Of a DNA stretch of 64,000 bases, positions 1 through 64,000 are shown one piece after another. The stretch's first letter is position 1. Each line of letters opens with the position of its first letter. The position numbers and the translations under genes are program-made. Below the pieces are notes generated by a model. That model ran no database searches. It saw nothing but the letters and a program-made list of their open reading frames with translations, and was not told the origin of the DNA. The stretch comes from Planotetraspora silvatica. Its GTDB lineage: Bacteria; Actinomycetota; Actinomycetes; Streptosporangiales; Streptosporangiaceae. The stretch lies in contig NZ_BOOQ01000032.1 in the NCBI RefSeq assembly GCF_016863315.1, positions 1 to 64,000 of the forward strand. Reading direction: 5' to 3'.

Positions 1-2
1 AG

Positions 3-470
3 GCCGACAAGGCTCTCTCCCGAGGGGCCGACATCCTCGCCAGGCTTCCGATCCCAGAGAACTCAGACCACCACTTCGTGTTCGACCACGCCAAGTGGAT
101 CTTCTACGCCGCCACCGCATACACATGGCTCGAAGACAACGACCGCGCCGAAGAACACGCCCTGGACACCATCCGGATCCACACCCGTCCAGACGGAACG
201 TCCAATGCCCCCATGAGAGTTGCCGACGCGCACATTGATCTCGGCATTGTCCACGCCCGACGCGGCGACCTGGATGCCGCTGTGAAGCAAGGCATGAGCG
301 CCTTCGACATCGAACGAAAGTCGCTCACTGACCTAGTGAATCGAGCCGGAGACCTCGATCGCGTCCTACGCCAGCGTTATCGCAGGGAAGTCCTTGCCGA
401 GGAGTTCCACGATCGCTATCTCACGGCTCGGCGGGCGCTCGCAAGCCGCCAGCATGACCTCTGGGATTAG
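3..470 (+). CDS. C-terminal part of a TPR-containing regulator (partial, start outside window)
   Basis: The frame is open from the left edge, so only the last ~155 residues are seen. The translated segment is helical with TPR-like spacing (motifs such as AYTWLEDNDRAEEHALD and ADAHIDLGIVHARRGDLDAA, with Ala, Leu and Gly at repeat positions). It ends in a charged tail. In actinomycetes this arrangement is common in the C-terminal half of XRE-type helix-turn-helix proteins with TPRs, but the DNA-binding part would lie outside the window. The assignment to that family is an inference from the TPR pattern alone. No partner gene follows closely: the next gene begins 220 bases downstream. Confidence 0.5.
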   Translation, partial: ADKALSRGADILARLPIPENSDHHFVFDHAKWIFYAATAYTWLEDNDRAEEHALDTIRIHTRPDGTSNAPMRVADAHIDLGIVHARRGDLDAAVKQGMSAFDIERKSLTDLVNRAGDLDRVLRQRYRREVLAEEFHDRYLTARRALASRQHDLWD

Positions 471-690
471 GGCACCGAACCAGATCACGGGCACCTCTGG
501 GGAACGGGAGGAGCCACTGAAGCTTCCTACAGGTTCGGCCAATTCCTAGGAGCTGTCGTATCGGGCGGACTCCCAATCGTCTCTTGGGAAACGAGAGAGG
601 CAAGGTCTGCCAGCAAACACCTGGAGCCACGTATCTGAGCGGTGCCGGTGAACAGGGGACTGTTCTGCAGATCAGGAAACGGAGTAGCTC

Positions 691-1089
691 GTGAACCCAA
701 CGATGAACACGATCGACATCGTCGTGTCCGACATGGACGCGGCGATCGCTTTCTACGCCCGCCTTGGGCTCGATTTCAAGATCGACCCCCACTCGCCCGA
801 ACACGCCGCCTGCGATCTGCCGGATGGGTTTCACGTGATGCTGGATACCGAGGCCTTCCGCACGCCCTTCCTGCCGGGCTGGACCCGTCCGACCGGCGGT
901 CCGGGCAACCTGCTCTGCTTCGAGTTTCCTGCACCGGCCGAAGTCGATGCCAAGTACGCCGAGTTGGTCGAGGCCGGCTATCGGGGGCTCGCCGAGCCGT
1001 TCGATGCGTTCTGGGGCATGCGGTACGCCACTGTGCTGGATCCGGACGGCAACGGCATTGACCTGTATGCGGCTCTGCCGTCCACGTGA
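691..1089 (+). CDS. VOC (glyoxalase/bleomycin-resistance fold) family protein
   Basis: A 132-residue single-domain protein. It shows the VOC pattern: an opening strand (TIDIVVSDMDAAIAFYARLG), a central FRTPFLPGW segment, and a closing GMRYATVLDPDGNGIDLYA with the conserved metal-ligand-type D/N-G region. Members bind a metal or small ligands and act as dioxygenases, isomerases or resistance proteins. The substrate cannot be read from the sequence. The GTG start at 691 has GGAG 7 bases upstream; ATG at 703 is an alternative. It lies 53 bases before the DGPF/ECF42 pair and may be co-transcribed with it, a frequent association in actinomycetes. Confidence 0.85.
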   Translation: MNPTMNTIDIVVSDMDAAIAFYARLGLDFKIDPHSPEHAACDLPDGFHVMLDTEAFRTPFLPGWTRPTGGPGNLLCFEFPAPAEVDAKYAELVEAGYRGLAEPFDAFWGMRYATVLDPDGNGIDLYAALPST

Positions 1090-1142
1090 CACGACCCACC
1101 CATCAGACCCAGGCTGGGCAAGACACAAGGAGGACAGCGAAC

Positions 1143-1484
1143 GTGAAGTACGTGCTGATGTTCGTCGAGACCGAGCAGTTCGCCAAGGAACTGCAGGCCA
1201 TGGGTGAGCTGGAGCGGGACGCGGCGTTCGAGGCTGTGGGCCGCTGGTTCGCCGAGCACGCCGACAAGATCACCCACCACACTCACCTGGCTCCAGTGCA
1301 CACGGCCACCACGATGCGGCTCCAGGGCGACAGCGAACCCGTCATCACGGACGGGCCGTTCGTGGAGGGCAAGGAGGTGGTCAGCGGATTCGCCGAGATC
1401 GAGGTCGCCGATCTCGATGAAGCCCTGAAGATCGCCAGGTCCTGGCCGGCTTGCCCTGTGATGGAGATCCGCCCCGCCTCGTGA
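1143..1484 (+). CDS. YCII-related (DGPF) domain protein
   Basis: 113 residues matching the YCII/DGPF family: KYVLMFVETEQF at the N-terminus and the signature TDGPFVEGKEVVSGFAEIEV in the middle. The function of the family is not established. Its genes almost always neighbour ECF42-type sigma factors, as here. The start is GTG at 1143, preceded by a strong AAGGAGG 9 bases upstream; an in-frame upstream start would lack this site. The stop codon overlaps the GTG of the next gene (GTGA), so translation of the two is coupled. Confidence 0.9.
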   Translation: MKYVLMFVETEQFAKELQAMGELERDAAFEAVGRWFAEHADKITHHTHLAPVHTATTMRLQGDSEPVITDGPFVEGKEVVSGFAEIEVADLDEALKIARSWPACPVMEIRPAS

Positions 1485-2695
1485 GCCAGATGGTGAACGA
1501 GCCAGTGTCGCACGAAGTGCTGGCCCGCGTGGTGCGCGAGCACGCGGGCCGGCTGGCCGCATCCCTGGTCTCGCTGCTGGGCGACTTCTCCGCCGCCGAG
1601 GACCTGGTCCAGGACGCGATCGAGGCGGCCTTGCAGCGGTGGCCGGTCGAGGGCGTCCCGGACCTGCCGGACGCGTGGCTGTTCACAGTGGCCCGCCGCC
1701 GCGGCTTGGACGTATTGCGCCGGGAATCCAACTACCGCGCCAAGTTGGCCCAGCTGCAATGGCCAGTGCCGCCCAGACCGGATGAGCGACTCCGGCTGAT
1801 CTTCACCTGCTGCCATCCAGCGCTGTCGCGGTCGGCGCAAATCGCTTTGACACTTCGGGTGGTGTGCGGGCTGAGCACTGCACAGATCGCCGCCGGATTC
1901 GTGGTGCCGGAGACCACGGTGGCGCAGCGAATCACCCGAGCCAAAAAGAAGATCGCCGAAGCCGGAATTCCCTACCGGGTACCAACTCCTGAGGACCTGC
2001 CCGGGCGATTGAGGGAGGTACTGGCCGTCATCTACCTGCTGTTCAACGAGGGCTATCTGTCCAGCACGGCAGAGCGCGCCCAAGCCCGGGACCTAGTCGA
2101 TGATGCCGAATGGCTGGCCGCGCTGCTGGCGGGCCTGGCTCCCGATGAGCCGGAGGTGATCGGCCTGCTGGCGCTCATCCGGTTGCACCGGGCGCGCGGA
2201 GCAGCCCGTTTCGACACGGGCGGACGTCTGGTTCTTCTGCCCGATCAGGACCGCTCTTTGTGGGATCACGAAGCCATCCAGGCGGCTTCCGCTCTGCTCG
2301 TGCGTGCGGCGCGCAGACACCATCGGCCTGGCCCGTATCAGGTGCAGGCGGCGATCGTGGCTTGTCACGCCGAGGCGCAGCGTTGGGAGGACACCGATTG
2401 GGCTCAGATCGTCGTGCTCTACGACATGCTGCTGTACCTGGCGCCCTCCCCGGTCACGAGGTTGCACCGCGCGATCGCTCTGCAATACGTGAAGGGACCG
2501 GAAGCCGCTATGAACGAGCTGAAGGATCTTGCGGACGCGTTGAAGCATTATCCGCTTTTGCATGCCACTCACGCCGAGCTGCTGCGCGCTCTGGGACGGC
2601 CGCAGGAGGCATGGGAGGCGGACGAACGCGCGTTGAAGTTGACCGCCAATCCCGCGCAGCAGGCGCTGCTGGAGGAACGGCTCAGTTGGCCATGA
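1481..2695 (+). CDS. ECF RNA polymerase sigma factor, ECF42-like with C-terminal TPR extension
   Basis: 404 residues. The N-terminal ~165 residues carry sigma region 2 (LLGDFSAAEDLVQDAIEAAL, then PDAWLFTVARRRGLD) and region 4 (ALTLRVVCGLSTAQIAAGF, then TTVAQRITRAKKKI). The remaining ~230 residues are a DUF6596/TPR-type helical extension typical of ECF42, containing LREVLAVIYLLFNEGY and ending in HAELLRALGRPQEAWEAD. There is no anti-sigma gene; in this group the C-terminal extension is thought to control activity. The start was chosen at GTG 1481 because it overlaps the DGPF stop by 4 bases. ATG at 1490 is an alternative. The target promoter is unknown, though the DGPF gene is a likely member of the regulon. 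Confidence 0.92.
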   Translation: MSQMVNEPVSHEVLARVVREHAGRLAASLVSLLGDFSAAEDLVQDAIEAALQRWPVEGVPDLPDAWLFTVARRRGLDVLRRESNYRAKLAQLQWPVPPRPDERLRLIFTCCHPALSRSAQIALTLRVVCGLSTAQIAAGFVVPETTVAQRITRAKKKIAEAGIPYRVPTPEDLPGRLREVLAVIYLLFNEGYLSSTAERAQARDLVDDAEWLAALLAGLAPDEPEVIGLLALIRLHRARGAARFDTGGRLVLLPDQDRSLWDHEAIQAASALLVRAARRHHRPGPYQVQAAIVACHAEAQRWEDTDWAQIVVLYDMLLYLAPSPVTRLHRAIALQYVKGPEAAMNELKDLADALKHYPLLHATHAELLRALGRPQEAWEADERALKLTANPAQQALLEERLSWP

Positions 2696-2734
2696 CCCAC
2701 GGCGTTAGTCGCTGAACCCTCCTGCATCCGGAGT

Positions 2735-3049
2735 TCAGGTGTTGTGGAGGTGCCAGGGCGCGTGCGCGTGCGTTGCCCGGGGGTTGGAGCGGACCTGCAC
2801 GGCGTAGGTGGGCCGCGCGCTTGTGGGATGCGGGCCGAGGTAGGTGTGGCCGGTCAGGTGGCACCAGGCGGGCAGGTCGATCGGGGCTGCCGGGTCGCTG
2901 GTGATCAGGTGAACGACGGTGCCCGGTTCCAGGCCGTCGACCAGGCGGCGTAGCTCGATCAACAGCTGGACGCAGCGGCGATCGCCGCCGTCGAGCACGA
3001 TCGGCTCCCGGCCGTAGCTGCGGCTTTCTGGCTCCTCGGGTGTCAGCAT
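2735..3049 (-). CDS. TusA/SirA-like sulfur-carrier family protein with altered active-site motif
   Basis: 104 residues with the TusA fold pattern: a strand ending in VLDGGDRRC, a helix LLIELRRLVDGLEPGTVV, then HLITSDPAAPIDLPAWCHLTGH, which matches the G-T-V-V...TDP.A..D...W....GH signature. TusA proteins pass persulfide sulfur between proteins through a Cys in a CPxP motif. Here the Cys (residue ~26) is present but is followed by VQL, so the prolines are missing. Another Cys lies in the AWCHLTGH segment. The ATG at 3049 has GGAGG just upstream. It is divergent from the methyltransferase gene with only 39 bases between starts, and a TauE/SafE transporter lies 1.2 kb away, so a sulfur-related role is plausible but unproven. 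Confidence 0.7.
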   Translation of the reverse strand: MLTPEEPESRSYGREPIVLDGGDRRCVQLLIELRRLVDGLEPGTVVHLITSDPAAPIDLPAWCHLTGHTYLGPHPTSARPTYAVQVRSNPRATHAHAPWHLHNT

Positions 3050-3088
3050 GTTCCTCCAGAGATCCGTGGAACTAGTGTAGAAAGCGCG

Positions 3089-3778
3089 ATGGACGAGGCA
3101 ACGAGCAGGCCAGCGGCCGGGCAGTACGGCGACCTGGCGGCGGCTCAGCGTGAGCATTGGCAGCGCACCTACGCCGCCCACCCCGACATGTACGGCGACC
3201 AGCCATCGGCCCCGGCCGTGTACTCCGTCGAGGCGTTCGCCGCCACCGGGGCAAGGTCAGTCCTGGAGTTGGGCGCCGGCCACGGTCGAGACGCTCTGTA
3301 CTTCGCCCGGTGCGGCTTTGCCGTGCAGGCCACCGACTTCAGCCAGCACGCTCTGGAGGAGCTACGCCGTACCGCCGAGCACGCCTGCCTGGGGGACCGG
3401 GTAGCCACTACGGTGCATGACGTGCGCGAGGCGCTCTCGCTGCTCGACGAGTCGGTGGATGCGGTCTACGCGCACATGCTGTTGTGCATGGCACTGTCGA
3501 CAGCGCAGATTCACGCTCTGGTCGGCGAGGTGCGCCGGGTACTGCGCCCAGGCGGGACCTTCGTCTATACCGTGCGCCACACGGGAGACGCTCACTACGG
3601 TGCCGGCACCGCCCACGGCGACGGCATCTTCGAACATGGCGTTTTCGCGGTGCACTTCTTCGACCGCCCGCTGGTCGATGCACTGGCCCACGATTGGAGC
3701 ACCCCGCAGATCCACCCGTTCGAGGAGGGCGAACTACCCCGCCGCCTATGGCGCGTCACCCAACACCGCCCGAGCTGA
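3089..3778 (+). CDS. class I SAM-dependent methyltransferase
   Basis: 229 residues. The SAM-binding motif I is clear near residues 53-68 (VLELGAGHGRDALYFA), followed by motif II with an acidic residue (FAVQATDFSQHALEEL) and a motif-III/IV region (SVDAVYAHMLLCMAL, then EVRRVLRPGGTFVYTVRH). The substrate is not predictable. The start is ATG 3089. A TAGTGT hexamer ends 10 bases upstream, so the mRNA leader is probably only a few bases long and no Shine-Dalgarno is seen. It is divergent from the TusA-like gene and may share its control region. Confidence 0.9.
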   Translation: MDEATSRPAAGQYGDLAAAQREHWQRTYAAHPDMYGDQPSAPAVYSVEAFAATGARSVLELGAGHGRDALYFARCGFAVQATDFSQHALEELRRTAEHACLGDRVATTVHDVREALSLLDESVDAVYAHMLLCMALSTAQIHALVGEVRRVLRPGGTFVYTVRHTGDAHYGAGTAHGDGIFEHGVFAVHFFDRPLVDALAHDWSTPQIHPFEEGELPRRLWRVTQHRPS

Positions 3779-3842
3779 CCGCTGCCTGCATTACGCCCGA
3801 TCGCGACTGGCGATCTATAGTTCACATGTTCGAGAATGAAGT

Positions 3843-4118
3843 GTGCGCCGCTACCACCAACCGGCCGAAGTCGAGGTCGACGAGGACTCCCAGCCTGTGA
3901 GATTCACTGCTTGGGGCCGCACCTATGCGGTGGCTGAGGAGGTTGGGTCGTACTGGGAGGAGCTCCTGCCGTGGTGGACGACCGAGAACCTTGGCAAGGA
4001 ACTGGAGAAGCTCACCGTCAGGCACTTCCTGGTACGGGCTAACGGCCCGCAACGCTCCGCAGTGGTGGAGTTGGTGCAGCGCGCCGGTACGTGGTTCGTC
4101 GAAGGTGTCGAGGACTAG
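3843..4118 (+). CDS. small DUF6504-like protein
   Basis: 91 residues, rich in Trp and acidic residues (EVEVDEDSQPVRFTAWGRTY, then SYWEELLPWWTTENLG, ending AGTWFVEGVED). The layout resembles DUF6504 proteins of actinomycetes, which are short all-beta proteins often encoded near DNA polymerase IV genes; none is present here. GTG at 3843 is the only reasonable start, and there is no strong ribosome-binding site. The function is unknown. Confidence 0.6.
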   Translation: MRRYHQPAEVEVDEDSQPVRFTAWGRTYAVAEEVGSYWEELLPWWTTENLGKELEKLTVRHFLVRANGPQRSAVVELVQRAGTWFVEGVED

Positions 4119-4201
4119 CAGCCGGAGGCCCGGCGAGCACCCGCGCAGGCCATCGTGACGGCGGGGCTGGTAGAGCTGGCGTACGCCCTCTGATCGCGCC
4201 C

Positions 4202-4987
4202 TTACCCGCCGAGAGCTTGCGCGGCATAGACCACCGCGAGCGCGACAGCGAGGGTTCCAAGCAACAACCGGAGACCTGTCTCCGGAAGCCGGGGCTGCAA
4301 CCGGGCGCCAACGTACCCTCCGACAAGGCCGCCCAGTCCGCACAGCAGACCCAGACCCCAATCAGGGGCAATGTGGTCACTCGACATGAGCGAGGCGAGC
4401 GCATACGTGACTGCTCCCACGATCGAGGTCAAGAAGGTCGAGGCGAGTGCAGCGGGAGCCACTTTGGACACGGGCATGCCGCGCCCGACAAGGATCGGTC
4501 CCAGGATCGAGCCGCCGCCGATCCCATAGATTCCCCCGACGATTCCCACCGCCAGCGCCAGTACGGTGATCGCGCGGCGGGAGAGTTCGCCGGCATGTCG
4601 ATATAGGCGTGATCGGAAAGTACGGACCCACAGCCAAAGGCCCAACGGCAGCAGGAGGCATGCCACTATCAGCCGGAATTCCTTCGGTCCAGGTACGGCG
4701 AAGATCCGTATAAGTGCGCCGATAACGACACCGGGCAGCGTCCCAACCACGAGCTGTCGTGTCAGAGGGCCGAAGGCATGACCGTTCTGTCGATAGCGCA
4801 TCAGCGCGCCTGGCCCTGCCACGACGTTGAACAGAAGGTTGGTAGGTGTGACCGCTGGACTCGGGACACCTAGAACGCTGAACTGCACGGGTAGCAGGAA
4901 TACGGCACCAAACACACCGACCGGCGCCGTGAATACGGCGATCAGCAATCCAGCCAGGAAGCCGATCAGGCCCGACGACCAAGTCAT
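4202..4987 (-). CDS. TauE/SafE family membrane transporter
   Basis: 261 residues with about eight membrane segments in two halves. Each half carries the family's Gly/Pro-rich signature: TAPVGVFGAVFLLPVQFSVLG in the first and GIVGGIYGIGGGSILGPILV in the second. TauE/SafE proteins export sulfite or sulfonate-derived anions, or move other organic anions, across the cytoplasmic membrane. The start is ATG 4987, preceded by GCGGAGG; an extension to 5029 would add a non-conserved, non-hydrophobic leader. The TusA-like gene 1.2 kb away makes a sulfur substrate attractive, but this is inference. Confidence 0.9.
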   Translation of the reverse strand: MTWSSGLIGFLAGLLIAVFTAPVGVFGAVFLLPVQFSVLGVPSPAVTPTNLLFNVVAGPGALMRYRQNGHAFGPLTRQLVVGTLPGVVIGALIRIFAVPGPKEFRLIVACLLLPLGLWLWVRTFRSRLYRHAGELSRRAITVLALAVGIVGGIYGIGGGSILGPILVGRGMPVSKVAPAALASTFLTSIVGAVTYALASLMSSDHIAPDWGLGLLCGLGGLVGGYVGARLQPRLPETGLRLLLGTLAVALAVVYAAQALGG

Positions 4988-5149
4988 CGAGCCTCCGCGA
5001 AAGTCACCCGACCAGCTTGCCGCAGCCACCGTACGGGCGATCCCCCGCGAGCCGAACGCCGCAGCACCACCGCTGGACCAGTAATCCGAGCAAGCCCAAT
5101 GCCAGCCAAAGCAGTGGCGGGACCTTGCCGAATTGTGCTTATAGGGATC

Positions 5150-5260
5150 AAGGGCGGCGCTAAGCGCCGCCTCGCGGCCCTACGCCCGCTCGCCGGCCGG
5201 GCATGCGGCCTGGGGGCCGGTCCCGGCCGGCGGCAGCTCGGGCCACCCGCCGCATGCATG
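5150..5260. repeat. cluster of GC-rich hairpins upstream of the DUF1963-like gene
   Basis: An 8-bp perfect hairpin with a 3-base loop (GGCGGCGC at 5153-5160 with GCGCCGCC at 5164-5171) is followed by a 10-bp inverted repeat (GCCGGCCGGG at 5192-5201 with CCCGGCCGGC at 5222-5231). Short ATGC-rich palindromes (CGCATGCATGCA) follow. The frame running through it gives a low-complexity peptide, so it is not considered coding. It could be a terminator, a structured leader, or part of a plasmid or element control region. Confidence 0.4.
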
Positions 5261-5332
5261 CACCCCTCGCCATGCTGTGCAGCGCTTCGAGCCCAACGTC
5301 ATAAGGCTCGGGGACATCCCTACACTCCCGTC

Positions 5333-6226
5333 ATGACGCGCACCACACCCCCTCCGCCCGTCGACCTCCCGACACTCTTCCCCTGGCTGACCGCTTACGC
5401 GCGCACGACCGTACGGCTCCACCCACGACCAGGAACGCCCGGAGCCCAAGACAGCCACATCGGCGGCCCACTCTTATGGCCGGCGGGCGAAGCCTGGCCC
5501 ACGTGTGGCGAACCCATCATCAACGACGGCAACCTCGAACCATGGCGCCCGGCCTCTCCGATACCCATGATCGGGGTCGCCCAGTTCTTCGCCAGAGACA
5601 TCCCCGAAATCCCCTACCCCGACAACACCGATCTCCTTCAAGTGCTCTGGTGCCCCGCTAAGCACCAACAAGAAGACCTCTGGGGCCCCGTGGTCCGCCT
5701 CATCTGGCGACGAACAGCGGACCTGGCCACAGTGCCCACCGAAACCCACGGACCAGGCTTCACCGCGCCGTACCCATCTTCAGTGAGCCTGGCCGACGAC
5801 GACTATCTCCCGCGCCCCTGCGTCCTGCATCCCGAACGGGTCACCGAATACCCCGACTGCGAAGAGCTCCCCGAGGACCTCCAATCGGCCCTCAACGAAT
5901 GGGACCGGGCCAACTCGGATTATCAATACCTGCTCTCCATCGCACCGGGCTGCAAGATCGGCGGATGGGAAACCTGGCACCTAACCGACATGTATGAGCT
6001 TCCATGCACGACCTGCGGAACCGAAACCGAGCCCCTCCTGCAACTCGACACCACCGAATGGGACGGTGGCAGCGGTCCGCGATGGCAGCCCCTCGAAGAC
6101 CGCGACCATGCTCCTGTTGATTGGGAGGACGAGCCCACCTCCCTCGTCCTTGGTCGATGGGGAAGACTCACCGTCTTCCTGTGCCCCGTGTCCGCCGAAC
6201 ACGGCTTCCGCATGGCCATGCAATGA
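5333..6226 (+). CDS. DUF1963 (YwqG-like) family protein
   Basis: 297 residues. The N-terminal part shows the YwqG-type arrangement: a PGTPGAQDSHIGGPLLWPAGEAWP segment that fits S..GG.P..P....WP, and later PMIGVAQFFARDIP, which fits the ..pL..iaQi....P pattern. The C-terminal part has KIGGWETWHL, a Cys pair (CTTCG) and GRLTVFLCPVSAEH. The role of the family is unknown. The start at ATG 5333 fits where family similarity begins; upstream in-frame sequence is low-complexity. Third-position GC is lower than in the downstream chromosomal genes (many -CAC, -AAC and -GAA codons), consistent with an accessory origin. Confidence 0.7.
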   Translation: MTRTTPPPPVDLPTLFPWLTAYARTTVRLHPRPGTPGAQDSHIGGPLLWPAGEAWPTCGEPIINDGNLEPWRPASPIPMIGVAQFFARDIPEIPYPDNTDLLQVLWCPAKHQQEDLWGPVVRLIWRRTADLATVPTETHGPGFTAPYPSSVSLADDDYLPRPCVLHPERVTEYPDCEELPEDLQSALNEWDRANSDYQYLLSIAPGCKIGGWETWHLTDMYELPCTTCGTETEPLLQLDTTEWDGGSGPRWQPLEDRDHAPVDWEDEPTSLVLGRWGRLTVFLCPVSAEHGFRMAMQ

Positions 6227-6328
6227 CTGAAACTCCAACCCCATACGCCTCCGGCGGGGCACTCCGGCTCCGGGGTGATCGCCAAGGGCATGCTCATCGC
6301 CACTCGGCCGTAGATGGCTGAGGTAGGG

Positions 6329-6480
6329 CCTGATCACCCCGCCCGCCATCGACCCGGGACAAGCCGAGCAGACCAAGGCCACCGGGTCCAGGTCGTTCGT
6401 CCGTAGGGCGCTCCACCTGGTCCCGGTGGCCTTGGCCCGCTTCCCCTTCGGGCGGGTCGACAGCATACGGAGTGATCAGG
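6329..6480. repeat. 152-bp imperfect palindrome (MITE-like or large hairpin)
   Basis: The ends are exact inverted repeats (CCTGATCAC at 6329-6337 and GTGATCAGG at 6472-6480). Inside are matching TCGACCCG/CGGGTCGA arms and a 22-bp central stem with one mismatch (ACCAAGGCCACCGGG...CCAGGT against its complement 50 bases further on). The loop is ~22 bases. It sits between two converging genes and touches the stop codon of the minus-strand gene at 6476. The length and the terminal repeats look more like a miniature inverted-repeat element than a simple terminator. No target-site duplication is obvious. Confidence 0.6.
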
Positions 6481-6850
6481 CAGGAGAGGAATCTGCGGGC
6501 CGCACGAGATGCTCCCGGCTGATGCCAAAGCAAGCGATCACTCGCGACCCGTCAGGAGAGAGAAAGAGCTGAAAGTGATACCCGCCGCCGACGCTCCTCG
6601 CGTAGCCGACAAGAACACGATCAAGGGCACAGGTTTCGAGCCGAACGACAGCCTCCTTGAAACCGATGGAGGGAGTGTTCAGACGCCGACTCCGCCGTTC
6701 GCGCCGCCGATAGGTGAAAACGCACCTATCCGTACGGACTGGGTCCGGCCAGACCTCGAAATCTCCCCCAGATAGAAGAGCGTGGCGACACGCGACGCCG
6801 GCGTCCCCGACATAGTCATCCAGGAGTGCGACGAGAGTATCCCGGTCCAT
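6476..6850 (-). CDS. hypothetical protein, second gene of a two-gene unit
   Basis: 124 residues from the ATG at 6850, which has a GAGGTGG sequence upstream; GTG at 6862 is an alternative. No family is recognised. The N-terminus is acidic (MDRDTLVALLDDYVGDAG), the centre strongly basic (YRRRERRSRRLN), and the C-terminal half reads like beta strands (VLVGYARSVGGGYHFQLFLS, then VIACFGISREHL). The single-domain size and its close position behind another orphan gene of the same strand (49 bases) recall toxin/immunity-type accessory pairs, but no motif supports this. Its stop codon lies inside the right arm of the 6329-6480 palindrome. Confidence 0.5.
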   Translation of the reverse strand: MDRDTLVALLDDYVGDAGVACRHALLSGGDFEVWPDPVRTDRCVFTYRRRERRSRRLNTPSIGFKEAVVRLETCALDRVLVGYARSVGGGYHFQLFLSPDGSRVIACFGISREHLVRPADSSPA

Positions 6851-6899
6851 GCTGGCCACCTCGAAATTCCGACCGTCTAGCTCCTTGAGCGGTGCTGCC

Positions 6900-7385
6900 T
6901 CAATCCCAGTAGTTGAACAGCAACTCGCCAAGGTTTGCGGGCTTCCAGAAGCCGATCTCGTTCCGTTCCGCCGTGTCAAGGTCTGACGTATCGATCAAGC
7001 CGATTGGGGTCTCCAGTTCGTCCCTGGTCAGGAGCCGGAAGGCCCCCGAAGCCCTCAACGCTTCCTCAAGGTCATCACAGCCGTCGATGAAGACCACGCC
7101 CCCTGTCGGCACCTCGGCGATCGCAATGAACGGTAAGTGCATGTGACCGAGCACCCCGACAGTCAACTCTCCGCACTTCATCACAGCTGTATGGAAGCTT
7201 GGCGTGACGCCGGGTGGCGCGATCTCCAGAACTCTGGCGCCCACGAGCCGAGCGGCCTCGTAGCAGACTGAGGCGAAGCCTCGCGTATCCGTCAGCGGCA
7301 GCGGCTCCGTCCCGCGATCTCGGAACCCCGTCGCACCTCGAGGCAGGCGCGTCACGTCGGAACCTCTCTCAATCGCCATCGCCAC
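6900..7385 (-). CDS. hypothetical protein, first gene of a two-gene unit
   Basis: 161 residues, no recognised family. Alternating strands and helices suggest a compact alpha/beta protein: VCYEAARLVGARVLEIAPP, then GELTVGVLGHMHLPFIAIAEV and GGVVFIDGCDDLEEALRAS, ending in a Trp/Asn tail (NLGELLFNYWD). The start is ATG 7385, with MAMAIERG; the second ATG (7379) is also possible. It precedes the 6476-6850 gene on the same strand and probably forms an operon with it. Confidence 0.55.
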   Translation of the reverse strand: MAMAIERGSDVTRLPRGATGFRDRGTEPLPLTDTRGFASVCYEAARLVGARVLEIAPPGVTPSFHTAVMKCGELTVGVLGHMHLPFIAIAEVPTGGVVFIDGCDDLEEALRASGAFRLLTRDELETPIGLIDTSDLDTAERNEIGFWKPANLGELLFNYWD

Positions 7386-7465
7386 TCCCGGTCGGCTGCT
7401 CCGGACGGTCTCAGCCTAGAGACCAGGTGCCTCGAGGCAGAGCACTCGATGGTGTGAAAGATCAT

Positions 7466-7487
7466 CGTGCAATTAGCGTGCAATTAG
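7466..7487 (+). repeat. tandem 11-bp direct repeat next to the tRNA fragment
   Basis: CGTGCAATTAG occurs twice without a gap. It is AT-richer than the surroundings and lies 82 bases upstream of the tRNA-Gly 3' fragment. Short direct repeats near an att core often serve as arm-type sites for tyrosine integrases; that role is inferred from position only. Confidence 0.5.
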
Positions 7488-7569
7488 ACAGGGCGACGAG
7501 GGGTCAATCACGGTCACTCATGACAGCCCTGACACCCTGCTCAGGCGCCTCACGGGCCGTGATCCATAC

Positions 7570-7609
7570 GCTTCCCAAGCTGACAGCGCAGGTTCGATTC
7601 CCGTCACCC
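7570..7609 (+). other. 3' fragment of a tRNA-Gly(CCC) gene, putative att site remnant
   Basis: The 40 bases contain a tRNA-Gly anticodon arm with loop TTCCCAA (anticodon CCC) flanked by GC...GC, then a variable region, a T-arm GGTTCGATTCCC, and the start of the acceptor strand (GTCACCC). The 5' half of the tRNA, the last acceptor bases and the discriminator are absent, so it cannot be functional. Such 3' fragments are left when an element integrates into the end of a tRNA gene. With this orientation the intact tRNA and the element would lie to the left. No integrase is visible in the window. Confidence 0.6.
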
Positions 7610-7791
7610 TTCTCTGATCGCGAATGCCCAGGTCAGAGAATATTTCTTGATCCAGGCCTTGCGCGGGACGATGGCAGATGGGATGCGAGGTGGGCGGAGG
7701 CGTCCGCCACGCGCATAACGCCGGACACGCGGTGACAGATACCGAGTGAGGCCACTAGTGAAATGTGTCGTAAGCCGCCCGAGCATTCGGC

Positions 7792-7893
7792 CTATGGCCG
7801 CCGGCGACGTACCACCAGGACGACAACGACTACGACCAGCAACAAGCCCACGAGAGCCAGGAGTTCGAACCAGCCCAACCCAATCACGCGCAC
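7792..7893 (-). CDS. very small single-span membrane protein (33 aa)
   Basis: GTG start at 7893, with GTG 7887 also possible. The sequence AAGGGG lies 5 bases upstream. The peptide has a polar start, one uninterrupted hydrophobic stretch (FELLALVGLLLVVVVVVLV) and a C-terminal cluster of four arginines followed by Pro and stop. This is the positive-inside pattern of an N-out single-span peptide. It has no homologue I can name. The first codon lies 136 bases from the beta-lactamase start on the other strand. Confidence 0.35.
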   Translation of the reverse strand: MRVIGLGWFELLALVGLLLVVVVVVLVVRRRRP

Positions 7894-8028
7894 CCCTTGC
7901 AGCCGAGATCAGTAGCCTTACAGTGTGCACGTGGACGGGCTAGGTCAAGGTCTTTCGCACCGCTAACCGAGACCCTCCACTTGTTGGGATTGGCGGCCAA
8001 GTCGAGGAAGCATCCGGTATTGCGTGTA

Positions 8029-9000
8029 ATGAAAGACCCATCACGGTTTCGGACCGCGCTCGGCGCCACTGGGCTCGCCCTGTCCGCCCTCATCGGCCTG
8101 GCCGGCTGCGGCGAGACCGCGGTCACCAAGACCACGGCCACGCAGAGCGCCACAGCACGAATTCCCAAGCCGGCGACGTCCACGGCCCCGGCCCCGGCGG
8201 AGGTCGACCGGCAGCTCCGCCGCCTCGAACAACAGAACCACGGACGCATCGGCGCGTACGCGATCGACACGGGGACGGGACGGGCCCTGAGCCACCGGGC
8301 CGGCGAGTTGTTCCCGACGTTGTCGACATTCAAGGCGATGGTCTCCGCGGCGGTGCTGCGGAAGGCGCGGCAGTCCGATCCCGGACTGATGGACCGGGTC
8401 GTCCACTACACCGGCGACGACCTCGTGGACTACTCGCCCATCACCGAGAAACACGTGGACACCGGCATGACCGTGGCCGAACTGTGCGACGCGGCGATCA
8501 CCGTGAGCGACAACACCGCGGGCAACCTGCTGCTCAAGCAGATCGGTGGACCGGCTGGGCTCACCGCGTTCTACCGCTCACTCGGCGACTCGGTGAGCCG
8601 GCTCGACCGCTGGGAGACCGAGCTCAACGAATGGAAGCCCGGTCAGAAACGCGACACCACGGCCCCGTCCGCCTATGCCCGCGACCTGTTGGCGCTCACC
8701 CTGGGCAACGCGCTCGAGCCCGCCGATCGGACCCGCCTGATCGGCTGGATGGACGATGCCACGACCGGGGACGCGCGCATCCGGGCCGGGCTGCCCAAGG
8801 ACTGGACCGTCGGCGACAAGACCGGGACCGGCCCGACCTACGGCACCACGAACGACATCGCGGTCGTCCGGCCACCGTCCGGCGCACCGGTGGTCATGGT
8901 GATCCTCACCAACCGCCGGGCCGCGGACGGCGCCGGTGACGACAAGATCGTCGCCAAGACCGCCGCCATCCTCGCCCGCGGGCTCGGCAGGACCGATTAG
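8029..9000 (+). CDS. class A serine beta-lactamase (lipoprotein)
   Basis: 323 residues. A lipoprotein signal ends in the lipobox LAGC (Cys ~27), followed by a Thr/Ala/Pro-rich linker of ~35 residues, so the enzyme should be tethered to the outer face of the cell membrane. All class A motifs are present: STFK (~residues 99-102), SDN (~159-161), the omega-loop ETELN with the general-base Glu (~197) and KTG (~264-266). It should hydrolyse penicillins or related beta-lactams. ATG 8029 was chosen because it directly precedes the signal peptide. The ribosome-binding site is weak. No BlaR/BlaI regulator lies nearby. Confidence 0.95.
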   Translation: MKDPSRFRTALGATGLALSALIGLAGCGETAVTKTTATQSATARIPKPATSTAPAPAEVDRQLRRLEQQNHGRIGAYAIDTGTGRALSHRAGELFPTLSTFKAMVSAAVLRKARQSDPGLMDRVVHYTGDDLVDYSPITEKHVDTGMTVAELCDAAITVSDNTAGNLLLKQIGGPAGLTAFYRSLGDSVSRLDRWETELNEWKPGQKRDTTAPSAYARDLLALTLGNALEPADRTRLIGWMDDATTGDARIRAGLPKDWTVGDKTGTGPTYGTTNDIAVVRPPSGAPVVMVILTNRRAADGAGDDKIVAKTAAILARGLGRTD

Positions 9001-9142
9001 GACGCGACCGGATGGTCGGAGCGCCGGGCCTGCGGAAGCGACCAAAGGGGCTGATCGCGCTTGCATACGTTCCGGCAGGCCGGCTCAGCGATTTGCGGGA
9101 TTCCGGAAGGATTCTGAGGCGAGTCACGATCGCCATGAACGG

Positions 9143-9334
9143 CTACGGTCTATGCCGCCGAAGCACAGTGAACGCATGGCGGTCCAGGACCGCCCTCGCG
9201 TCAGCCCGTCGTCGGGCGTCGGAGTGGAGCAGGGCCATTAAGACGGCCACGACGTACGTCACGACCAAGCAGCAGATAAATGCACACGTCAGCCATGGGA
9301 TAGCAGCAATCAGGGCAGTAAGGAACGCAGGCAC
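9143..9334 (-). CDS. small membrane protein
   Basis: 63 residues from GTG 9334. The first ~38 residues are almost continuously hydrophobic (two spans: FLTALIAAIPWLTCAFICCL and VVTYVVAVLMALL), followed by an Arg-rich cytosolic tail (DARRRADARAVLDRHAF). Three Cys residues lie in or beside the membrane part. No family is recognised and the start lacks a clear ribosome-binding site, so the call rests on composition and topology. Confidence 0.4.
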   Translation of the reverse strand: MPAFLTALIAAIPWLTCAFICCLVVTYVVAVLMALLHSDARRRADARAVLDRHAFTVLRRHRP

Positions 9335-9673
9335 GACAGGACCGCCAATCCGATAACGGCACTTGTCGCTGAAACCTGTAATGCGTCGGTGGAGAAATCA
9401 CGCCACCGGCGCAAAGCAGATGCTCAGCGCGGATTGTCACGATTACGCGGGCCTTTAGTGATCGTCAAGGCCTCGCGTGACGGATATCGTGGAACATCAG
9501 CCGGTCGAGGCGAAGACGAGCCCGTGATGCTTCGACCGTCCTTCCGACGCCGGCGTCTCGACGGGGGGAACGCGGGCAGGCTGTACGAGCTCAGCCGCCG
9601 TCACAGGTACCCGATGTCTGTATCGCGTGCCGATCAGTGGCAGGTATCTTCCCTCGGATTCTGGAGGCTGTTG
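9335..9673. other. intergenic region with no supported gene
   Basis: About 340 bases between the small membrane protein and the SDR gene. Open frames crossing it give low-complexity Arg/Ser-rich peptides. A short inverted repeat (CGGTGG and CCACCG near 9387-9410) is the only structure noted. The right end supplies the GGAGG ribosome-binding site of the SDR gene. Confidence 0.5.
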
Positions 9674-10375
9674 ATGACCGATTCTCCTGTCGCTCTCATC
9701 ACTGGAGGTGGAAGCGGAATCGGGGCGGCCACGGCCCGGCAGTTGTTGGACCGCGGATACCGGGTGACTGTCACCGGTCGTGGCGAGGAGCGCCTGCGCG
9801 AATTCGCCAGGGAGCTGGATGAGCCGGCGGATCTGCTGACATTGGCCGGAGACGCGGCCGACTTCGAGGCGGTCCAGGCGGCTGTGGAGTCCACACTCCA
9901 GCGGTTTGGCCAATTGAACGTCGTGGTGGCCAATGCCGGTTTCGCCTCCTTCGACAATGTCGACGATGGCGATCCCGCGGTGTGGCGCGACATGGTGCTG
10001 ACCAATGTGCTGGGGCCCGCTTTGCTGATCAGGGCCGCCCTGTCCGCTCTGAAGCAGACACGTGGACGGATCGTGCTGGTGGGAAGTGTCGCGGGCGTCG
10101 TCTACAGTCCGGGCAACATCTATGGCGCGACCAAGTGGGCGGTGATCGGCTTGGCGGAGAACACCAGGCGCATGGTGACCGGCGACGGCGTCGGAGTGAC
10201 CCTCGTCAACCCCGGTGCCACGGAGACGAACTTCTTCGACGCCGCCGGCGGTGCGCCCGATCGCGCCATGCTCACCTCTGAGCAACTCGCCGCCTCCATC
10301 GTTTGGGCCATAACGCAGCCATCGGGCGTCGACGTCAACACCATGACCATCCGTCCCATCCCCTCTCCACTGTGA
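9674..10375 (+). CDS. short-chain dehydrogenase/reductase (SDR)
   Basis: 233 residues, a classical SDR. The cofactor motif TGGGSGIG is at residues ~10-17, NAG is at ~88-90, a catalytic Ser lies in VLVGSVAGVV, and YxxxK appears as YGATK (~153-157). The Arg after the first strand's partner (VTVTGRGEERL) suggests NADP preference. The substrate is unknown. The start is ATG 9674 with GGAGG 6 bases upstream. The gene is transcribed alone. Confidence 0.93.
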   Translation: MTDSPVALITGGGSGIGAATARQLLDRGYRVTVTGRGEERLREFARELDEPADLLTLAGDAADFEAVQAAVESTLQRFGQLNVVVANAGFASFDNVDDGDPAVWRDMVLTNVLGPALLIRAALSALKQTRGRIVLVGSVAGVVYSPGNIYGATKWAVIGLAENTRRMVTGDGVGVTLVNPGATETNFFDAAGGAPDRAMLTSEQLAASIVWAITQPSGVDVNTMTIRPIPSPL

Positions 10376-10421
10376 GCGCCATTCAGGCGAGCAGGACCCC
10401 GATAGCAATCTTCCGCTGGGC

Positions 10422-10583
10422 ATGACGGTGGCAGGCAATTTCCGTGAGCCGACTCCTGAAGCCACCGCGAGATCGGTTGAGGAACACATCTGCGCCGACT
10501 GCGTGATCCGGGTAAAGCAGCTCAGAGAGTTCATGGACCCGCCCGCTCCCCAATTCGACACATGGCAGACCGACAACCCTTGA
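10422..10583 (+). CDS. small protein with a CxxC pair (53 aa)
   Basis: An ATG-to-TGA frame of 54 codons just after the SDR gene. The peptide is acidic to neutral with ATARSVEEHICADCVIRVKQ in the middle: a CxxC pair, as in half of a zinc knuckle or a redox site. It ends FDTWQTDNP. Codon third positions are mostly G or C, as expected for a real gene. There is no strong ribosome-binding site. The function is unknown. Confidence 0.4.
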   Translation: MTVAGNFREPTPEATARSVEEHICADCVIRVKQLREFMDPPAPQFDTWQTDNP

Positions 10584-10639
10584 CGGCCTTGTGGCCGCCT
10601 CGTCGCCCACGCCCCCGTGGTGTGGGCGGACGAGAGCGA

Positions 10640-10726
10640 CGAGGCACTGGACGGTTCGCCTTCGGCCTGGAGACCGTCCTGGACGGCCTGGCCGATGGAC
10701 CGACCGAAGAGTCAGCTGAACGGTAG
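10640..10726 (+). pseudogene. possible C-terminal remnant of a TetR-type regulator
   Basis: The frame ending at the TAG of 10724-10726 reads GRFAFGLETVLDGLADG, very like the C-terminal helix (RFEFGLxxxLDGL) of TetR-family regulators. An acidic stretch that could precede it (WADESDEALD) is in another frame. No intact upstream part exists. It overlaps the end of the minus-strand gene at 10712. Confidence 0.3.
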
Positions 10727-11914
10727 TTCGGCCTGGGGCTTCGGCTTGGCGTCGGTCCATCCCGCCGAGCGGTAGGCGATGTAATTGATGACGAACCCGG
10801 GCTTCATCTCCGAGTACGGGCCGCCGGGCTTGGTCAGCTCCTCCTGTACGGACAGCACCGCTCCGGTGCGCTCATCGAAGACGATCACGGCTCGTGAGCG
10901 GTAGGTCCCCCGCTCGGCCTTCGGCCCGCCGTACTCACCGGTGACCGTCGTGGCGCGGTCGTCGGAGGCCAGGGCGACGCCCTCGCGATCCAGCGGGTCG
11001 GAGTCGCGGCCGATCGCGTGGATGCCCGGCTGGTCGGCCAGTGCCCGCATCAGGCCCGCCCGCACCTTCGGCGGGACCGGGTCCATCGCCAGGGCTCCCG
11101 CCATCGAAATCTTGACGCTGGGCGGGAGCCGCAACCCCTCGCGCCTCCCCGCGCTCCTCCCACTCGGGTCCACCCTCTTCGCGAGCGCCTCGTCGCTCAG
11201 GAACCTCTCGGCGAGCTTGGCGGGATCGGCCGGCAGGTTCTGCAGGTCCTTGACCGACATCCCGGGGGCGCCCACGAATCCTCCGCCGCCGCCGCGGGGG
11301 TCCGTACCCCTCTCCGGGCCATCCATCTGCCACTTCTGCGCCCTGGCGGTGTAGGTGTAGTAGTGGTCGCCGGACCAGACGCGAAAGCTCGATGGCGACC
11401 CGTCCTTGCGCCACAGTGCCGCGTCCTGCGCGGTCAACGGGTGGGCCGGGAGATCGCGGCCGTAGTGCCCCTCGCCCATGCCGGACTTGGCACCCCACCA
11501 GCTGAACATCTCGCTGTGCGCACCGGTGATCGCGTAGGTCCCGGTCTTCGGGCGCATGATGTAGGACTGGCCATCGATCTGATCGATGTACCAGTACTTG
11601 CCGATCGGCTGCTGTTCCGCCTTCTCGGCCGCCGCGAGGATCGCCCCCCTGGCGTCCAGGTTCACCGTGCCGGGTTGCGCGACCGCTTTCCCGCCGCCGG
11701 GCGTGTTCCCTCCGACGACCGTGTTTCCCCCGACGAGCGTAATCGCCGCGGTCGCCGCCGCGGCCGCCGCGAGCACGCCGCCCAGTCCCCACCGCAGCCG
11801 GGACGGTGAGCGGCGCGGCGGCTCGTTCAGCAGTGCCTTCGCCTGGGCGATCTCCCGGGCGGTGGGCGGGGCGGGCTCGGGATAGGAGTCCCGGACCATC
11901 CGCACTTCATCCAT
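10712..11914 (-). CDS. CU044_5270-like single-span membrane protein coupled to an ECF sigma factor
   Basis: 400 residues. A cytosolic N-terminus (~50 residues, DEVRMVRDSYPEPAPPT...) is followed by one membrane segment (LGGVLAAAAAATAAITLVGG) and a large external domain ending in ...SVQEELTKPGGP...FVINYIAYRSAGW. This layout is typical of the CU044_5270 family found directly downstream of ECF sigma genes in actinomycetes, where it may act as a membrane-bound partner or anti-sigma-like protein; the role is inferred. Start ATG 11914 has GGAGGAAC upstream and overlaps the sigma-factor stop by 8 bases, so the two are translationally coupled. Confidence 0.75.
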   Translation of the reverse strand: MDEVRMVRDSYPEPAPPTAREIAQAKALLNEPPRRSPSRLRWGLGGVLAAAAAATAAITLVGGNTVVGGNTPGGGKAVAQPGTVNLDARGAILAAAEKAEQQPIGKYWYIDQIDGQSYIMRPKTGTYAITGAHSEMFSWWGAKSGMGEGHYGRDLPAHPLTAQDAALWRKDGSPSSFRVWSGDHYYTYTARAQKWQMDGPERGTDPRGGGGGFVGAPGMSVKDLQNLPADPAKLAERFLSDEALAKRVDPSGRSAGRREGLRLPPSVKISMAGALAMDPVPPKVRAGLMRALADQPGIHAIGRDSDPLDREGVALASDDRATTVTGEYGGPKAERGTYRSRAVIVFDERTGAVLSVQEELTKPGGPYSEMKPGFVINYIAYRSAGWTDAKPKPQAELPFS

Positions 11915-12464
11915 GCTGTTCCTCCAAAGTGAGCATCGGATTGGTCCCGCCCAGCGCCTTGCGCAGCGTGGTTCGGGCACGATTCAGCCGGGAGCCGACC
12001 GTGCCGTAGGAGATCCCCAGTGCCGCCGCGACCTCGTCGTGGCTGAAGTCGGCCAGGGCCACGAGCAGCAGCACGTCGCGTTGTCCACGTGGCAGCGCCG
12101 CGATCGCCCAGGCGAGTTCGCCTCGCAGGCCCTCGGCGCTGACCCGCGAATCGACCCGGTCGGTGTGCTCCTCGAAGTTGCGGCCCGGGCCGAGGCGGGC
12201 GCCTGCCCGCAGCGCGCGCGTTTCGGCCCGCTGGTGTCTGCCGATCACCTTGGTGGCGATGCCGTACAGCCAGGTGCGCACGTTCGCGCGTTCCGGGTCG
12301 TAGCGTCCGCGTTGCCGAAACGCCTCCAGGAACGTCTGCGCCGCGATGTCGGCGGCGGCGTCCGGTCCGAGCCGCTTGGCCGCGTATCGGTGGATCTCGG
12401 CGAAGTAGACGTCGAAGACCTCGTCGAAACGCTCGGCCGGGCGGGGCGGGGAGTCCCCTGTCAT
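11907..12464 (-). CDS. ECF-type RNA polymerase sigma factor
   Basis: 185 residues. Region 2 is seen in FDEVFDVYFAEIHRYAAKRL, then DIAAQTFLEAFRQ and RTWLYGIATKVIGRH. Region 4 is seen in LPRGQRDVLLLVALADFSHD and VAAALGISYGTVGSRLNRAR. Start ATG 12464 was preferred because AAAGG lies 7 bases upstream; ATG 12480 and 12497 are in frame further upstream. It overlaps the membrane-protein gene and is likely controlled through it. The target genes are not evident. Confidence 0.93.
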   Translation of the reverse strand: MTGDSPPRPAERFDEVFDVYFAEIHRYAAKRLGPDAAADIAAQTFLEAFRQRGRYDPERANVRTWLYGIATKVIGRHQRAETRALRAGARLGPGRNFEEHTDRVDSRVSAEGLRGELAWAIAALPRGQRDVLLLVALADFSHDEVAAALGISYGTVGSRLNRARTTLRKALGGTNPMLTLEEQHG

Positions 12465-12672
12465 GTGATGCCTTTCCATGACGCGGATGGCGGTCACATG
12501 GGTATCACCCGCAACCCGCTTCTGCTTTCCGCCGTCGACGTGAAGGTGCTCCGATACGGGGCGCCGGCCGTCGACTTCTACGAGCCAGGCGGCGGCGAGG
12601 CCACACGAGAGATCGTTCGCACGTTCATCAATCTGATGAAGCCGGCGTCTCCGAATTTCAATTCCGAGCGTC

Positions 12673-12685
12673 TAGAGTCGTGGCG
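12673..12685 (+). promoter_or_regulatory. leaderless-type promoter of the DUF1707 gene
   Basis: TAGAGT at 12673-12678 lies 6 bases before the GTG start codon. In actinomycetes a TANNNT -10 element at this distance marks transcription starting at the first base of the start codon. No Shine-Dalgarno is present, which fits. Confidence 0.6.
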
Positions 12686-13263
12686 TGAGCGGAGAGTTCG
12701 TGCCGCACCCCCCAGAGCTGCGGATGTCCGACGCTGATCGTGAGCGGGTCACCGAAAGGCTGCATGTGGCCTTCGGCGAGGGCCGGCTCACTCAGGAGGA
12801 GTTCGAGCAGCGGTTGAACGGGGTGCTCTCAGCGCGTGTGTTCAGCCAGATCGAGCCGCTCGTCGCGGACCTTCCCGGGACGGCGCCACCGGCCCCGGAG
12901 CTGAGCCAGTTGCGCACCACGGCGGCCAGCCTGAAGAGGCGCGGCCCTTGGGTGGTGGCCAGGCGAATCCAGGTGACGGCCAAGGCCGGGTCGGTGAAGC
13001 TCGACTTCACCGAAGCCCTCATCGCCCACCGGGTGGTGGAGGTCGAGCTCGATGTGCTCGCCGGCTCCACGACGCTCGTGCTGCCGCGCGGCGCCTCTGT
13101 CGACATCGAGAACGTCGAGTTCATCGCGGGTAACTCCCATGTACGCAGCGTCCCCACCCTTCCGGTTCCGGGGGACGGCCTGCATTTCGTCGTGCGCGGC
13201 AAGCAGCGCGGCGGCGGGCTGACGGTACGGCACCAGCGTCGCCTGTGGGGATGGCACTGGTGA
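12685..13263 (+). CDS. DUF1707 domain protein with LiaF-like C-terminal domain
   Basis: 192 residues. The DUF1707 (SHOCT-like) module lies at ~13-65: MSDADRERVTERLHVAFGEG, LTQEEFEQRLNGVLSART-type spacing, then LVADLP. The C-terminal half is a beta-rich domain like that of DUF1707/LiaF proteins (GSVKLDFTEALI, then VEVELDVLAGSTTLVLPRGA). DUF1707 proteins usually sit at the membrane, but no membrane span is present in this one. The start at GTG 12685 is supported by the leaderless promoter; ATG 12724 would be shorter. The function is unknown. Confidence 0.85.
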   Translation: MSGEFVPHPPELRMSDADRERVTERLHVAFGEGRLTQEEFEQRLNGVLSARVFSQIEPLVADLPGTAPPAPELSQLRTTAASLKRRGPWVVARRIQVTAKAGSVKLDFTEALIAHRVVEVELDVLAGSTTLVLPRGASVDIENVEFIAGNSHVRSVPTLPVPGDGLHFVVRGKQRGGGLTVRHQRRLWGWHW

Positions 13264-13595
13264 CCGGTGCGCGTGACGTGGCGTCCCGCCGCGGATCGCG
13301 GTCGGCCACCCCGTCGGCGAGATCGCCGGTAGACACGCATGGCCGCGGCGAAACCTGGTACAAAACGGGCAATGACGGTGGCGCCTGCCTCCGCCTGTGA
13401 CGAGCGCCATAGCCACCAGTCCAGAGCGCCCGGCGGAGACGACGGGCCAGCCAGTACGCCGACGATCACGTCTCTCCGGCCTGGGCGCCCTGCGGAGCCG
13501 CTCCGGGAAGGTCCCGTCCCGGTGGACCGCGGCCCCTCAGGACAATCAAAGCCCGCATGGATCATCGGGGAAACCGGCACTGTCAGAAGAGCCGA
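13264..13595. other. intergenic region with no supported gene
   Basis: About 330 bases between the DUF1707 gene and the end of the DUF5994 gene, which converge. All open frames are Arg/Pro/Ser-rich and lack ribosome-binding sites. No strong terminator hairpin was found. Confidence 0.5.
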
Positions 13596-14156
13596 TCACC
13601 TCAGATGATGGTGGTGATCACTGGGCGGTTCTCCGAGATGCCTCACCCGGCGCCGGACCGGCCGCCCTCGTTGTCCCAGGCATGCTGCTCCTCCGTCGTG
13701 ACCCCCACCGGGAGGTACGGCGTTCGCGTCACCGGTGGCCTCGGCGAATATCGCCCTCGCCGATTCCGGCGCGGTCTCCGGCGCGATGACCCGCAGGGTG
13801 ATCGTGTCCCTGCCCCTCATGGTCAGGCTGACCAGCCGGCGGTCCATGGAGCGGAACCATCCGACCCGCACGGCCCGGCCAGGGGCGGGAATGCGATGCG
13901 GAATGGCGTCCCAGGCGTCCACGTGCAGGCCCACCCGGAGGGTCGTCTCCCCGGTTCTGCGGTCGACGGCCGCGATGAGGCCCGGGAGTTCGGCCGTCGC
14001 GTCCGTCGACCGCGGCCACCATGCCCCGTCCACGGCCCGCATACGGCCATGGACGGGTTCCAGGCTCAGCCGTGCAGCACGCGCTTGAGGCGGGTTTCCT
14101 GAACGAACACGAGCGAGAGGATCTGTGGAAGGCGAGGGAATCTGCGTCAGCGACAT
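13596..14156 (-). CDS. DUF5994 family protein
   Basis: 186 residues. The family core is evident: ARLSLEPVHGRMRAVDGAWW, PRSTDATAELPGLIAAVDRR, then WDAIPHRIPAPGRAVRVGWF. This matches the R.SL.P.......DGAWWPRS..L..ELP.L signature of small actinomycete proteins often found beside STAS or stress-regulator genes. The true start is ATG 14156, which begins the duplicated leader shared with the STAS gene upstream. The much longer frame extending to 14921 is not coding. The C-terminus is His-rich (HHHH). The function is unknown. Confidence 0.8.
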   Translation of the reverse strand: MSLTQIPSPSTDPLARVRSGNPPQARAARLSLEPVHGRMRAVDGAWWPRSTDATAELPGLIAAVDRRTGETTLRVGLHVDAWDAIPHRIPAPGRAVRVGWFRSMDRRLVSLTMRGRDTITLRVIAPETAPESARAIFAEATGDANAVPPGGGHDGGAACLGQRGRPVRRRVRHLGEPPSDHHHHLR

Positions 14157-14178
14157 GATCGGCCGACCTGTCTCAGCC
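14139..14178 (-). repeat. duplicated gene-start segment, copy 1 (DUF5994 gene)
   Basis: The minus-strand leader GAGACAGGTC(G)G(C)CGAT(C)ATG and the first six codons are nearly identical to those of the STAS gene 840 bases upstream (14983-15021). About 21 of 25 leader bases match, and the two proteins start M-S-L-T-Q-I and M-A-P-T-H-I. The shared ACAGG may be the ribosome-binding site. Confidence 0.6.
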
Positions 14179-14577
14179 TTGGTCGGGGCTGCGGTCGTGA
14201 ACGCCGCGGACGGTGCCGACGCGACTGCCGGCATTCGAAATGTCCTCGGTGGCTTCAGCCTACTCTTCGACGGTCTCCGCCCCGATCCACATGGGCGTAA
14301 GGTCAAGTTGAGGCAAGCACACCAGGAGGTGCGCGATGAGCCGTACGAGGAACACCAGGCCGTCCAGGTTGCAGGAGCAGGACGACCACCAGCACACGCA
14401 CGACGTCGAGGACTCCCATGGTGGTGTCGGCAAGGACGCCACCCTGCAGGAACACCAGGCCCGGCAGCGGGTGCGGCAGTCTCTCGCACATGGCGACGAG
14501 CCCGAGCCGACGCGCCACCGGCACGAGGCCAGAGACGCCAGAGACGCCGACCACTGATCCACCGGCCCGGTGAGCGC
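14157..14577. other. non-coding gap, possibly a decayed membrane-protein gene
   Basis: About 420 bases between the DUF5994 and STAS genes. On the minus strand two short frames together read like a small hydrophobic protein (LPGLVFLQGGVLADTTMGVL, DVVRVLVVVLLL, then in another frame DGLVFLVRLIAHLLVCLPQL). This would need a frameshift. A 14-bp direct repeat, AGGAACACCAGGCC, occurs at 14348 and 14448. No intact gene is supported. Confidence 0.3.
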
Positions 14578-15000
14578 TCAGGAGGCGCAGCGCACCCAGG
14601 TCGCCGTCCCCGCGCGCTTTCCGGGCTGCCCAACTGAGACGTTCTCGTACAGCGTGAAGCCGCGGTCGAGGCCGGTGAGGCGCAGCAGTTCGGCCTCATG
14701 GGGGCGGAGTGCGGCCAGGCCCATGGTGATGCCCATCGCCCTGGCGCGTCGTTGGATGCCGACCAGGACGGCCATCCCGGAGGAATCGCGGAACGACACC
14801 CGGGACAGGTCGCAGATGAGCAGGCTCGTACTGCGTCGCATGGTGCGGAGGAGGCGCTCGCGCAGAGCAGGACTGGTGGAGATGTCGATCTCCCCGTCCA
14901 GCTCGACGATGGTGGCGACATGAGCTTTGCTCAGAGGCCCCCGGGAGTCGGCGACCCCGGGGACGGGTGATGCGATGCGGAAGATGTGCGTCGGCGCCAT
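14578..15000 (-). CDS. STAS-domain anti-sigma factor antagonist
   Basis: 140 residues with one STAS domain: VATIVELDGEIDISTSPALR forms the first strand and helix, LLICDLSRVSFRDSSGMAVL carries the conserved DSSG with the phosphorylatable Ser (~73-74), and LTGLDRGFTLYENV closes the domain. Such proteins bind anti-sigma kinases in partner-switching control of SigB/SigF-like sigma factors; phosphorylation of the Ser blocks binding. No kinase or sigma gene lies next to it. The start is ATG 15000, at the duplicated leader; upstream in-frame sequence is Arg-rich and not conserved-looking. Confidence 0.9.
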   Translation of the reverse strand: MAPTHIFRIASPVPGVADSRGPLSKAHVATIVELDGEIDISTSPALRERLLRTMRRSTSLLICDLSRVSFRDSSGMAVLVGIQRRARAMGITMGLAALRPHEAELLRLTGLDRGFTLYENVSVGQPGKRAGTATWVRCAS

Positions 15001-15021
15001 AATCGACTGACCTGTCTCGGC
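14983..15021 (-). repeat. duplicated gene-start segment, copy 2 (STAS gene)
   Basis: This copy reads GAGACAGGTC(A)G(T)CGAT(T)ATG followed by GGCGCCGACGCACATC on the minus strand. It pairs with the copy at 14139-14178. The differences are mostly transitions. Confidence 0.6.
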
Positions 15022-15439
15022 CCCATGAGAGAAACCGAAGTTGTTTTTTCGCCTCGGGCGACGCCGACCCGGATGCCAACGCACGAAATTTCCGCGGTGC
15101 CGCCTAATCTACCCCCTTCAGACACCTGAGCGCCTCCGTCGCAGATGGCAGCCCCCTTCCGGCGACCTTTCCAGAGACAGCCAGAGTTACTTTTGGGACA
15201 TAACACGCCCTAATAAATAATGTTTTATCCGGACGAATCGTTATCGTCGTTATGAGTAACGCGGCGACCGGCCCGAAATTCAGCGGCCCGCCGGGTAGCC
15301 ACGGGAGTCGGCGGCCCACAGAGCCTCATTCGGTAAAGGCAGGGCATCCTCCTGCCGGGTGATCGGTGTCGCGCATCCCACTGGGGTACGTTCACCGTGA
15401 TATCCGGTAATCCACGCAATCACGACATGGACGGGAACC
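15001..15439. other. regulatory-looking intergenic region, no gene
   Basis: About 440 bases between two divergent genes. It contains an unusually AT-rich patch for this genome near 15209-15255 (AATAAATAATGTTTTATCC), with no open frame of convincing composition. It probably holds the promoters of the STAS gene (minus) and the 15440 gene (plus), but no exact promoter was assigned. Confidence 0.4.
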
Positions 15440-15691
15440 ATGGCCAACAGCGAGCCCACGTGCGAGCTTCACCTCCGGATGGCCGGTCAACCCCATGACG
15501 TGACTTTGCGACTGCACGGTGACGAGCCGACCGAAGACGACGTCGCGGCGTGGATGAAAGAGGGTTCGGTGATCCGGCTCCACGTCTCCGAGACCGGAAC
15601 CCGCGCCCCGCACACCATGCTGGTGAACTTCGCCAGTGTCGCGTTCGCGTGGCTCGTGCCGTACAAGGAAGGCAGAGGCATAGATCTCTGA
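15440..15691 (+). CDS. small hypothetical protein
   Basis: 83 residues: CELHLRMAGQPHDVTLRLHG, then an acidic helix PTEDDVAAWMKEGSVIRLHV, and VNFASVAFAWLVPYKEGRG. It looks like a small alpha/beta protein of a type often seen as single actinomycete genes with unknown role. The start is ATG 15440. The nearby upstream sequence GGACGGGAACC is a weak ribosome-binding site. It lies 112 bases before the RDD gene on the same strand. Confidence 0.6.
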   Translation: MANSEPTCELHLRMAGQPHDVTLRLHGDEPTEDDVAAWMKEGSVIRLHVSETGTRAPHTMLVNFASVAFAWLVPYKEGRGIDL

Positions 15692-15802
15692 ACCGGAGCG
15701 GACCCCAGGGCAACTGGGCACTTCACTGGCCCCGCAGGCGGTGGGTGTTCGGTCCCGCGCTCAGGACCGGTCAATCTGTGATCTTTACGGCACACTTGCT
15801 AC

Positions 15803-16288
15803 GTGACCGAGATTTCCTCCCAATTCGTCAAGCAGGGGGCGGGTTTCCTCCGTCGCCTCACGGCCGGCCTCATCGACGCGGTCGTCCTCTCATTGCTCGC
15901 GGTCGTCCTCACCGCCTTCGTCGGGGACTCCGTGCTGGCCGCCGACGACTCCTCGACGATGAATCCCTGGGGGACCAATCCGAGCATTTGGGCTCTCGTC
16001 GCCGCCCAGACTCTCCTCGGTGTCCTGTACCTCGGTCTTACACATGCACGCTGGGGGCAGACGCTCGGAAAGCGAGCATTGAAGATCAGGGTCGTATCGC
16101 TCTCCACCGGCCGGGCGCCGGCGCTGCACCACGCCCTGATCCGTGCGGTCTTCTTCCTTGGGGCGCCGCTCGTCCCTTTCGCAGGCTGGGCGATCACCCT
16201 CATCGACGCGACGTGTTTCGGCTTCGACGGCCGCCGGCAGTGTCTTCACGACAAGCTCGTACAAACGGTCGTGATTGTGAAGGCCTGA
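15803..16288 (+). CDS. RDD family membrane protein
   Basis: 161 residues with the RDD domain: the N-terminal GAGFLRRLTAGLIDAVVLSL carries the Arg and Asp that name the family, GQTLGKRALKIRVVSLSTG is the G.T.GK...g..VV signature, and FDGRRQCLHDKLVQTVVI is the RQ.LHD...T.VV ending. Three to four membrane segments are predicted. Some RDD proteins act in ion or compatible-solute stress, but the role of this one is unknown. The start is GTG 15803. Confidence 0.9.
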   Translation: MTEISSQFVKQGAGFLRRLTAGLIDAVVLSLLAVVLTAFVGDSVLAADDSSTMNPWGTNPSIWALVAAQTLLGVLYLGLTHARWGQTLGKRALKIRVVSLSTGRAPALHHALIRAVFFLGAPLVPFAGWAITLIDATCFGFDGRRQCLHDKLVQTVVIVKA

Positions 16289-16416
16289 CGAGAGGGACGG
16301 CCCGGCTCCGCGCTCGGGCGAGCGGTCCGGAGCTCACTTCCTGAAGAACCGCTCGAGCGGCGGATGCTGTAGATGGTTCCAAGGAGGGGCGCCACCCGTG
16401 ACGGTGAGCCCCGGTG

Positions 16417-16917
16417 TCACCCGCCGGCGTGGTCTTCGTCCTGCACCGATTCGTCCGGCACCGATTCGTCGAGCACCAACATGATGTGCTCGTTCTCTCC
16501 GTGCGTCACCGTGCCGGCGCGCCGGAAGCCGCATCTCTCCAGCAGCCGGACGGAACCGGCGTTCCCTCCGAAGGGGTCGGCGTACAGGGGGCGAGCCTTC
16601 TCCCGCCGCAGGAAGAGCGTCAGCGCCTTGGTGCCGACGCCCCTGCCCCAGAACTCTCGGCCGAACACGTACCCGATGAATCGCCTGTCCTGTTCCCACC
16701 AGGCCACGACATTGCCGGCCGGTGCGCCGTCCACGGTCACCGTCTGCACGAAGACCGTGGGGTCCCCGAGGACCCTCGTGGCCCAGTGGCTCATGAAGGC
16801 CCCCCGTTCCCGGGGAGTGAACTTCGACCGCCTGACCGTCTCCGGGTCGTGCTCGTGCTCGTGGAACAGGCTCAGGTCGGCCTCTTCGACATCCCTCAGC
16901 CGCACGTCGTCACTCAT
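16417..16917 (-). CDS. GNAT-family N-acetyltransferase (RimJ-like)
   Basis: 166 residues. It starts VRLRDVEEADLSLFHEHEHD and has the acetyl-CoA motif A (FIGYVFGREFWGRGVGTKAL, the R/Q-x-x-G-x-G/A type) and motif B (YADPFGGNAGSVRLLERCGF). This is the RimJ/RimL subtype, which acetylates protein N-termini, amino sugars or small amines. The substrate is unknown. The C-terminus is acidic. It converges with nothing on its 3' side and lies just downstream of the SDR gene on the same strand. Confidence 0.9.
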   Translation of the reverse strand: MSDDVRLRDVEEADLSLFHEHEHDPETVRRSKFTPRERGAFMSHWATRVLGDPTVFVQTVTVDGAPAGNVVAWWEQDRRFIGYVFGREFWGRGVGTKALTLFLRREKARPLYADPFGGNAGSVRLLERCGFRRAGTVTHGENEHIMLVLDESVPDESVQDEDHAGG

Positions 16918-17001
16918 GCTGAGCGAGTCTGGCAGCGGGCACCGACAGTTCCGCCCGCCCGGTCCGAGCTCACCTGGATGCCGGCCACGACCCCACCCGG
17001 C

Positions 17002-17916
17002 TCAGCGATAGCCGGTGACGTCGGCGGGTCGGCCCGCGTCCTGCATCTCCACCATGTACCGCCAGGCGTCGGGCCGGCTGCCGTCGACATCGGTGAAGCC
17101 GTAGACCTGGGCGAGCCCGCCGCTCGACAGGGACTGCCCGTTCCAGCGGGCGACCTCGGGATCGGCGGCGAGCGCCGCCACCGCGCGGCCGACGTACGTC
17201 GGGGTCTCCGAGATGGCGAAGTGCGGTTGCGCCGCCAGCGCGTCACGCCAGTTCGCCTCGGTGACACGGAAGATGTCCAGCATCATCTCCGAGCGCATCC
17301 ATCCCGGGGTGAGCGACACGGCCGTCCCGCCGTGCGGGGCCAGTTCCTTGGCCTGGGCGAACGCCATGCGGTTCACCGAGGTCTTGGCCAGGTCGTAGAA
17401 GAACGAGATCCGGTAGTTCTCGGCGTTGTACTGCGCGGTGCCGTCGGTCATCTCGACGACCAGGCCGCCCGGGTTCCTGATCAGCAGAGGCAGGGCGTAG
17501 TGGCTGGTGATGATGTGGGTGTCGATCGCCAGCCGGAGGATTCGCAGGCCCTTGTCCAGCGAGTGCTCCCACAGCCTCTGATCCCAGCTGAACAGCGACT
17601 CCCCACCCCAGATGTCGTTGACCAGCACGTCGAGGCGGCCCTGCTCGGAGTCGACGCGCTCGACCAGCGCCCTCACCTGGTCGGCCTCCAGATGGTCGAC
17701 CCGCACGGCGATTCCCTCGCCGCCGGCCGCGGCGACCATCTCGGCCGTCTCCTCGATCGTCTCCGGTCGATCGATCTCCGAGCGCCGCTCCCGCGTGCTG
17801 CGCCCGGTCACGTAGACGGTGGCTCCCTCGGCGCCCAGCGCAACCGCCACGGCACGGCCGGCGCCGCGCGTCGCCCCGGCGACCAACGCGATCTTTCCGC
17901 TCAACGTTCCGCTCAT
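17002..17916 (-). CDS. SDR-family oxidoreductase
   Basis: 304 residues. The cofactor motif GATRGAGRAVAVALG (TGxxxGxG-like, with Ala in the first position) is at ~12-26, and VTGRSTRERR points to NADP. The NAG position reads NDIWGG, and the active-site YxxxK is YDLAK preceded by ISFF. The unusual NDIWGGE is typical of an actinomycete SDR subgroup. The start is ATG 17916; an in-frame ATG at 17973 would add 19 residues with no SDR similarity. It is divergent from the LRR gene with 75 bases between starts. Confidence 0.9.
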   Translation of the reverse strand: MSGTLSGKIALVAGATRGAGRAVAVALGAEGATVYVTGRSTRERRSEIDRPETIEETAEMVAAAGGEGIAVRVDHLEADQVRALVERVDSEQGRLDVLVNDIWGGESLFSWDQRLWEHSLDKGLRILRLAIDTHIITSHYALPLLIRNPGGLVVEMTDGTAQYNAENYRISFFYDLAKTSVNRMAFAQAKELAPHGGTAVSLTPGWMRSEMMLDIFRVTEANWRDALAAQPHFAISETPTYVGRAVAALAADPEVARWNGQSLSSGGLAQVYGFTDVDGSRPDAWRYMVEMQDAGRPADVTGYR

Positions 17917-17977
17917 GTCGCCGATGCTCGCATCCGGGTGCGACAGAACCTCCCGGCCTTCATGGAACCGCATCGGC

Positions 17978-17992
17978 TAGGCTGCGTTCCCG
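17978..17992 (+). promoter_or_regulatory. leaderless-type promoter of the LRR gene
   Basis: TAGGCT at 17978-17983 is 8 bases before GTG 17992. This supports GTG 17992 over the in-frame ATG 17962, which lies upstream of the -10 element. Confidence 0.55.
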
Positions 17993-18969
17993 TGGCCGAA
18001 CTCCCTGGCCTGCCGGACACGGCCTTACGTCACGCCGATGGTGCGGTGGTCGCCCTGATCGCCTCTGACGCCGGTGTTCACGAGTTACCCGAGTCGATCG
18101 CCACCCTGACGACGCTCCGCCACATCGACCTGGACGGGAACGCGCTGACCCGTCTACCGGCCTCCATCGCGGAGTTACCCGACCTGCGAACCCTGCTGCT
18201 CTACGGCAACCGGCTGACGGAAGTCCCCCCGGAACTCGGGCGCATGGCGTCGCTCCGCAGCCTGAGTCTCGGCCGCAACAGACTGACCGCGCTGCCTGGC
18301 ACGATCTGGAACCTCACGGGCCTGCGCTCACTCAATCTCGCGGAGAACGAGATCACCGAGATTCCGGACGCCCTGGCCGGCCTCGCCGAGCTGTCGATGC
18401 TGGATCTCGGGCACAACCGGCTCGGACGCGTGCCGGACGCGATCGGCGAGCTGCCCCGGCTCACCGGGTACCTCTATCTCAGCGACAACGGCCTGACCGC
18501 GGTTCCCGCGTCGCTGGGACGGCTGAACCGGCTCGACTACCTCAACCTCACCGACAACCGCATCGGCTCGCTGCCGCCGTCCATCGGCGACATGGCGGCG
18601 CTGCGCGAACTCCGCCTGTACAACAACCGGCTCACCGCACTGCCTGACACGTTCGGCGGGCTCTCGCGGCTACGGGAGCTCCACCTGAAGGGCAACCGGC
18701 TCACCACACTGCCCGACTCCATCGGCGACCTGGGCGAGCTACGCCATCTCGAACTTCGCGACAACCCGCTCGAAAGGCTGCCGGAGTCGATCGGACGGCT
18801 GAGGCGGCTCACTCATCTCGACCTGCGTGCCACGCGCCTGACCGAGCTGCCGGAGGGCCTGGGATCCCTGCCCGCCCTGGAGAAACTCGATCTGCGGTGG
18901 ACGAAGCTGCGCCGGGTGCCCGACTGGATCGACTCCCTCCGGCACCGCGGGTGTGCGGTGCTCATGTAG
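17992..18969 (+). CDS. leucine-rich-repeat protein (about 12 repeats of 23 residues)
   Basis: 325 residues, almost entirely LRRs of the 23-residue type LPxxIxxLxxLxxLxLxxNxLTx. Twelve repeats are countable from residue ~33 (LPESIATLTTLRHIDLDGNA) to ~308 (LPEGLGSLPALEKLDLRW), one of them 24 residues long. A short N-terminal cap contains DTALRHADGAVVALIASD. There is no signal peptide or membrane span, so it is probably cytosolic and binds a protein partner. The asparagine ladder is lost in the last two repeats (ATRL, WTKL). No enzymatic domain is attached. The partner is unknown. Confidence 0.92.
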   Translation: MAELPGLPDTALRHADGAVVALIASDAGVHELPESIATLTTLRHIDLDGNALTRLPASIAELPDLRTLLLYGNRLTEVPPELGRMASLRSLSLGRNRLTALPGTIWNLTGLRSLNLAENEITEIPDALAGLAELSMLDLGHNRLGRVPDAIGELPRLTGYLYLSDNGLTAVPASLGRLNRLDYLNLTDNRIGSLPPSIGDMAALRELRLYNNRLTALPDTFGGLSRLRELHLKGNRLTTLPDSIGDLGELRHLELRDNPLERLPESIGRLRRLTHLDLRATRLTELPEGLGSLPALEKLDLRWTKLRRVPDWIDSLRHRGCAVLM

Positions 18970-19085
18970 CGACGGCCTGCCGTACGCGTCTGTGTTCTCC
19001 ATGAACGGCAGCGTGGCCGTACGCGCTGACAGACCCAGCACCGTCGGCTGACAGCGCCGGCACCGGGCTAACGGGCCGGCGCGCC

Positions 19086-19637
19086 TCAGAGCGCGAGCGC
19101 CATCAGGATCTCGTCGCGGTCGTCTCCCGGCGCGAGCCGTAGGGCGCCGGGCCACCGGCCGATCTCCTTCCAGCCCAGCCCGCCGTAGAAGTGCTCGAGC
19201 CCGACGCCGCCCCGCGCGGCGAGTCGGAGCTGTTCGAGGCCCATCTCGTCGCGTGCCACGTCTTCGAGGCGGTTCATGAGCGCGGCGCCGATCCCCCGGC
19301 GGCGGTAAGCGGTGTGCGTCTGCAGGTGGTGGACCGTCCCCCAGTGCGCGATCAAGGGGTTGGCGTCCCTGCGGACGTTGACCCACCCGGCGAGCACTCC
19401 GTCGACGGTGGCGAGCAGCAGCCGGCTGCCGCGCGGGTCGAGGCCGGAGATGATCTGGTCGGCCACCGCCGCGACCTCGTCGAACGTGACAGGGGGAAAC
19501 GGGAAACCGGCCGCCCCTCCCGCGTTGGTCACCCCGACCCAGCAGTCGACCAGTTCGCGCCTGACCTCGGGCGGCATCTCGGTCTCACCGGTCATCTGCG
19601 AGAACACCGCAACCCCGTTGTTCGTCATGGCCGTCAC
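19086..19637 (-). CDS. GNAT-family N-acetyltransferase
   Basis: 183 residues. Motif A is clear: HLQTHTAYRRRGIGAALMNR (R-R-x-G-I-G), and the C-terminal part LEHFYGGLGWKEIGRWPGAL fits motif B. An N-terminal helical region (PPEVRRELVDCWVGVTNAGG) precedes it. The substrate is unknown. The first ATG (19637) is used; ATG 19628 is three codons later. Confidence 0.9.
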   Translation of the reverse strand: MTAMTNNGVAVFSQMTGETEMPPEVRRELVDCWVGVTNAGGAAGFPFPPVTFDEVAAVADQIISGLDPRGSRLLLATVDGVLAGWVNVRRDANPLIAHWGTVHHLQTHTAYRRRGIGAALMNRLEDVARDEMGLEQLRLAARGGVGLEHFYGGLGWKEIGRWPGALRLAPGDDRDEILMALAL

Positions 19638-19745
19638 CCTCTCAGAGGGCCCACCGGGAGGCCGGCGGGGGGGGTCCGGCCCCTCATCTCCTCTCGCGGG
19701 GGACGGCTGCTGACCCGCCCCCGCCGTCTCTTCCGTGGCGACGGG

Positions 19746-20861
19746 TCAGCGCAGTCCGCCGTAGAAGGTGCGCAGGTCGTCGACGAGCACGTCAGGCACG
19801 ATGTGCGCGGCGTAGTGGCCGCCCCGGTCATACGACTTCCAGTGCACGATGTTCTGGTGGTCGCGCTCGGCGAACGTCCGCATGGAGACGAAGTCTCCGC
19901 CGAACATCGCCAGGCCGGTGGGGACGGTGGTCGGCCCTTGCGGGTGCTCGGCGTGCGCGTCCTCGTAGTAGAAGCGGGTGGCCGACGTCGCGGTGCCGGT
20001 CAGCCAGTAGAGCATCGTGTTGGTCAGCACGAAGTCGGCGTCGATGTCGACGGTGTCGCCGAAGAGCTGGGCGTTCCAGCCCAGGAGCCCGACCGGCGAA
20101 TCGAAGATCCCGTACGACAGCGTCTGCGGCTGCTGCGAGTGCAGGGTGTTGAACGACATCTTGTTGTCGTAGAACCACTGCAGCACTTCCAGCGCCTTCT
20201 GGTCCTCCGGCGTGATCTTCTCGAACTCGGCCGGATCGCCCGACGGGAACGAGAAGAGCTGGGTGACGTGCACTCCGACGACGTGCTCGGGATCGAATCG
20301 CCCGACCTCGGGCGAGACGAACGAGCCGCCGTCGTTGCCGACGGCGCCGTAGCGGTCGTAGCCCAGCCGCCGCATCAGTTCCGCCCACGCCTTGGCGGTG
20401 CGGTACCGGTTCCACCCCTTCTCCTTGGTCGGACCGGAGAAGCCGAAGCCGGGCAGTGACGGGATCACCACGTGGAACGCCTGCGCCGGGTCCTCGGGGT
20501 CGGTGAGGGGCTCGATGACCTTCAGGTACTCCACGATCGAGCCCGGCCAGCCGTGCGTGAGGATCAGCGGCAGGGCGTTCTCGTGCCGCGAGCGGACGTG
20601 CAGGAAGTGGATGTTCTGCCCGTCGATCTCGGTGGTGAACTGCGGATACCGGTTGATCTCGGCCTCGTGGGCGCGCCAGTCGTACCCGTTGCGCCAGTGC
20701 TCGGCGAGCTCGCGGACGTACGTCACTGGAACGCCGTAGTCCCAGCCGGCGCCCGGGATCTCGTCGGGCCACAGGGTGCGGTCGAGCCTGCTGTTCAGGT
20801 CGTCGAGCCGAGCCTGCGGAATGTCGATGCGGAAGGGCTTGATCGCGGTGTTCTCGCTCAT
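19746..20861 (-). CDS. epoxide hydrolase (alpha/beta hydrolase, EHN domain)
   Basis: 371 residues. The N-terminal EHN domain (FRIDIPQARLDDLNSRLDRT, then PVTYVRELAEHWRNGYDWRA) is followed by the alpha/beta core with the oxyanion-hole motif HGWPGS (~104-109). The nucleophile elbow is VGNDGGS, with Asp ~177, where most relatives read GGDWG. A late His lies in GGHYAA (~347). It should open epoxides to diols. The start is ATG 20861 with a leaderless promoter. It is divergent from a WYL regulator that may control it. Confidence 0.92.
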   Translation of the reverse strand: MSENTAIKPFRIDIPQARLDDLNSRLDRTLWPDEIPGAGWDYGVPVTYVRELAEHWRNGYDWRAHEAEINRYPQFTTEIDGQNIHFLHVRSRHENALPLILTHGWPGSIVEYLKVIEPLTDPEDPAQAFHVVIPSLPGFGFSGPTKEKGWNRYRTAKAWAELMRRLGYDRYGAVGNDGGSFVSPEVGRFDPEHVVGVHVTQLFSFPSGDPAEFEKITPEDQKALEVLQWFYDNKMSFNTLHSQQPQTLSYGIFDSPVGLLGWNAQLFGDTVDIDADFVLTNTMLYWLTGTATSATRFYYEDAHAEHPQGPTTVPTGLAMFGGDFVSMRTFAERDHQNIVHWKSYDRGGHYAAHIVPDVLVDDLRTFYGGLR

Positions 20862-20874
20862 GAAAATCACGCTA
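20862..20874 (-). promoter_or_regulatory. leaderless-type promoter of the epoxide hydrolase gene
   Basis: On the minus strand TAGCGT (20869-20874) is 7 bases before ATG 20861, with no Shine-Dalgarno between. The 63-base gap to the WYL regulator must also hold that gene's promoter, so mutual control is likely. Confidence 0.55.
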
Positions 20875-20924
20875 CGGACCCTTCCGGTCAGCTTCTGTCC
20901 TGAAGTCCTGGCAGTCTTGAGCAC

Positions 20925-21920
20925 ATGTTGGAGACCTCGGCGCGGCTGCTGCGCCTGCTGTCGTTGTTGCAGGCCAGACGGGACTGGCCGGGCGCGGCCC
21001 TCGCGGAGCGGCTGAACGTGAGTGAGCGGACCGTGCGCCGCGACGTCGAGCGACTGCGCGACCTCGGATATCCGGTGCACGCGACCAGGGGCACCGACGG
21101 CGGCTACCGCCTGGGCGCCGGCACCGCCATGCCGCCCCTCCTCCTCGACGACGACGAGGCGGTGGCCGTGGCGGTCGGGCTGCGCACGTGCGCCGGCGGC
21201 GGCGTCGCCGGCATCGAGGAGACCTCGGTGCGCGCCCTCGCCAAGCTGGAACAGGTGCTGCCTTCCCGGCTGCGTTACCGGGTCAACGCACTGCAGACGT
21301 ACACCGAGCCCGTGCCCGCCGACCGTCCCGGCCCGGTGGTCGACCCGGCCGTGCTGACCGCGCTCGCCGCGGCCTGCCGCGACCAGGAGCGGCTGCGGTT
21401 CGACTACCGCAGCCATGACGGTTCGACGGGCGTCCGGACCGTCGAACCGTACCGGCTCGTGTCGTGGGGGCGCCGCTGGTACCTCGTCGCGTGGGACGTC
21501 GAGCGCCAGGATTGGCGCACCTTCCGGGCCGACCGCGTCGAACCGCGCACGCCCACCGGTCCGCGTTTCCCGCCGCGCGATCCGCCTGAGGGCGGTGCTG
21601 CCACGTACGTCGCCAAGGGGGTCTCGGCGGCGGCCTGGCGTCACCGGTCCCGAGTCGTCGTCCACGCGCCCGCCGAGGTCGTGACCGAGCGCATCAACCC
21701 CGCCGTCGGCGTGGTCGAGGCCCTGGACGGTCGCACCTGTGTGCTGCACACCGGCGCGGACAGCCTGAACACGATCGCCGTGTGCCTCGGCCTGCTCGAC
21801 CTGGACTTCGAGGTCACCGAGCCCCCGGAACTCGTCGACCACATGCGCCGACTCACGGCGCGCTACGCCCGTTCCACCGCCGCGGACGACGGGTCGCCGG
21901 CGCCGGCGTCCACCGCGTGA
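20925..21920 (+). CDS. HTH-WYL domain transcriptional regulator (YafY/DeoR type)
   Basis: 331 residues. The N-terminal winged helix (LLRLLSLLQARRDWPGAALA, ERLNVSERTVRRDVERLRDL, PVHATRGTDGGYRLGAG) is of the HTH-11 type. The central WYL domain includes LRFDYRSHDG, VEPYRLVSWGRRWYLVAWDV and FRADRVEP. The C-terminal WCX extension ends LDFEVTEPPELVDHMRRLTA. WYL domains sense ligands such as nucleotides or small molecules. Its divergent neighbour, the epoxide hydrolase, is the obvious candidate target. Confidence 0.93.
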   Translation: MLETSARLLRLLSLLQARRDWPGAALAERLNVSERTVRRDVERLRDLGYPVHATRGTDGGYRLGAGTAMPPLLLDDDEAVAVAVGLRTCAGGGVAGIEETSVRALAKLEQVLPSRLRYRVNALQTYTEPVPADRPGPVVDPAVLTALAAACRDQERLRFDYRSHDGSTGVRTVEPYRLVSWGRRWYLVAWDVERQDWRTFRADRVEPRTPTGPRFPPRDPPEGGAATYVAKGVSAAAWRHRSRVVVHAPAEVVTERINPAVGVVEALDGRTCVLHTGADSLNTIAVCLGLLDLDFEVTEPPELVDHMRRLTARYARSTAADDGSPAPASTA

Positions 21921-21947
21921 TCCGCTCGGCATGAGCTCACGCCGCGT

Positions 21948-23114
21948 TCAGTTCCCGGACGTCAGCGCGTACGGCGTCTCCTGATCACGAGGCGGTTCCT
22001 GCGCGGGCGGCCGGGACAGCCGTCTGCCGAGGCGCTGAGCGGGAGCCTCGATGAACCGGTGGGTCAGGTAGCCGAGCGGCAGCAGGATGAGGAAGAACAC
22101 CGGCAGATTCGGGCTCACCCGCAGCAGAAGCGGGTGCAGCAGATACAGGGAGAAGCTGATCACCCCGACGTGGGCGAGCCATCGCGGGAACCGCCTGCGC
22201 CGCAGCGCGAACACCGCCGCGAAGAAACCGGCGGCAAGCAGAATCGCGGGCGCCCATCCGGGGTCGTCCTTGGCGAAGACTCCGCAGGCCAGGACCGTCA
22301 GCACCGCGGCGACGGCCGTACGTGGGCGGATCGTGCCCTGCTCGGCCCGGTACACGGCCGTGCCGGCGAACATCATGCCCAGGATGATCAGGCCCTGCCC
22401 CGCCCCGATCCGGCTACCGAAGATCACCAGCGCCAGACCGAGGAGGCCGCCCGCCACCGCGGCGACCGTACGCGTCCTGCCGCCCGCCCGCACCGACACG
22501 ATGACGGCCGCGACGGCCGCGACGCCGAAGAGCGCGGCGACCAGGTCGGCACGGCCGCCGATGGTCGGGCCGGGAAGCAGGAATCCGAGAGGTACGGCCA
22601 GCAGCGCCAGGCCGATCGCGATCGGGGCCGAACGATGGGACTGCCGCACCGAGAACAGCCCGACCGTCAGCAGGTAGAACGCCATCTCGTAGGAGAGCGT
22701 CCACATCACGTCGATGACGGGGGTCACGCCGAGCAGTTCCTGCAGCATCGTCAGGTTGCCCAGCGCGACCAGCGGCAACGGTCGCGTGCTCAGACCGGGA
22801 TAAAGGGTGAACAGACCCAGGTACGCGAGAATCAACGCCAGGCACATCGCGGTGAGCAGCAGCGGGAGGAGGCGGAAGGCCCTGCCGATCCAGAAGGCCC
22901 GCAGGTCACCGCGCCGCTCCAGGGATGCGGGGATGATGTAGCCGCTGACCAGGAAGAAGACGAAGACGCCCCAGGTGCCCACGTCGATCCGGCCGTCCAC
23001 GTGAGCCCAGATGCCGGGTGCGAAGGTCCAGGCCGAATGGTGCAACGCGACGGCCAGCGCGGCGGGTCCACGCAGGGCGTCCAGCCAGGCCAGCCGGGAA
23101 GGTGTCGGGGCCAC
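21948..23114 (-). CDS. acyltransferase 3 family membrane protein (OafA/YrhL-like)
   Basis: 388 residues with about ten membrane segments. The family start RLAWLDALRGPAALAVALHH contains the conserved R...LD.LRG.A...V...H catalytic-His region, and FFLVSGYIIPASL is the FFvlSGf motif. Members transfer acyl groups to sugars or lipids at the outer surface. The start is GTG 23114, with TAAAGT 7 bases upstream, suggesting a leaderless mRNA. The C-terminal ~30 residues are a polar tail (RRLSRPPAQEPPRDQETPY). It is monocistronic. Confidence 0.92.
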   Translation of the reverse strand: MAPTPSRLAWLDALRGPAALAVALHHSAWTFAPGIWAHVDGRIDVGTWGVFVFFLVSGYIIPASLERRGDLRAFWIGRAFRLLPLLLTAMCLALILAYLGLFTLYPGLSTRPLPLVALGNLTMLQELLGVTPVIDVMWTLSYEMAFYLLTVGLFSVRQSHRSAPIAIGLALLAVPLGFLLPGPTIGGRADLVAALFGVAAVAAVIVSVRAGGRTRTVAAVAGGLLGLALVIFGSRIGAGQGLIILGMMFAGTAVYRAEQGTIRPRTAVAAVLTVLACGVFAKDDPGWAPAILLAAGFFAAVFALRRRRFPRWLAHVGVISFSLYLLHPLLLRVSPNLPVFFLILLPLGYLTHRFIEAPAQRLGRRLSRPPAQEPPRDQETPYALTSGN

Positions 23115-23122
23115 CCGTCCGA

Positions 23123-23156
23123 CTTTAGGCGATGGACGTCAATCTTCAGGCGATGG
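23123..23156 (-). promoter_or_regulatory. 13-bp direct repeats overlapping the acyltransferase promoter
   Basis: CTTTAGGCGATGG (23123-23135) and CTTCAGGCGATGG (23144-23156) differ at one base and are 21 bp apart, two helical turns. The first contains the putative -10 TAAAGT on the minus strand. The pair may bind a regulator. Confidence 0.4.
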
Positions 23157-23384
23157 TGGTCGGTCACAGAAGAGACCGTCAGGCGAGTTCGGCACCTCGC
23201 CACCGATCGAAATCCTGTACGGCGTCACGGCAGAGTGCGGGGCTTTCCGACTCCGAGGGTGTTATCGGGCTGTGAGCTTCCCGGTCATGAAAACGGAGAA
23301 GATCGCCATTAATGTGTGCAGCGATTAGCTCCTGTGACACATGAGACATTCCAGGAGCAAGGCTGACACAGGAGATCCCCGCCG

Positions 23385-25946
23385 ATGCCCCTTGCCTGGA
23401 ATCCGCTTCGACGTGCCGCGCTGGCCGCGCTGACCGGGACGGCGGTGATGGCCTCGGTGCTGTCCGTCCCCGGTGACGGCTGGGCCGCCGGCCGTATGAC
23501 ACCGGTCTCCGCGGCGGCCGGAGTCGTCGCCCCCGCGGACGCGCCCGGGACCAGGAAGACCGTGAAACTCGCCACGGGTGAGCGGCTGGACGTGATCCCC
23601 CGCTCCGGGTCGAAAGTCCAGATCGCTCCGGCGCAGGGCACGAGCGTCAACCGATACGCGTACGCGTCCACGGGCGGCACATTGACGGTGCAGCCGCTGG
23701 ACCGATCCCGGCCTCTGCAAGCCACGAAGATCGCCACAGGCGTCAGGAGGCCGGTGGCCAAGGCCGCCGCGGCCGCCGCGGCGACCTACCCGGTGAAGTT
23801 CGACATCACGAGCAAGGACTGGGTCTATGGCAAGTCCATCTACATCTGGAACAGCAAGACCTGGGTCTACTACCCCGTAAAGGACGAATACGGGACCCCG
23901 AGAGCGACCGCGAGCCTGCCGGCCGGTGACTACTTCAGCGTGGTCCTCTACGGAGCGTGGGACGAACCGAGCTACATCCTCGTCAAGTCCTTCAAGGTGA
24001 CCACCGCCGGTCTGACGGTCCGGTTCCAGGAGAGCACGGCCAAGGAGACGGCCATCCAGGTCGACGACCCCACCGCCCGCCGGTACACCTCGGCCGTGTG
24101 GCTGACGTTGCCGAACGGCGACATCGCGGGTTTCGCCGGAGGCGGGTCCGCGAACCTCTACGTGACCCCCTTCTCCCATGCCGGCGTGCGTCTCCGCTTG
24201 GGCGACGTTCTGGTGAAGCAGGGCACGTCGGCGTCCATGGCCACTCCGTACATCTACAACCTGTACCGCGAGTATGCGGGAACCGTTCCCAGCTCGCCGG
24301 TGACCCACGTGCGATCGAGCTCGCTCGCGAAGACCCTCACCTGGGTGCGTTCTCAGGGCAACGGCAGCATCGGGTCACTCGACTCCGCACCGATCACCAG
24401 CGACTGGACCCTCCCCTCCCTCATGGCCCCGGTGAAGACGGGCAGGTCCGTCACCCAGTACTTCACCCCCAGAGTGACTTTCCTCCGCGACCTGATCTAC
24501 GGCCAGAGCTACAACCACCGCCTGGAGCTCCCGATGCTGACGGCGCCTGCGGGCACCGTACCCGGAGAGACACTGGGCGTCGCGCCGTTCGCGCCGCGCC
24601 GGATCCCGCACGGCAGCTCTCAGCGCACCGCGACGAAGATGTACGTGTACGAGCCGTACGCGTTCACCGACGCCAGGGGCAACACCGGATTCGACTCCAG
24701 GGCGAAGGTGGCCTACCGCCTGACCTCGAACGGACGGACCATCGCCGCTGCCGACAACCTGACCTCATATGACGGACTGACGGCCGACGTGACCGCGGAC
24801 CGAGCGGAATACGAACTCGATCACACCGTCACCCGGACGGTTCCCTACTCCCGGCTCTCCACCCGGATCGAGAGCGAGTGGAAGTTCAGCTCCGCCACCC
24901 ACTACGCGGGCTACGAGGATCTCCCCCTCGTCGACGTCGACTTCACCCTGTCGGGAATCAACGCGAGCAACACCGCGACGTCCTCCACGCCTGTCCGCGT
25001 CACCGCGGCGGCCGCCACACGAACCCTCCTCGCGGCGACGGACACCGTCACCGGACTGGAGTACTCGACGGACGACGGCGCCCACTGGACGGCGCTGCCG
25101 GTGTCCGGCTCGAAGGCGAGCGTCTCGGCCGAGATCAAGGTTCCGTCGACCGCCTCCTTCGTCTCCCTGCGCGCCTCGGCCAAGGACGACAACGGCACGA
25201 GCCTCAGGCGCACCGTCATCCGGGCGTTCGCCGGCCCGAAGCAGCAGGGCGACCGGACGGTCGGCAAGACGAAGATCACCAATGTGACGGTCAACGGCGG
25301 CAAGCCCATCCGGTTCGACGCCTCGGGAAGCAGCACGATCAAGGCCCGGTTCACCGCCACCGACCCGTCCGGGATCATCGACGGCGACCTGTACCTCTAC
25401 CACGGCTCCTACAACACGCCTGACGGCGTGGTGATGGACGGAAACCCCGCCACCTGCACCAAGGCGTCCGTCTGGACCTCCGTCTGCGAGGTGACGTTCC
25501 TCATCGACGCGCGGGACGCCCTCGGCAGGAACGCGCTGGCCGGTCCGTGGAAGGTGGCCGCCTGGGCGAACGCGGCCGACAAGAAGAGCTACGCCGACCT
25601 GCATGCGGCGGCCACCGTTTCGATCGTGGGCCTGTCCAGGCTGACCGCCGACGCCACGCCGGAACCGGTCCGCAAGGGCAAGGCCCTCACGGTCACGGGC
25701 AAGCTCACGCGGGCGAACTGGCAGACCGGGACCTACACGGGGTACGCCGGCCAGTCGGTGAATCTGCAGTTCCGCAAGTCGGGAACCAGCGCATACGTGA
25801 CCAAGAAGACGGTGAAGACCGACGCCTCGGGCAATCTGAGGACCACCATCACCGCCTCGGCGAACGGCTTCTGGCGCTACGTCTTCGCGGGCAGTTCGAC
25901 GACGGTCGCGGTCACCAGCGCGGCCGACGGCGTCGTCGTGCACTGA
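23385..25946 (+). CDS. large secreted protein with Ig-like repeats
   Basis: 853 residues. A signal peptide (RRAALAALTGTAVMASVLSV...WA) is followed by a segment KTVKLATGERLDVIPRSGSK and QPLDRS, which resembles the N-terminal prodomain region of secreted subtilisin-type proteases of actinomycetes. No Asp/His/Ser catalytic motifs follow. The rest is beta-rich, with several Ig-like or bacterial-repeat segments (ASLPAGDYFSVVLYGAWDEP, LEYSTDDGAHWTALPVSGSK, and LTVTGKLTRANWQTGTYTGY near the end). It is probably an extracellular or wall-associated protein of unknown function. ATG 23385 has GGAG 11 bases upstream. Confidence 0.75.
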   Translation: MPLAWNPLRRAALAALTGTAVMASVLSVPGDGWAAGRMTPVSAAAGVVAPADAPGTRKTVKLATGERLDVIPRSGSKVQIAPAQGTSVNRYAYASTGGTLTVQPLDRSRPLQATKIATGVRRPVAKAAAAAAATYPVKFDITSKDWVYGKSIYIWNSKTWVYYPVKDEYGTPRATASLPAGDYFSVVLYGAWDEPSYILVKSFKVTTAGLTVRFQESTAKETAIQVDDPTARRYTSAVWLTLPNGDIAGFAGGGSANLYVTPFSHAGVRLRLGDVLVKQGTSASMATPYIYNLYREYAGTVPSSPVTHVRSSSLAKTLTWVRSQGNGSIGSLDSAPITSDWTLPSLMAPVKTGRSVTQYFTPRVTFLRDLIYGQSYNHRLELPMLTAPAGTVPGETLGVAPFAPRRIPHGSSQRTATKMYVYEPYAFTDARGNTGFDSRAKVAYRLTSNGRTIAAADNLTSYDGLTADVTADRAEYELDHTVTRTVPYSRLSTRIESEWKFSSATHYAGYEDLPLVDVDFTLSGINASNTATSSTPVRVTAAAATRTLLAATDTVTGLEYSTDDGAHWTALPVSGSKASVSAEIKVPSTASFVSLRASAKDDNGTSLRRTVIRAFAGPKQQGDRTVGKTKITNVTVNGGKPIRFDASGSSTIKARFTATDPSGIIDGDLYLYHGSYNTPDGVVMDGNPATCTKASVWTSVCEVTFLIDARDALGRNALAGPWKVAAWANAADKKSYADLHAAATVSIVGLSRLTADATPEPVRKGKALTVTGKLTRANWQTGTYTGYAGQSVNLQFRKSGTSAYVTKKTVKTDASGNLRTTITASANGFWRYVFAGSSTTVAVTSAADGVVVH

Positions 25947-25998
25947 CCGCTCCATCGGCGACGACCGCCTCGTACGCAGGAGTGGACCGGCCTCCGGA

Positions 25999-26226
25999 CT
26001 ACTCCTGCGGCCGGTTCTCCATCACCCCGGCGTCGCGGCCGACGGACCTGACGGCCGCCTCGATCCGCGTGCCCACACCGATGATCGCGAAGACGACGCA
26101 GGCCAGAACCGACCATGTCTCGGCAGCGAGGGCATTCAACGGAAGAAGTGCCAATGAGGCCGTGAGGGCGGTATTTCCTATCGCCCTCACGTTCCCCGCT
26201 TCGGTCATGCCATTGCGAGTCGACAT
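25999..26226 (-). CDS. small two-span membrane protein
   Basis: 75 residues from ATG 26226. Two hydrophobic stretches (AIGNTALTASLALLPLNALA and VLACVVFAIIGVGTRIEAAV) are joined by AETWS; the C-terminus is polar (VGRDAGVMENRPQE). It is separated by 67 bases from the protease gene upstream on the same strand and may be co-transcribed with it. No family is recognised. Confidence 0.55.
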   Translation of the reverse strand: MSTRNGMTEAGNVRAIGNTALTASLALLPLNALAAETWSVLACVVFAIIGVGTRIEAAVRSVGRDAGVMENRPQE

Positions 26227-26293
26227 GGAATTCAGTGTAGATCAACAGGCCGGATGACTATTTCTTCGCCCAGCCAGTGAAACAGGCCCCGAT

Positions 26294-27064
26294 TCAGGGA
26301 AGCGTGACGTATTTCCCGAGGAAATCACGGGCCGACGCGGTGTCCAGGCGATAGTCGAAGTTGGTCGACTTGCACGCGTCGTCGTCTCCGCTGATCGTCG
26401 TGGCCACGAGCAGATGGGAGCCGGCCCCGCCCAAGAAGTTCGGGCCGCCCGAGTCGCCGAAGCACGTGCTGCCGTCGACGGTGGACTTCAGCGACAACTG
26501 GAGCCACCTGCCGGTGAGCTTCTTGAAGGAGATCGACGCCAGGTTGCGGGTGTCGGTGTAGGTGAACCGGCTTCCGTGCTTGCCCTTGGTCGGGGCCAGC
26601 GAGCCGTACCCGACCGGGGTGAACCGCGTGGTCGCGAGCCCGTCGGTCTTCAGCCGATCGAGCAGACCGGCCTCCGGCAAAGTGGCGGGCTTGATTCCGG
26701 AGATGGGCGCACCGAAGATCACGACCGCCATGTCGAAGGGGTCGGCCTTGACGTTGAACCGCGGGTCGGCCACGAAACGGCCGGTGTAGACCGGGTCACC
26801 CTGCCGGTAATGACTGGAGAAGGTGACCCGCGCCGTCTTCTGGCCCTTTTCCCCGCAGTGCGCGGCGGTGAGGAAGACGGTCGGAGAGATGAGCGTGCCG
26901 GTGCAGTCGGCCCAGGTGCCGTCGCCGTGGGCCTTTCCCGCGAGCAGGGCGCCCACCTCCGGGTGGCCGGCTCCGTCTGCCGAGCCGTTGGTGATGGCCC
27001 ACGCGGGCGAGGCGACGACGGTCATCAGGGCGGCAAGAATCACCACAAAGGGGACAAAGCGCAT
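26294..27064 (-). CDS. secreted trypsin-like serine protease (S1 family)
   Basis: 256 residues. The signal peptide ends ASPAWA at ~23, and the mature chain begins I-T-N-G, resembling the IVGG activation end, so no further propeptide is needed. The triad is His69 in TAAHC, Asp111 in FDMAVV and Ser205 in GDSGGP. Cys residues at ~54/70 and ~201/231 would form disulfides. Substrate specificity is uncertain: the S1 position six residues before the Ser is Ser/Thr-like, not Asp. It is expressed alone or with the small membrane gene downstream. Confidence 0.93.
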   Translation of the reverse strand: MRFVPFVVILAALMTVVASPAWAITNGSADGAGHPEVGALLAGKAHGDGTWADCTGTLISPTVFLTAAHCGEKGQKTARVTFSSHYRQGDPVYTGRFVADPRFNVKADPFDMAVVIFGAPISGIKPATLPEAGLLDRLKTDGLATTRFTPVGYGSLAPTKGKHGSRFTYTDTRNLASISFKKLTGRWLQLSLKSTVDGSTCFGDSGGPNFLGGAGSHLLVATTISGDDDACKSTNFDYRLDTASARDFLGKYVTLP

Positions 27065-27131
27065 TCAGGAACTGTAAGCGCCCAGCCGTCGATTTAACAC
27101 AAAGCGGACAAAAGATCTACGCGAGATGTCA

Positions 27132-27173
27132 AAGGGCCCCGCATCGCGGATCACTCCGCCATGCGGGGCCCTT
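27132..27173 (-). terminator. 13-bp perfect hairpin terminator
   Basis: AAGGGCCCCGCAT (27132-27144) pairs perfectly with ATGCGGGGCCCTT (27161-27173) around a 16-base loop. On the minus strand it follows the His-rich peptide gene and is trailed by TTTGACAT. It separates that gene from the protease promoter. Confidence 0.75.
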
Positions 27174-27223
27174 CGAACCTGCGGGCATCGGCGACGCCGG
27201 CGCCCGTCCGCTACATCAGCGGA

Positions 27224-27532
27224 TCACCGGAAGTTGTGCTCGTACCGGTGGTGACGGTGGTGCCGGTGGTCGCGCTCGTACCGGTGGTGACGGTTGTGGT
27301 AGCGGTGGTGGCGGTGGTCTCTGTTGTAGCGGTGATGACGGCGGTGGTCAGGGTCCGGAGGAGTCTTCACCAGGTTCGGGGTGTTCGTCGACGTCGTCAC
27401 ATCCTGAGCGGTGCCGACCACCGTCTTCGGGGTGTGCTGCGCGGTCGACGCTACGGCCGCCGGCCCGGGCCCGAAGGCCAGGCCTGCCAGGAGTACGGCA
27501 CCGAGCGGGAGTGATAGTCGCTTGCCGAGCAT
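27224..27532 (-). CDS. secreted histidine-rich small protein
   Basis: 102 residues. The start at ATG 27532 has GAGGAGA 7 bases upstream. A signal peptide (LGKRLSLPLGAVLLAGLAFG...AVAS) is followed by a Thr/Asn-rich linker (TTSTNTPNLVKTPPDP) and a tail of ~41 residues made of His, Arg, Tyr, Asp and Asn, with 15 His arranged as HHR[YD]-like repeats. Such tails bind Zn, Cu or Ni, or nucleic acid or membranes. No family is recognised. A strong terminator follows the gene. Confidence 0.7.
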   Translation of the reverse strand: MLGKRLSLPLGAVLLAGLAFGPGPAAVASTAQHTPKTVVGTAQDVTTSTNTPNLVKTPPDPDHRRHHRYNRDHRHHRYHNRHHRYERDHRHHRHHRYEHNFR

Positions 27533-27939
27533 AAGCGTCTCCTCTCCGATTCGCATTCGCGCGAGGCGATTGCGATGTCACCTCCATCGTTGGCGGCGAT
27601 GACAGAGCGCGTCTAGATGGGTTGACTCATACCGAGGAGAAGAGACCGGCATTCCATTCCAGCACGTGAGGATGCGTTTCCCCGCCCGACGACGGCGCAG
27701 AGCGCGTAATTGCCCCGGCTCTACTGATGGGATACATCCGGCGGATCGATGTTCGGGCGCGGAAACGGCGAGCCGGATTTCTCACGCGCGAATACCCCGT
27801 CACCGCCCGCCGGAAACAACCGGGGATCATCGATCGCGGAAGCTCAGGCCTCGCTCCGCGAGCGCACCGTGAAGGGCGGCCATCGCGTCCTCCGCATCCT
27901 GTTGATCATCAATTGATCTCGTCTGTCAGACTACGGCGC

Positions 27940-29292
27940 GTGGAATTTCGTGTGCTTGGTCCTCTCGAAATCACGCACAACGGGCGGACCGTCGCCCCTT
28001 CCGCCGCCAAGGACCGCGCGTTCCTCGGCGAACTGCTCGCCCACCCCGGGCGGCTCGTCACCACCGACCACCTCGCCGACGCGCTCTGGCCGGACCGCCT
28101 GCCCGCCGACCCGGCGAACGCCGTACAGGTGCGGGCCTCGCGACTGCGGGCCACGCTGCGGTCGCTGACCGGCCAAGGGGACGGGGGCGGCGTCCTGCGG
28201 ACGCGATCAGGCGGGTACGCGCTGGACCTCGGCCAGTCGACCACCGACCTGGCCTGCTTCGAGGAGGCGGTACGCCGGGCGGAGGACGAGCCCGCGCTCG
28301 CCGGCACGACACTGGCGGAAGGGCTGGCCCTGTGGCGTGGGGCGCCCTTCTCCGACGTGCCGTCCACCCCCTGCGTGCGCCTGCAGGTGGCGCGTTCCGA
28401 GGAGTTACGCCTGAGCGCCGTCGAGTCCTACGCGGACCTCTGCCTCGCCGCGGGGGCGCCGCCCGCCTCGCTGGTGGCCGACCTGGCCGAGCAGGCCGCG
28501 CGCAACCCCCTGCGCGAGCCGCTCCAGCATCGCCTGATGCGCGCACTGCACCTGTCGGGCAGGCCGGCCGAGGCCCTGACCGTCTACGACGACCTGCGAA
28601 CCACCCTCGCCGACGAACTCGGCACCGACCCCCACTCCGACCTGCGCCGCCTCCACCGGGAGATCCTCGCCGAAGTGCCCGCGCCGGCCGGCGCCCCGGC
28701 CACCTCGCAGGGCGCCGCGGAACCGGCCGACGCCCCGCCGACTCCACGGCACACCGCGGAACCGGCCGAGTCCCCGAGCGAGGCCGGTCCGGCCAAGGTC
28801 CACGGCCGGTCGCGCCGAATGCTGGTCCTGGCGGCCGCCGGGCTCGCCGTCACCGCGGGAATGTGCGGAGCGGTCGTGACCCGGCTGTCCGAGCCCCCCG
28901 TCGTGGTCATGCCCGATGATCTACGGCCGATCCCGGGCGACGACTCCCGGCTGGACGCGGACGTCACCTATCCGGACGGGACGAAGGTGCGGGAGGGCGC
29001 GCGGTTCGAGAAGGTGTGGCAGCTCACCAACAGCGGCAGCGTGTTCTGGCACGACCGCTATCTGGACAGGCAACTGCCGTGGGACGGGTCCGACGTGTGC
29101 CACTCACCACGCCGCGTGCGGATCCCGGACACCCAGCCCGGCCAGTCCGTGCTCGTCCGGGTCCCGGTGGTGGCGCCCAACCTGCGCGTCCACTGCAAGG
29201 TCTTCTGGAAGATGGTCGACGATCGCGGCATCCCTTACTTGCCGCAGCTGAGGGGCATCTTCTTCGACGTACAAGTGGTCCCTGACCTGTGA
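27940..29292 (+). CDS. SARP/AfsR-type BTAD regulator with membrane span and external NBR1-like Ig domain
   Basis: 450 residues. An OmpR-like winged helix (FRVLGPLEITHNGRTVAPSA...AVQVRASRLRATLRSL) spans ~1-90, then a bacterial transcriptional activation domain (LACFEEAVRRAEDEPAL... LYVYDDLR-type TPRs) to ~245. A Pro/Ala/Glu-rich linker and one membrane helix (MLVLAAAGLAVTAGMCGAVV, ~290-310) follow. The C-terminal ~105 residues match the NBR1 Ig-like domain, with spaced Trp (FEKVWQLTNSGSVFWHDRYL). GTG 27940 is the start that begins the family alignment. It may sense an extracytoplasmic signal directly; target genes could be the secreted pair downstream. Confidence 0.88.
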   Translation: MEFRVLGPLEITHNGRTVAPSAAKDRAFLGELLAHPGRLVTTDHLADALWPDRLPADPANAVQVRASRLRATLRSLTGQGDGGGVLRTRSGGYALDLGQSTTDLACFEEAVRRAEDEPALAGTTLAEGLALWRGAPFSDVPSTPCVRLQVARSEELRLSAVESYADLCLAAGAPPASLVADLAEQAARNPLREPLQHRLMRALHLSGRPAEALTVYDDLRTTLADELGTDPHSDLRRLHREILAEVPAPAGAPATSQGAAEPADAPPTPRHTAEPAESPSEAGPAKVHGRSRRMLVLAAAGLAVTAGMCGAVVTRLSEPPVVVMPDDLRPIPGDDSRLDADVTYPDGTKVREGARFEKVWQLTNSGSVFWHDRYLDRQLPWDGSDVCHSPRRVRIPDTQPGQSVLVRVPVVAPNLRVHCKVFWKMVDDRGIPYLPQLRGIFFDVQVVPDL

Positions 29293-29401
29293 CTTCGCTT
29301 GTAAGGCCCGGCCGTACAGGGAGAGTGCAGGGGTCCCCGGCACGCTGACGGGCAGCCGCCGCCGCAGTGAGGCGGCGCTGTCAATCGAAAGGGATCGCAA
29401 C

Positions 29402-29854
29402 GTGGAGAGAAGACTCGCGAAGGCCGCCGGGGCCGGGATCATCGCCCTGCCCCTGGTGTTGGGGCTGAGCGGGCCGGCGCACGCCGAGACCAACCCCTCG
29501 TGCTCGAGCGTGACCCAGATCGGCACGACCGCCTACGTCACCACGGGCGGCCAGACGTTCGCCTCGGTCAAGCAGTTCAAGGGCTGCAACAAGAACTGGG
29601 CCTACCTGTACGTCTGGGAGGGTTACCGCAGCAGCCACAGCTCGTGGCACGCCTGCACCACGATCGCGACGACGACGGCGGCCGGCGCGGGCAACCACGT
29701 CCAGGACGTGCGCTGCAACAGCGGCAAGTTCACCGAGCTGTGGTCGTCGGGCGCCGCCACCTTGTCGGACTGCACCGTGGCCGTCGGCTGGATCGGCTAC
29801 GGGCCGCTCCCCGAGACCGGTGAGCCCCTCGGCCGTACGAGCGTCCGATGCTGA
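29402..29854 (+). CDS. small secreted protein, Cys-rich
   Basis: 150 residues. The signal peptide (AKAAGAGIIALPLVLGLSGP, cleaved after AHA) leaves a mature domain with six Cys (CSSV, GCNK, HACTT, RCNS, DCTV, VRC-end) and aromatic strands (WAYLYVWEGYRSSHSSWHAC). Three disulfides are likely. GTG 29402 has AAAGGGA 10 bases upstream. Its stop overlaps the next start (ATGCTGA), so the two secreted proteins are made together. The function is unknown. Confidence 0.75.
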   Translation: MERRLAKAAGAGIIALPLVLGLSGPAHAETNPSCSSVTQIGTTAYVTTGGQTFASVKQFKGCNKNWAYLYVWEGYRSSHSSWHACTTIATTTAAGAGNHVQDVRCNSGKFTELWSSGAATLSDCTVAVGWIGYGPLPETGEPLGRTSVRC

Positions 29855-30333
29855 GCCTGAAGATCCCTGCCGTGAGGATGCCTGCCATGAGGATGTCTGC
29901 TCGCCGCGCCGTCACCGGGGCCGCCGCGGTGCTCGCCCTGACCGTGACGCCCGCGCTGATCAGCACACCCGCGTCCGCCGCCACGGCGAGCTGCGGATCC
30001 GGTTACGCGTTCCTGGACTCCTATCCGATCAAGGGACTGGACAGCAGCCGCACCGGAGGCTACGTCTCGCTGTACTACAACAGCTCGACGGGCAAGAACT
30101 GCGCCATCGCCAAGCCGATCGCCTCCTGGTCGGGGCTGGTCAACCATCTCGACGTGCAGCTGTCGACGAGGACCTACCCCGGGTTCGTCGACGACGGCCT
30201 CGACCAGAACTACCACCAATGGGCGGGCCCGATCTACATCCCGGCCCGCGGTGAGTGCGTCGACGTGGGCGGTTACTTCGACTACGGCGGCGAGCGCTTC
30301 GCCGGTCACGGCTACCAGGTCCACTGCGGCTGA
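29848..30333 (+). CDS. small secreted protein, coupled to the preceding one
   Basis: 161 residues. A long basic N-region with repeated AVRMPAMRMSARRAV precedes the signal core (GAAAVLALTVTPALISTPAS AA). The mature part (~120 residues) has four Cys and resembles small Streptomyces secreted proteins with a SLYYNSSTGKNCAI and GGYFDYGGERFAGHGYQVHC ending. Start ATG 29848 overlaps the previous gene by 7 bases; ATG 29878 and 29887 are internal alternatives that leave a shorter signal peptide. The function is unknown. Confidence 0.75.
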   Translation: MLSLKIPAVRMPAMRMSARRAVTGAAAVLALTVTPALISTPASAATASCGSGYAFLDSYPIKGLDSSRTGGYVSLYYNSSTGKNCAIAKPIASWSGLVNHLDVQLSTRTYPGFVDDGLDQNYHQWAGPIYIPARGECVDVGGYFDYGGERFAGHGYQVHCG

Positions 30334-30340
30334 CATGCGT

Positions 30341-30369
30341 CCGGCCCGTCTTCCGAGAAGGCGGGCCGG
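30341..30369 (+). terminator. hairpin terminator after the secreted pair
   Basis: CCGGCCCG (30341-30348) pairs with CGGGCCGG (30362-30369), with an inner CTT/AAG extension. It lies 8 bases past the stop codon and between converging genes, so it may serve both. Confidence 0.6.
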
Positions 30370-30371
30370 CT

Positions 30372-30893
30372 TCATTCCCGGCCGGTCACCCCGCGGGCGC
30401 GCCTTCCGGGGCCGCCTCCGGTCCGGGCCGGCTGATCTCCCCGAGCCGGCTGATCTCCCCGGGCCACGGGCCCGGCGTCGGGCGCCGGCGCCGCGTAATC
30501 CGCGACGGACGGCCAGCGAACGGTGAGCACCACCGACTCCTCTTCCGCGTGCCACGAGTGATCGACGCCATGACCCCAGACGATGTAGTCGCCCTGCTCG
30601 GCGAGCACCACGCTGCGTCCCGGCAACTCCACCCGGAACCGGCCGCTGATCAGTATCAACAGCGCCGTGCGGTGCTCGCCCGTCACCCACTGGGCGCGCT
30701 CGTCCCCACGCGGGTGCACGCCCCACTTGATCTCGACGTCCTCGCTGTGCCGCACGTCGCCCAGCGGCTTGAAGTGCCCCAGCAGCCAGCCGCGGTCACC
30801 GGCCGCGTCCACGTCCGCGCGGCCCACGTACACGTTCGTCAACGCCGCGTCATCCGCCACCACGTTCTCCGCCACGAGCGGCGACGCTAGCAC
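30372..30893 (-). CDS. cupin-domain protein
   Basis: 173 residues. The core fits a small cupin: VEIKWGVHPRGDERAQWVTG, LLILISGRFRVELPGRSVVL, AEQGDYIVWGHGVDHSWHAE. Conserved His positions occur in the first and second cupin motifs, although motif 1 is weak. The C-terminal ~40 residues are disordered and contain a tandem GDQPAR repeat, encoded by two 15-bp DNA repeats near 30429-30458. GTG 30893 is used as start; GTG 30875 is possible. The substrate is unknown. Confidence 0.7.
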   Translation of the reverse strand: MLASPLVAENVVADDAALTNVYVGRADVDAAGDRGWLLGHFKPLGDVRHSEDVEIKWGVHPRGDERAQWVTGEHRTALLILISGRFRVELPGRSVVLAEQGDYIVWGHGVDHSWHAEEESVVLTVRWPSVADYAAPAPDAGPVARGDQPARGDQPARTGGGPGRRARGVTGRE

Positions 30894-30961
30894 GGCGTCC
30901 GTACGGCCCGGCGCGACCGATCAGGCGAGGGCGCCGCCCGTGAGCCGGTCGTGAGGGAGCT

Positions 30962-31210
30962 TTACCGGCGCAGCTCCGGCGGCTCGTTGTCGAGGCCGAT
31001 GTCGGTCTCCAGGTCGTAACCGACCGGCGTCTGCTGTGCGGTCGGATGCCCGATGTCGGTTTCGAGGTCGAAGCCCGCCTGCTCCGCCGCCTCGGCGAGC
31101 GCCTCCTCCTCGTGACGGCGCACGGCGCGGTCGTGATGCTCGCCGATCAACTCGGACAGGCCGTGGAGAGGTCCATGGTGGTGCTCATGCTGCGCCTCGG
31201 GGTCACTCAT
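30962..31210 (-). CDS. small acidic protein with repeated G-aromatic-DLETDIG motif
   Basis: 82 residues from ATG 31210. A His-rich N-terminus (EAQHEHHHGPLHGLSELIGE) leads into a charged helix (HHDRAVRRHEEEALAEAAEQ) and a C-terminal part where GFDLETDIG and GYDLETDIG occur 20 residues apart, each followed by a short linker. The helical leader plus repeated acidic/Thr core recalls precursor peptides of post-translationally modified products, but no modifying enzyme is adjacent. It could equally be a metal-binding or structural peptide. Confidence 0.6.
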   Translation of the reverse strand: MSDPEAQHEHHHGPLHGLSELIGEHHDRAVRRHEEEALAEAAEQAGFDLETDIGHPTAQQTPVGYDLETDIGLDNEPPELRR

Positions 31211-31295
31211 GACCGCCATCGTGAACAGCCTGGAGTCCCAGGACAACCAACGTGAAATGAAGTTCCGGGATCGGAGTGATGTCAGCGGCGACCGC

Positions 31296-32120
31296 TCACA
31301 ACGCGGAGTCGCCCCACGCGGTGACGGTCACCTCGTCCCCCACGGACAGCTTGCCCGGCCGCGCCACCGAGAACTTGGCACCGAACGCGACGCCCCCTGT
31401 CGTGCGACGGTAGTCGGCGAGCGTGCGGAGAGGCTCCGGACCCGCCCTGCCGCCCGACTCCTGATCGACGAGGGTGACGGCACAGCGGATGGCGAGCTTG
31501 GCGTAGGCGAGTTCGGCGTCACCGGCCTCGAACCGGCGCATCCGGTCCTCGGTGTGCGCCTCGTCCCAGCCGTCGACCACGATGTTCGGCCGGAAGCGGC
31601 TCATCGGCACCGGCTCGGCGCCCCGCGCCTCGATCCGGGTGTTCAACGCGGCCAGCGAGCTCACCGTCGTGACGAGCACGGCGCCGCTGTCGGCGTATCC
31701 ACAGGTGCCCGGTGTGAGCCCGTCGGTGACGCGATCATGCTCCGGCGGCACCCGGACGAGCCGGCTCGGCCGGCCGAGCATCTCGGACAGCCATTCCGCC
31801 GCCGCGTCCCCCTGGTCGATGCCCGTGTATCGCACGCCGAAGAGCTCCACGTCACGCCGGGTGGAGGTCAGATCCACCTCCACCCGCACGGTGTCCATGC
31901 CGTCCGCGCGGAGGGCGAGCCGCTCCCCGGCGGCCTCGATCTCCGGGCGGACGAGCGCGAGCCGCGGGTCCCGCCGCTGGCTGCGGAACACGCCGGCCTC
32001 GTCGATCACCATGAACGCGCGATCGTGCGCGAGACCCGCCCGCGTCATGTCCGCGTCCGGGGAGGACGTTCCGCGGCAGCCCTTGATCGGGTAACAGGTC
32101 AGCCCGATCACCGTGGCCAT
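31296..32120 (-). CDS. MOSC-domain protein (YcbX-like)
   Basis: 274 residues. The N-terminal MOSC beta-barrel domain (LTCYPIKGCRGTSSPDADMT, LAHDRAFMVIDEAG, FRSQRRDPRLALVRPE) is followed by the MOSC domain proper, with MSRFRPNIVVDGWDEAHTED, then RCAVTLVDQESG and the conserved Cys in AIRCAV. Members handle molybdenum-cofactor sulfur or, like YcbX, reduce N-hydroxylated compounds. It is the upstream gene of the pair with the 82-residue protein on the same strand. Confidence 0.9.
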   Translation of the reverse strand: MATVIGLTCYPIKGCRGTSSPDADMTRAGLAHDRAFMVIDEAGVFRSQRRDPRLALVRPEIEAAGERLALRADGMDTVRVEVDLTSTRRDVELFGVRYTGIDQGDAAAEWLSEMLGRPSRLVRVPPEHDRVTDGLTPGTCGYADSGAVLVTTVSSLAALNTRIEARGAEPVPMSRFRPNIVVDGWDEAHTEDRMRRFEAGDAELAYAKLAIRCAVTLVDQESGGRAGPEPLRTLADYRRTTGGVAFGAKFSVARPGKLSVGDEVTVTAWGDSAL

Positions 32121-32362
32121 CGTCTCCTCCTGACACCGCTCGCCGTACGCGTTCCGAGCCCGCGCAGGTCATTAGCCGGACGTTATGTCGCGAACGGTGA
32201 AAATGGCTGCGAAATCAGCGCTTTCTAACACGTAATCGTCAGGTTCCCATCAGGACACCCCACGCGTGAACTCTGGGCCGATCTTCGCAACCGGTCCGGG
32301 TTAACCTGATCAAGCAAGCTGCACTCTGGAGATCCTTTACGTTCCGACTTCTGAGGAATCAC

Positions 32363-33280
32363 ATGGAACTCGGCATCGCGCTTCCGACATCCGGGCGGCT
32401 CGCCTCGCCCGCCAACATCGCCCGCGTCGCGCAGGAGGCGGAGCGGATCGGTTACGACTCACTGTGGACCTACGAACGACTCCTGCGCCCGTACGCGGAA
32501 CTGCCGCAGCCCGACGGCTCGATGGCACGGATCCCTGAGACCTACCGGCTGACGTTCGAACCCCTGGAGACGCTCAGCTACGTGGCCGCCCTGACCAAGC
32601 GGATCAAGCTGGGGACCAGCGTGGTCGACGCCCTGCTGCACCCGCCGGTGGTGCTGGCCCGCCGGTTCGCGACCCTGGACCAGTTCAGCGGCGGTCGCGT
32701 GATCGCCGGTCTGGGACAGGGATGGATGCCGCAGGAGTTCGAGACCGCCAACGTGCCGATGCGGCGCAAGGGCGCGGGCATGGACGAGGTCGTCGCGGCG
32801 ATGCGCGCGTGCTGGGGCCCCGACCCGGTGGAGTTCGAAGGGCGTTTCTACCGGATCGCGGCGTCGGAGGTGAACCCCAAGCCGGTCCAGGAGCATCTCC
32901 CCATCCTGCTGGGAGCCATGACGCCCGCCGGCGTTCAGCGAGCCGGGCGGATCGCGGACGGACTGAACCCGATCGCCGTGTCGCCTGAGGTCGTGAAGGG
33001 TCTCGTCTCCGCCTTCCACGACGCCGCGCGCGACGCGGGACGCGACCCCTCGGCGCTGACCGTGGTCGCCCGCGCCAACGTGCCGTTGGTCAGGGAACCG
33101 CTCGGTGAGGGACGGCCGTTCCTCGGCGGCTCTCCGCGGCAGATCGCCGAGGACATCACCCGCCTCGACGGCACCGGCGTGGACCACCTGATCATCGCCA
33201 ACATCGCGGCGCCCGGCGACGTGGAGGAAGCGGTCGGCCTGATCGAGGAGCTCAAGGCCGCCACCGGCGAGGCCGCATAG
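32363..33280 (+). CDS. luciferase-like monooxygenase, F420-dependent type
   Basis: 305 residues, a LLM-class TIM barrel: ELGIALPTSGRLASPANIAR, RIGYDSLWTYERLLRP, KLGTSVVDALLHPPVVLARR, DQFSGGRVIAGLGQGWMPQE. These are the strands and loops of the F420-dependent subgroup of actinomycetes (annotated there as LLM class oxidoreductases). It would use reduced F420 or FMN to act on an unknown substrate. ATG 32363 has TGAGGAA upstream. It is followed by a strong terminator and a second LLM gene on the opposite strand. Confidence 0.9.
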   Translation: MELGIALPTSGRLASPANIARVAQEAERIGYDSLWTYERLLRPYAELPQPDGSMARIPETYRLTFEPLETLSYVAALTKRIKLGTSVVDALLHPPVVLARRFATLDQFSGGRVIAGLGQGWMPQEFETANVPMRRKGAGMDEVVAAMRACWGPDPVEFEGRFYRIAASEVNPKPVQEHLPILLGAMTPAGVQRAGRIADGLNPIAVSPEVVKGLVSAFHDAARDAGRDPSALTVVARANVPLVREPLGEGRPFLGGSPRQIAEDITRLDGTGVDHLIIANIAAPGDVEEAVGLIEELKAATGEAA

Positions 33281-33285
33281 CCGAA

Positions 33286-33323
33286 CGGCCCGGCCGTCAC
33301 CCGGAAGGGCGACGGCCGGGCCG
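33286..33323. terminator. 13-bp perfect hairpin between converging LLM genes
   Basis: CGGCCCGGCCGTC (33286-33298) pairs with GACGGCCGGGCCG (33311-33323) around a 12-base loop. It lies 6 bases after the stop of the first LLM gene. Confidence 0.7.
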
Positions 33324-33429
33324 GCTCGGCTCAGGCCAGCTCAGGTCAGGCGACGCCGCGTCACCGCGCACAGGTCAGCCGGCACCGCCTCACCGCGCAT
33401 CACCGCGCCACAGGTCGGCCGGGGGCGTG

Positions 33430-34272
33430 TCACCGCAGCAGCGGAATGACCTCGGCGAACGTCCTCATGTGAGGCTCCAGGACACTGACGTAGCTGATGC
33501 CGAACTCCTCGCGGTAACGCAGCAGGGTGTCGGCGATCTCCCGCGGCGAGCCGACCAGGACGCCGGGCAGCTCAGCCAGTTGCTCAGGCGGCATTCCCGT
33601 GGCCGCGGTGATCACCGCAAGATCGATGTCGGCCACCCGGTGGCCGGCGCCGGCCACGAAGAGATTCAGCTCGATGTCGCCGATCCGCTCGCCGGCCGCC
33701 TCCCGGACGCGTTCGACACGGGCGCTCAGAGCCTGCTCCGGGGTGCCCGCGCCGAAGCCGGCCGTGATCGGGAAGCTGATGATGTCGGCACTGCGAGCCG
33801 CCAGCGCGAGAATGCGGTCGCCCGCACCGGCCATCATGATCGGCGGTTGCGGCGAGTCGGCCTCGGCCGCCAGCAGCTCACGCACCCCCGTGACGACCTC
33901 TTCGAGCTTGCGCAGACGCGACCCCGGCGTGCCGAACGGCAAGCCCGCCGCCGCGAACTCCTCCGGCACGTAGCCGGCGCCCAGACCGAGCTCGAGCCGG
34001 CCGTCCGTGAGCCGATAGGTGTCGGCCACGTCACGGGCGAGGTAGGCCGGGCTCAACACGCCGGCGTTGAGCACGTACGTCCCCAGCCGAATGCCGGGCA
34101 CGTCGGCCGCGGCCACCAGGGCCGGGAACGGCGCCACCGCGCCGAAGTGGTCGGGCACCTGCATGACGTCGTAGCCCAGATCCGCGACCTCCTGGACCCG
34201 CGCGCGCCAGGCCGATCGGGAAGAACCGACATTGAGGAGACTGACCCCGAAGCGGAATGATCGAGCGTTCAT
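33430..34272 (-). CDS. luciferase-like oxidoreductase, TIGR03621-like F420 type
   Basis: 280 residues. It begins FRFGVSLLNVGSSRSAWRAR and continues VADLGYDVMQVPDHFGAVAP, RLGTYVLNAGVLSPAYLARD, LTDGRLELGLGAGYVPEEFA, all typical of the F420-dependent LLM subgroup. The start is ATG 34272, preceded by GGAAGG; the longer frame to 34314 adds a non-homologous piece. The substrate is unknown. It is divergent from the AHSA1 gene. Confidence 0.9.
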   Translation of the reverse strand: MNARSFRFGVSLLNVGSSRSAWRARVQEVADLGYDVMQVPDHFGAVAPFPALVAAADVPGIRLGTYVLNAGVLSPAYLARDVADTYRLTDGRLELGLGAGYVPEEFAAAGLPFGTPGSRLRKLEEVVTGVRELLAAEADSPQPPIMMAGAGDRILALAARSADIISFPITAGFGAGTPEQALSARVERVREAAGERIGDIELNLFVAGAGHRVADIDLAVITAATGMPPEQLAELPGVLVGSPREIADTLLRYREEFGISYVSVLEPHMRTFAEVIPLLR

Positions 34273-34470
34273 TACAACCTTCCGAAAAAAGATGAGAACC
34301 CACGTGATACGCATCCCGCCGAATGTCTCTGATCGGGAATCGTCGGTGGGGCGGCCCTCGAGCGACGGCGCACCCAGCCACTCACGTTAGGGACATCCGT
34401 ACGCGGGGACCTATCGCGATCGTCCGGGATACATGAGGGATCGTCTGAACTTTCTCAGCGCTCCGACCGG

Positions 34471-34511
34471 CCCTTATAAGGGTTGACGTATATAAGCGCC
34501 AAGAGTAGTTT
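34471..34511 (+). promoter_or_regulatory. promoter with palindromic operator upstream of the AHSA1 gene
   Basis: A perfect 12-bp palindrome CCCTTATAAGGG (34471-34482) abuts a -35 TTGACG (34483-34488); 17 bases later comes TAGTTT (34506-34511) as -10. A second inverted pair CTTATA/TATAAG (34473-34478 and 34491-34496) overlaps the -35. The AT-rich operator is typical of ArsR/MarR-type repressors; no such gene is adjacent. Confidence 0.6.
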
Positions 34512-34576
34512 CCGTCGTGTGCGCGGCTCGGCGTGCGAAACAGGGCCGTGGGCCCGCACCGGAAGGGCGAGACTCC

Positions 34577-35206
34577 ATGATCGATGTCACCCATCAGATC
34601 AACGCAGTGCGGCGGCAGTTGGGCACCCGTGTGCTGGAGGCGGGCGAGGCGCGCGTCCTGACCATCAGCCAGGCCTACGACACGTCCGTCGACGACCTCT
34701 GGAACGCCTGCACCGACCCCGAGCGCATCGCCCGATGGTTCCTGCCGGTGTCGGGCGACCTGCGCGTCGGCGGCCGCTACCAACTCGAGGGCAACGCGGG
34801 CGGCCTGATCGAGCGCTGCGATCCGCCGAAGAGTTACGCCGCCACCTGGGAGTACGGCGACATGGTGAGCTGGATCGAAGTGAGGCTCACGGCCGAGCCC
34901 GATGGCGGCACCCGGTTCGAACTCGAGCACACCGCCCACGTCGACGAGCACTGGACCGAGTTCGGCCCCGGCGCCGTCGGCATCGGCTGGGACATGGGCC
35001 TCATGGGCCTGACGCTCCACCTGTCGTCGAAGGAGGCCGTGGATCCGGCGGAGGCCGCGGCCTGGTTCACGACCGAGGAGGGCAAGCGGTTCATCACACT
35101 CAGCGGCGAGCGCTGGGGTGACGCGGACATCGCGGCGGGCGCGGACGAGGCCACGGCGCGGGCCGCCGCCGACCGGACGACGGCCGCCTACACCGGCGCC
35201 GCCTGA
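34577..35206 (+). CDS. SRPBCC (AHSA1-like) protein
   Basis: 209 residues. It has the AHSA1 pattern: VLTISQAYDTSVDDLWNACT, DPERIARWFLPVSGDLRVGG, then RYQLEGNAGGLIERCDPPKS and WIEVRLTAEPDGGTRFELEH. It ends in a longer than usual Ala-rich helix. These proteins bind hydrophobic ligands in a helix-grip fold, and in actinomycetes their genes are usually in an operon with an ArsR regulator, which is missing here. ATG 34577 has GGAAGGGCGA upstream. Confidence 0.9.
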   Translation: MIDVTHQINAVRRQLGTRVLEAGEARVLTISQAYDTSVDDLWNACTDPERIARWFLPVSGDLRVGGRYQLEGNAGGLIERCDPPKSYAATWEYGDMVSWIEVRLTAEPDGGTRFELEHTAHVDEHWTEFGPGAVGIGWDMGLMGLTLHLSSKEAVDPAEAAAWFTTEEGKRFITLSGERWGDADIAAGADEATARAAADRTTAAYTGAA

Positions 35207-35210
35207 ACGG

Positions 35211-35648
35211 TCACCATCGGCACCATTCACGGACGTCCGGCGAGCGCGCGACCATGAGGCCGATGATCGCGAACGCGGCCATGAAGATCGTGATCGACTC
35301 CGGCCGCACGAACATCGCCGCCACCCCCAGGACCGCGCTCACGACCACAGCCACCGTGACCAGGCTCAGTGTCCGCGTCTGGTCCTTCGTGCCGCCCCTG
35401 AAGACCAGGTAGGCGAGCACCAGCATCGTGACGGTGGCGACGAGCGCGGCGGGGAAGTTCAGGAAGGGGACCCGGTAGCTGGAGTTGCCGTGGTCGTAGC
35501 TGTCGCGGTTGATCAGCTCGTCCAGATACATGTAGGTGAACAGGACGCTCACCAGTCCCCACACCGCCAGCACCAGGGACACCCGCCACACCACCGCGGG
35601 CCGTCGTCGTGCCGCACTGTCTGCCGCCGCGCCGTCCGACTCGGTCAT
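35211..35648 (-). CDS. four-span membrane protein
   Basis: 145 residues with four predicted spans: VSLVLAVWGLVSVLFTYMYL, VPFLNFPAALVATVTMLVLA, LVTVAVVVSAVLGVAAMFV, ITIFMAAFAIIGLMVA. ATG 35648 has GGAGGGCGTC upstream. The stop codon lies 4 bases from the stop of the AHSA1 gene (convergent). No family assignment is made. Confidence 0.65.
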   Translation of the reverse strand: MTESDGAAADSAARRRPAVVWRVSLVLAVWGLVSVLFTYMYLDELINRDSYDHGNSSYRVPFLNFPAALVATVTMLVLAYLVFRGGTKDQTRTLSLVTVAVVVSAVLGVAAMFVRPESITIFMAAFAIIGLMVARSPDVREWCRW

Positions 35649-35789
35649 GACGCCCTCCCGGTACGACCAATATCAACACCGGTTGTACCAAAGCATCCGA
35701 TCGCCGTCATCACCTGTTTCCCTCGTACGGCAGGCCGGCCCGAGAGGGATCCGGACCGGCCTGCCTCGACATGAGGTGATCGCGTCAGA

Positions 35790-37607
35790 TCACGGGTAGC
35801 TGACGATGGTGCTCGTGCCGTACGAACCGACGACGGGGGTGCCCGCGTCGTTGATCGTCCGCTCGATGCCGCCGCTGCCGTCCAGGAAGACCGTGATCAT
35901 GTCGTTGAACCGGACCTTCGGCGTCTTCGGCGCCTCGATCCCACGGTCCGCGCGGATGTCCACTCCCTGGTTGAAGTAGGAGTAGACGCCGAGGCCCCAC
36001 GCGTCGTGGGACTTCACCCTGGGACCGACCTTGTACGACGCGTAGCCCTTGCCTGTCGGGCTGGTCCACGCGGCCTGGCTCGGCGGGTCGTAGGGCAATT
36101 CGCTCTGGTAGAAGATCGTCCGCCCGCGTTCGCCGTTCCAGATCGTCTGGTACTTCTGGTAGTGCTCGACGAACAGACCGTAAGCCGTCACGTCGTCGCC
36201 GTTGATCACGACGCCCGTGTCCGCGGTGTTCTGGGTCCAGCCGATCCCGTTGCCGTGATCGCCGCGCCACGCCCAGATGTTGTCGATGATCGTGTCGTCG
36301 CTGTTCACCACGAGGCTCGTCTCGGCCTTGCCGACCCATGGGCCGCCGATCCGGAAGAACACGTCCTGGAGCGAGGTCGGGTTGGCGGAGCGGTCCCGAT
36401 GACTCAGGGGGCTGCCGACCTGCACGAGCGTGTCGGACTCCCGCTTGCCGGCGTCGACGAGGACGCCCGCGACCCGGACTCCGTCGACGTCGGCGATCTG
36501 CAGCGCCGCCTTGCCGGTGTCCGGCGCCAGGCTCGGCATGCCCAGACCCAGGATGACCGTGTTCTTGCGCAGCACGTGGATGGGCTGGTCGAGGTGGTAG
36601 ACGCCCGGAGTGAGCAGGAGGTTCTTGCCGAGCAGCAGTGCCAGGTTGATCTTCGCCGCGCTGTCGCCCGGCTTGGCGATGTAGAAGTCGTCGATCGACG
36701 CCGACGAGCCCTGTTGCTGCTGGCCGGCGTCCCACGTCGTCCCGGACGTGTCGTGCCGCAGTGCCGGGAGGAACACCCGGTAGCGGCCCGCGTCGTCCAC
36801 GTAGAGGTAGGGCTTCTCCCGTGTCACGGGGCTGGTCGCGAGCGTCGTGTACGGCGGGCTCGGGAAGCCCTGTGCGGGCGCGCCGGTGACACCGGAGAAC
36901 ACCTGGTTCCACACGCCGTTGGTCCAGATGTCGCCGAGCACGCTGTCGCGGGTCAGCCACTGCTGCTGCGAGCCGTTGATCGTGATCCCGTCGACCTTGG
37001 AGTCGGCGATGTAGCCGCCGCTCGAGAACCCGCCGTTCCCCGGCTCCAGCCAGAGGATGCCCTTGATGTGGACCCGCCGCATCGGCGAGGCCTGCGACAC
37101 CGCCCACTGGTTCGACCAGTCGGTCGGCGTCACCGACAGGTTCTCGGCGGAGCGCCAGAAGTTGGTGAGCGCGGAGATGCCGGCCGCGGAGCTCGGGTCG
37201 GGCTGTCCGACGACCCGCACCGCGCCGTGGACGTCCACGTCGTCGGGAGACCGGCCGAGCCCGGCCACCGTGGTGTAGTAACCGAGTCTCGCGTTGACGT
37301 CGTACTGCCCCGGCTTGAACAGCACGGCGTAACGGGCGGTGCCCATCTCGTTGTGCTCCTGCTGGGCGAAGATCTGGTCGAACTTCGCCTGGATCTCCGC
37401 GACGGGCGTCGACGGGTCGTACACGAAGACGTTGGGCCCGAAGTCCGGCTGCCTGTTCGTGTGCGCGGACGCGGTGCCCGTCATGGGCGCCAACCCGGCG
37501 GCGGTGAGCGCGACCGCCGAGGCCGTGACGCCGAGACGCCGGATGAAGGAGGTGCCTCTACGTGTGCGCGCCATTCTCCACGCACCCTGATCACGGACTG
37601 TTCTCAT
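35790..37607 (-). CDS. secreted right-handed beta-helix enzyme, GH55-like
   Basis: 605 residues. The signal peptide (FIRRLGVTASAVALTAAGLA...ASA) is followed by a chain with repeated beta-helix signatures (GPNVFVYDPSTPVAEIQAKF, KINLALLLGKNLLLTPGVYH, TIIDNIWAWRGDHGNGIGWT). Proteins like this are annotated variously as beta-helix hydrolase, coagulation-factor or 'adenylyl cyclase'; I think a GH55-like exo-beta-glucanase most likely, because its neighbour 0.8 kb away is a GH16 enzyme with the same operator. No catalytic residue is assigned. ATG 37607 is used; ATG 37574 is another start. Confidence 0.7.
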   Translation of the reverse strand: MRTVRDQGAWRMARTRRGTSFIRRLGVTASAVALTAAGLAPMTGTASAHTNRQPDFGPNVFVYDPSTPVAEIQAKFDQIFAQQEHNEMGTARYAVLFKPGQYDVNARLGYYTTVAGLGRSPDDVDVHGAVRVVGQPDPSSAAGISALTNFWRSAENLSVTPTDWSNQWAVSQASPMRRVHIKGILWLEPGNGGFSSGGYIADSKVDGITINGSQQQWLTRDSVLGDIWTNGVWNQVFSGVTGAPAQGFPSPPYTTLATSPVTREKPYLYVDDAGRYRVFLPALRHDTSGTTWDAGQQQQGSSASIDDFYIAKPGDSAAKINLALLLGKNLLLTPGVYHLDQPIHVLRKNTVILGLGMPSLAPDTGKAALQIADVDGVRVAGVLVDAGKRESDTLVQVGSPLSHRDRSANPTSLQDVFFRIGGPWVGKAETSLVVNSDDTIIDNIWAWRGDHGNGIGWTQNTADTGVVINGDDVTAYGLFVEHYQKYQTIWNGERGRTIFYQSELPYDPPSQAAWTSPTGKGYASYKVGPRVKSHDAWGLGVYSYFNQGVDIRADRGIEAPKTPKVRFNDMITVFLDGSGGIERTINDAGTPVVGSYGTSTIVSYP

Positions 37608-37651
37608 CGACCTGCCTATCGAGAACGGCGGCCCGACGCCGGTTCCCAGCG

Positions 37652-37665
37652 AGAGAGCGCTCCCT
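37652..37665. promoter_or_regulatory. LacI-type operator candidate upstream of the beta-helix enzyme gene
   Basis: AGAGAGCGCTCCCT, a 14-bp near-palindrome (two mismatches) centred on AGCGCT, lies ~50 bases before the start codon of the minus-strand gene. It is a variant of the perfect GAGAGCGCTCTC found at 38337 and 39978. Confidence 0.55.
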
Positions 37666-38336
37666 GGTCAGCGTGAACTAACGTCAGGCCTCATAAGAAG
37701 TGATGAGATATTTCTATCCGGTTAACCGCGTCCGCGCCATGGCCACTTTTCCCGTTCTCTCCGCTTCTCCGAGCGGATGACATACGCCTGGAGTCTTCAC
37801 GGGAGAATACGGCGGATGTCATTCCGCAGGTCATCGGGGAAAGGTCAAGGCCTTCCGGATCCACCTGAGGTCCTGACCTCCGGGGGGATCCGCCATCAGG
37901 AGCCGTCGACGTGAAACTTCCTCAGGATCTGCCAGTCAATTCCAGTTTTGCGATCCGTCGGGAATTCCTGTCAGTCGTCGCATCGGCTCACTCACGAGAA
38001 ATGGCACAATGCCGTTGACGTGGCGAATTCGCGATGCCACTCAGGTCACACATCCTTCTTCGCCGCCGCCCCGAGGCAAGAGAGCGTTTCCTGACGTGCC
38101 CATTCAGTGTTCGGACAGAGCCGGCTCCAGGCCGAAGCCGATGAGGACTGTTCCGGCGACCAGAGCCGGCAGGAGTCCCATCGCCAGGTGCGGGGCGTTC
38201 GCCGGGATGAACTACGGCGACGTCGCCGTGGAGAAGGCACCGATAGTGGTGGCTCCGCAGGCCGTGGCGACGCGCCAGGCCGAGTATGCCGTCGCGGTTG
38301 TAAGTGTTGCCGTCAACGAGCCCGGCAAGAGAGACA

Positions 38337-38348
38337 GAGAGCGCTCTC
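38337..38348. promoter_or_regulatory. perfect GAGAGCGCTCTC operator, copy 2
   Basis: A 12-bp perfect palindrome in the gap, ~90 bases downstream of the GH16 stop codon. If the transporter-like remnant was once a gene here, this would have been its operator. Confidence 0.55.
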
Positions 38349-38440
38349 AGTTGTTTCTCACCAGCTTGCGGGATGTCAGGTGAACGGCGGAAACGGGGTG
38401 CCGAGGCGGATCGGCTTCGCCTCGCCACCCCGCCCGATCG

Positions 38441-39820
38441 CTAGGGCCCGAAGACCTGGAACTCCCAGAGCGAGTAGCCGTACGGCGTCGCCCGCTGGGT
38501 GCCGTTCACCCGCACGTATCGGCCCGAGCCCGAGACCGCGAGGTTCTGCACGCCGCCCGTGCCGGTGGTGGTCGAGTAGACGGTCGTCCAGGAGGTGCCG
38601 TTGTTCGACGTCTGGACCTGGAACGCCCTGCCGTAGGCGGCCTCCCAGTTCAGCACGACCCGGTTGATCGTCCGGGTCGAGCCGAGGTCCACCTGGATCC
38701 ACTGCGGATCGCTGAACCCGCTCGACCAGCGCGTGCCGGTGTTCCCGTCCGTGGCGTTCGGCGCGACGAGGCTCCCGTTCTCGATCGAGGAGGCCGTGGT
38801 CGGCCTGCCCTGAGCGAGATTGGATCCGCCGCCGCCACCGCCCGGGGGCTTGTTGTAGACGGCGACGTAGTCGATGTTCATCTGCCCGCCGGACACGGTC
38901 GCGGCGTTGGGACCGCCGCCGAAGGCCGCCGGGAAGCCGCCGCCCATCGCGAGGTCATAGATGATGAAGAACGGGTGGTCGACGGCGTTCGCCCAGGTCG
39001 TGGCGTCGACACGATTCGCCGAGAGGGAGAAGTAGTTGTTGCCGTCGAGGTACCACCTGATCTGCTCGGGCGACACCGAGCGGTCGATCTCCACCGCGTA
39101 GGTGTGGTAGCCCGTCTGGCATCCTGGACAGGGGCGTTCGCCGCTGCCGATGCCGGTCGACTCGTTGCAGACGCCACCCGGGTTGGTCCCGCAGTGCAGG
39201 GTCCCGAACACCGAACTGCGGCCGTTGATGTCCTCAAGGATGTCGATCTCGCCGCTGGTCGGCCAGGGGGTGCCGGTGCGCAGCGGCGCGCCCAGCATCC
39301 AGAAGGCGGGCCAGTAGCCGGCGCCGTTGGCGGTGGTCACGTTGGGCTGCTGAATCGACGACTCCATCCGCACGACTCCGCCAGGCGGCGCGCCGAACGT
39401 CGCCGCCTGAGTCTCGATGCGGCCGGACGTCCAGCCCGAGGTGGGATTGCTCCCCGAATGCAGGGCCCTGAGGACGAGGTGCCCGGCGCCGTCGTGGAAG
39501 ACGTTCGCCGTGCTGTTCGTCATCGTCTCGATCTCACCGGTGCCGAAACTGCTGCCCGGACCGGTGTCGTACTTCCAGGTTCCCGTGTTCACGCCCGTTC
39601 CCGCGGCGGAGCCGAAGTCGTCGCTCCAGGTGAGGCTGAACCCGGGGGGTGGGGCCGGAACGGCGGCGTTCGCGGCTCCGGGGACGGCCACGGCGGTGAG
39701 GAACGCGACACCCACCGTGCCCACTCCTAATAGGACGGCGGAGGCACCCGCCTTGAGACGAAGTCCCAGCCTCCGGCCGGGGCTTGCTCCCACGTCCATG
39801 CGCCCGCGCATGTTCGACAT
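38441..39820 (-). CDS. secreted GH16 beta-glucanase with CBM32 (F5/8 type C) domain
   Basis: 459 residues. The signal peptide has a Tat/Sec-like Arg/Lys start (RRLGLRLKAGASAVLLGVGT...AAVP). The GH16 domain (~55-310) contains the catalytic motif GEIDILED (E-x-D-x-x-E, nucleophile and acid/base Glu) and GYWPAFWMLG. A poly-Gly linker joins a C-terminal CBM32 (NLAQGRPTTASSIENG, VDLGSTRTINRVVLNWEAAY, RYVRVNGTQR). The enzyme should cut beta-1,3 or mixed-linkage glucans such as laminarin outside the cell. ATG 39820 has GGGAGA upstream. It is likely under LacI-type control through the operator at 39978. Confidence 0.93.
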   Translation of the reverse strand: MSNMRGRMDVGASPGRRLGLRLKAGASAVLLGVGTVGVAFLTAVAVPGAANAAVPAPPPGFSLTWSDDFGSAAGTGVNTGTWKYDTGPGSSFGTGEIETMTNSTANVFHDGAGHLVLRALHSGSNPTSGWTSGRIETQAATFGAPPGGVVRMESSIQQPNVTTANGAGYWPAFWMLGAPLRTGTPWPTSGEIDILEDINGRSSVFGTLHCGTNPGGVCNESTGIGSGERPCPGCQTGYHTYAVEIDRSVSPEQIRWYLDGNNYFSLSANRVDATTWANAVDHPFFIIYDLAMGGGFPAAFGGGPNAATVSGGQMNIDYVAVYNKPPGGGGGGSNLAQGRPTTASSIENGSLVAPNATDGNTGTRWSSGFSDPQWIQVDLGSTRTINRVVLNWEAAYGRAFQVQTSNNGTSWTTVYSTTTGTGGVQNLAVSGSGRYVRVNGTQRATPYGYSLWEFQVFGP

Positions 39821-39977
39821 GGGCTCTCCCTTCGTCGAGGACCGATCGACGATCCGGCGGCGGTGGGCCGAGCCGGGCTGGTGACGGCGCTCCGGCCCCG
39901 GAGCGGAGACGGAGGTGCGCACCGGCGTCGATTCGCCTGCGCGCTTCGCCGGTCATCGATCGGTCGAACTCATCTAA

Positions 39978-39989
39978 GAGAGCGCTCTC
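39978..39989. promoter_or_regulatory. perfect GAGAGCGCTCTC operator upstream of the GH16 gene
   Basis: A 12-bp perfect palindrome ~160 bases upstream of the GH16 start. A second GCGAGAGAG-like half site follows at 39990. Its identity to the 38337 site marks a common regulator. Confidence 0.6.
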
Positions 39990-40098
39990 CGCGAGAGAGT
40001 ACCACTGGTTCGCTAAGAGCTGTCAATGGCTTAGTAAACTTGTCGGAACATGCGACGGCCGACCGTTGTGAGAGGAATCAGGCCGGGCGGGACCCGGC

Positions 40099-40743
40099 TC
40101 AGGCCTGCGGAGCCGGCTCCCGGTGGAGCATGTGGCGCAGGAGGTAATCGTGTGACTTCGCGATGTGCCTGCGTGTCAGCTCGGCGACCCCGGCGGCGTC
40201 ACCGATTCCGACGGCCTCGAGGATCTCGCGATGCTCGAGGTCCAGGCGGCCGGTCTCGCCGAACATGTCGACGTGCAGATACAGATAGCGATCGGTCAGC
40301 CGCCTGAGCTGGGTGGTGAGCTCGATCATGCGCACACGGTCGGCCCGCGTGTAGATCAGGGCATGGAACCTCGCGTTGGCGGCGAGCCAGTCCATCGAGG
40401 ACGGGTGTGCCTCCATCTCACCGAGGAGCGACGTCATCAAGGCGATCTCGGCTCGTCCGACGTTCGGCACGGCGATCTTGGTCAGGAGGGGTTCGATCGC
40501 CTCGCGCAGCTCGTAAAGCTCCTGGAGTTCGCCGATCGACGTTCCCCGGACGACCGCGGTGAACGCGCCGAGGTCCACCAGCCCCTCGGCGGCCAGGGTC
40601 TGCAACGCGTCCCGTGCGGGAATCCGGCTGACGCCGTACTCGGCGGCGACGCGCGACTGGGACAGGGGCTCACCGGGCCTCAGTTCGCCGGTCAGCACAC
40701 GCTGACGCAACGCACCGGTCACCCGCGCCGCGGCTGACTCCAT
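40099..40743 (-). CDS. GntR-family transcriptional regulator (FCD subfamily)
   Basis: 214 residues. The winged helix (ALRQRVLTGELRPGEPLSQS, AAEYGVSRIPARDALQTLAA) is N-terminal; the C-terminal FCD domain (LYELREAIEPLLTKIAVPNV, FHALIYTRADRVRMIELTTQ, DLEHREILEAVGIGD) carries D/H residues that bind a metal and an acid ligand. ATG 40743 with GGAGGTGCC is the start. It is divergent from the aldehyde dehydrogenase gene and probably controls both through GTATAC sites in the shared gap. Confidence 0.93.
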   Translation of the reverse strand: MESAAARVTGALRQRVLTGELRPGEPLSQSRVAAEYGVSRIPARDALQTLAAEGLVDLGAFTAVVRGTSIGELQELYELREAIEPLLTKIAVPNVGRAEIALMTSLLGEMEAHPSSMDWLAANARFHALIYTRADRVRMIELTTQLRRLTDRYLYLHVDMFGETGRLDLEHREILEAVGIGDAAGVAELTRRHIAKSHDYLLRHMLHREPAPQA

Positions 40744-40826
40744 CGGCACCTCCTCCTGACGTCGCCCTCCCCATCGATTCCATCGCAGAAATACGACATA
40801 CAGAACATAACATGACATATGGTAAC

Positions 40827-40854
40827 CTGTATACAGTTCTACATTTTGGTATAC
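40827..40854. promoter_or_regulatory. GTATAC operator pair between GntR and aldehyde dehydrogenase genes
   Basis: CTGTATACAG (40827-40836), a perfect 10-bp palindrome, and a second GTATAC (40849-40854) are spaced 20 bp centre to centre. FCD-type GntR proteins bind TnGTnnnACnA-like palindromes, which the first site matches. The region is AT-rich. Confidence 0.55.
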
Positions 40855-40873
40855 GGGCGAAGAGGTGACATCC

Positions 40874-42388
40874 ATGAGCGGCGACGCGCTGTTCGACGAG
40901 CCCGCCACGGGCCTGCGCATCGGCGGGCGGGTGGCCGAGGGGCACGCCGCGCCGATCGACGTGACGAATCCGGCGACCGGGGAGGTGTTCATCCAGGTCA
41001 TGGGCGCGACCGGCGAGGATGTCGATCGTGCCGTCCAGACGGCCGACAAGGTGTTCCGTTCCGGCGTGTGGCGAGACAGGTCCATCCACGAGAGGGCACG
41101 CGTGCTGAACCGTTTCGCCGACCGCATCGAGGGCCGGATCGACGACCTGTTCCGTCTCGAGACCATGAGCAACGGGCGGCCGATCACCGAGACGAGGGCC
41201 CAGATCGCCCGGCTCCCGGACTGGTACCGCTACAACGCGGCGCTGCTGCTCGCCGACCGGGGAGACGTGGTCCCGATGGGCGACGGCTACCACTCCTACA
41301 CGAGCCGGTTCCCGCTCGGAGTGGTCGGGATCCTGTCGTCCTTCAACCACCCGCTGATGATCGCGTCCAAGAGCCTCGCCCCGGCGCTGGCGACGGGAAA
41401 CTCGATCGTCCTGAAGCCGTCGGAGCACACCCCCCTGACCGCGCTCATGCTCGCCGACATCGCCGACGAGGCCGGCATCCCCGCCGGAGTGCTCAACGTG
41501 ATCCCCGGCCTGGGCCCGGTCGCGGGCGCCGCGCTGGCGGCCCACCCACTGGTCGAGAAGGTGGTGTTCACAGGCGGCACGGAGCCCGGCCGGTCGATCG
41601 CCCTGGCCGCCGCGGGTCACTTCGCCAAGGCGACCCTCGAACTCGGCGGCAAGACCCCCGTGCTGGTGTTCGACGACGCGCCCAGCGAGGCCGTCGCCCA
41701 GGGGGCCGCCTTCGCCGCCTTCGCCGGGGCGGGCCAGACCTGCGTCGCCGGCAGCCGGCTGCTCGTACAGCGCGGCGCGTACGACTCGGTCGTCGAGGCC
41801 CTCGCCAAGGTCACCGGTTCGATCCGGGTCGGCGACCCGACCGACGAGCGCACACAACTCGGCCCGGTCATCTCGGCGACGGCCAGGGACCGGATCCTCG
41901 ACTACGTCCGCATCGGGCTGGACGAGGGCGCACGCCTGGTGACGGGGGGTCGCCCTGCCGACGTTCCCGGGCTCCCCGGCGGCTTCTTCGTCGAACCGAC
42001 CGTGCTCGCCGACGTCCGCAACGACATGCGCGTCGCGCAGGAGGAGATCTTCGGTCCCGTGGTGGTCGTCATCCCCTTCGAGGACGAGGACGAGGCCGTC
42101 TCGCTGGCCAACGACTCGCCGTACGGCCTGGGCTCGGCGGTCTGGACCCGCGATGTCGCCCGGGCTCACCGGGTGTCGGAACGGCTCGAGGCCGGAATGG
42201 TGTGGGTGAACGATCACCACCGCCTGGACCCGTCCGCACCGTGGGGCGGAGTGAAGGCGAGCGGCGTCGGCCGGGAAGGCGGCCGGGAGTCGTTCGACGA
42301 CTTCACGAACATCCGTGTCATCACGGTGCGGACGGCCCCCGACGATGTGGGCTGGTTCAACGGCGTGAGCACCGGCAGGCTCAACTGA
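40874..42388 (+). CDS. aldehyde dehydrogenase family protein
   Basis: 504 residues with the full ALDH fold. The catalytic Cys lies in FAGAGQTCVAGSRL (~residue 290), the general-base Glu in TLELGGKTPV (~255), and Asn in the LSSFNHPLMI segment. NAD(P) contacts include LKPSEHTPLT and FTGGTEPGRS (Ser for the usual GST). It oxidises an aldehyde to the acid, possibly a catabolic semialdehyde or aromatic aldehyde. ATG 40874 has GAAGAGGTG upstream. The divergent GntR regulator suggests induction by the substrate or a related acid. Confidence 0.92.
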   Translation: MSGDALFDEPATGLRIGGRVAEGHAAPIDVTNPATGEVFIQVMGATGEDVDRAVQTADKVFRSGVWRDRSIHERARVLNRFADRIEGRIDDLFRLETMSNGRPITETRAQIARLPDWYRYNAALLLADRGDVVPMGDGYHSYTSRFPLGVVGILSSFNHPLMIASKSLAPALATGNSIVLKPSEHTPLTALMLADIADEAGIPAGVLNVIPGLGPVAGAALAAHPLVEKVVFTGGTEPGRSIALAAAGHFAKATLELGGKTPVLVFDDAPSEAVAQGAAFAAFAGAGQTCVAGSRLLVQRGAYDSVVEALAKVTGSIRVGDPTDERTQLGPVISATARDRILDYVRIGLDEGARLVTGGRPADVPGLPGGFFVEPTVLADVRNDMRVAQEEIFGPVVVVIPFEDEDEAVSLANDSPYGLGSAVWTRDVARAHRVSERLEAGMVWVNDHHRLDPSAPWGGVKASGVGREGGRESFDDFTNIRVITVRTAPDDVGWFNGVSTGRLN

Positions 42389-42397
42389 CGGCGGTCG

Positions 42398-43120
42398 TCA
42401 GAGCCGCAGGTGGCCACGGAAGTCGTAGGAGGCCAGCCGGAAGCGCTTCTCCTGACGTTCCCAGGTGGTGACCGAGCCGTTGCCCGCAAGACCGGCCGCG
42501 GTGATCGCCAGGATCTCATCGTCGGACAGGCCTTCGAGGATCTGGCGCAGGAGCAGCACGACCGCGTCGTGCGCCACGATCAGGACGCGCTGATGCGCCG
42601 CGTCGCCGCGGATGTCCTGCCAGGCCGAGCGTAGCCGCGCCGCCACGTCCATGAACGACTCGCCGTCCGGAGGCCGGTAGCCCAGCATGCCCTCGCGCCC
42701 CTCGCGCGCCGCCTCCCCGGGGAAGCGCTCCTCGACCACGGCGGGGGGCAGATGGTGGAGCAGCCCGCGATGGCGGTCACGGAGCCGGGCGTCCACCCGC
42801 TCGCACGGTGCTTCGCGTCCCGCCGCCACCAGTTCGCGCCGGGCCAGCGACCAGGTCTGCTCCGCCCGCAGGTACGGCGAGCACCACACCATGTCAGGGG
42901 GCTGATCCAGGGCCGACAGCCAGCGCCCCACCGCGGCGGCCTGCCGTCGTCCGAGATCGGTCAGTGAGATCTCCATGTCGTCGGAGGGGACGGTCGCCGT
43001 ACCCCCGGCCAGGGACTCGGCCCAGGCGACGTTCGACGTGCTCTCACCGTGCCGCAGCGCACGGAGGACGACGGGACCTGTCGAGGCTGCGTGGTCACAC
43101 GGTGGGGCGGAGATGCTCAC
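42398..43120 (-). CDS. histidine phosphatase (phosphoglycerate-mutase-like)
   Basis: 240 residues. The catalytic motif is LRALRHGESTSN (RHGE), with later conserved Arg/Glu (DRHRGLLHHL) and the second His in VLIVAHDAVV. Such enzymes are phosphatases of sugar or small phosphate esters. GTG 43120 is preferred because it has a leaderless promoter (TAGCGT, 7 bases upstream). In-frame ATG codons further upstream would start inside the -10 region. It converges with the aldehyde dehydrogenase gene. Confidence 0.9.
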   Translation of the reverse strand: MSISAPPCDHAASTGPVVLRALRHGESTSNVAWAESLAGGTATVPSDDMEISLTDLGRRQAAAVGRWLSALDQPPDMVWCSPYLRAEQTWSLARRELVAAGREAPCERVDARLRDRHRGLLHHLPPAVVEERFPGEAAREGREGMLGYRPPDGESFMDVAARLRSAWQDIRGDAAHQRVLIVAHDAVVLLLRQILEGLSDDEILAITAAGLAGNGSVTTWERQEKRFRLASYDFRGHLRL

Positions 43121-43133
43121 GCCCTCGACGCTA
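43121..43133 (-). promoter_or_regulatory. leaderless-type promoter of the phosphatase gene
   Basis: On the minus strand TAGCGT (43128-43133) lies 7 bases before GTG 43120. Confidence 0.55.
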
Positions 43134-43314
43134 CGTCCGGGCCGCCCGAACATCCAGCTCATCAAGGTCATATCGCTACAGAACGGGGTGCGTCGTCAAC
43201 CGCACGTCAACATTCACGGCGTCCGCGTAGGGATCGCGTCTTGATCACGAATTCGCCGACGCCCAGGATCTAGCGTCCTTTTTGTAACTATTGGGGCGAT
43301 CCTGGAGGGAGTCC

Positions 43315-43818
43315 ATGACGGCTGATGGGGCCGGATCCCCGGCCAGGCGCGCGAGAGTCCTCGACGACATCGACCTGCGCCTGCTCCGCGCGTTGTGGAT
43401 GGACGGCCGGGCCCGGGTCCGGGAGCTCGCCCGCGAGCTGGCACTCGCCGACAGCGCGGTCTCGGTGCGGCTGCGCCGCCTGCGTGAACGAGGCGTCCTC
43501 GTGGGCGTCCACGCCGACGTCGACCCCGCCGTGCTCGGCCTCACGACCCAGGCCCTCGTCGGCGTACGGCTGGCGCCCGGCACCACGCCGTACGTCTACG
43601 AAGGACGGCTGCGCAGGATGCGATCGGTACTGGGCGCGGTCACCCTCGTCGGCGACTTCGACCTCGAGGTCCACCTCGTCTGCCGCGACATGCCCGATCT
43701 CGAGCGTGCCGTCACCGAACTGCGCGACGCCGGCGCCGACGCCACCCACACCCAACTCATCGCAAGAACCGTCGTGGGCCTGGGGCAGGCCCTGCTCACC
43801 GAGGAGGAGCCCGCATGA
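43315..43818 (+). CDS. Lrp/AsnC family transcriptional regulator
   Basis: 167 residues. The N-terminal HTH is DIDLRLLRALWMDGRARVRE and LADSAVSVRLRRLRERGVLV. The RAM ligand domain follows (VGVRLAPGTTPYVYEGRLRR, LVGDFDLEVHLVCRDMPDLE). ATG 43315 has GGAGGGA 8 bases upstream. It overlaps the lysA gene by 4 bases (ATGA), so the two are co-translated. It probably responds to lysine or a related amino acid. Confidence 0.93.
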   Translation: MTADGAGSPARRARVLDDIDLRLLRALWMDGRARVRELARELALADSAVSVRLRRLRERGVLVGVHADVDPAVLGLTTQALVGVRLAPGTTPYVYEGRLRRMRSVLGAVTLVGDFDLEVHLVCRDMPDLERAVTELRDAGADATHTQLIARTVVGLGQALLTEEEPA

Positions 43819-45128
43819 CTGTCATGACCGAGACCGCACACGGTCCGTGGTCGGCCACCACCCGCTTCCGGCACGACGGGATCGCCACCATCGGCAACGT
43901 GCCGCTCATGGAGATCGTCCACCGGTTCGGCACGCCGCTCTACGTCATCGACGAGACCGACGTCCGCCTGCGGGCCCGCGCCTACCGGGCCGCGCTGCCC
44001 AACGCGGAGATCGCCTACGCCGCCAAGGCGTTCCTGTGCCGCGCGATGGCGAGCTGGCTGAGCACCGAGGGCCTGAGCCTCGACGTCTGCTCGGCGGGCG
44101 AACTGGCCGTCGCGCGTTCCGTCGGCTTCCCCGCCGCGAGGATCATCTTTCATGGCAACGCCAAGACCCCGCTCGAGCTCCACCTGGCGGTGGAGCAGCG
44201 CGTCGGGCGGATCGTCGTGGACAGCGTGGACGAGATCCACCGGCTGGCCGCGCTGGTACCCGCGGGGCAGCGCCAGAAGGTACTGATCAGGGTCATCCCG
44301 GACATCGAGGCCGGCGAGAGCGCCGCGGTCCGCACCGGAGGGGAGAACCAGAAGTTCGGCCTGTCCGTCGCGACCGGAGGCGCGGGCGACGCCGTGAGCC
44401 GCGTGCTCAGGCAGCCGCGCCTGGAACTCGTCGGCCTGCACTGCCATCTCGGATCCCAGATCACAGAGGTCGAGCCGTTCGAGAGGGCCGCCCGCGCCAT
44501 GGTCGAGCATCTCGCCGGCGTCTGGAAGACCCACGGCGTGGCACTGCCCCAACTCGATCTCGGCGGCGGCCACGGCATCGCCTATCGGCCGGGGGACTCC
44601 AGGCTGAACATCGAGGCCTTCGCCGACCGCGTGACCCATGCGGTCGAGGAACGCGCCGCCGGACTCGGGCTGCCCGTTCCCCGCCTGATCGTGGAGCCGG
44701 GCCGCGCCATCGCGGGAACGGCCGGCGTCACCCTCTACCGGGTGATCTCCGTCAAGAAGGGCCTCGGGCACACCTACGTGGCGGTCGACGGGGGCATGAG
44801 CGACAACCCCCGCCCCGCCCTGTACGGCTCCCGCTACCAGGTCAGGCTCATCGGCCGTACGTCCCACGAGGGCGATCGCGAGGTGACCGTGGTCGGACAC
44901 CACTGCGAGGCGGGCGACGTGATCGCGGAGGACGTGCCCTTGCCGGCCGACATCCACCCGGGCGACGTCGTCGCCGTGGCCGCCACGGGCGCCTACCACC
45001 ACTCCATGGCGTCCACCTACAACCTGACCTGCCGGCCGCCCGTGGTGGCCGTCGGCCAGGGGAAGGCCAGGCTGGTGGTCCGCCGCGAAAGCATGGAGGA
45101 CCTCACGCGCAGGGACGTCGGCCTCTGA
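43815..45128 (+). CDS. lysA: diaminopimelate decarboxylase
   Basis: 437 residues, PLP-dependent fold-type III decarboxylase: the PLP lysine lies in IAYAAKAFLCRA (~72), HCHLGSQI and GGGHGIAYRPG contact the cofactor, EPGRAIAGTAG and the C-terminal CEAGDVIAED supply substrate residues, and AYHHSMASTYN closes the site. It converts meso-diaminopimelate to lysine. Because it sits in an operon with an Lrp regulator and not with lysine-biosynthesis genes, it may be a second copy with its own control; a paralogue elsewhere cannot be checked. Decarboxylation of a related amino acid is also possible. Confidence 0.9.
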   Translation: MTVMTETAHGPWSATTRFRHDGIATIGNVPLMEIVHRFGTPLYVIDETDVRLRARAYRAALPNAEIAYAAKAFLCRAMASWLSTEGLSLDVCSAGELAVARSVGFPAARIIFHGNAKTPLELHLAVEQRVGRIVVDSVDEIHRLAALVPAGQRQKVLIRVIPDIEAGESAAVRTGGENQKFGLSVATGGAGDAVSRVLRQPRLELVGLHCHLGSQITEVEPFERAARAMVEHLAGVWKTHGVALPQLDLGGGHGIAYRPGDSRLNIEAFADRVTHAVEERAAGLGLPVPRLIVEPGRAIAGTAGVTLYRVISVKKGLGHTYVAVDGGMSDNPRPALYGSRYQVRLIGRTSHEGDREVTVVGHHCEAGDVIAEDVPLPADIHPGDVVAVAATGAYHHSMASTYNLTCRPPVVAVGQGKARLVVRRESMEDLTRRDVGL

Positions 45129-45131
45129 CCG

Positions 45132-45587
45132 TCAGTGGTTCACCGCCCTCGCCGAACCGGCCGGTTCGGCGAGGGCGGCGGCATCTGCGAGCAACGGGTC
45201 GTCGGGGGCGATCTCGATGATCGTCACAGCGGCGTACTGGCGGGCGATTCTGATCCTCCCCCAGAGCGTCCCGATGGCGACGGCCGCGACCAGGACGGCG
45301 AGACGCAGCAGATCGGGCCAGCCGGTGAAGCGGAGCTCACCCTCGCGGTTCACCAGGAATCCGGTGGCCACCAGCCAGCCCATGACGGCGGTGGCCAGGG
45401 CCGCGAGAGGATCGGCCGTCCGAGCCGCGAAGACGCACAGGACGGCGGCGAGGACGGCGATCCGGCCCACGATCTCCCCCGGTGGGAAGACCGCGGTCGC
45501 CGTCAGGCAGCCCCCCACGACCACGGCGAATCCCGCCGCGACCAGCAGTTCGGTGTGCCGGGGACCGGCCGGCCGTCCCATCCTCAT
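45132..45587 (-). CDS. three- or four-span membrane protein
   Basis: 151 residues from ATG 45587; a TTG start at 45599 is an alternative. The spans LLVAAGFAVVVGGCLTATAV, IVGRIAVLAAVLCVFAARTA, LAALATAVMGWLVATGFLV and WPDLLRLAVLVAAVAIGTLW resemble the DUF4118-type membrane region seen in some sensor kinases, but no kinase follows. Its C-terminal coding end overlaps the 36-bp palindrome at 45143-45178. The function is unknown. Confidence 0.6.
   Translation of the reverse strand: MRMGRPAGPRHTELLVAAGFAVVVGGCLTATAVFPPGEIVGRIAVLAAVLCVFAARTADPLAALATAVMGWLVATGFLVNREGELRFTGWPDLLRLAVLVAAVAIGTLWGRIRIARQYAAVTIIEIAPDDPLLADAAALAEPAGSARAVNH
45143..45178. terminator. 36-bp perfect palindrome between lysA and a convergent gene
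   Basis: CCGCCCTCGCCGAACCGG and its exact complement form an 18-bp stem with no loop bases. It starts 15 bases after the lysA stop and lies within the last codons of the convergent membrane-protein gene, where it encodes LAEPAGSARA. It should work as a bidirectional terminator. Confidence 0.65.
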
Positions 45588-45773
45588 GTGTCCAGCCAAG
45601 TACAGACAAGCAGGCTGATCGCCGGTCTTGACGAGGTTCCTACGTGTCCAGGCCGGATATTGATGAAATCCCTATCATCCGCATTCGATGGTGACTTCCC
45701 GTGGCCTCCTGCGGCGAATGGACCGGCTTCGGCAACGGCCTCGCCATCGTGATCGTCTTCCGCCTCTGAGCGC

Positions 45774-46514
45774 TCAGCGGCGGCCGGGGAACGCGACGAT
45801 CCGGACCACCGCCAGCGCTCCGGCGGCCAGTGTGACGGCGCAGAGCGCGGCGACGGCCGTGCCGTACCCGCTGCCTGACCGGAACGCGGCCTGCACGCCG
45901 TGAACCGCCCAGTAACCGGGGGTCGCCGGCGCCAGGCCGGTGAACCAGCCGGGAAGGCCGCCGAGCGGGACGAGCGCGCCGCTGAGCCCCATCATGACCA
46001 TCGCCCCGATGTCGGCGACCGCGCCGAGCCGGCCGCGGCTGCGCAGCCACGCTCCCAGCGCGAGTCCCAGCGAGGCGACGCAGCAGGCCCACAGGAGACA
46101 CAGAACGGGGAGCCGCCACGCGCCGCCCGCCAGATCGAGGCCGAACCACCACGCGGCCTCGCCGTACAGCAGGGCCTGGAGCGCGAGAAAGACCACGACG
46201 AGCGGCAGGGCCTTGCCGACGAGGAGAGCCGCGCGAGACACGGAGCTCGCGCGCAGCCGGTCCCAGGTGTGCCAGTCGCGCTCGCTGAGCAGCTGCTCTC
46301 CCGCCACGTCCAGGGCGAGCAGAGTGAACATGACCGCGGTGCCGCTCGCCGCGCTCAGGACCCCGGACGCTCCCGGCGCGGCCAGCCGCTCGTACACCGG
46401 GTGCAGCACCACCATCAGCACCGACGACATCACCGTGTACGCGATGAGCGTGCCGGGGTCCCGGCCGAGGAGCACGCAGGTGTGCCTGGCGACGATGGCG
46501 GTGTCACGCAGCAC
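45774..46514 (-). CDS. ABC-2 type exporter permease
   Basis: 246 residues from GTG 46514, with about six membrane segments. RHTCVLLGRDPGTLIAYTVM at the start and GLSGALVPLGGLPGWFTGLA near the end follow the ABC-2 permease pattern. It overlaps the ATPase gene by 11 bases, so the two are coupled. An exporter of an unknown, probably hydrophobic or drug-like, substrate is likely. Confidence 0.88.
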   Translation of the reverse strand: MLRDTAIVARHTCVLLGRDPGTLIAYTVMSSVLMVVLHPVYERLAAPGASGVLSAASGTAVMFTLLALDVAGEQLLSERDWHTWDRLRASSVSRAALLVGKALPLVVVFLALQALLYGEAAWWFGLDLAGGAWRLPVLCLLWACCVASLGLALGAWLRSRGRLGAVADIGAMVMMGLSGALVPLGGLPGWFTGLAPATPGYWAVHGVQAAFRSGSGYGTAVAALCAVTLAAGALAVVRIVAFPGRR

Positions 46515-47385
46515 GGTCCAGCTCCCCTGAGGCGATGTGCCGGTAGAGGTCGTCCAGCGTGGGCTGGGTGATGTCGACGCCGCGCAGCCGCCGCGCGTCG
46601 GGGCCGAGCGTCGCCAGCACCTCCGCCGCCGCCTCTGCCGGGAGGGCGGACGCGATGACCAGTGCCTCCGCACCGCCGCCGCCGGGTGCGGGACCGTCGA
46701 ACGTCAGCACGGCCCGGCCGGGCAGGCCCGTGAGCAGCTCCTGACGGGTGCCCCGGGCGATCACACGGCCTCCGGAGACGACGGCCAGCGTGGCGTCGAG
46801 CTCGATCAGCTCGGGAAGGTAGTGCGTCGTGTAACACACGGCGGCCCCTTCCAGGGCGCGGGCGCGCACCACCGCGAGCAGCGCCTGCCGCGTCTCGGGA
46901 TCGGCGCCCACGGTCGGCTCGTCCAGCAGAAGGACCGGCGGTCGGTGCAGCAGCGCGGTGGCGGTCTGGACGCGGCGCTGCTGCCCGCCGGACAGGTGAC
47001 CCACCGGCCGGTCGAGCAGGCCTTCAAGGCCCATCGCCGCCGCCACCTCCGCGATCTCGGTGCGCAGCCGCGCGCGACGGAGCCCCGCGAGCCCTCCGAA
47101 GAGGCGGAGATTCTCCCTGGCCGTGGCGGTGGGGTAGAGCGCCGGCTCCTGCGGCGCCCATCCGATCCTGCTCTGCGCCGCCCATCCACCCGCCTCCGCC
47201 CCGGCGACGAGCACTCTGCCGGAGTCGGGCCGGTCCAGGCCGCATGCGATCCGAGCGAAGGTCGTCTTACCCGCGCCGTTGTGGCCGACGAGCCCGCAGA
47301 CCTCTCCGGCCGAGACGACCAGGTCGAATCCGTCGAGCGCGCGCACCGGCCCGAAGCGTTTGACCAGTTCCGAGGCGTCCAGCAT
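46504..47385 (-). CDS. ABC transporter ATP-binding protein
   Basis: 293 residues. Walker A is GHNGAGKTTF (~residues 37-46), the ABC signature is HLSGGQQRRV, Walker B is VLLLDEPTVG, and the switch His lies in CYTTHYLPE. The C-terminal ~80 residues are the usual ABC-2 drug-exporter extension. ATG 47385 has GGAGG upstream. It is followed by its permease and divergent from the TetR gene. Confidence 0.94.
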   Translation of the reverse strand: MLDASELVKRFGPVRALDGFDLVVSAGEVCGLVGHNGAGKTTFARIACGLDRPDSGRVLVAGAEAGGWAAQSRIGWAPQEPALYPTATARENLRLFGGLAGLRRARLRTEIAEVAAAMGLEGLLDRPVGHLSGGQQRRVQTATALLHRPPVLLLDEPTVGADPETRQALLAVVRARALEGAAVCYTTHYLPELIELDATLAVVSGGRVIARGTRQELLTGLPGRAVLTFDGPAPGGGGAEALVIASALPAEAAAEVLATLGPDARRLRGVDITQPTLDDLYRHIASGELDRAA

Positions 47386-47397
47386 CCTGCCTCCAAA

Positions 47398-47426
47398 GTA
47401 TACAGCGTATATATACAATGTATACA
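47398..47426. promoter_or_regulatory. operator cluster between the ABC exporter and TetR genes
   Basis: GTATACA (47398-47404), the palindrome GTATATATAC (47407-47416) and TGTATACA (47419-47426) are packed in 29 bases. The block lies 13 bases upstream of the ATPase start and 20 bases before the TetR start. It fits one TetR dimer pair repressing both genes. Confidence 0.6.
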
Positions 47427-47445
47427 AATGCGAAGAGGAGTGTCA

Positions 47446-47973
47446 ATGGGACGTAGAGGCCTGACTCGGAGTGAGATCATCGACGCGACCTGGGATCTGG
47501 CCGCCCAGCGTGGGCTCGCCGCGGTCACGATGCGCTCCGTCGCCGAGCAACTCGACGTCACCCCCATGGCCCTCTACCGGCATATCGGGGACAAGCAGGG
47601 CCTGCTCGACGGCCTCGTCGAGAGACTGCACGGGGAGATACCGATCCCCGATGCGGCGCTGCCGTGGCGCGAACGGCTGACCCTGCTGGCCGGCGGCATC
47701 CGCGCCGTCGCGCGGAAACACCCCGATCTGTTCCCGCTGCTCTTCCATCGCCCGGCCGTCACGCCGGCAGCCCAGCGGCCGCGAGAGACCGCCTACGCCG
47801 CGCTACGGGAGGCCGGGCTCGCCGAAGACGACGTCGTACGCGCCGAGCGCTTGTTGTCGACCTTCATCCTCGGGTTCGCGGCCTCCGAGGCGGGGGGACG
47901 GTTCGGCCGTCTCGACGCGGAGGCCGAGTACGCCTACGCCGCCGGCCTCATCGAGATGATCCTCACGAAGTAG
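47446..47973 (+). CDS. TetR-family transcriptional regulator
   Basis: 175 residues. The N-terminal HTH is ITRSEIIDA-like LTRSEIIDATWDLAAQRGLA, then MRSVAEQLDVTPMALYRHIG. The C-terminal ligand domain is helical (LLAGGIRAVARKHPDLFPLL, AERLLSTFILGFAASEAGGR), like the TetR_C drug-sensing domains. ATG 47446 has AGAGGAG 6 bases upstream. The divergent ABC exporter is the likely target. Confidence 0.94.
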   Translation: MGRRGLTRSEIIDATWDLAAQRGLAAVTMRSVAEQLDVTPMALYRHIGDKQGLLDGLVERLHGEIPIPDAALPWRERLTLLAGGIRAVARKHPDLFPLLFHRPAVTPAAQRPRETAYAALREAGLAEDDVVRAERLLSTFILGFAASEAGGRFGRLDAEAEYAYAAGLIEMILTK

Positions 47974-48015
47974 CGAGCCCTCGCCGTGTGCACAGCCGGC
48001 ACGGCCGGCACGGTT

Positions 48016-49938
48016 CTAGCCGACGTGGACGTGTGGCCGTCGCTCGACGTCGGGCTCGGCCTGACGCAACACCTCGCGGGTCAGGGGCGGCACGTCCCCG
48101 CCACCGAAGAGGAGGTAGCGGAGCATGGCGGCGATCGGGTTGCCCTCGGTCCAGTGGAAGTAGATGTGCGGCACCTGCCCCGTGCGGTCCCTGAGGTAGA
48201 GGAGAAGCGCGGCCAGTGCGTTCGGCACGGTCGAGCTCTCGATGCGCAGGATGCGGTGGCCGTACAGCTCCTCGCCGCTGACTCGGAGCTCGGTCTCGAA
48301 CTCGGAGGCGTCCGGCACGGTCACCTCGACGAACATGATGGGCTCCGAGCTGGGCAGCCGGTGGTTCAGCCACTGCTCGCGGCGCTTGTCGGTGTACTCG
48401 CTCTGGTTGCGCTGGTGCGGCTCGTTCGCGATCAGGTGGATCTCTCCGCATGCTTCGACGACGAGCTTCTCGGCGAGCGGATCGAGATGCACCTCGGTCA
48501 CCCGCAACTCGGTGGAGCGGGTGGCGCGCGAGACGATCGACGTCACGATGATCGCGACGATGAAGAAGAACGCGATCTTCACGCCGTCCGGGCGTTCGAT
48601 CACGTTGGCCACCAGCGTGTAGGCGAGGACGACGCCGATCACCCCGAACGCGGCCACCAGCTTCGTCTGCCCGGCACGGGCGGCGGCGACGGCCACCGCG
48701 ACGGCCGCGGAGAGAATCAGCACGAGCACGCCTGTGGCGTACGCGCCGCCCTGGGCGTCGACGTCGGCGTGGAAGATGATCGTGATGGCGAAGGCGATCG
48801 CGGTGAACACCAGCACCAGGGGCCGGACGGCGCGCGTCCAGTCGGGGGCCATGCCGTACCGGGGCAGGTAACGCGGGACGAGATTGATCAGTCCCGCCAT
48901 CGCCGACGCCCCGGCGAACCACAGGATCGCGATCGTGCTGACGTCATAGAGCGTCCCGAAGTAGTTGCCCAGGTAGTCGTGGGCGAGGTAGGCGAGGGCC
49001 CGGCCGGCGGCCTTACCTCCCTCCTGGAACTCCTTCTCCGGGATCAGCACGCTCGTCGCGAAGCTGCTGAAGATCAGGAAAACACTCATGATCAGGGCGG
49101 CGACGGTCAGCATGCGCTTGGTGCCGGCGATCCGGCCCTTCAGATCGCCTTTGACCAGCGGCATCACGGCCGCACCCGTCTCGAAGCCGGACATGCCGAG
49201 CGCGAGCTTCGGCATCACCAGCAACGAGACGGCGACCATCGCGAGGGGGCTGCTGTGGTCGGTGGTCAGGACCTTCTTCCAGCTCACGACCAGGTCGGGC
49301 TGCTCCACGACGTGCACGAGGGCCGTGGCCACGACCACCGCGTTGAGCACCAGATAGACCCCGACCAGCACCACCGCGATGCCGATGGCCTCCTTGAAGC
49401 CCTTCAGGAACACCGCGCTCAGCAACGTCAGCAGGCCCAGCGTGACGAGGACCTGATGACCGTCGAACAGGTGGGGGACGAACGGATTCTCCAGGATGTG
49501 CGCCGTGGCGTCGGCGGCCGACAGGGTCATCGTGATCACGAAGTCCGTGGCCGCGAACCCGAGCAGGACCAGCACGAACAACTTGCCCCACCACTGCGGG
49601 GCCAGTCGCTCGAGCATCGCGATCGAACCCTGGCCGTACGGGCTCTCCGCCGCCACCCGCCGGTAGACCGGCAACGCCCCGAACAAGGTCAGCAACACGA
49701 GGAAGAGCGTGGCGATCGGAGACAGCGCACCCGCCGCCAGTGCGGCGATGCCCGGCTGATAGCCCAGCGTCGAGAAGTAGTCCACACCGGTCAGGCACAT
49801 CACCTGCCACCAGCGATGTTGCTCCCCCGGCGCGTCGGGACCGTGTGGCCCCACGGCCTTCAGGTCCTCCTGGTGTAGCCCATCGAGCAGCCACGTCCGC
49901 AGATCCCCCGTCACCGGGGGCCGCACTAACCCGGCCAC
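48016..49938 (-). CDS. APC-superfamily permease with cytosolic C-terminal domain
   Basis: 640 residues. About 12 membrane segments cover residues ~40-460, beginning [20 protein letters not shown] and including [20 protein letters not shown] and [20 protein letters not shown]. The C-terminal ~170 residues are a soluble domain ([20 protein letters not shown], then [12 protein letters not shown]). The layout and length match the APC branch that includes KUP/KimA-like potassium carriers as well as amino-acid permeases. Which ion or amino acid is carried cannot be said. GTG 49938 has GGGGAGG upstream. The first array of GTGATCATGCAC copies lies ~105 bases upstream of this start. Confidence 0.85.
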
Positions 49939-50043
49939 TCGGTCACCTCCCCGTCAAATGCGCATAAAGCCGAATGCACACTACTAAGGCAGATGGGGGT
50001 TCCTATCACCCCAAGGCGTCAAGAAAACGTATATATCCCCAGC

Positions 50044-50412
50044 GTGATCATGCACAGGTTCGTGAAGACCACCCCTGACCGGCCCCTTCCCTGGGCGTGA
50101 TCATGCACAGGTTCGGCAACACATCCCTCCACCTGTGGAAACACTGTGCGTGATCATGCACACCTTCTGGAGAACTGGGATTGAGCTGGCCATATGCATT
50201 TGGTGATCATGCACAAGTTCGGGCACACACGTCGCGACCTGGGCGTTCACTTTTCGTGATCATGCACGGGCAGCCTGCTGACGCGAGTGACAGCGTGCAT
50301 GATCACGATGCCCATCACAGCAGGTCAGTGGGTCATTCGCAGAATGTGCGCATGATCGCGCGCGGCATCTCCGCAGCTCAGGTGGCATATTCGCGAAGGC
50401 GTGCATGATCAC
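50044..50412. repeat. array 1 of GTGATCATGCAC repeats, exact 53-bp period with central inversion
   Basis: Five forward copies of GTGATCATGCAC start at 50044, 50097, 50150, 50203 and 50256. Three reverse copies (GTGCATGATCAC) start at 50295, 50348 (two mismatches) and 50401. The step is 53 bases every time, about five turns of DNA. Between copies a TTCGG-like element and a GACCTG-like element recur at fixed distances, so the unit is 53 bp, not 12 bp. The middle pair (50256 and 50295) can form a 12-bp stem with a 27-base loop. Confidence 0.9.
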
Positions 50413-50473
50413 GCTCGAGAGCTGGGTCCCGAGCCCCAGAACTTGGGGCCGGGACATGGGGGCGTGGGACGCC

Positions 50474-51709
50474 TTAGGCGATCTTGTCGCGGACATGGAG
50501 AGTGGCCAGGTCGGCGGCGGCTCTCCCAGACATCCAGCCTTCTCGATCGTTGACCGACATGACACCGCTCCGCGCCAGCCGAGGGAACAGCGCGGTGACG
50601 GCCTTGTCCACCGCCTGCTCCCGGGCGGCCAGCACCGGCAGAAGATCACTCCCTGTCTCGGCCACGGCCTGCCGTACCACCTCACCTGAGGCCGCGCGGA
50701 GCCGTTCGCCGATGCGCTGGGCATATGCCGCGAGGAACGACTGGCGGAACGATCGGGTGCGTGACCTGCCGGCCAGGTCACGGCGGGCACCGGCATGGAC
50801 CATCGCCGCGGTCGCCTGCACCAGCAGCGACGTGAACAACAACTCCACCGCGTCAAGATCGGGATCGAACCCGAGCACCGTGGAGAATCCGAGCTCCTTG
50901 CTCCAGATCGCGCGGCACCGGTTGGCCGAGGCCACGACATCGAGCAGGATCGCCTTGGGCTTCTCGTAAGGGGCGTCGATCCCCAACCGGCGGCCACCCG
51001 GCTCCTGCACGCCGCCGGGCTCGGCGGCGAGCATCGCGGCGTCGATGCTGTGCCTGGCCATCAGCGACTGCGCCGCCGACGTGAACGTCTCCGCCTCGGC
51101 GGGGAACTCGGTGGACTCGGCCTTCGCCAGCAACGCGCGGATACGGGCGAGGGTCCGCTCAGTGGCCGCCCGGCCAGGGACATGTACGACACGACGAGCT
51201 GTACCGGGCAGTGGGCAGAGCCGCTCCAGCCGGGGAAGCATGGTCAGCACCGACAGGACCTCGACGGCACGGGTGACCATCGCGACGCGGTCGCCCTTCT
51301 CGCGCAGGATCTCCTCGTCGGCCTCCCACCACACGCGGGCGTCGAGCGCGGAAAGCTGAGCCAGCCACCGGTCATCCACGGCTATTGCGGCATATGCCCG
51401 CATCTCCTCGGCCATCGCGTCGATGCTGAGCCGTACATGCTCGCCGCCGAACGCGCGGCGGACCTTCCGGGCGACGTCCGCGGGCTGCCAGCCGCCGTGC
51501 CACGCGGCCGTGACCGCCTGCCGCAGGCCGGAAAGCAGCGTACGGTCGACCGTACGCGCCCAGCCTGCCTGATCGGGCCGATCGGCCAGGGCCGTCACCG
51601 ACCGGCGGAACCGGGGCTCGCTCCAGTGGCGCCGAGCGCGCAGCGCGTCGGAGACGAGCCACTCGGCCAGCTTCGCCATCTCCTCGGCGGCTCCATCCAC
51701 TTCACCCAT
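50474..51709 (-). CDS. DUF2786-type protein, flanked by repeat arrays
   Basis: 411 residues. An N-terminal helical region (LAEWLVSDALRARRHWSEPR, GWQPADVARKVRRAFGGEHV) is followed by the DUF2786 signature RIRALLAKAESTEFPAEAET and FTSAAQSLMARHSIDAAMLA at ~205-245. A C-terminal domain (RCRAIWSKELGFSTVLGFDP, LFTSLLVQATAAMVHAGARR) ends the protein. DUF2786 proteins are of unknown function and occur in phages and actinomycetes. ATG 51709 has GGGGGGCC upstream. The gene is divergent from the HD-hydrolase gene; its 3' end is 62 bases from array 1. Confidence 0.8.
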   Translation of the reverse strand: MGEVDGAAEEMAKLAEWLVSDALRARRHWSEPRFRRSVTALADRPDQAGWARTVDRTLLSGLRQAVTAAWHGGWQPADVARKVRRAFGGEHVRLSIDAMAEEMRAYAAIAVDDRWLAQLSALDARVWWEADEEILREKGDRVAMVTRAVEVLSVLTMLPRLERLCPLPGTARRVVHVPGRAATERTLARIRALLAKAESTEFPAEAETFTSAAQSLMARHSIDAAMLAAEPGGVQEPGGRRLGIDAPYEKPKAILLDVVASANRCRAIWSKELGFSTVLGFDPDLDAVELLFTSLLVQATAAMVHAGARRDLAGRSRTRSFRQSFLAAYAQRIGERLRAASGEVVRQAVAETGSDLLPVLAAREQAVDKAVTALFPRLARSGVMSVNDREGWMSGRAAADLATLHVRDKIA

Positions 51710-51895
51710 TGACCGGCCCCCCTTGGACGTTCGGAGACCGCATCCTCGCAGACGCCACCGACGGTCTCGGGCAGGCGCCGCGAAGGGATAGACCATGTCC
51801 TACCAGGCGTTCTTGTCCTTTCGGGGAGGCAATCCGGCCAAACCGCGGGGCATGTTCCAGCCAGACATCGCAGGTGGGCGAAGGAGATCGCTGAC

Positions 51896-52534
51896 ATGTC
51901 GGAGACCATCGCGGGCGTCGCCGTACCCGACTCGCAACTCGCCGCCGAGGCGACCGAACTCGTCCGGGACGCGGCGACGCCCCTGATCTATCACCACTCC
52001 CGGCGTGTCTACCTCTTCGGGACGCTGCAGGGCAGACGTCTCGGGCTGTCGGCCGACGCCGAGTTGATGTACGTCGGCGCGATGTTCCACGACCTGGGGC
52101 TGACCGAGACCTACCGGCGCACCGACCAGCGGTTCGAGCTCGACGGGGCGGACGAGGCCCGCCGGTTCCTCGACTCCCACGGAGTGCCCGCTGCCGACGT
52201 CCGCAGGGTGTGGGAGGCGATCGCCCTGCACACCACGCCCGAGGTCCCGTATCGGCTGGATCCCGAGATCGCCCTGGTCACGGCGGGTGTGGAGACGGAC
52301 GTGCTCGGCATCGGCTACGGCGATCTCGACCCCGATGACGTCGCGGCGGTCATCGCCGCCCATCCGCGCCCCGACTTCAAGCGACAGATTCTGGCGGCGT
52401 TCACCGACGGGTTCAAGGATCGGCCGGCTTCGACGTTCGGCACCGTAAACGCGGACGTGCTCGAGCACTTCGTCCCAGGCTTCCGCCACATCGACTTCGT
52501 CGAAGTCATCCAGAATTCCGCCTGGCCCGAGTGA
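51896..52534 (+). CDS. HD-domain metal-dependent hydrolase (cyanamide-hydratase-like)
   Basis: 212 residues. The HD motif parts are visible: PLIYHHSRRVYLFG with the first His, AMFHDLGLTETYRRTD with the HD pair (~residues 64-65), and ALHTTPEVPYRLDPEIALVT. This is the subgroup of small HD proteins often named cyanamide hydratase-like. The substrate is unknown. ATG 51896 has GAAGGAGA upstream. Array 2 starts 19 bases after the stop codon. Confidence 0.88.
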   Translation: MSETIAGVAVPDSQLAAEATELVRDAATPLIYHHSRRVYLFGTLQGRRLGLSADAELMYVGAMFHDLGLTETYRRTDQRFELDGADEARRFLDSHGVPAADVRRVWEAIALHTTPEVPYRLDPEIALVTAGVETDVLGIGYGDLDPDDVAAVIAAHPRPDFKRQILAAFTDGFKDRPASTFGTVNADVLEHFVPGFRHIDFVEVIQNSAWPE

Positions 52535-52552
52535 CCCCTCCACCCCCCGGGC

Positions 52553-52905
52553 GTGATCATGCACACTTTCGGCGACGGGGTGTCCGACCTGCCGCTTTCT
52601 CAAGCGTGATCATGCACGCTTTCGGGCGAAGCGCTCCTGACCCGGCCTCACGGCATACGTGATCATGCACACCTTCGGGTACGGCATCGCCGACCTGGCC
52701 ATACTCCGGGCGTGATCATGCGCGGCCCCCGCACGTGCATGATCACGGAGAGGATTTCCCCAGCTCAGGGTGCCATCTTCCGATTCCGTGCATGATCACG
52801 CCGCACATCACCGCAGGTCAACCCGCACAACACCGAGCCCGTGCATGATCACGACCGAGATCGGCGCAGGTCAGACACCCCGCCACCGAACCTGTGCATG
52901 ATCAC
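52553..52905. repeat. array 2 of GTGATCATGCAC repeats, exact 53-bp period with central inversion
   Basis: Forward copies start at 52553, 52606, 52659 and 52712 (one mismatch in the last). Reverse copies start at 52735, 52788, 52841 and 52894. Spacing is again exactly 53. The inner pair (52712 and 52735) forms a stem with an 11-base loop. Each unit also holds TTCGG-like and GACCTG-like elements. The GACCTG-like element after the last copy (AGGTCA) includes the stop codon of the lipoprotein gene at 52924. The array lies between two converging genes and is built the same way as array 1. Confidence 0.9.
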
Positions 52906-52923
52906 GGCCAAGGGGGGAGGAGG

Positions 52924-53556
52924 TCAGGCGGCGCCGGGCTCTAGGGCGGCTCCGCCGCCGTACCCCTCCGCCCGGCAGACATTCTGGATCTTCGTGATGT
53001 CCACGCCCTCCCCCGGGATACTGTCGTACGTCCACCCGATCGCATTGGGATCGGAACCCGTGGCCGGCGTGATGTGCACCTTGAACCCATGCCGCTTCAG
53101 ACACGCGACCTCTTTGCGCACGTCGTCGGCGTAATGAGGGTTCGTCTTGGGACTGAACTCCGGAGGCATCAGCGGCTCCTTGTTCACACACGCCTTCCTC
53201 GCGGCCTCGTACGCCTTCACTTCCGCCTTGGTGGGCTCACCGCTCGTCTTGGTGGGCGATCCATGGTCCGTCAGGCATTCGGCGTAGGCCTTCCGGTACG
53301 CCGCCACCTCCTCCGCTGAGCTGTCCAGGCGCAACTGGGGCCGCTTGGACTCGGAAGAAGAGCCAGAAGAGGAGTCCCCCGCCGGATCGGCCTTCGCCGT
53401 ACCGGACGTGCCGGCGGGAGACTCGGTGACCAGGGACGCGACGCCGTCGTTCTGCGCGGCCACCTTGCTGTCCGAGCCACCGCACGCGGTGAGCCAGCAA
53501 CAACCGGCGAGCACCACGGCGGCGAGCCGGACGCTGCGATCAGAGAGGGAAATCAT
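52924..53556 (-). CDS. lipoprotein of unknown function, regulated with the neighbouring efflux genes
   Basis: 210 residues. The lipobox is LTAC (Cys ~25). A Ser/Gly-rich linker with poly-Ser follows, then a domain with Cys residues in AYAECLTDHGS, ARKACVNKEP, VACLKRHGF and NVCRAEGYGG, so two disulfides are likely. It resembles small secreted proteins encoded beside actinomycete MacB-type systems. The start at ATG 53556 is uncertain; ATG 53568 is an alternative. A 20-bp operator almost identical to that of the efflux operon lies just upstream. Confidence 0.75.
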   Translation of the reverse strand: MISLSDRSVRLAAVVLAGCCWLTACGGSDSKVAAQNDGVASLVTESPAGTSGTAKADPAGDSSSGSSSESKRPQLRLDSSAEEVAAYRKAYAECLTDHGSPTKTSGEPTKAEVKAYEAARKACVNKEPLMPPEFSPKTNPHYADDVRKEVACLKRHGFKVHITPATGSDPNAIGWTYDSIPGEGVDITKIQNVCRAEGYGGGAALEPGAA

Positions 53557-53576
53557 GAGGGTGAGCATCTCCAGGA

Positions 53577-53596
53577 GTTGTGAGGAACCTGTCAGG
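53577..53596. promoter_or_regulatory. response-regulator operator candidate, copy 1 (lipoprotein gene)
   Basis: GTTGTGAGGAACCTGTCAGG matches the site at 56784-56803 at 18 of 20 positions: two TGTNAG half-sites 11 bp apart, as bound by OmpR-type regulators. It lies 21 bases upstream of the lipoprotein start. Confidence 0.6.
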
Positions 53597-53645
53597 GGGC
53601 GATGAGGGTCCGGTCGTGGTCGGGGCCCGGAAAAATCGCGGGGGG

Positions 53646-54857
53646 TCAGGGCGCGGCCAGGGCGTCGGTCGGGGTCAGGCGCGAGGCGCGGATGGAGGGG
53701 TAGACCCCGGCGGCCATGCCGACCACCACGGCCCCGCCGATGCCGCCGAAGGCCGCGACCGGCGGGATCACCGGCGGCCACCCCTGGTACGCCGAGTAGC
53801 CGACGGCCACCAGAACCCCCAGCAGGGTGCCGATCACGCCTCCCAGCCCGGAGAGCGCGACCGACTCGGTGAGGAACTGGGCCCGGATGTGGCCCCGGGT
53901 CGCGCCGAGCGCCCGCCGCAGGCCGATCTCGCGGCGGCGTTCCAGGACGGAGACCACCATGGTGTTGGCCACGCCGATGCCCCCGACCAGCAGGGCGACG
54001 CCGGCGAGCCCGAGGAAGAGCGCGGAGAACGTGGTCTCCGTCACGCGCTTGGCCGCGAGCGCGTCCGAGGGGCGGCTGACCACCACCAGGTCGGGCGTCT
54101 CCGGGTGGAGGGTGGCGGGAAGGACCTCCCGCACGTCCTCCAGGGCGTCCTCCCTCGCCTGCACGTAGACGACCGTCGGATGCCCGTCGAAACGCAGGTA
54201 CTTCCGGGCGGCCTCCCAGCCGACCAGGACGGAGCGGTCCAGCTCGGGGGCGAGTGGCATCGAGCGCAGAATGCCGATCACGGTGAACCAGTGGTCGCCG
54301 ACGAACACCTGCGGGGGCTCCTGGCCGGGCGGCAACTCATTGACGCCGAGACGTGCCGCGGCCTCATATCCGAGGACGACGGTCGGGAACCTGTCGGTCG
54401 AGGCGGTGAGGAATCGCCCGTACTGGACCGAGCCGTTGACCGCGGCGAGCAGGTTGACGCGGCCGGCGAGCACGCTGATGCCGGCGGCGTCTCCGGCGTC
54501 GACCTTGTCTGATCGGGCCACGACGGCGTGGGTGTTGGCGACCGCGCTCGCCACGGTGACGGGGGCGATGCGGGCGGCCATGCCGTCGGCAGTCTCCGGC
54601 AGCAGGACCGGGGGATCCTGGTTGGGCATGGGTTCCGCGCGCAACATGTTGGTGCCGAGCGCGGACAGTTCGTTCATCAGGGCCTGCTGGCTGGAGGCCG
54701 GGATCCCCATCACGATGATCAGAGTGGCGATGCCGATCGAGATGCCCAGAGCGGACAGCGCCGCCCGCATCTTCCGGGTGCGGATGCCCAGCAGCCCGAG
54801 CCGCAGGATGTCGCCCGGGGCGAGACGGACGGGATCGGTTCGAGTGGCCCGCCTCAT
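53646..54857 (-). CDS. MacB-like ABC transporter permease (FtsX family)
   Basis: 403 residues. The first span ([20 protein letters not shown]) follows [15 protein letters not shown], and a large external MacB-type periplasmic core (~residues 70-270) precedes three C-terminal spans of the FtsX module ([60 protein letters not shown]). It should form the membrane part of a peptide or antibiotic efflux/mechanotransmission complex. It overlaps the ATPase gene by 4 bases. Confidence 0.93.
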
Positions 54858-55549
54858 GACATGCTCCCCGTACGGACGTCGGCCACGATCCGGCCGTCGA
54901 GGATCTCCACCCGCCGGGGCACCCGTGCCGCGATGTCCCTGTCATGGGTGACGATCGCGATCGTGGTGCCTTCGGCGTTCAGCTTGATCAGCAGTTCGAG
55001 CACGGCCTGGCCGTTGGCCGTGTCGAGGGCGCCCGTCGGCTCGTCCGCGAGGACCAGCGTCGGCTCGTTGACCAGGGCCCGCGCGATGGCGACCCGCTGT
55101 CTCTCCCCACCGGAGAGCTGATGGGGCAGATGTCCGACCCGATGGGCGAGTCCCACCCGTGCCAGCGCCTCGAGCGCCAGCGGGCGGCGCCTGCGGTGGG
55201 GCACACCGGCGTAGAGGAGCCCCGTGGCCACGTTCTCGGCGGCGCTCAGCCCGTCCGTCAGGTGGAACTGCTGGAAGACGAACCCCAGGAGCCGGCCGCG
55301 CAGCGCGGACAACCTCCGGTCGGTGAGGGCCGCGACGTCCTGGCCGCCGATCTCCACGGTGCCGCTGGTCGGCAGGTCGAGCGTGCCCATGATGTTCAGC
55401 AGCGTGGACTTGCCCGATCCCGACGGGCCGAGGATCGCCAGCAGCTCACCCTCGTCGATCACCAGCGAAACGTCGTCGAGAGCGGTGACGCCACCCGGAT
55501 GGAGCTTGCTGGCCCGATGGACGCGCATGACGGGGACCCCGGAGGTCAT
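54854..55549 (-). CDS. MacB/LolD-type ABC ATPase
   Basis: 231 residues. Walker A is [11 protein letters not shown] (~40-50), the signature is [17 protein letters not shown], Walker B is [11 protein letters not shown], and the H-loop is [27 protein letters not shown] is the Q-loop. It belongs to the LolD/MacB family and powers the FtsX permease. It overlaps both the adaptor (stop/start ATGA) and permease genes, forming one operon. Confidence 0.95.
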
Positions 55550-56694
55550 GAGCTCGTCACCACTTCGAGGCCCTCGGTGACGCCCTTGCCGGTGACCTCG
55601 ACCATTCCCCGGACGAACATCCCGGTCTCCGCCGCGATCAGCTTCCCGTCGGGGAGTTGGAGGGCGTAGCCGCCCTCGCGCAGGGCCAGCAGCGCGCCGA
55701 CCGGAACCGCGAGAACACCTCGCCGGACCTGGGAAGTGAAGGTCACCTCGACGCCCGCGGCGTCCAGCGCCTTCACATCAGCCGCTTTGCGCGGGGTGAC
55801 GGTGATGTTCAGTTGGGCCGCGGTCTGGCCGGAGCCGTCCGTCACGTCCTGAACGGTCCTCCCGATCGCCGTGACCTGCCCGGCGATCTTCTTTCCGCTG
55901 GGGAGCGCGATGCTCGCGCGGGCCTTCAGGCGGATGGTGCCCACGTCGGTGGCGTCCACAGGTACGGTCACGACCTTGGCCGTCGGGGTGACCGTGATCA
56001 GCTCCTCCGCCACGGGGTCCCCGAGCTGGGCCTTGATGGACGCGACCCGCGCCGGCCCGGAGAGCACGACGACCTGGCCGATGTCCAGGGTGCCGGTGGG
56101 CTGCAGCCCGGCGGCCACCTGCCACTGCTTGAGCGCCGACTTGAGCGAAGCGGTGAAGACGTCACCCGGCACGGAGGGTTTCCCCGCTACCGGCGTCTGG
56201 GGCGGCATGTAGCCGATGGAGTATCCGAGCGCCCGCAGATTGTTCGCCACCACGGTCACGTCACGGCCCCGGGTGCCCACCTTGTCCAGCTTGCGGAACA
56301 GGGGCGTGTCACCGACGAAGGCCGGCACGGGGCGATCGTCCACCCAGTAGAGCGGCTTGCCCCTGACCACCGTGGCCCCCGCCTTCGGCAGCCGGGTGAC
56401 CAGTCCCGTGCCCGCGCCCCGCACCGAGCGTTCGACGCCGTAGCCCAGCGTGCCCGGGAGCGACCGGGTGTCGGAGAGGTCGGTCTTGACCACGGACGTG
56501 GTCGCCACCGGAGCCTTGCCGGCACCGGTCGCCTCCGGCTTCCCGTCGTGGCCGATCACCGCGACCGCGATCCCACCGGCCGCCACGACGGCGACCAGGA
56601 CGAACACCCCCAGGACGATCCGTTTCCGTCCCTTCCTCGGCGGCGCGTCCACTTCGTCAGTCCCTGCCACCGAAGGCCTCCATCGTGCAGTCAT
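55546..56694 (-). CDS. efflux adaptor protein (HlyD-like with peptidoglycan-binding motif)
   Basis: 382 residues. A cytosolic start ([25 protein letters not shown]) gives a single membrane anchor. The external part contains a peptidoglycan-binding-like segment ([20 protein letters not shown], then [12 protein letters not shown]) inside an adaptor fold with a lipoyl-like [20 protein letters not shown] and a C-terminal barrel ([20 protein letters not shown]). It is the partner of the MacB-type permease in Gram-positive bacteria. It is the first gene of the efflux operon. Confidence 0.88.
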
Positions 56695-56783
56695 TGTCGA
56701 TCTTGTTCATCGTGGATTCGGCCGGCTGGTCGTCGTCGGCGTAGGTCCGGCCACTCTCGGCATGCCGGACACGATGGGCCAGG

Positions 56784-56803
56784 GTTGTCAGAAACCTGTC
56801 AGG
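56784..56803. promoter_or_regulatory. response-regulator operator candidate, copy 2 (efflux operon)
   Basis: GTTGTCAGAAACCTGTCAGG contains TGTCAG at 56786 and 56797, an 11-bp direct repeat. It lies ~90 bases upstream of the adaptor start and ~75 bases before the response-regulator start, so it could control both. Confidence 0.6.
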
Positions 56804-56841
56804 AACCCTTAGCCGTCCCATGAACCACCAGGCAGGGGGCG

Positions 56842-56870
56842 TTCGAATGCCCCGAGGCCGCGCCTAGGAT
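56842..56870 (+). promoter_or_regulatory. leaderless-type promoter of the response regulator
   Basis: TTCGAA (56842-56847), a 17-base spacer and TAGGAT (56865-56870) stand 7 bases before ATG 56878, the TANNNT-to-start distance of leaderless mRNAs. There is no Shine-Dalgarno. Confidence 0.6.
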
Positions 56871-56877
56871 CGCCGAT

Positions 56878-57609
56878 ATGTGCGCATACGTCCTGGTCGC
56901 GGAGGACAACGTGAAGCAGGCCGAGTTGGTCCGCCGCTACCTGGAGCGGGAGGGGCACTCGGTCGTCACCGTGCACGACGGCCGTGAAGCCCTGGACACC
57001 GTCCGCCGCACGCCGCCCGACCTTCTCGTGCTCGACGTGATGATGCCCAAGGTCGACGGGCTGGACGTGTGCCGCATCCTCCGCGCCGAGTCGGACCTCC
57101 CCGTCCTCATGCTGACCGCCCGCTCCACGGAGGACGATCTGCTCCTCGGCCTCGACCTGGGCGCCGACGACTACATGACCAAGCCCTACAGCCCGCGGGA
57201 GCTGACCGCCCGCGTCCGCACGCTGCTCCGGCGGACCCGGCCCACGGCCCCGAAGATCGACCCGATGCTCCGGGTCGGCCCGCTGGCGGTGGATCCGGTC
57301 CGCCATGAGATCAGCGTGGACGGCCGGCGCATCGAGTGCACTCCCGGCGAGTTCCAGGTGCTCGAACTGATGGCGGCCGAGCCCGGCCGGGTGTTCACCC
57401 GGGAGCAGATCCTCGGCCACCTGCACGGTTTCGACCGCTACATCACCTCGCGGACGGTCGACGTCCACGTGATGAACCTCCGCAGGAAGATCGAGCCCGA
57501 GCCCCGCCGTCCCGTACGGCTGGTCACCGTCTACGGGGTGGGCTACAAGCTGACCGACGGCGCCGAGGCCCCCGTGAGCAGCGGGCGGGACACCCACGAT
57601 GCGCCGTGA
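56878..57609 (+). CDS. OmpR-family response regulator
   Basis: 243 residues. The receiver domain has acidic residues in VAEDN, the phosphorylated Asp at ~53 (LLVLDVMMPKVDGLDV), Thr/Ser in MLTARSTEDD and Lys in MTKPYSP. The C-terminal winged helix (VGPLAVDPVRHEISVDGRRI, FTREQILGHLHGFDRYITSR, TVDVHVMNLRRKIE) is of OmpR/PhoB type. It overlaps the kinase gene by 11 bases. It probably regulates the divergent efflux operon and the lipoprotein through the TGTCAG sites. Confidence 0.95.
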   Translation: MCAYVLVAEDNVKQAELVRRYLEREGHSVVTVHDGREALDTVRRTPPDLLVLDVMMPKVDGLDVCRILRAESDLPVLMLTARSTEDDLLLGLDLGADDYMTKPYSPRELTARVRTLLRRTRPTAPKIDPMLRVGPLAVDPVRHEISVDGRRIECTPGEFQVLELMAAEPGRVFTREQILGHLHGFDRYITSRTVDVHVMNLRRKIEPEPRRPVRLVTVYGVGYKLTDGAEAPVSSGRDTHDAP

Positions 57610-59464
57610 CGTGCCGTTTCGCCGCAGCCTGCTCATGCGGTTGCTGGCGGTGTCCGTGCTCGTTTCCGTCTGCTCCATCGCGGCGACCGCCTGGCTGACC
57701 GTACGGAGCACCACGGTGGCCATCCAGCAGGAGCAGGGCCAGGCCCTCGCCGACGACGCCAGGACCTACGACGCGCTCGTCGGCTACGCGGCCACCCATC
57801 CCAACTGGGATGGAGCACGGCAGGCGGTGAGCGACCTGGCGCGGCGGATCAAGCACAGGATCACGCTGACCACCGAGGACCGCACGCCGATCCTCGACTC
57901 CGACACCGGCCCGATCTCGTTGCCCGCGAAGCCGACGGCGGTGATCGACCCGCTGTCCGTCGACGGCGCCCTGGTGACCGATTCGCCGACCGGCCACATC
58001 GATCCGCGCGCCGTGGGGCCGTACCGGCTGACCCGCACCGAGCGCGAAACTCTGCGCTCGGCCGCCCAGCGGCGTGCGGCGTGCCTGCGTGAGGCCTCCG
58101 TCACGGTCACCACGAAGATCGTGGAGAGCCCCAGCGGGCGGCCGCGCGTCGAGACCGACGACCACGGGCTGGATCTGTCCAGCAGATGCGACGCCCCGGT
58201 CCTCGACGGGCCGACCCGTACCGAGGCGAAGGCGCTCACCCGGCTCGGCAAGCTCGTGCACACCTGCCTCGCGCACCAGAGGCAACCGGACGTGAAACTC
58301 GGCCTCGACTTCAGCTGGACGCCGTTGCCCGCGCCGGCCGGCGCCACCTCCCAGGAGACGCGGGCCGGCGCCACCACCCGGGACGTACCGGCCGCCGCCG
58401 GCCGGGAGACGGCCCCCCGCCAGGACAGCGCGAAGAACCGGAAGATCGTGGAGGACTGCATCACGTCCGGCAGGCGCGAGCAGCTCGCGCCGTACGTCGC
58501 GCCCACCGCGCTGATGTTCGTCAGCAGCCGCGGCTCCACACCATCGACGATCTTCGACCTGTCGCAGTCGAACCAGGCCCGGATCGCGGGGGTCGCGGCA
58601 CTGGTGTTGCTGACCACCGTCACCGTCACCGTCCTGGCCGGCATCCGGCTGATCGGCCCGCTGCGCGCGCTGACCGGCGCGGCCAGGCGGATGGAGGAGG
58701 GTGACGTCTCCGCCCGCGTCGACATCGAGCGCGGAGACGAGATCGGCAGGCTCGCGACGGCTTTCAACGCGATGTCGGAGCGCCGCGAACAGTTGGAGAA
58801 CCTGCGCAAGGCGATGGTCAGCGACGTGGCGCACGAACTGCGCACCCCGCTCAGCAACATCCGCGGCTGGCTCGAGGCGGCCGAGGACGGCGTCGTCGAG
58901 CCGGACCGGTCGCTGATGACCTCACTCCTGGAGGAGGCCGTGCTCCTGCAACACGTCATCGACGACCTCCAGGACCTGGCGATGGCCGACGCGGGCGCGC
59001 TCAGACTGCGCAAGGAGCGGATCGGCGTCCCCGACCTCGTCGCCCAGGTCGTCACCGCGCACACGGGAAGCGCCGACGCCGCGGGCGTCGCACTGACCGC
59101 GCACGTGGAAGGCCACCCGGAGCTCCTCGCCGACCCGATGCGGGTGCGCCAGGCCGTGGGCAACCTCGTCTCCAACGCCGTACGGCACACGCCTCGCGGC
59201 GGGTCGGTGCGGGTGCGCTCGCGCATCGACGGGACTCACGTCGTGATCGACGTCGAGGACACCGGCTCCGGGATCGCCGCCGAGGACCTCGCCCATGTCT
59301 TCGACAGGTTCTGGCGAGCGGACAAGTCGCGGAGCCGGGCCACCGGCGGCAGCGGGCTCGGCCTGTCCATCGTCCGCAAGCTCGCGGAGGCCCACGGCGG
59401 GACCGTGTCCGCTACGAGCGAGCCGGGCAGGGGATCGGTCTTCACCCTCCGGCTGCCCACCTGA
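57599..59464 (+). CDS. sensor histidine kinase with long external domain
   Basis: 621 residues. There is an N-terminal span (LMRLLAVSVLVSVCSIAATA), a ~290-residue external domain with four Cys (AACLREASV, SSRCDAPVLD, VHTCLAHQRQ, VEDCITSGRR), a second span (AGVAALVLLTTVTVTVLAGI), HAMP (LIGPLRALTGAARRMEEGDV), HisKA with the phosphorylated His (SDVAHELRTPLSNI, ~410), and HATPase with N, G1 and G2 boxes (NLVSNAVRHTP, DTGSGIAAEDL, GGSGLGLSIV). The Cys pairs may be disulfide-linked. Ligands are likely extracellular antimicrobials, as in other MacB-linked systems. Confidence 0.94.
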   Translation: MRRDVPFRRSLLMRLLAVSVLVSVCSIAATAWLTVRSTTVAIQQEQGQALADDARTYDALVGYAATHPNWDGARQAVSDLARRIKHRITLTTEDRTPILDSDTGPISLPAKPTAVIDPLSVDGALVTDSPTGHIDPRAVGPYRLTRTERETLRSAAQRRAACLREASVTVTTKIVESPSGRPRVETDDHGLDLSSRCDAPVLDGPTRTEAKALTRLGKLVHTCLAHQRQPDVKLGLDFSWTPLPAPAGATSQETRAGATTRDVPAAAGRETAPRQDSAKNRKIVEDCITSGRREQLAPYVAPTALMFVSSRGSTPSTIFDLSQSNQARIAGVAALVLLTTVTVTVLAGIRLIGPLRALTGAARRMEEGDVSARVDIERGDEIGRLATAFNAMSERREQLENLRKAMVSDVAHELRTPLSNIRGWLEAAEDGVVEPDRSLMTSLLEEAVLLQHVIDDLQDLAMADAGALRLRKERIGVPDLVAQVVTAHTGSADAAGVALTAHVEGHPELLADPMRVRQAVGNLVSNAVRHTPRGGSVRVRSRIDGTHVVIDVEDTGSGIAAEDLAHVFDRFWRADKSRSRATGGSGLGLSIVRKLAEAHGGTVSATSEPGRGSVFTLRLPT

Positions 59465-59477
59465 AAGGCTTGCGCCC

Positions 59478-60998
59478 GTGCTGAAAGGGACCCTGAAAGG
59501 GACACTGCTGGTCGCAGGAACGACCTCAGACGCGGGCAAGAGCGTGGTGACGGCGGGAATCTGCCGGTGGCTGGCCCGCCAAGGCGTGCGGGTCGCGCCG
59601 TTCAAGGCGCAGAACATGTCGCTGAACTCGTACGTGACCGCCGACGGAGCCGAGATCGGGCGGGCCCAGGTCGCCCAGGCGCAGGCCGCCGGCCTGGAGC
59701 CCACCGCCGACATGAACCCGATTCTGCTGAAGCCCGGCGGTGAGCGGCGCAGCCAGGTGGTCGTGCTCGGCAGGCCCCTGGCCGACGTGGACGCCATGGA
59801 GTACCTCGCCTACAAGGACCGGCTCAGGGCGGTCGCCCTGGAGTCCTACCGGCGGCTGCGCGCGGAGTTCGACGTCGTCGTCTGCGAGGGCGCGGGCAGC
59901 CCCGCGGAGATCAACCTGCGCAGAGGGGACATCGCCAACATGGGGCTGGCCCGCGCGGCCGGCATCCCCGTCGTGGTGGTCGGCGACATCGACAGGGGCG
60001 GCGTCTTCGCCTCGCTGTACGGCACGCTCGCACTGCTGGAGGCCGAGGACCAGGCGCTGATCAGCGGCTTCCTGATCAACAAGTTCCGTGGGGCGCGCGA
60101 ACTGCTCGAACCTGGGCTCGACACGCTCAGGGAGCTCACCGGACGCCCTGTCCACGGCGTGCTGCCCTGGCTCGACGGCCTGTGGATGGACCTCGAGGAC
60201 TCCCTCGCCCTGGACAACCGGCAGGCCGCGGAACCGGCGGCCGGGCCGTACACCGGGCGGAGCCTGCGGGTGGCCGTGGTGCGCTATCCGAGGATCTCGA
60301 ACTTCACCGACATCGACGCCCTCGCGGCCGAGCCGGGGGTCACGGTCCGGTTCGTGTCCTCCCCCGCCGAGGCCGCGGAGGTCAGGGAGGCCGACCTGGT
60401 GGTCCTACCGGGGTCCCGCGCGACGGTGAGCGATCTCGACTGGCTCCGCCGTACGGGCCTCGCCTCGGCCGTGGCCGAACGGCGGGGCCCCGTCCTGGGA
60501 ATCTGCGGCGGCTACCAGATGCTCTCCCGCTCGATCATGGACGACGTGGAGTCCGGCGCGGGGCTGGTCGAAGGGCTCGGGCTGCTTCCCGCCACGGTGG
60601 AGTTCGGGACGGAGAAGGTCCTGTCCCGGCCGGTCGGCGAGGCGTACGGCCACCGAGTGGCGGCCTACGAGATCCACCACGGGGTCGTCTCCTTCGACGG
60701 GGAGGCCGAGCCGTTCCTCGACGGATGCCGGGTTGGCGCGGTCTGGGGCACCACCTGGCACGGAGCACTGGAGAACGACGCCTTCCGCCGCGCCTTCCTG
60801 GCCGACGTCGCCTCCGCGGTGGGGAAGGACGACTTCACGCCGGACCCCGGGGTGTCCTTCTCCGCCCTGAGGGAACGGCAACTCGACGCCCTGGGAGACA
60901 TGATCGAGAGGTACGCCGACACCGACGCGCTGCTCGCCCTGATCGAGAACGGCGCCCCCGCGGGGCTGCCCACGCTCCCTCCCGGCGGAGCTTCCTGA
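59478..60998 (+). CDS. cobQ: cobyric acid synthase (adenosylcobyrinate a,c-diamide amidotransferase)
   Basis: 506 residues. The N-terminal ATPase has GTTSDAGKSVVTAGICRWLA (P-loop-like), APFKAQNMSLNSYVTADGAE, and EGAGSPAEINLRRGDIANMG. The C-terminal glutamine amidotransferase has the catalytic Cys in GICGGYQMLSRSI (~343) and the His in VAAYEIHHGVV. It amidates four carboxylates in the corrin ring during vitamin B12 synthesis. GTG 59478 has GAAAGG upstream. It stands alone here, not in a cob gene cluster. Confidence 0.95.
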   Translation: MLKGTLKGTLLVAGTTSDAGKSVVTAGICRWLARQGVRVAPFKAQNMSLNSYVTADGAEIGRAQVAQAQAAGLEPTADMNPILLKPGGERRSQVVVLGRPLADVDAMEYLAYKDRLRAVALESYRRLRAEFDVVVCEGAGSPAEINLRRGDIANMGLARAAGIPVVVVGDIDRGGVFASLYGTLALLEAEDQALISGFLINKFRGARELLEPGLDTLRELTGRPVHGVLPWLDGLWMDLEDSLALDNRQAAEPAAGPYTGRSLRVAVVRYPRISNFTDIDALAAEPGVTVRFVSSPAEAAEVREADLVVLPGSRATVSDLDWLRRTGLASAVAERRGPVLGICGGYQMLSRSIMDDVESGAGLVEGLGLLPATVEFGTEKVLSRPVGEAYGHRVAAYEIHHGVVSFDGEAEPFLDGCRVGAVWGTTWHGALENDAFRRAFLADVASAVGKDDFTPDPGVSFSALRERQLDALGDMIERYADTDALLALIENGAPAGLPTLPPGGAS

Positions 60999-61040
60999 GC
61001 CACGGCAACCGGTCACCGGATCCGCCTCGAAGAGCAGTAT

Positions 61041-62330
61041 GTGGAGACGGTCATCGTGCTGCTCACCAGGGATCTTCGAGTCCACGACAATCCGGCCCTG
61101 GCGGAGGCGTGCGAGCAGGCGCGGCATGTCGTACCGCTGTTCGTGGTCGATCCGGCCATCGAACCGCGCCATCGTGCCGACTTCCTGTCCTGTGCCCTGG
61201 ATGACCTGAGGTCCCGTCTCCGCGAACTGGGCGGCGATCTGGTGGTACGGCACGGCGACCCGGTCGCCGAAGCGATCAAGCTGGCGCGGCAGGTTCAGGC
61301 GGCCGGGATCTGGGCCGCGGCGGACGTCAGCACGTTCGCCCGGCGCCGCGAGGAGCGCCTCGCGGACGCGTGCGCGGGCGAACGGCTCGACTTCCGGCTG
61401 TTCTCCGGCCTGACCGTGGTGCCGCCCGGCGATCTCGTGCCCATCGGAGGGGACCACTACCGCGTGTTCACGCCGTACTGGCGGGTCTGGTCGCAGACCC
61501 GCAAACGGCGTGTCCTCGACCCTCCCGCCCAGGTGCGGCTGCCCGCGAATGTGGACCCCGGAACGCTTCCCGCTCCATCGCCGAAACCGTTCGGACTGCT
61601 CAAGGGTGGTGAGACCGAGGGGCGGCGGCGCCTGGACGAATGGCTGGGCGGCGGGCTGGCCGGCTATGCCCAGGGCCACGACCTCGCGGCCGTGCGGACG
61701 TCGATGTTGAGCCCCTATCTGCGGTTCGGGTGCGTCTCACCCGTCGAGGTGGTGACGAGGTCGGCGGCCTTGCCCGGCGGCGAGGACTACGTGCGGCAGC
61801 TGTGCTGGCGCGACTTCTACTACCAGGTCGCCTCCGCGTTCCCCGAGCTGCCGCGGCGGGACTACCGGCCGCGGCGTGCGACCTGGGAGGACGACGCGGA
61901 GGCCGCGGAGGCCTGGCGCCAGGGCATGACCGGTGTGCCGATCGTGGACGCCGGGATGCGCCAGCTGCGTGAGGAGGGGTGGATGCACAACCGCCTCCGG
62001 ATGATCGTCGGCTCCTTCCTCACCAAGCGGCTCGGGATCGACTGGCGGATCGGCGCGGACCACTTCAACGATCTGCTGCTGGACGCCGACATCCCCAACA
62101 ACTGCGGCAACTGGCAGTGGGTCGCGGGCACCGGCAACGACACCCGGCCGAACCGCGTGCTCAACCCCCTCCGCCAGGCCAAGAAGGTCGATCCCGACGG
62201 CGAGTGCGTGAGGCGGTACGTCCCCGAGCTCGCCGGCCTCCCCGGATCGACCGTCCACGAGCCCTGGCGGCATCCTGCCCCGGTGCCCGGCTACCCCGCG
62301 CCGATGCTCAACGAGCGGCTCCTTCCGTGA
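61041..62330 (+). CDS. phr: deoxyribodipyrimidine photolyase
   Basis: 429 residues. The N-terminal antenna domain (VIVLLTRDLRVHDNPALAEA, PLFVVDPAIEPRHR) is followed by the FAD-binding domain (SMLSPYLRFGCVSPVEV, LCWRDFYYQVASAFPELP, GVPIVDAGMRQLREEGWMHN, RMIVGSFLTKRLGIDWRIGA, NCGNWQWVAGTGND). These are the substrate and FAD contacts of class I CPD photolyases. The enzyme repairs UV-induced pyrimidine dimers with blue light. GTG 61041 directly follows CAGTAT; a ribosome-binding site is not obvious. Confidence 0.94.
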   Translation: METVIVLLTRDLRVHDNPALAEACEQARHVVPLFVVDPAIEPRHRADFLSCALDDLRSRLRELGGDLVVRHGDPVAEAIKLARQVQAAGIWAAADVSTFARRREERLADACAGERLDFRLFSGLTVVPPGDLVPIGGDHYRVFTPYWRVWSQTRKRRVLDPPAQVRLPANVDPGTLPAPSPKPFGLLKGGETEGRRRLDEWLGGGLAGYAQGHDLAAVRTSMLSPYLRFGCVSPVEVVTRSAALPGGEDYVRQLCWRDFYYQVASAFPELPRRDYRPRRATWEDDAEAAEAWRQGMTGVPIVDAGMRQLREEGWMHNRLRMIVGSFLTKRLGIDWRIGADHFNDLLLDADIPNNCGNWQWVAGTGNDTRPNRVLNPLRQAKKVDPDGECVRRYVPELAGLPGSTVHEPWRHPAPVPGYPAPMLNERLLP

Positions 62331-62363
62331 CCTCGGGCAGCGTCCCCAGATCATGGGTGTACA

Positions 62364-62477
62364 GCCGTCCTCACGGCGGGCGAGAACGGCCCGGCGACCG
62401 GAGACGAGGAGATCATCGACACCCTCGCCGCCCTGCTGCATCGCGGCCTCGCCGGAACACCGTCCCACCCGTCGTGA
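62364..62477 (+). pseudogene. C-terminal fragment of a regulator (TetR-like)
   Basis: A frame ending at the TGA of 62475-62477 reads GDEEIIDTLAALLHRGLAGT, like the last helix of many TetR proteins. No start codon with an HTH precedes it, so it is probably a remnant. Confidence 0.25.
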
Positions 62478-62489
62478 AGGCCGGGCCCG

Positions 62490-63704
62490 TCACACGGTGA
62501 TCAGGCCGTGCGGGTCGAGGACGTACTTGCGAGCCGCTCCGTGGTCGAACTCCTCATATCCGTGAGGCGCCTGGTCGAGCGGCAGGACGGTCGGGTTGAC
62601 CGCCTTCGCGATCTGCACGCGGTCGTTGAGTATCGCCATCATGAGCTTGCGGTGATACCGCATGACCGGGCACTGTCCGGTGACGAACGAGTGCGCCTTG
62701 GCCCATCCGAGGCCCAGCCGGATCGACAGCGACCCCTCCTTGGCCGCGTCGTCCTTGGCTCCGGGATCGCCGGTGACGTACAGCCCGGGAATGCCCAGCC
62801 TGCCGCCGGCCCTGGTGACCCGCATCAGGGTGTTGAGCACGGTGGCGGGCGCCTCCTCGGCGCCGGGCCCGTGCCCCTTGGCCTCGAATCCGACCGCGTC
62901 GACGCCCGCGTCCACCTCGGGAACGCCGAGGATCTGCTCGATCTGCTCGCCCGGGTCGCCGTCCGCCACGTTCACGGTCTCGCAGCCGAAGCTGTGCGCC
63001 TGGGCCAGCCGGTCCTTGTTGAGGTCGCCGACGATGACCACCGCGGCGCCGAGCAGGAAGGCCGAGCACGCCGCGGCGAGCCCCACCGGTCCCGCGCCGG
63101 CGACGTAGACCGTCGACCCGCTGGTCACGCCCGCCGACACGCAGCCGTGGTAGCCCGTCGGGAAGATGTCCGCGAGCATGGCCAGGTCGAGGATCTTCTC
63201 CATCGCCTGATCCCTGTCGGGGAACCTGAGCAGGTTCCAGTCGGCGTAGGGCACCAGGACGTACTCCGCCTGACCGCCCGGCCAGCCGCCCATGTCCACA
63301 TAGCCGTACGCTCCGCCCGGCTGCTCGGGGTTGACCCGCTCGCAGATGTGGGTGTCGCCCGACTTGCAGTTGCGGCAGCGGCCGCACGCGATGTTGAACG
63401 GCACCGACACCAGGTCGCCGACCTTGATCACCTCGACGTCGGGGCCGACCTCCACCACCTCACCGGTGATCTCGTGGCCGAGGACGAGTCCGGGCGGGGC
63501 GGTGGTGCGGCCGCGGACCATGTGCTGGTCGCTCCCGCAGATGTTGGTGGCGACCGGTTTGACGATCGCCCCGTGCCCGACCTTCCGTCCGACGTTGGCC
63601 GGAGGCACCCCCGGCCCCTCCTTGAGCTCGAACTCGGGATAGTCGGTGTCGACGATCTCTACATGTCCTGGCCCCTCGTACACGACAGCCTTGTTGCCCG
63701 GCAT
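62490..63704 (-). CDS. fdhA: glutathione-independent formaldehyde dehydrogenase (zinc-type)
   Basis: 404 residues, a medium-chain zinc dehydrogenase. The catalytic zinc ligand Cys lies in ATNICGSDQH, with HEIT for the His and Glu. The structural zinc Cys cluster is IACGRCRNCKSGDTHICERV. NAD binding is VYVAGAGPVGLAAACSAFLL, then VIVGDLNKDRLAQA. The long form with KAVVYEGPGHVEIVD at the start matches the dismutase-type formaldehyde dehydrogenase family. It would oxidise formaldehyde to formate with NAD. ATG 63704 has GGAAGGAAG upstream. It lies 132 bases from selB on the same strand. Confidence 0.9.
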   Translation of the reverse strand: MPGNKAVVYEGPGHVEIVDTDYPEFELKEGPGVPPANVGRKVGHGAIVKPVATNICGSDQHMVRGRTTAPPGLVLGHEITGEVVEVGPDVEVIKVGDLVSVPFNIACGRCRNCKSGDTHICERVNPEQPGGAYGYVDMGGWPGGQAEYVLVPYADWNLLRFPDRDQAMEKILDLAMLADIFPTGYHGCVSAGVTSGSTVYVAGAGPVGLAAACSAFLLGAAVVIVGDLNKDRLAQAHSFGCETVNVADGDPGEQIEQILGVPEVDAGVDAVGFEAKGHGPGAEEAPATVLNTLMRVTRAGGRLGIPGLYVTGDPGAKDDAAKEGSLSIRLGLGWAKAHSFVTGQCPVMRYHRKLMMAILNDRVQIAKAVNPTVLPLDQAPHGYEEFDHGAARKYVLDPHGLITV

Positions 63705-63778
63705 GATGGCGGCTTCCTTCCTTGCCGAGTCTCCGGCCGCCGGCTGCGACGAGGACGGGGGGTGGGGGGCGGCCGAGC

Positions 63779-63810
63779 GGCCGTCACCGGGCCCTCGGGC
63801 GACGACGGCC
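63779..63810 (-). terminator. weak hairpin between selB and the formaldehyde dehydrogenase gene
   Basis: GGCCGTC (63779-63785) pairs with GACGGCC (63804-63810), with an inner GCCC/GGGC pairing. The stem is only 7 bp, and the element may be partial attenuation or chance in GC-rich DNA. Confidence 0.3.
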
Positions 63811-63836
63811 CTTTGACTCGAAGGTATACCTGCTGG

Positions 63837-64000
63837 TCAGGAGCCGCCTACCCGGCATCTGCGGTGGTAGTCGTCCACCCGCTCGGTGAGTCCCTGGCGG
63901 TCGAGATGCTCCAGGAGGGGGACCGCGACCCTGCGGCTGGTGCCGAGGGCGGTCCTGGCCTGGCTGACCGTGAAGGGCTGGGGCAGCCCCGCCAGCACCG
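63837..64000 (-). CDS. selB: selenocysteine-specific elongation factor SelB, C-terminal end (partial)
   Basis: The last ~54 codons of a gene that runs off the right edge. The translated part LPQPFTVSQARTALGTSRRV and AVPLLEHLDRQGLTERVDDY matches the last winged helix of SelB, which binds the selenocysteine insertion element in mRNA. The stop is the TGA at 63837-63839. The organism therefore probably makes at least one selenoprotein. Confidence 0.8.
   Translation of the reverse strand, partial: VLAGLPQPFTVSQARTALGTSRRVAVPLLEHLDRQGLTERVDDYHRRCRVGGS

Follow-up and report, generated by a model that had tools for sequence, protein, structure and literature searches.

A 53-bp phased family of often mirrored intergenic arrays from Planotetraspora and a small number of related actinomycetes, possibly protein platforms at gene boundaries

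Two mirrored arrays flank a DUF2786/HD gene pair

The window analyzed here, a 64-kb stretch of Planotetraspora silvatica DNA, contains between positions 50044 and 52905 two arrays of a 12-bp sequence, GTGATCATGCAC, with two genes between them. The locus raises the question of what such arrays do, and whether they belong to the genes they flank. We found 16 copies, of which 14 are exact, one carries a single mismatch (52712) and one carries two (50348). The first-pass annotation gave the same total, but its count of 14 copies with at most one mismatch should be 15. Across the entire window, GTGATCATGCAC matched 23 times at up to two mismatches compared with 4.7 ± 2.3 times in shuffled sequence, and none of 100 shuffles reached 23. 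In array 1, a forward arm on the plus strand (50044..50267) holds five 12-mers at 50044, 50097, 50150, 50203 and 50256, and a reverse arm on the minus strand (50295..50412) holds three at 50295, 50348 and 50401. Array 2 has a plus-strand forward arm (52553..52723) with four 12-mers at 52553, 52606, 52659 and 52712, and a minus-strand reverse arm (52735..52905) with four exact copies at 52735, 52788, 52841 and 52894. The mirrored layout and the 53-base spacing proposed earlier were confirmed in every arm, and the central steps are 39 bp in array 1 and 23 bp in array 2. The suggested second layer of conservation was confirmed on 162 units from this genome, with TTCG at unit positions 16-19 and YGACCTG at positions 33-39. 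The spacers are thus semi-conserved, sharing TTCG, YGACCTG and (A/T)CnC blocks, which agrees with the earlier view that the arrays are not a CRISPR, and a Pfam scan of six genes in the window gave no match to a cas family.

The flanked genes, identified by Pfam and gene calling, encode a DUF2786 and DUF7168 protein (50474..51709, minus strand) and an HD-domain protein (51896..52534, plus strand). Each gene's 3' end adjoins an array half that reads the same way as the gene, as had been noted. The forward arm of array 2 begins 18 bp past the stop of the HD gene, and its reverse arm begins 18 bp past the stop of a minus-strand gene ending at 52924. The left half of array 1 is preceded by no gene 3' end; according to a home-made gene caller, its outer neighbor is a minus-strand gene whose 5' end lies at a distance of 243 bp.

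The arrays form a genome-wide intergenic family

We detected 377 exact site pairs at 53-bp spacing in the same genome and none in a reversed control. On contig C2 (628 kb, fully read) there were 20 arrays, 5-78 kb apart, and 99 of the 101 exact 11-bp cores lay inside called arms, with one of the remaining two adjoining an array. The scatter without phase that would have marked a simple dispersed repeat did not occur. When the plus strand of C2 was scored with a unit profile, 46 places exceeded 8, and 43 of these exceeded 25. Arms mostly contain three to five sites and occur singly or as two facing each other, and some are separated by 1-5 kb of gene-containing sequence. Neighboring arms pointed inward in all 64 cases. 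The arms are also polar: on C2 the outermost site was intact in 27 of 29 arms and the innermost in 12 of 29, so that mismatched sites made up 2/29 of the outermost and 17/29 of the innermost. Lone plus and minus arms alternated along the chromosome in nine of ten steps on C2 and in three of four on the partly read contig G203:C4, and two successive plus arms were found on G203:C8. Strict alternation, as a domain-boundary idea would have it, is unproved.

A cassette built around the DUF2786/HD genes, as initially considered, is not supported. Elsewhere the arrays stand beside typA, relA/DUF349 and leuA (names recognized by reading sequence outside the window, without a search). Since the arrays occur genome-wide and flank ordinary genes at other loci, the gene pair is probably incidental to them. 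We conclude that the window blocks are part of a large, old intergenic array family shared by Planotetraspora with a few of its actinomycete relatives.

With respect to gene orientation, arrays on C2 occupied 9 of 72 convergent, 10 of 239 tandem and 1 of 87 divergent gaps; a few arrays of the family do sit between divergent genes. Among 188 arms with a called outer neighbor, 122 are read into by that gene and start at a median of 18 bp past its stop, and for 66 no gene reads inward; in 27 arms the stop codon is the TGA of the first site. These gene calls come from a home-made codon-usage caller rather than a published one. The arm set numbers 197, and the arms are not independent because 141 were drawn from named 8-kb loci that are possibly orthologous or overlapping. 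Lone arms between tandem genes were co-directional in 18 cases and counter-directional in 14, and therefore no polarity with respect to transcription was seen.

Conservation at gene junctions and lineage-specific motifs

Arrays recur at matching gene junctions across related species, and some of these junctions carry them in other genera as well. Between the close species G000 and G203, array state agreed at 234 of 234 junctions with the same two neighbors, and all four comparable G000 array junctions carry arrays in G205 too. The comparison with other genera gave a Fisher p of 7e-4 on 94 genes, a value in which orthologous loci are counted repeatedly; as distinct junctions, about three of six were shared. 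Losses also occur. At L084, two array loci of G000 have no arrays in G203, and one of the two bears arrays with the same neighbors in G202, G204 and G058. At one junction G203 has a stem-loop (-56.6 kcal/mol) where G202, G204 and G058 have arms between the same two genes. Array losses were seen in G204, where collapsed remnants persist and fold into long stems. Within the order, 328 of the 342 genomes contained no pair, and neither did any of another 395 genomes sampled across the phylum.

Within units, the core changes slowly. Comparing G000 with G203, differences per site were 0.023 in the 11-bp core, 0.034 in TTCG and 0.077 in YGACCTG, compared with 0.17-0.20 in blocks 13-15, 20-32, 45-48 and 49-52, so that most of the spacer diverges 7- to 9-fold more per site than the core. 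Between G000 and G202, GACCTG was less well conserved, with 0.20 differences per site compared with 0.29 for block 20-32. The number of matched units was 80 of 85 for G203, 25 of 48 for G202, 11 of 30 for G204, 2 of 10 for G205 and none for G058, and since matching requires a recognizable core, it favors core conservation.

The motif itself is lineage-specific and genome-wide, appearing as GTGATCATGCAC, GTGATCATGCAG, GTGATCTTGCAG or GTGATCTTGTAG, with the core GTGATC(A/T)TGCA in the main lineages. Both matched G205 units show a C to G change at position 12, where 92% of 62 G205 units have G. We read the lineage differences, together with the conservation, as the mark of a sequence-specific binding protein that may have co-evolved with its sites.

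Probable protein platforms that may act as boundaries

Our best explanation, to which we assign a probability of about 0.5, is that the arrays are multi-site protein platforms acting as boundaries. A sequence-specific DNA-binding protein would assemble, perhaps cooperatively, on each array. One arm would present a row of sites on a single helix face, as 53 bp is about five turns, and would be read from the strong outermost site to the weaker innermost one. Located in intergenic gaps and often directly past stop codons, the platforms would most likely stop read-through or anchor chromosome structure. That the arrays bind protein is probable, and the same-face platform suggested in the first-pass annotation fits the data. 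That the platform serves as a transcription or chromosome boundary is a more tentative proposal, at somewhat under even odds. Points against the overall explanation are the 66 arms into which no gene reads, the arrays between divergent genes, the mixed directions of lone arms in tandem gaps, the weaker GACCTG conservation between G000 and G202, and the array losses at L084 and in G204. Slightly more speculative still is an insulator system, in which an architectural protein might assemble directionally on phased arrays at the ends of transcription units and segment the chromosome, with site specificity drifting by lineage and all arrays following.

We compared two families with array presence and found no binding protein among them: the Lsr2 DNA-binding family was present in 26 of 26 genomes, with or without arrays, and was rejected as a tracking factor, and the other was the Y1 transposase (see below). 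A Gbn-family protein is a possible, though doubtful, candidate binder by its site. The available excerpts of one study describe Gbn (SCO1839) as a GATC-binding nucleoid-associated protein with the site GATC(A/T)T (PMC9239103), and GATCAT or GATCTT, each of them GATC followed by (A/T)T, is present in the main array cores; this match was noticed once the motif was already known and was not predicted. The same excerpts describe thousands of scattered hexamers with no 53-bp phase, whereas the arrays are phased, and report that, for most genera listed, over 90% of the species have Gbn (PMC9239103), making it far more widespread than the arrays. Because Gbn is widespread and the arrays are rare, Gbn alone cannot explain their distribution. 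An ArgR-type protein is an improbable candidate, suggested by the exact 12-mer lying within one published 20-nt ARG box, AB.SCO5864_0, from an ArgR-bound fragment (PMC5839063). In the portions of that paper available, the oligomeric ArgR of Streptomyces coelicolor is able to use neighboring boxes, but the boxes are single or paired with no 53-bp arrays (PMC5839063), and the likeness is identity of a 12-mer with part of one box. Our estimate for Gbn had been marginally higher before the ARG box appeared.

Alternative explanations

The arms could instead be polar, factor-dependent terminators, each stopping RNA polymerase from its outer side, with mirrored arms serving convergent genes. Many arms do lie directly past stop codons, arrays are enriched in convergent gaps, and one G203 locus has a strong stem-loop in the array's place. 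Further, 46 convergent array gaps lacked a strong hairpin outside the array, compared with 28 of 97 array-free gaps of at least 60 bp that had one, although this contrast is confounded because the non-array remainder of array gaps is short, and none of the 31 convergent gaps that measured 15-40 bp and had no array carried a hairpin. The replacement of hairpins by arrays was rejected as a general pattern, with one clear case and a contrast confounded by length. The split of tandem lone arms (18 co-, 14 counter-directional) and the arrays between divergent genes also argue against terminators, and we consider this explanation unlikely. Intrinsic terminators, with a stable stem-loop followed by a U run, do not describe the arrays, as no conserved stem was found in units or, generally, between arms, and positions 49900-53100 of the window held one terminator-like site against 0.9 in shuffles. 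Eukaryotic rDNA terminator boxes, in which a row of oriented sites past a gene end is bound by one protein, TTF-I or Reb1, that blocks polymerase, resemble the arrays in this layout. They differ in belonging to one locus type, whereas 20 arrays occur here on 628 kb with no polarity shown.

The arrays resemble centromere iterons, in which the site for one protein is repeated in phase, but 20 arrays at 5-78 kb spacing on one 628-kb contig, positioned at gene ends, and the lack of arrays in most relatives make centromere- or partition-like chromosome sites quite improbable.

We regard it as very unlikely that the arrays are non-autonomous mobile elements, with arms as multi-site transposon ends that either are empty or enclose cargo. 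Such elements would fit arms that hold several sites, face inward, have a special outermost site and sometimes stand 1-5 kb apart with genes between, and they would also fit the variable presence at L084 between G000 and G203. However, the genes between such arms look ordinary (e.g. typA-like), the 234 junctions agree between G000 and G203, and old junctions show motif change in place; the inspected loci (L084) showed no target duplication. Of 14 array genomes, 8 (G000, G202, G203, G204, G058, G070, G075 and G086) gave no match to the Y1 transposase (PF01797), which matched 8 of 12 relatives without pairs; it does not track the arrays, and a RAYT link was not supported. As described in excerpts of the literature, REP/BIME elements likewise number more than 100 extragenic copies in a genome, have sites that occur in either orientation and are suspected protein platforms. 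The arrays differ in their asymmetric 11-12-mer site within a conserved 53-bp unit, their polar arms mirrored once, their recurrence at the same junctions and the lack of Y1 in 8 of 14 array genomes. The palindromic hairpin unit of REP/BIME has no counterpart here, with no covarying stem and a small folding gain in two of three sets. The TAACTGA repeats of Beggiatoaceae, in the parts of the report available, are also intergenic, patchy and without a proven binder, with 169 direct-repeat sets in one genome, but these heptamers lie mostly just upstream of start codons, with no 53-bp phase and no mirroring (PMC4679880).

Equally improbable are RNA hairpins formed after transcription, per unit or by pairing of two arms, since the set of transcribed hairpins raised by the first-pass annotation found no support from covariation or general arm complementarity. 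Across aligned 53-bp units the top mutual information lay between neighboring columns, with no covarying stem. In G000 and G205 the units had a slight folding advantage over their column-shuffled counterparts (z -1.1 to -6.7), a small gain that may reflect neighbor dependence lost on shuffling, but G058 showed no gain, no stem stood out (best combined z 2.2) and the AGGT part of an apparent stem was not conserved between lineages. On mutual information and column-shuffle folding, the per-unit hairpin was rejected. The collapsed G204 remnants do fold into long stems, and the average likeness of outermost arm pairs within versus between arrays was 0.586/0.548 in G000, 0.607/0.514 in G202 and 0.643/0.573 in G203, with 4 of 23, 2 of 8 and 4 of 15 pairs, respectively, at 0.7 or above. 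No clear excess appeared in G205 (0.554/0.549) or in the g30/g51 set (0.545/0.527). The arm-to-arm stem was therefore set aside, with no general complementarity and a small excess in three species sets. Rfam gave no window match at the gathering score.

Implications

Among the matches listed in a search of open-licence PubMed Central papers, we found no description of such arrays. If the protein-platform explanation is true, these genomes would hold conserved, directional sites by the hundreds, of a type for which we found no description in bacteria, and natural controls would be at hand in G204, where the sites look relaxed, and in sister species without arrays. The family would also be a natural record of a DNA-binding protein and all of its sites changing together.

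Arrays of phased sites in the window and across the genome

The first-pass annotation had described two blocks of a short repeated sequence with a 53-bp period and a central inversion, and each of these features was borne out. We counted 16 copies of GTGATCATGCAC in the window (14 exact, one with one mismatch and one with two). All steps inside arms were 53 bp, and both blocks consisted of a forward arm, a short centre and a reverse arm, with 39 bp from site to site across the centre in one block and 23 bp in the other. Matches with at most two mismatches numbered 23, a count reached by 0 of 100 shuffled windows.

The arrays are not local to the window. The P. silvatica assembly (8.66 Mb) contained 203 forward and 174 reverse pairs of the exact 12-mer at 53-bp spacing, and no pairs of a reversed control pattern. 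Complete reading of one 628-kb contig, C2, identified 20 arrays; this contig holds 52 of the 377 exact pairs, and scaling suggests about 140 arrays per genome. On C2, 99 of 101 exact GTGATC(A/T)TGCA cores were inside called arms, and one of the remaining two adjoined an array.

Across 162 P. silvatica units, the conserved positions were 1-13, TTCG at 16-19, YGACCTGC at 33-40, (A/T)CnC at 45-48 and C at 53. The remaining positions were variable, and spacers of different arrays had about half of their letters in common (mean 0.496). Three to five sites were present in 165 of 197 arms, and adjacent arms closer together than 250 bp faced inward (+ then -) in all 64 cases. The only outward-facing remnant seen was a single reverse core adjoining a forward arm at C2:346753. 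On C2, at least one mismatch was present in 2 of the 29 outermost sites, 15 of the 66 in the middle and 17 of the 29 innermost. Units across both arms of one array were sporadically near-identical, as if copied in inverted orientation. At G203:C2:206368-206910 in P. mira (compared with C2:533105-533594 in P. silvatica), the left arm holds inverted look-alikes of the right arm's outer units. A 12-kb stretch of P. silvatica contig C26 (25-37 kb; L275, L276) holds two mirrored arrays plus a pair of arms that face each other across 1.2 kb, with a thiolase-like gene between them.

Arrays in relation to gene ends

Among C2 gaps of 15-1500 bp, arrays were present in 9 of the 72 between convergent genes, 10 of the 239 between tandem genes and 1 of the 87 between divergent genes. 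The corresponding counts in array-centred windows were 37 of 115, 49 of 389 and 4 of 145. An outer neighbour was called for 188 of 197 arms, and the gene read into the arm in 122 and did not in 66. Those 122 arms started at a median of 18 bp past the stop codon, with the stop TGA shared in 27. At L275:15373-15542 and L277:15037-15206, from two species, the arm overlaps the 3' end of the adjacent gene, so that the second site supplies its TGA stop codon. Some arms were separated by 1-5 kb that held one to five genes. Lone arms between tandem genes showed no direction preference (18 versus 14). Along C2, lone arms mostly alternated between + and - (9 of 10 steps), a pattern not confirmed elsewhere.

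The arrays had also been proposed to form hairpins upon transcription. This reading was not supported, as we found no covarying stem within units and no general complementarity between arms. The window had no Rfam matches, and its terminator-like sites were not above chance. One junction has a strong stem-loop in P. mira (-56.6 kcal/mol) and arms in three relatives. We found no link between the arrays and Y1 transposase or the Lsr2 DNA-binding family.

Arrays are old and kept in place

We compared junctions having the same two neighbour genes as in P. silvatica. P. mira agreed at 19 junctions with arrays and 215 without, with 0 conflicts. The counts of agreement with and without arrays were 13 and 129 for P. 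kaengkrachanensis (one additional array), 9 and 142 for the related genome G204 (four lost), 4 and 42 for P. thailandica (one extra), and 1 and 5 for Planotetraspora sp. A-T 1434. Array presence can vary where a neighbour gene differs: two array loci of the P. silvatica locus L084 lack arrays in P. mira, and at one of these, arms lie between the same two genes in P. kaengkrachanensis, G204 and A-T 1434. A lone arm at a convergent junction near C2:346753 has opposite orientations in P. silvatica and its P. mira ortholog (L242), with similar spacers.

Some array junctions were also common to different genera (genes named from sequence). Planotetraspora and the genera g51 and g30 have one adjoining an 8-oxoguanine-deaminase-like gene; g51, A-T 1434 and P. 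kaengkrachanensis have one of DUF349/relA-like type; and g51 and Planotetraspora have one that follows a leuA-like gene. G065, G078 and G079, three g30 genomes that lack pairs, have an innermost remnant, recognisable by eye, at the 8-oxoguanine-deaminase-like junction. Differences per site between P. silvatica and P. mira were 0.023 in the core, 0.034 in TTCG, 0.077 in YGACCTG, 0.087 at position 53 and 0.14-0.20 in spacer blocks; the values against P. kaengkrachanensis were 0.029, 0.050, 0.200, 0.120 and 0.20-0.34.

Distribution and lineage-specific motifs

Of the 345 Streptosporangiales genomes searched, 6 were positive for the exact Planotetraspora motif, and named records carrying it were all Planotetraspora among the matches listed. 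A more relaxed search, for two copies of GTGATCNTGNA spaced by 53 bp, was positive in 14 of 342 genomes and 5 of 69 genera (Planotetraspora 5/5, g30 five, g51 two, g24 one and g34 one, the last weakly with two matches); its control gave 0 among the matches listed. A sequence-profile search (E <=0.01) matched 83 of 337 genomes, with 7-26 matches per genome in groups already positive for these pairs. Two g5 genomes had seven profile matches each, yet no GTGATCNTGNA pair, and many further genomes had one to three weak matches apiece, which we took as probable chance hits. P. silvatica was the sole positive in a sample of 396 genomes across Actinomycetota.

The motif differs between lineages, with GACCTG and the 53-bp step constant. 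P. thailandica carries GTGATCATGCAGAAGTTCG, with 2 pairs of the exact Planotetraspora motif and 650 allowing up to three mismatches; position 12 is still C in 20 of its 27 innermost sites, versus G in 92% of its units. In A-T 1434, TTCC replaces TTCG, with C at position 19 in 26 of 26 units. Genus g51 has GTGATCTTGCAG..CTCGCA, and g30 has GTGATCTTGTAGTTTGTCGCA at outermost sites and GTGATC(A/T)TGCA at inner ones. Of the 29 arms in the regions covered for g30 and g51, 28 had two or three sites, and some array centres formed the palindrome GTGATCTTGCAATTGCAAGATCAC. G204 has fewer pairs (51 exact, 160 at up to three mismatches) with mismatches spread over many positions, and fewer than two recognised sites are left at 4 of 13 compared junctions bearing arrays in P. 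silvatica. At two of these four junctions (L305-L314) the collapsed array has been reduced to one mirrored remnant, which folds into a long stem. We infer that alteration or loss of a trans-acting recogniser would yield both the lineage-wide motif shifts and the decay in G204.

Candidate binders and a proposed function

Our literature searches for the motifs and related descriptions found no account of such arrays among the papers listed, and we did not find their binder. Two leads come from sequence likeness. The array core includes GATC(A/T)T, given in PMC9239103 as the site of the nucleoid protein Gbn; on C2, 127 of 1003 such hexamers fall within arrays, which span 5.4 kb. Unlike the Gbn site, the array core is longer and phased, and its distribution is far more restricted than that of Gbn, so the binder would have to make additional contacts, whether it belongs to the Gbn family or not. 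The second lead is ArgR, because the exact 12-mer lies inside the ARG box of an ArgR-bound Streptomyces coelicolor fragment, one of 44 boxes (PMC5839063), in a comparison limited to the 12-mer. We favour a model in which the arrays serve as a protein platform phased at 53 bp, which would mark a boundary where transcription units end.
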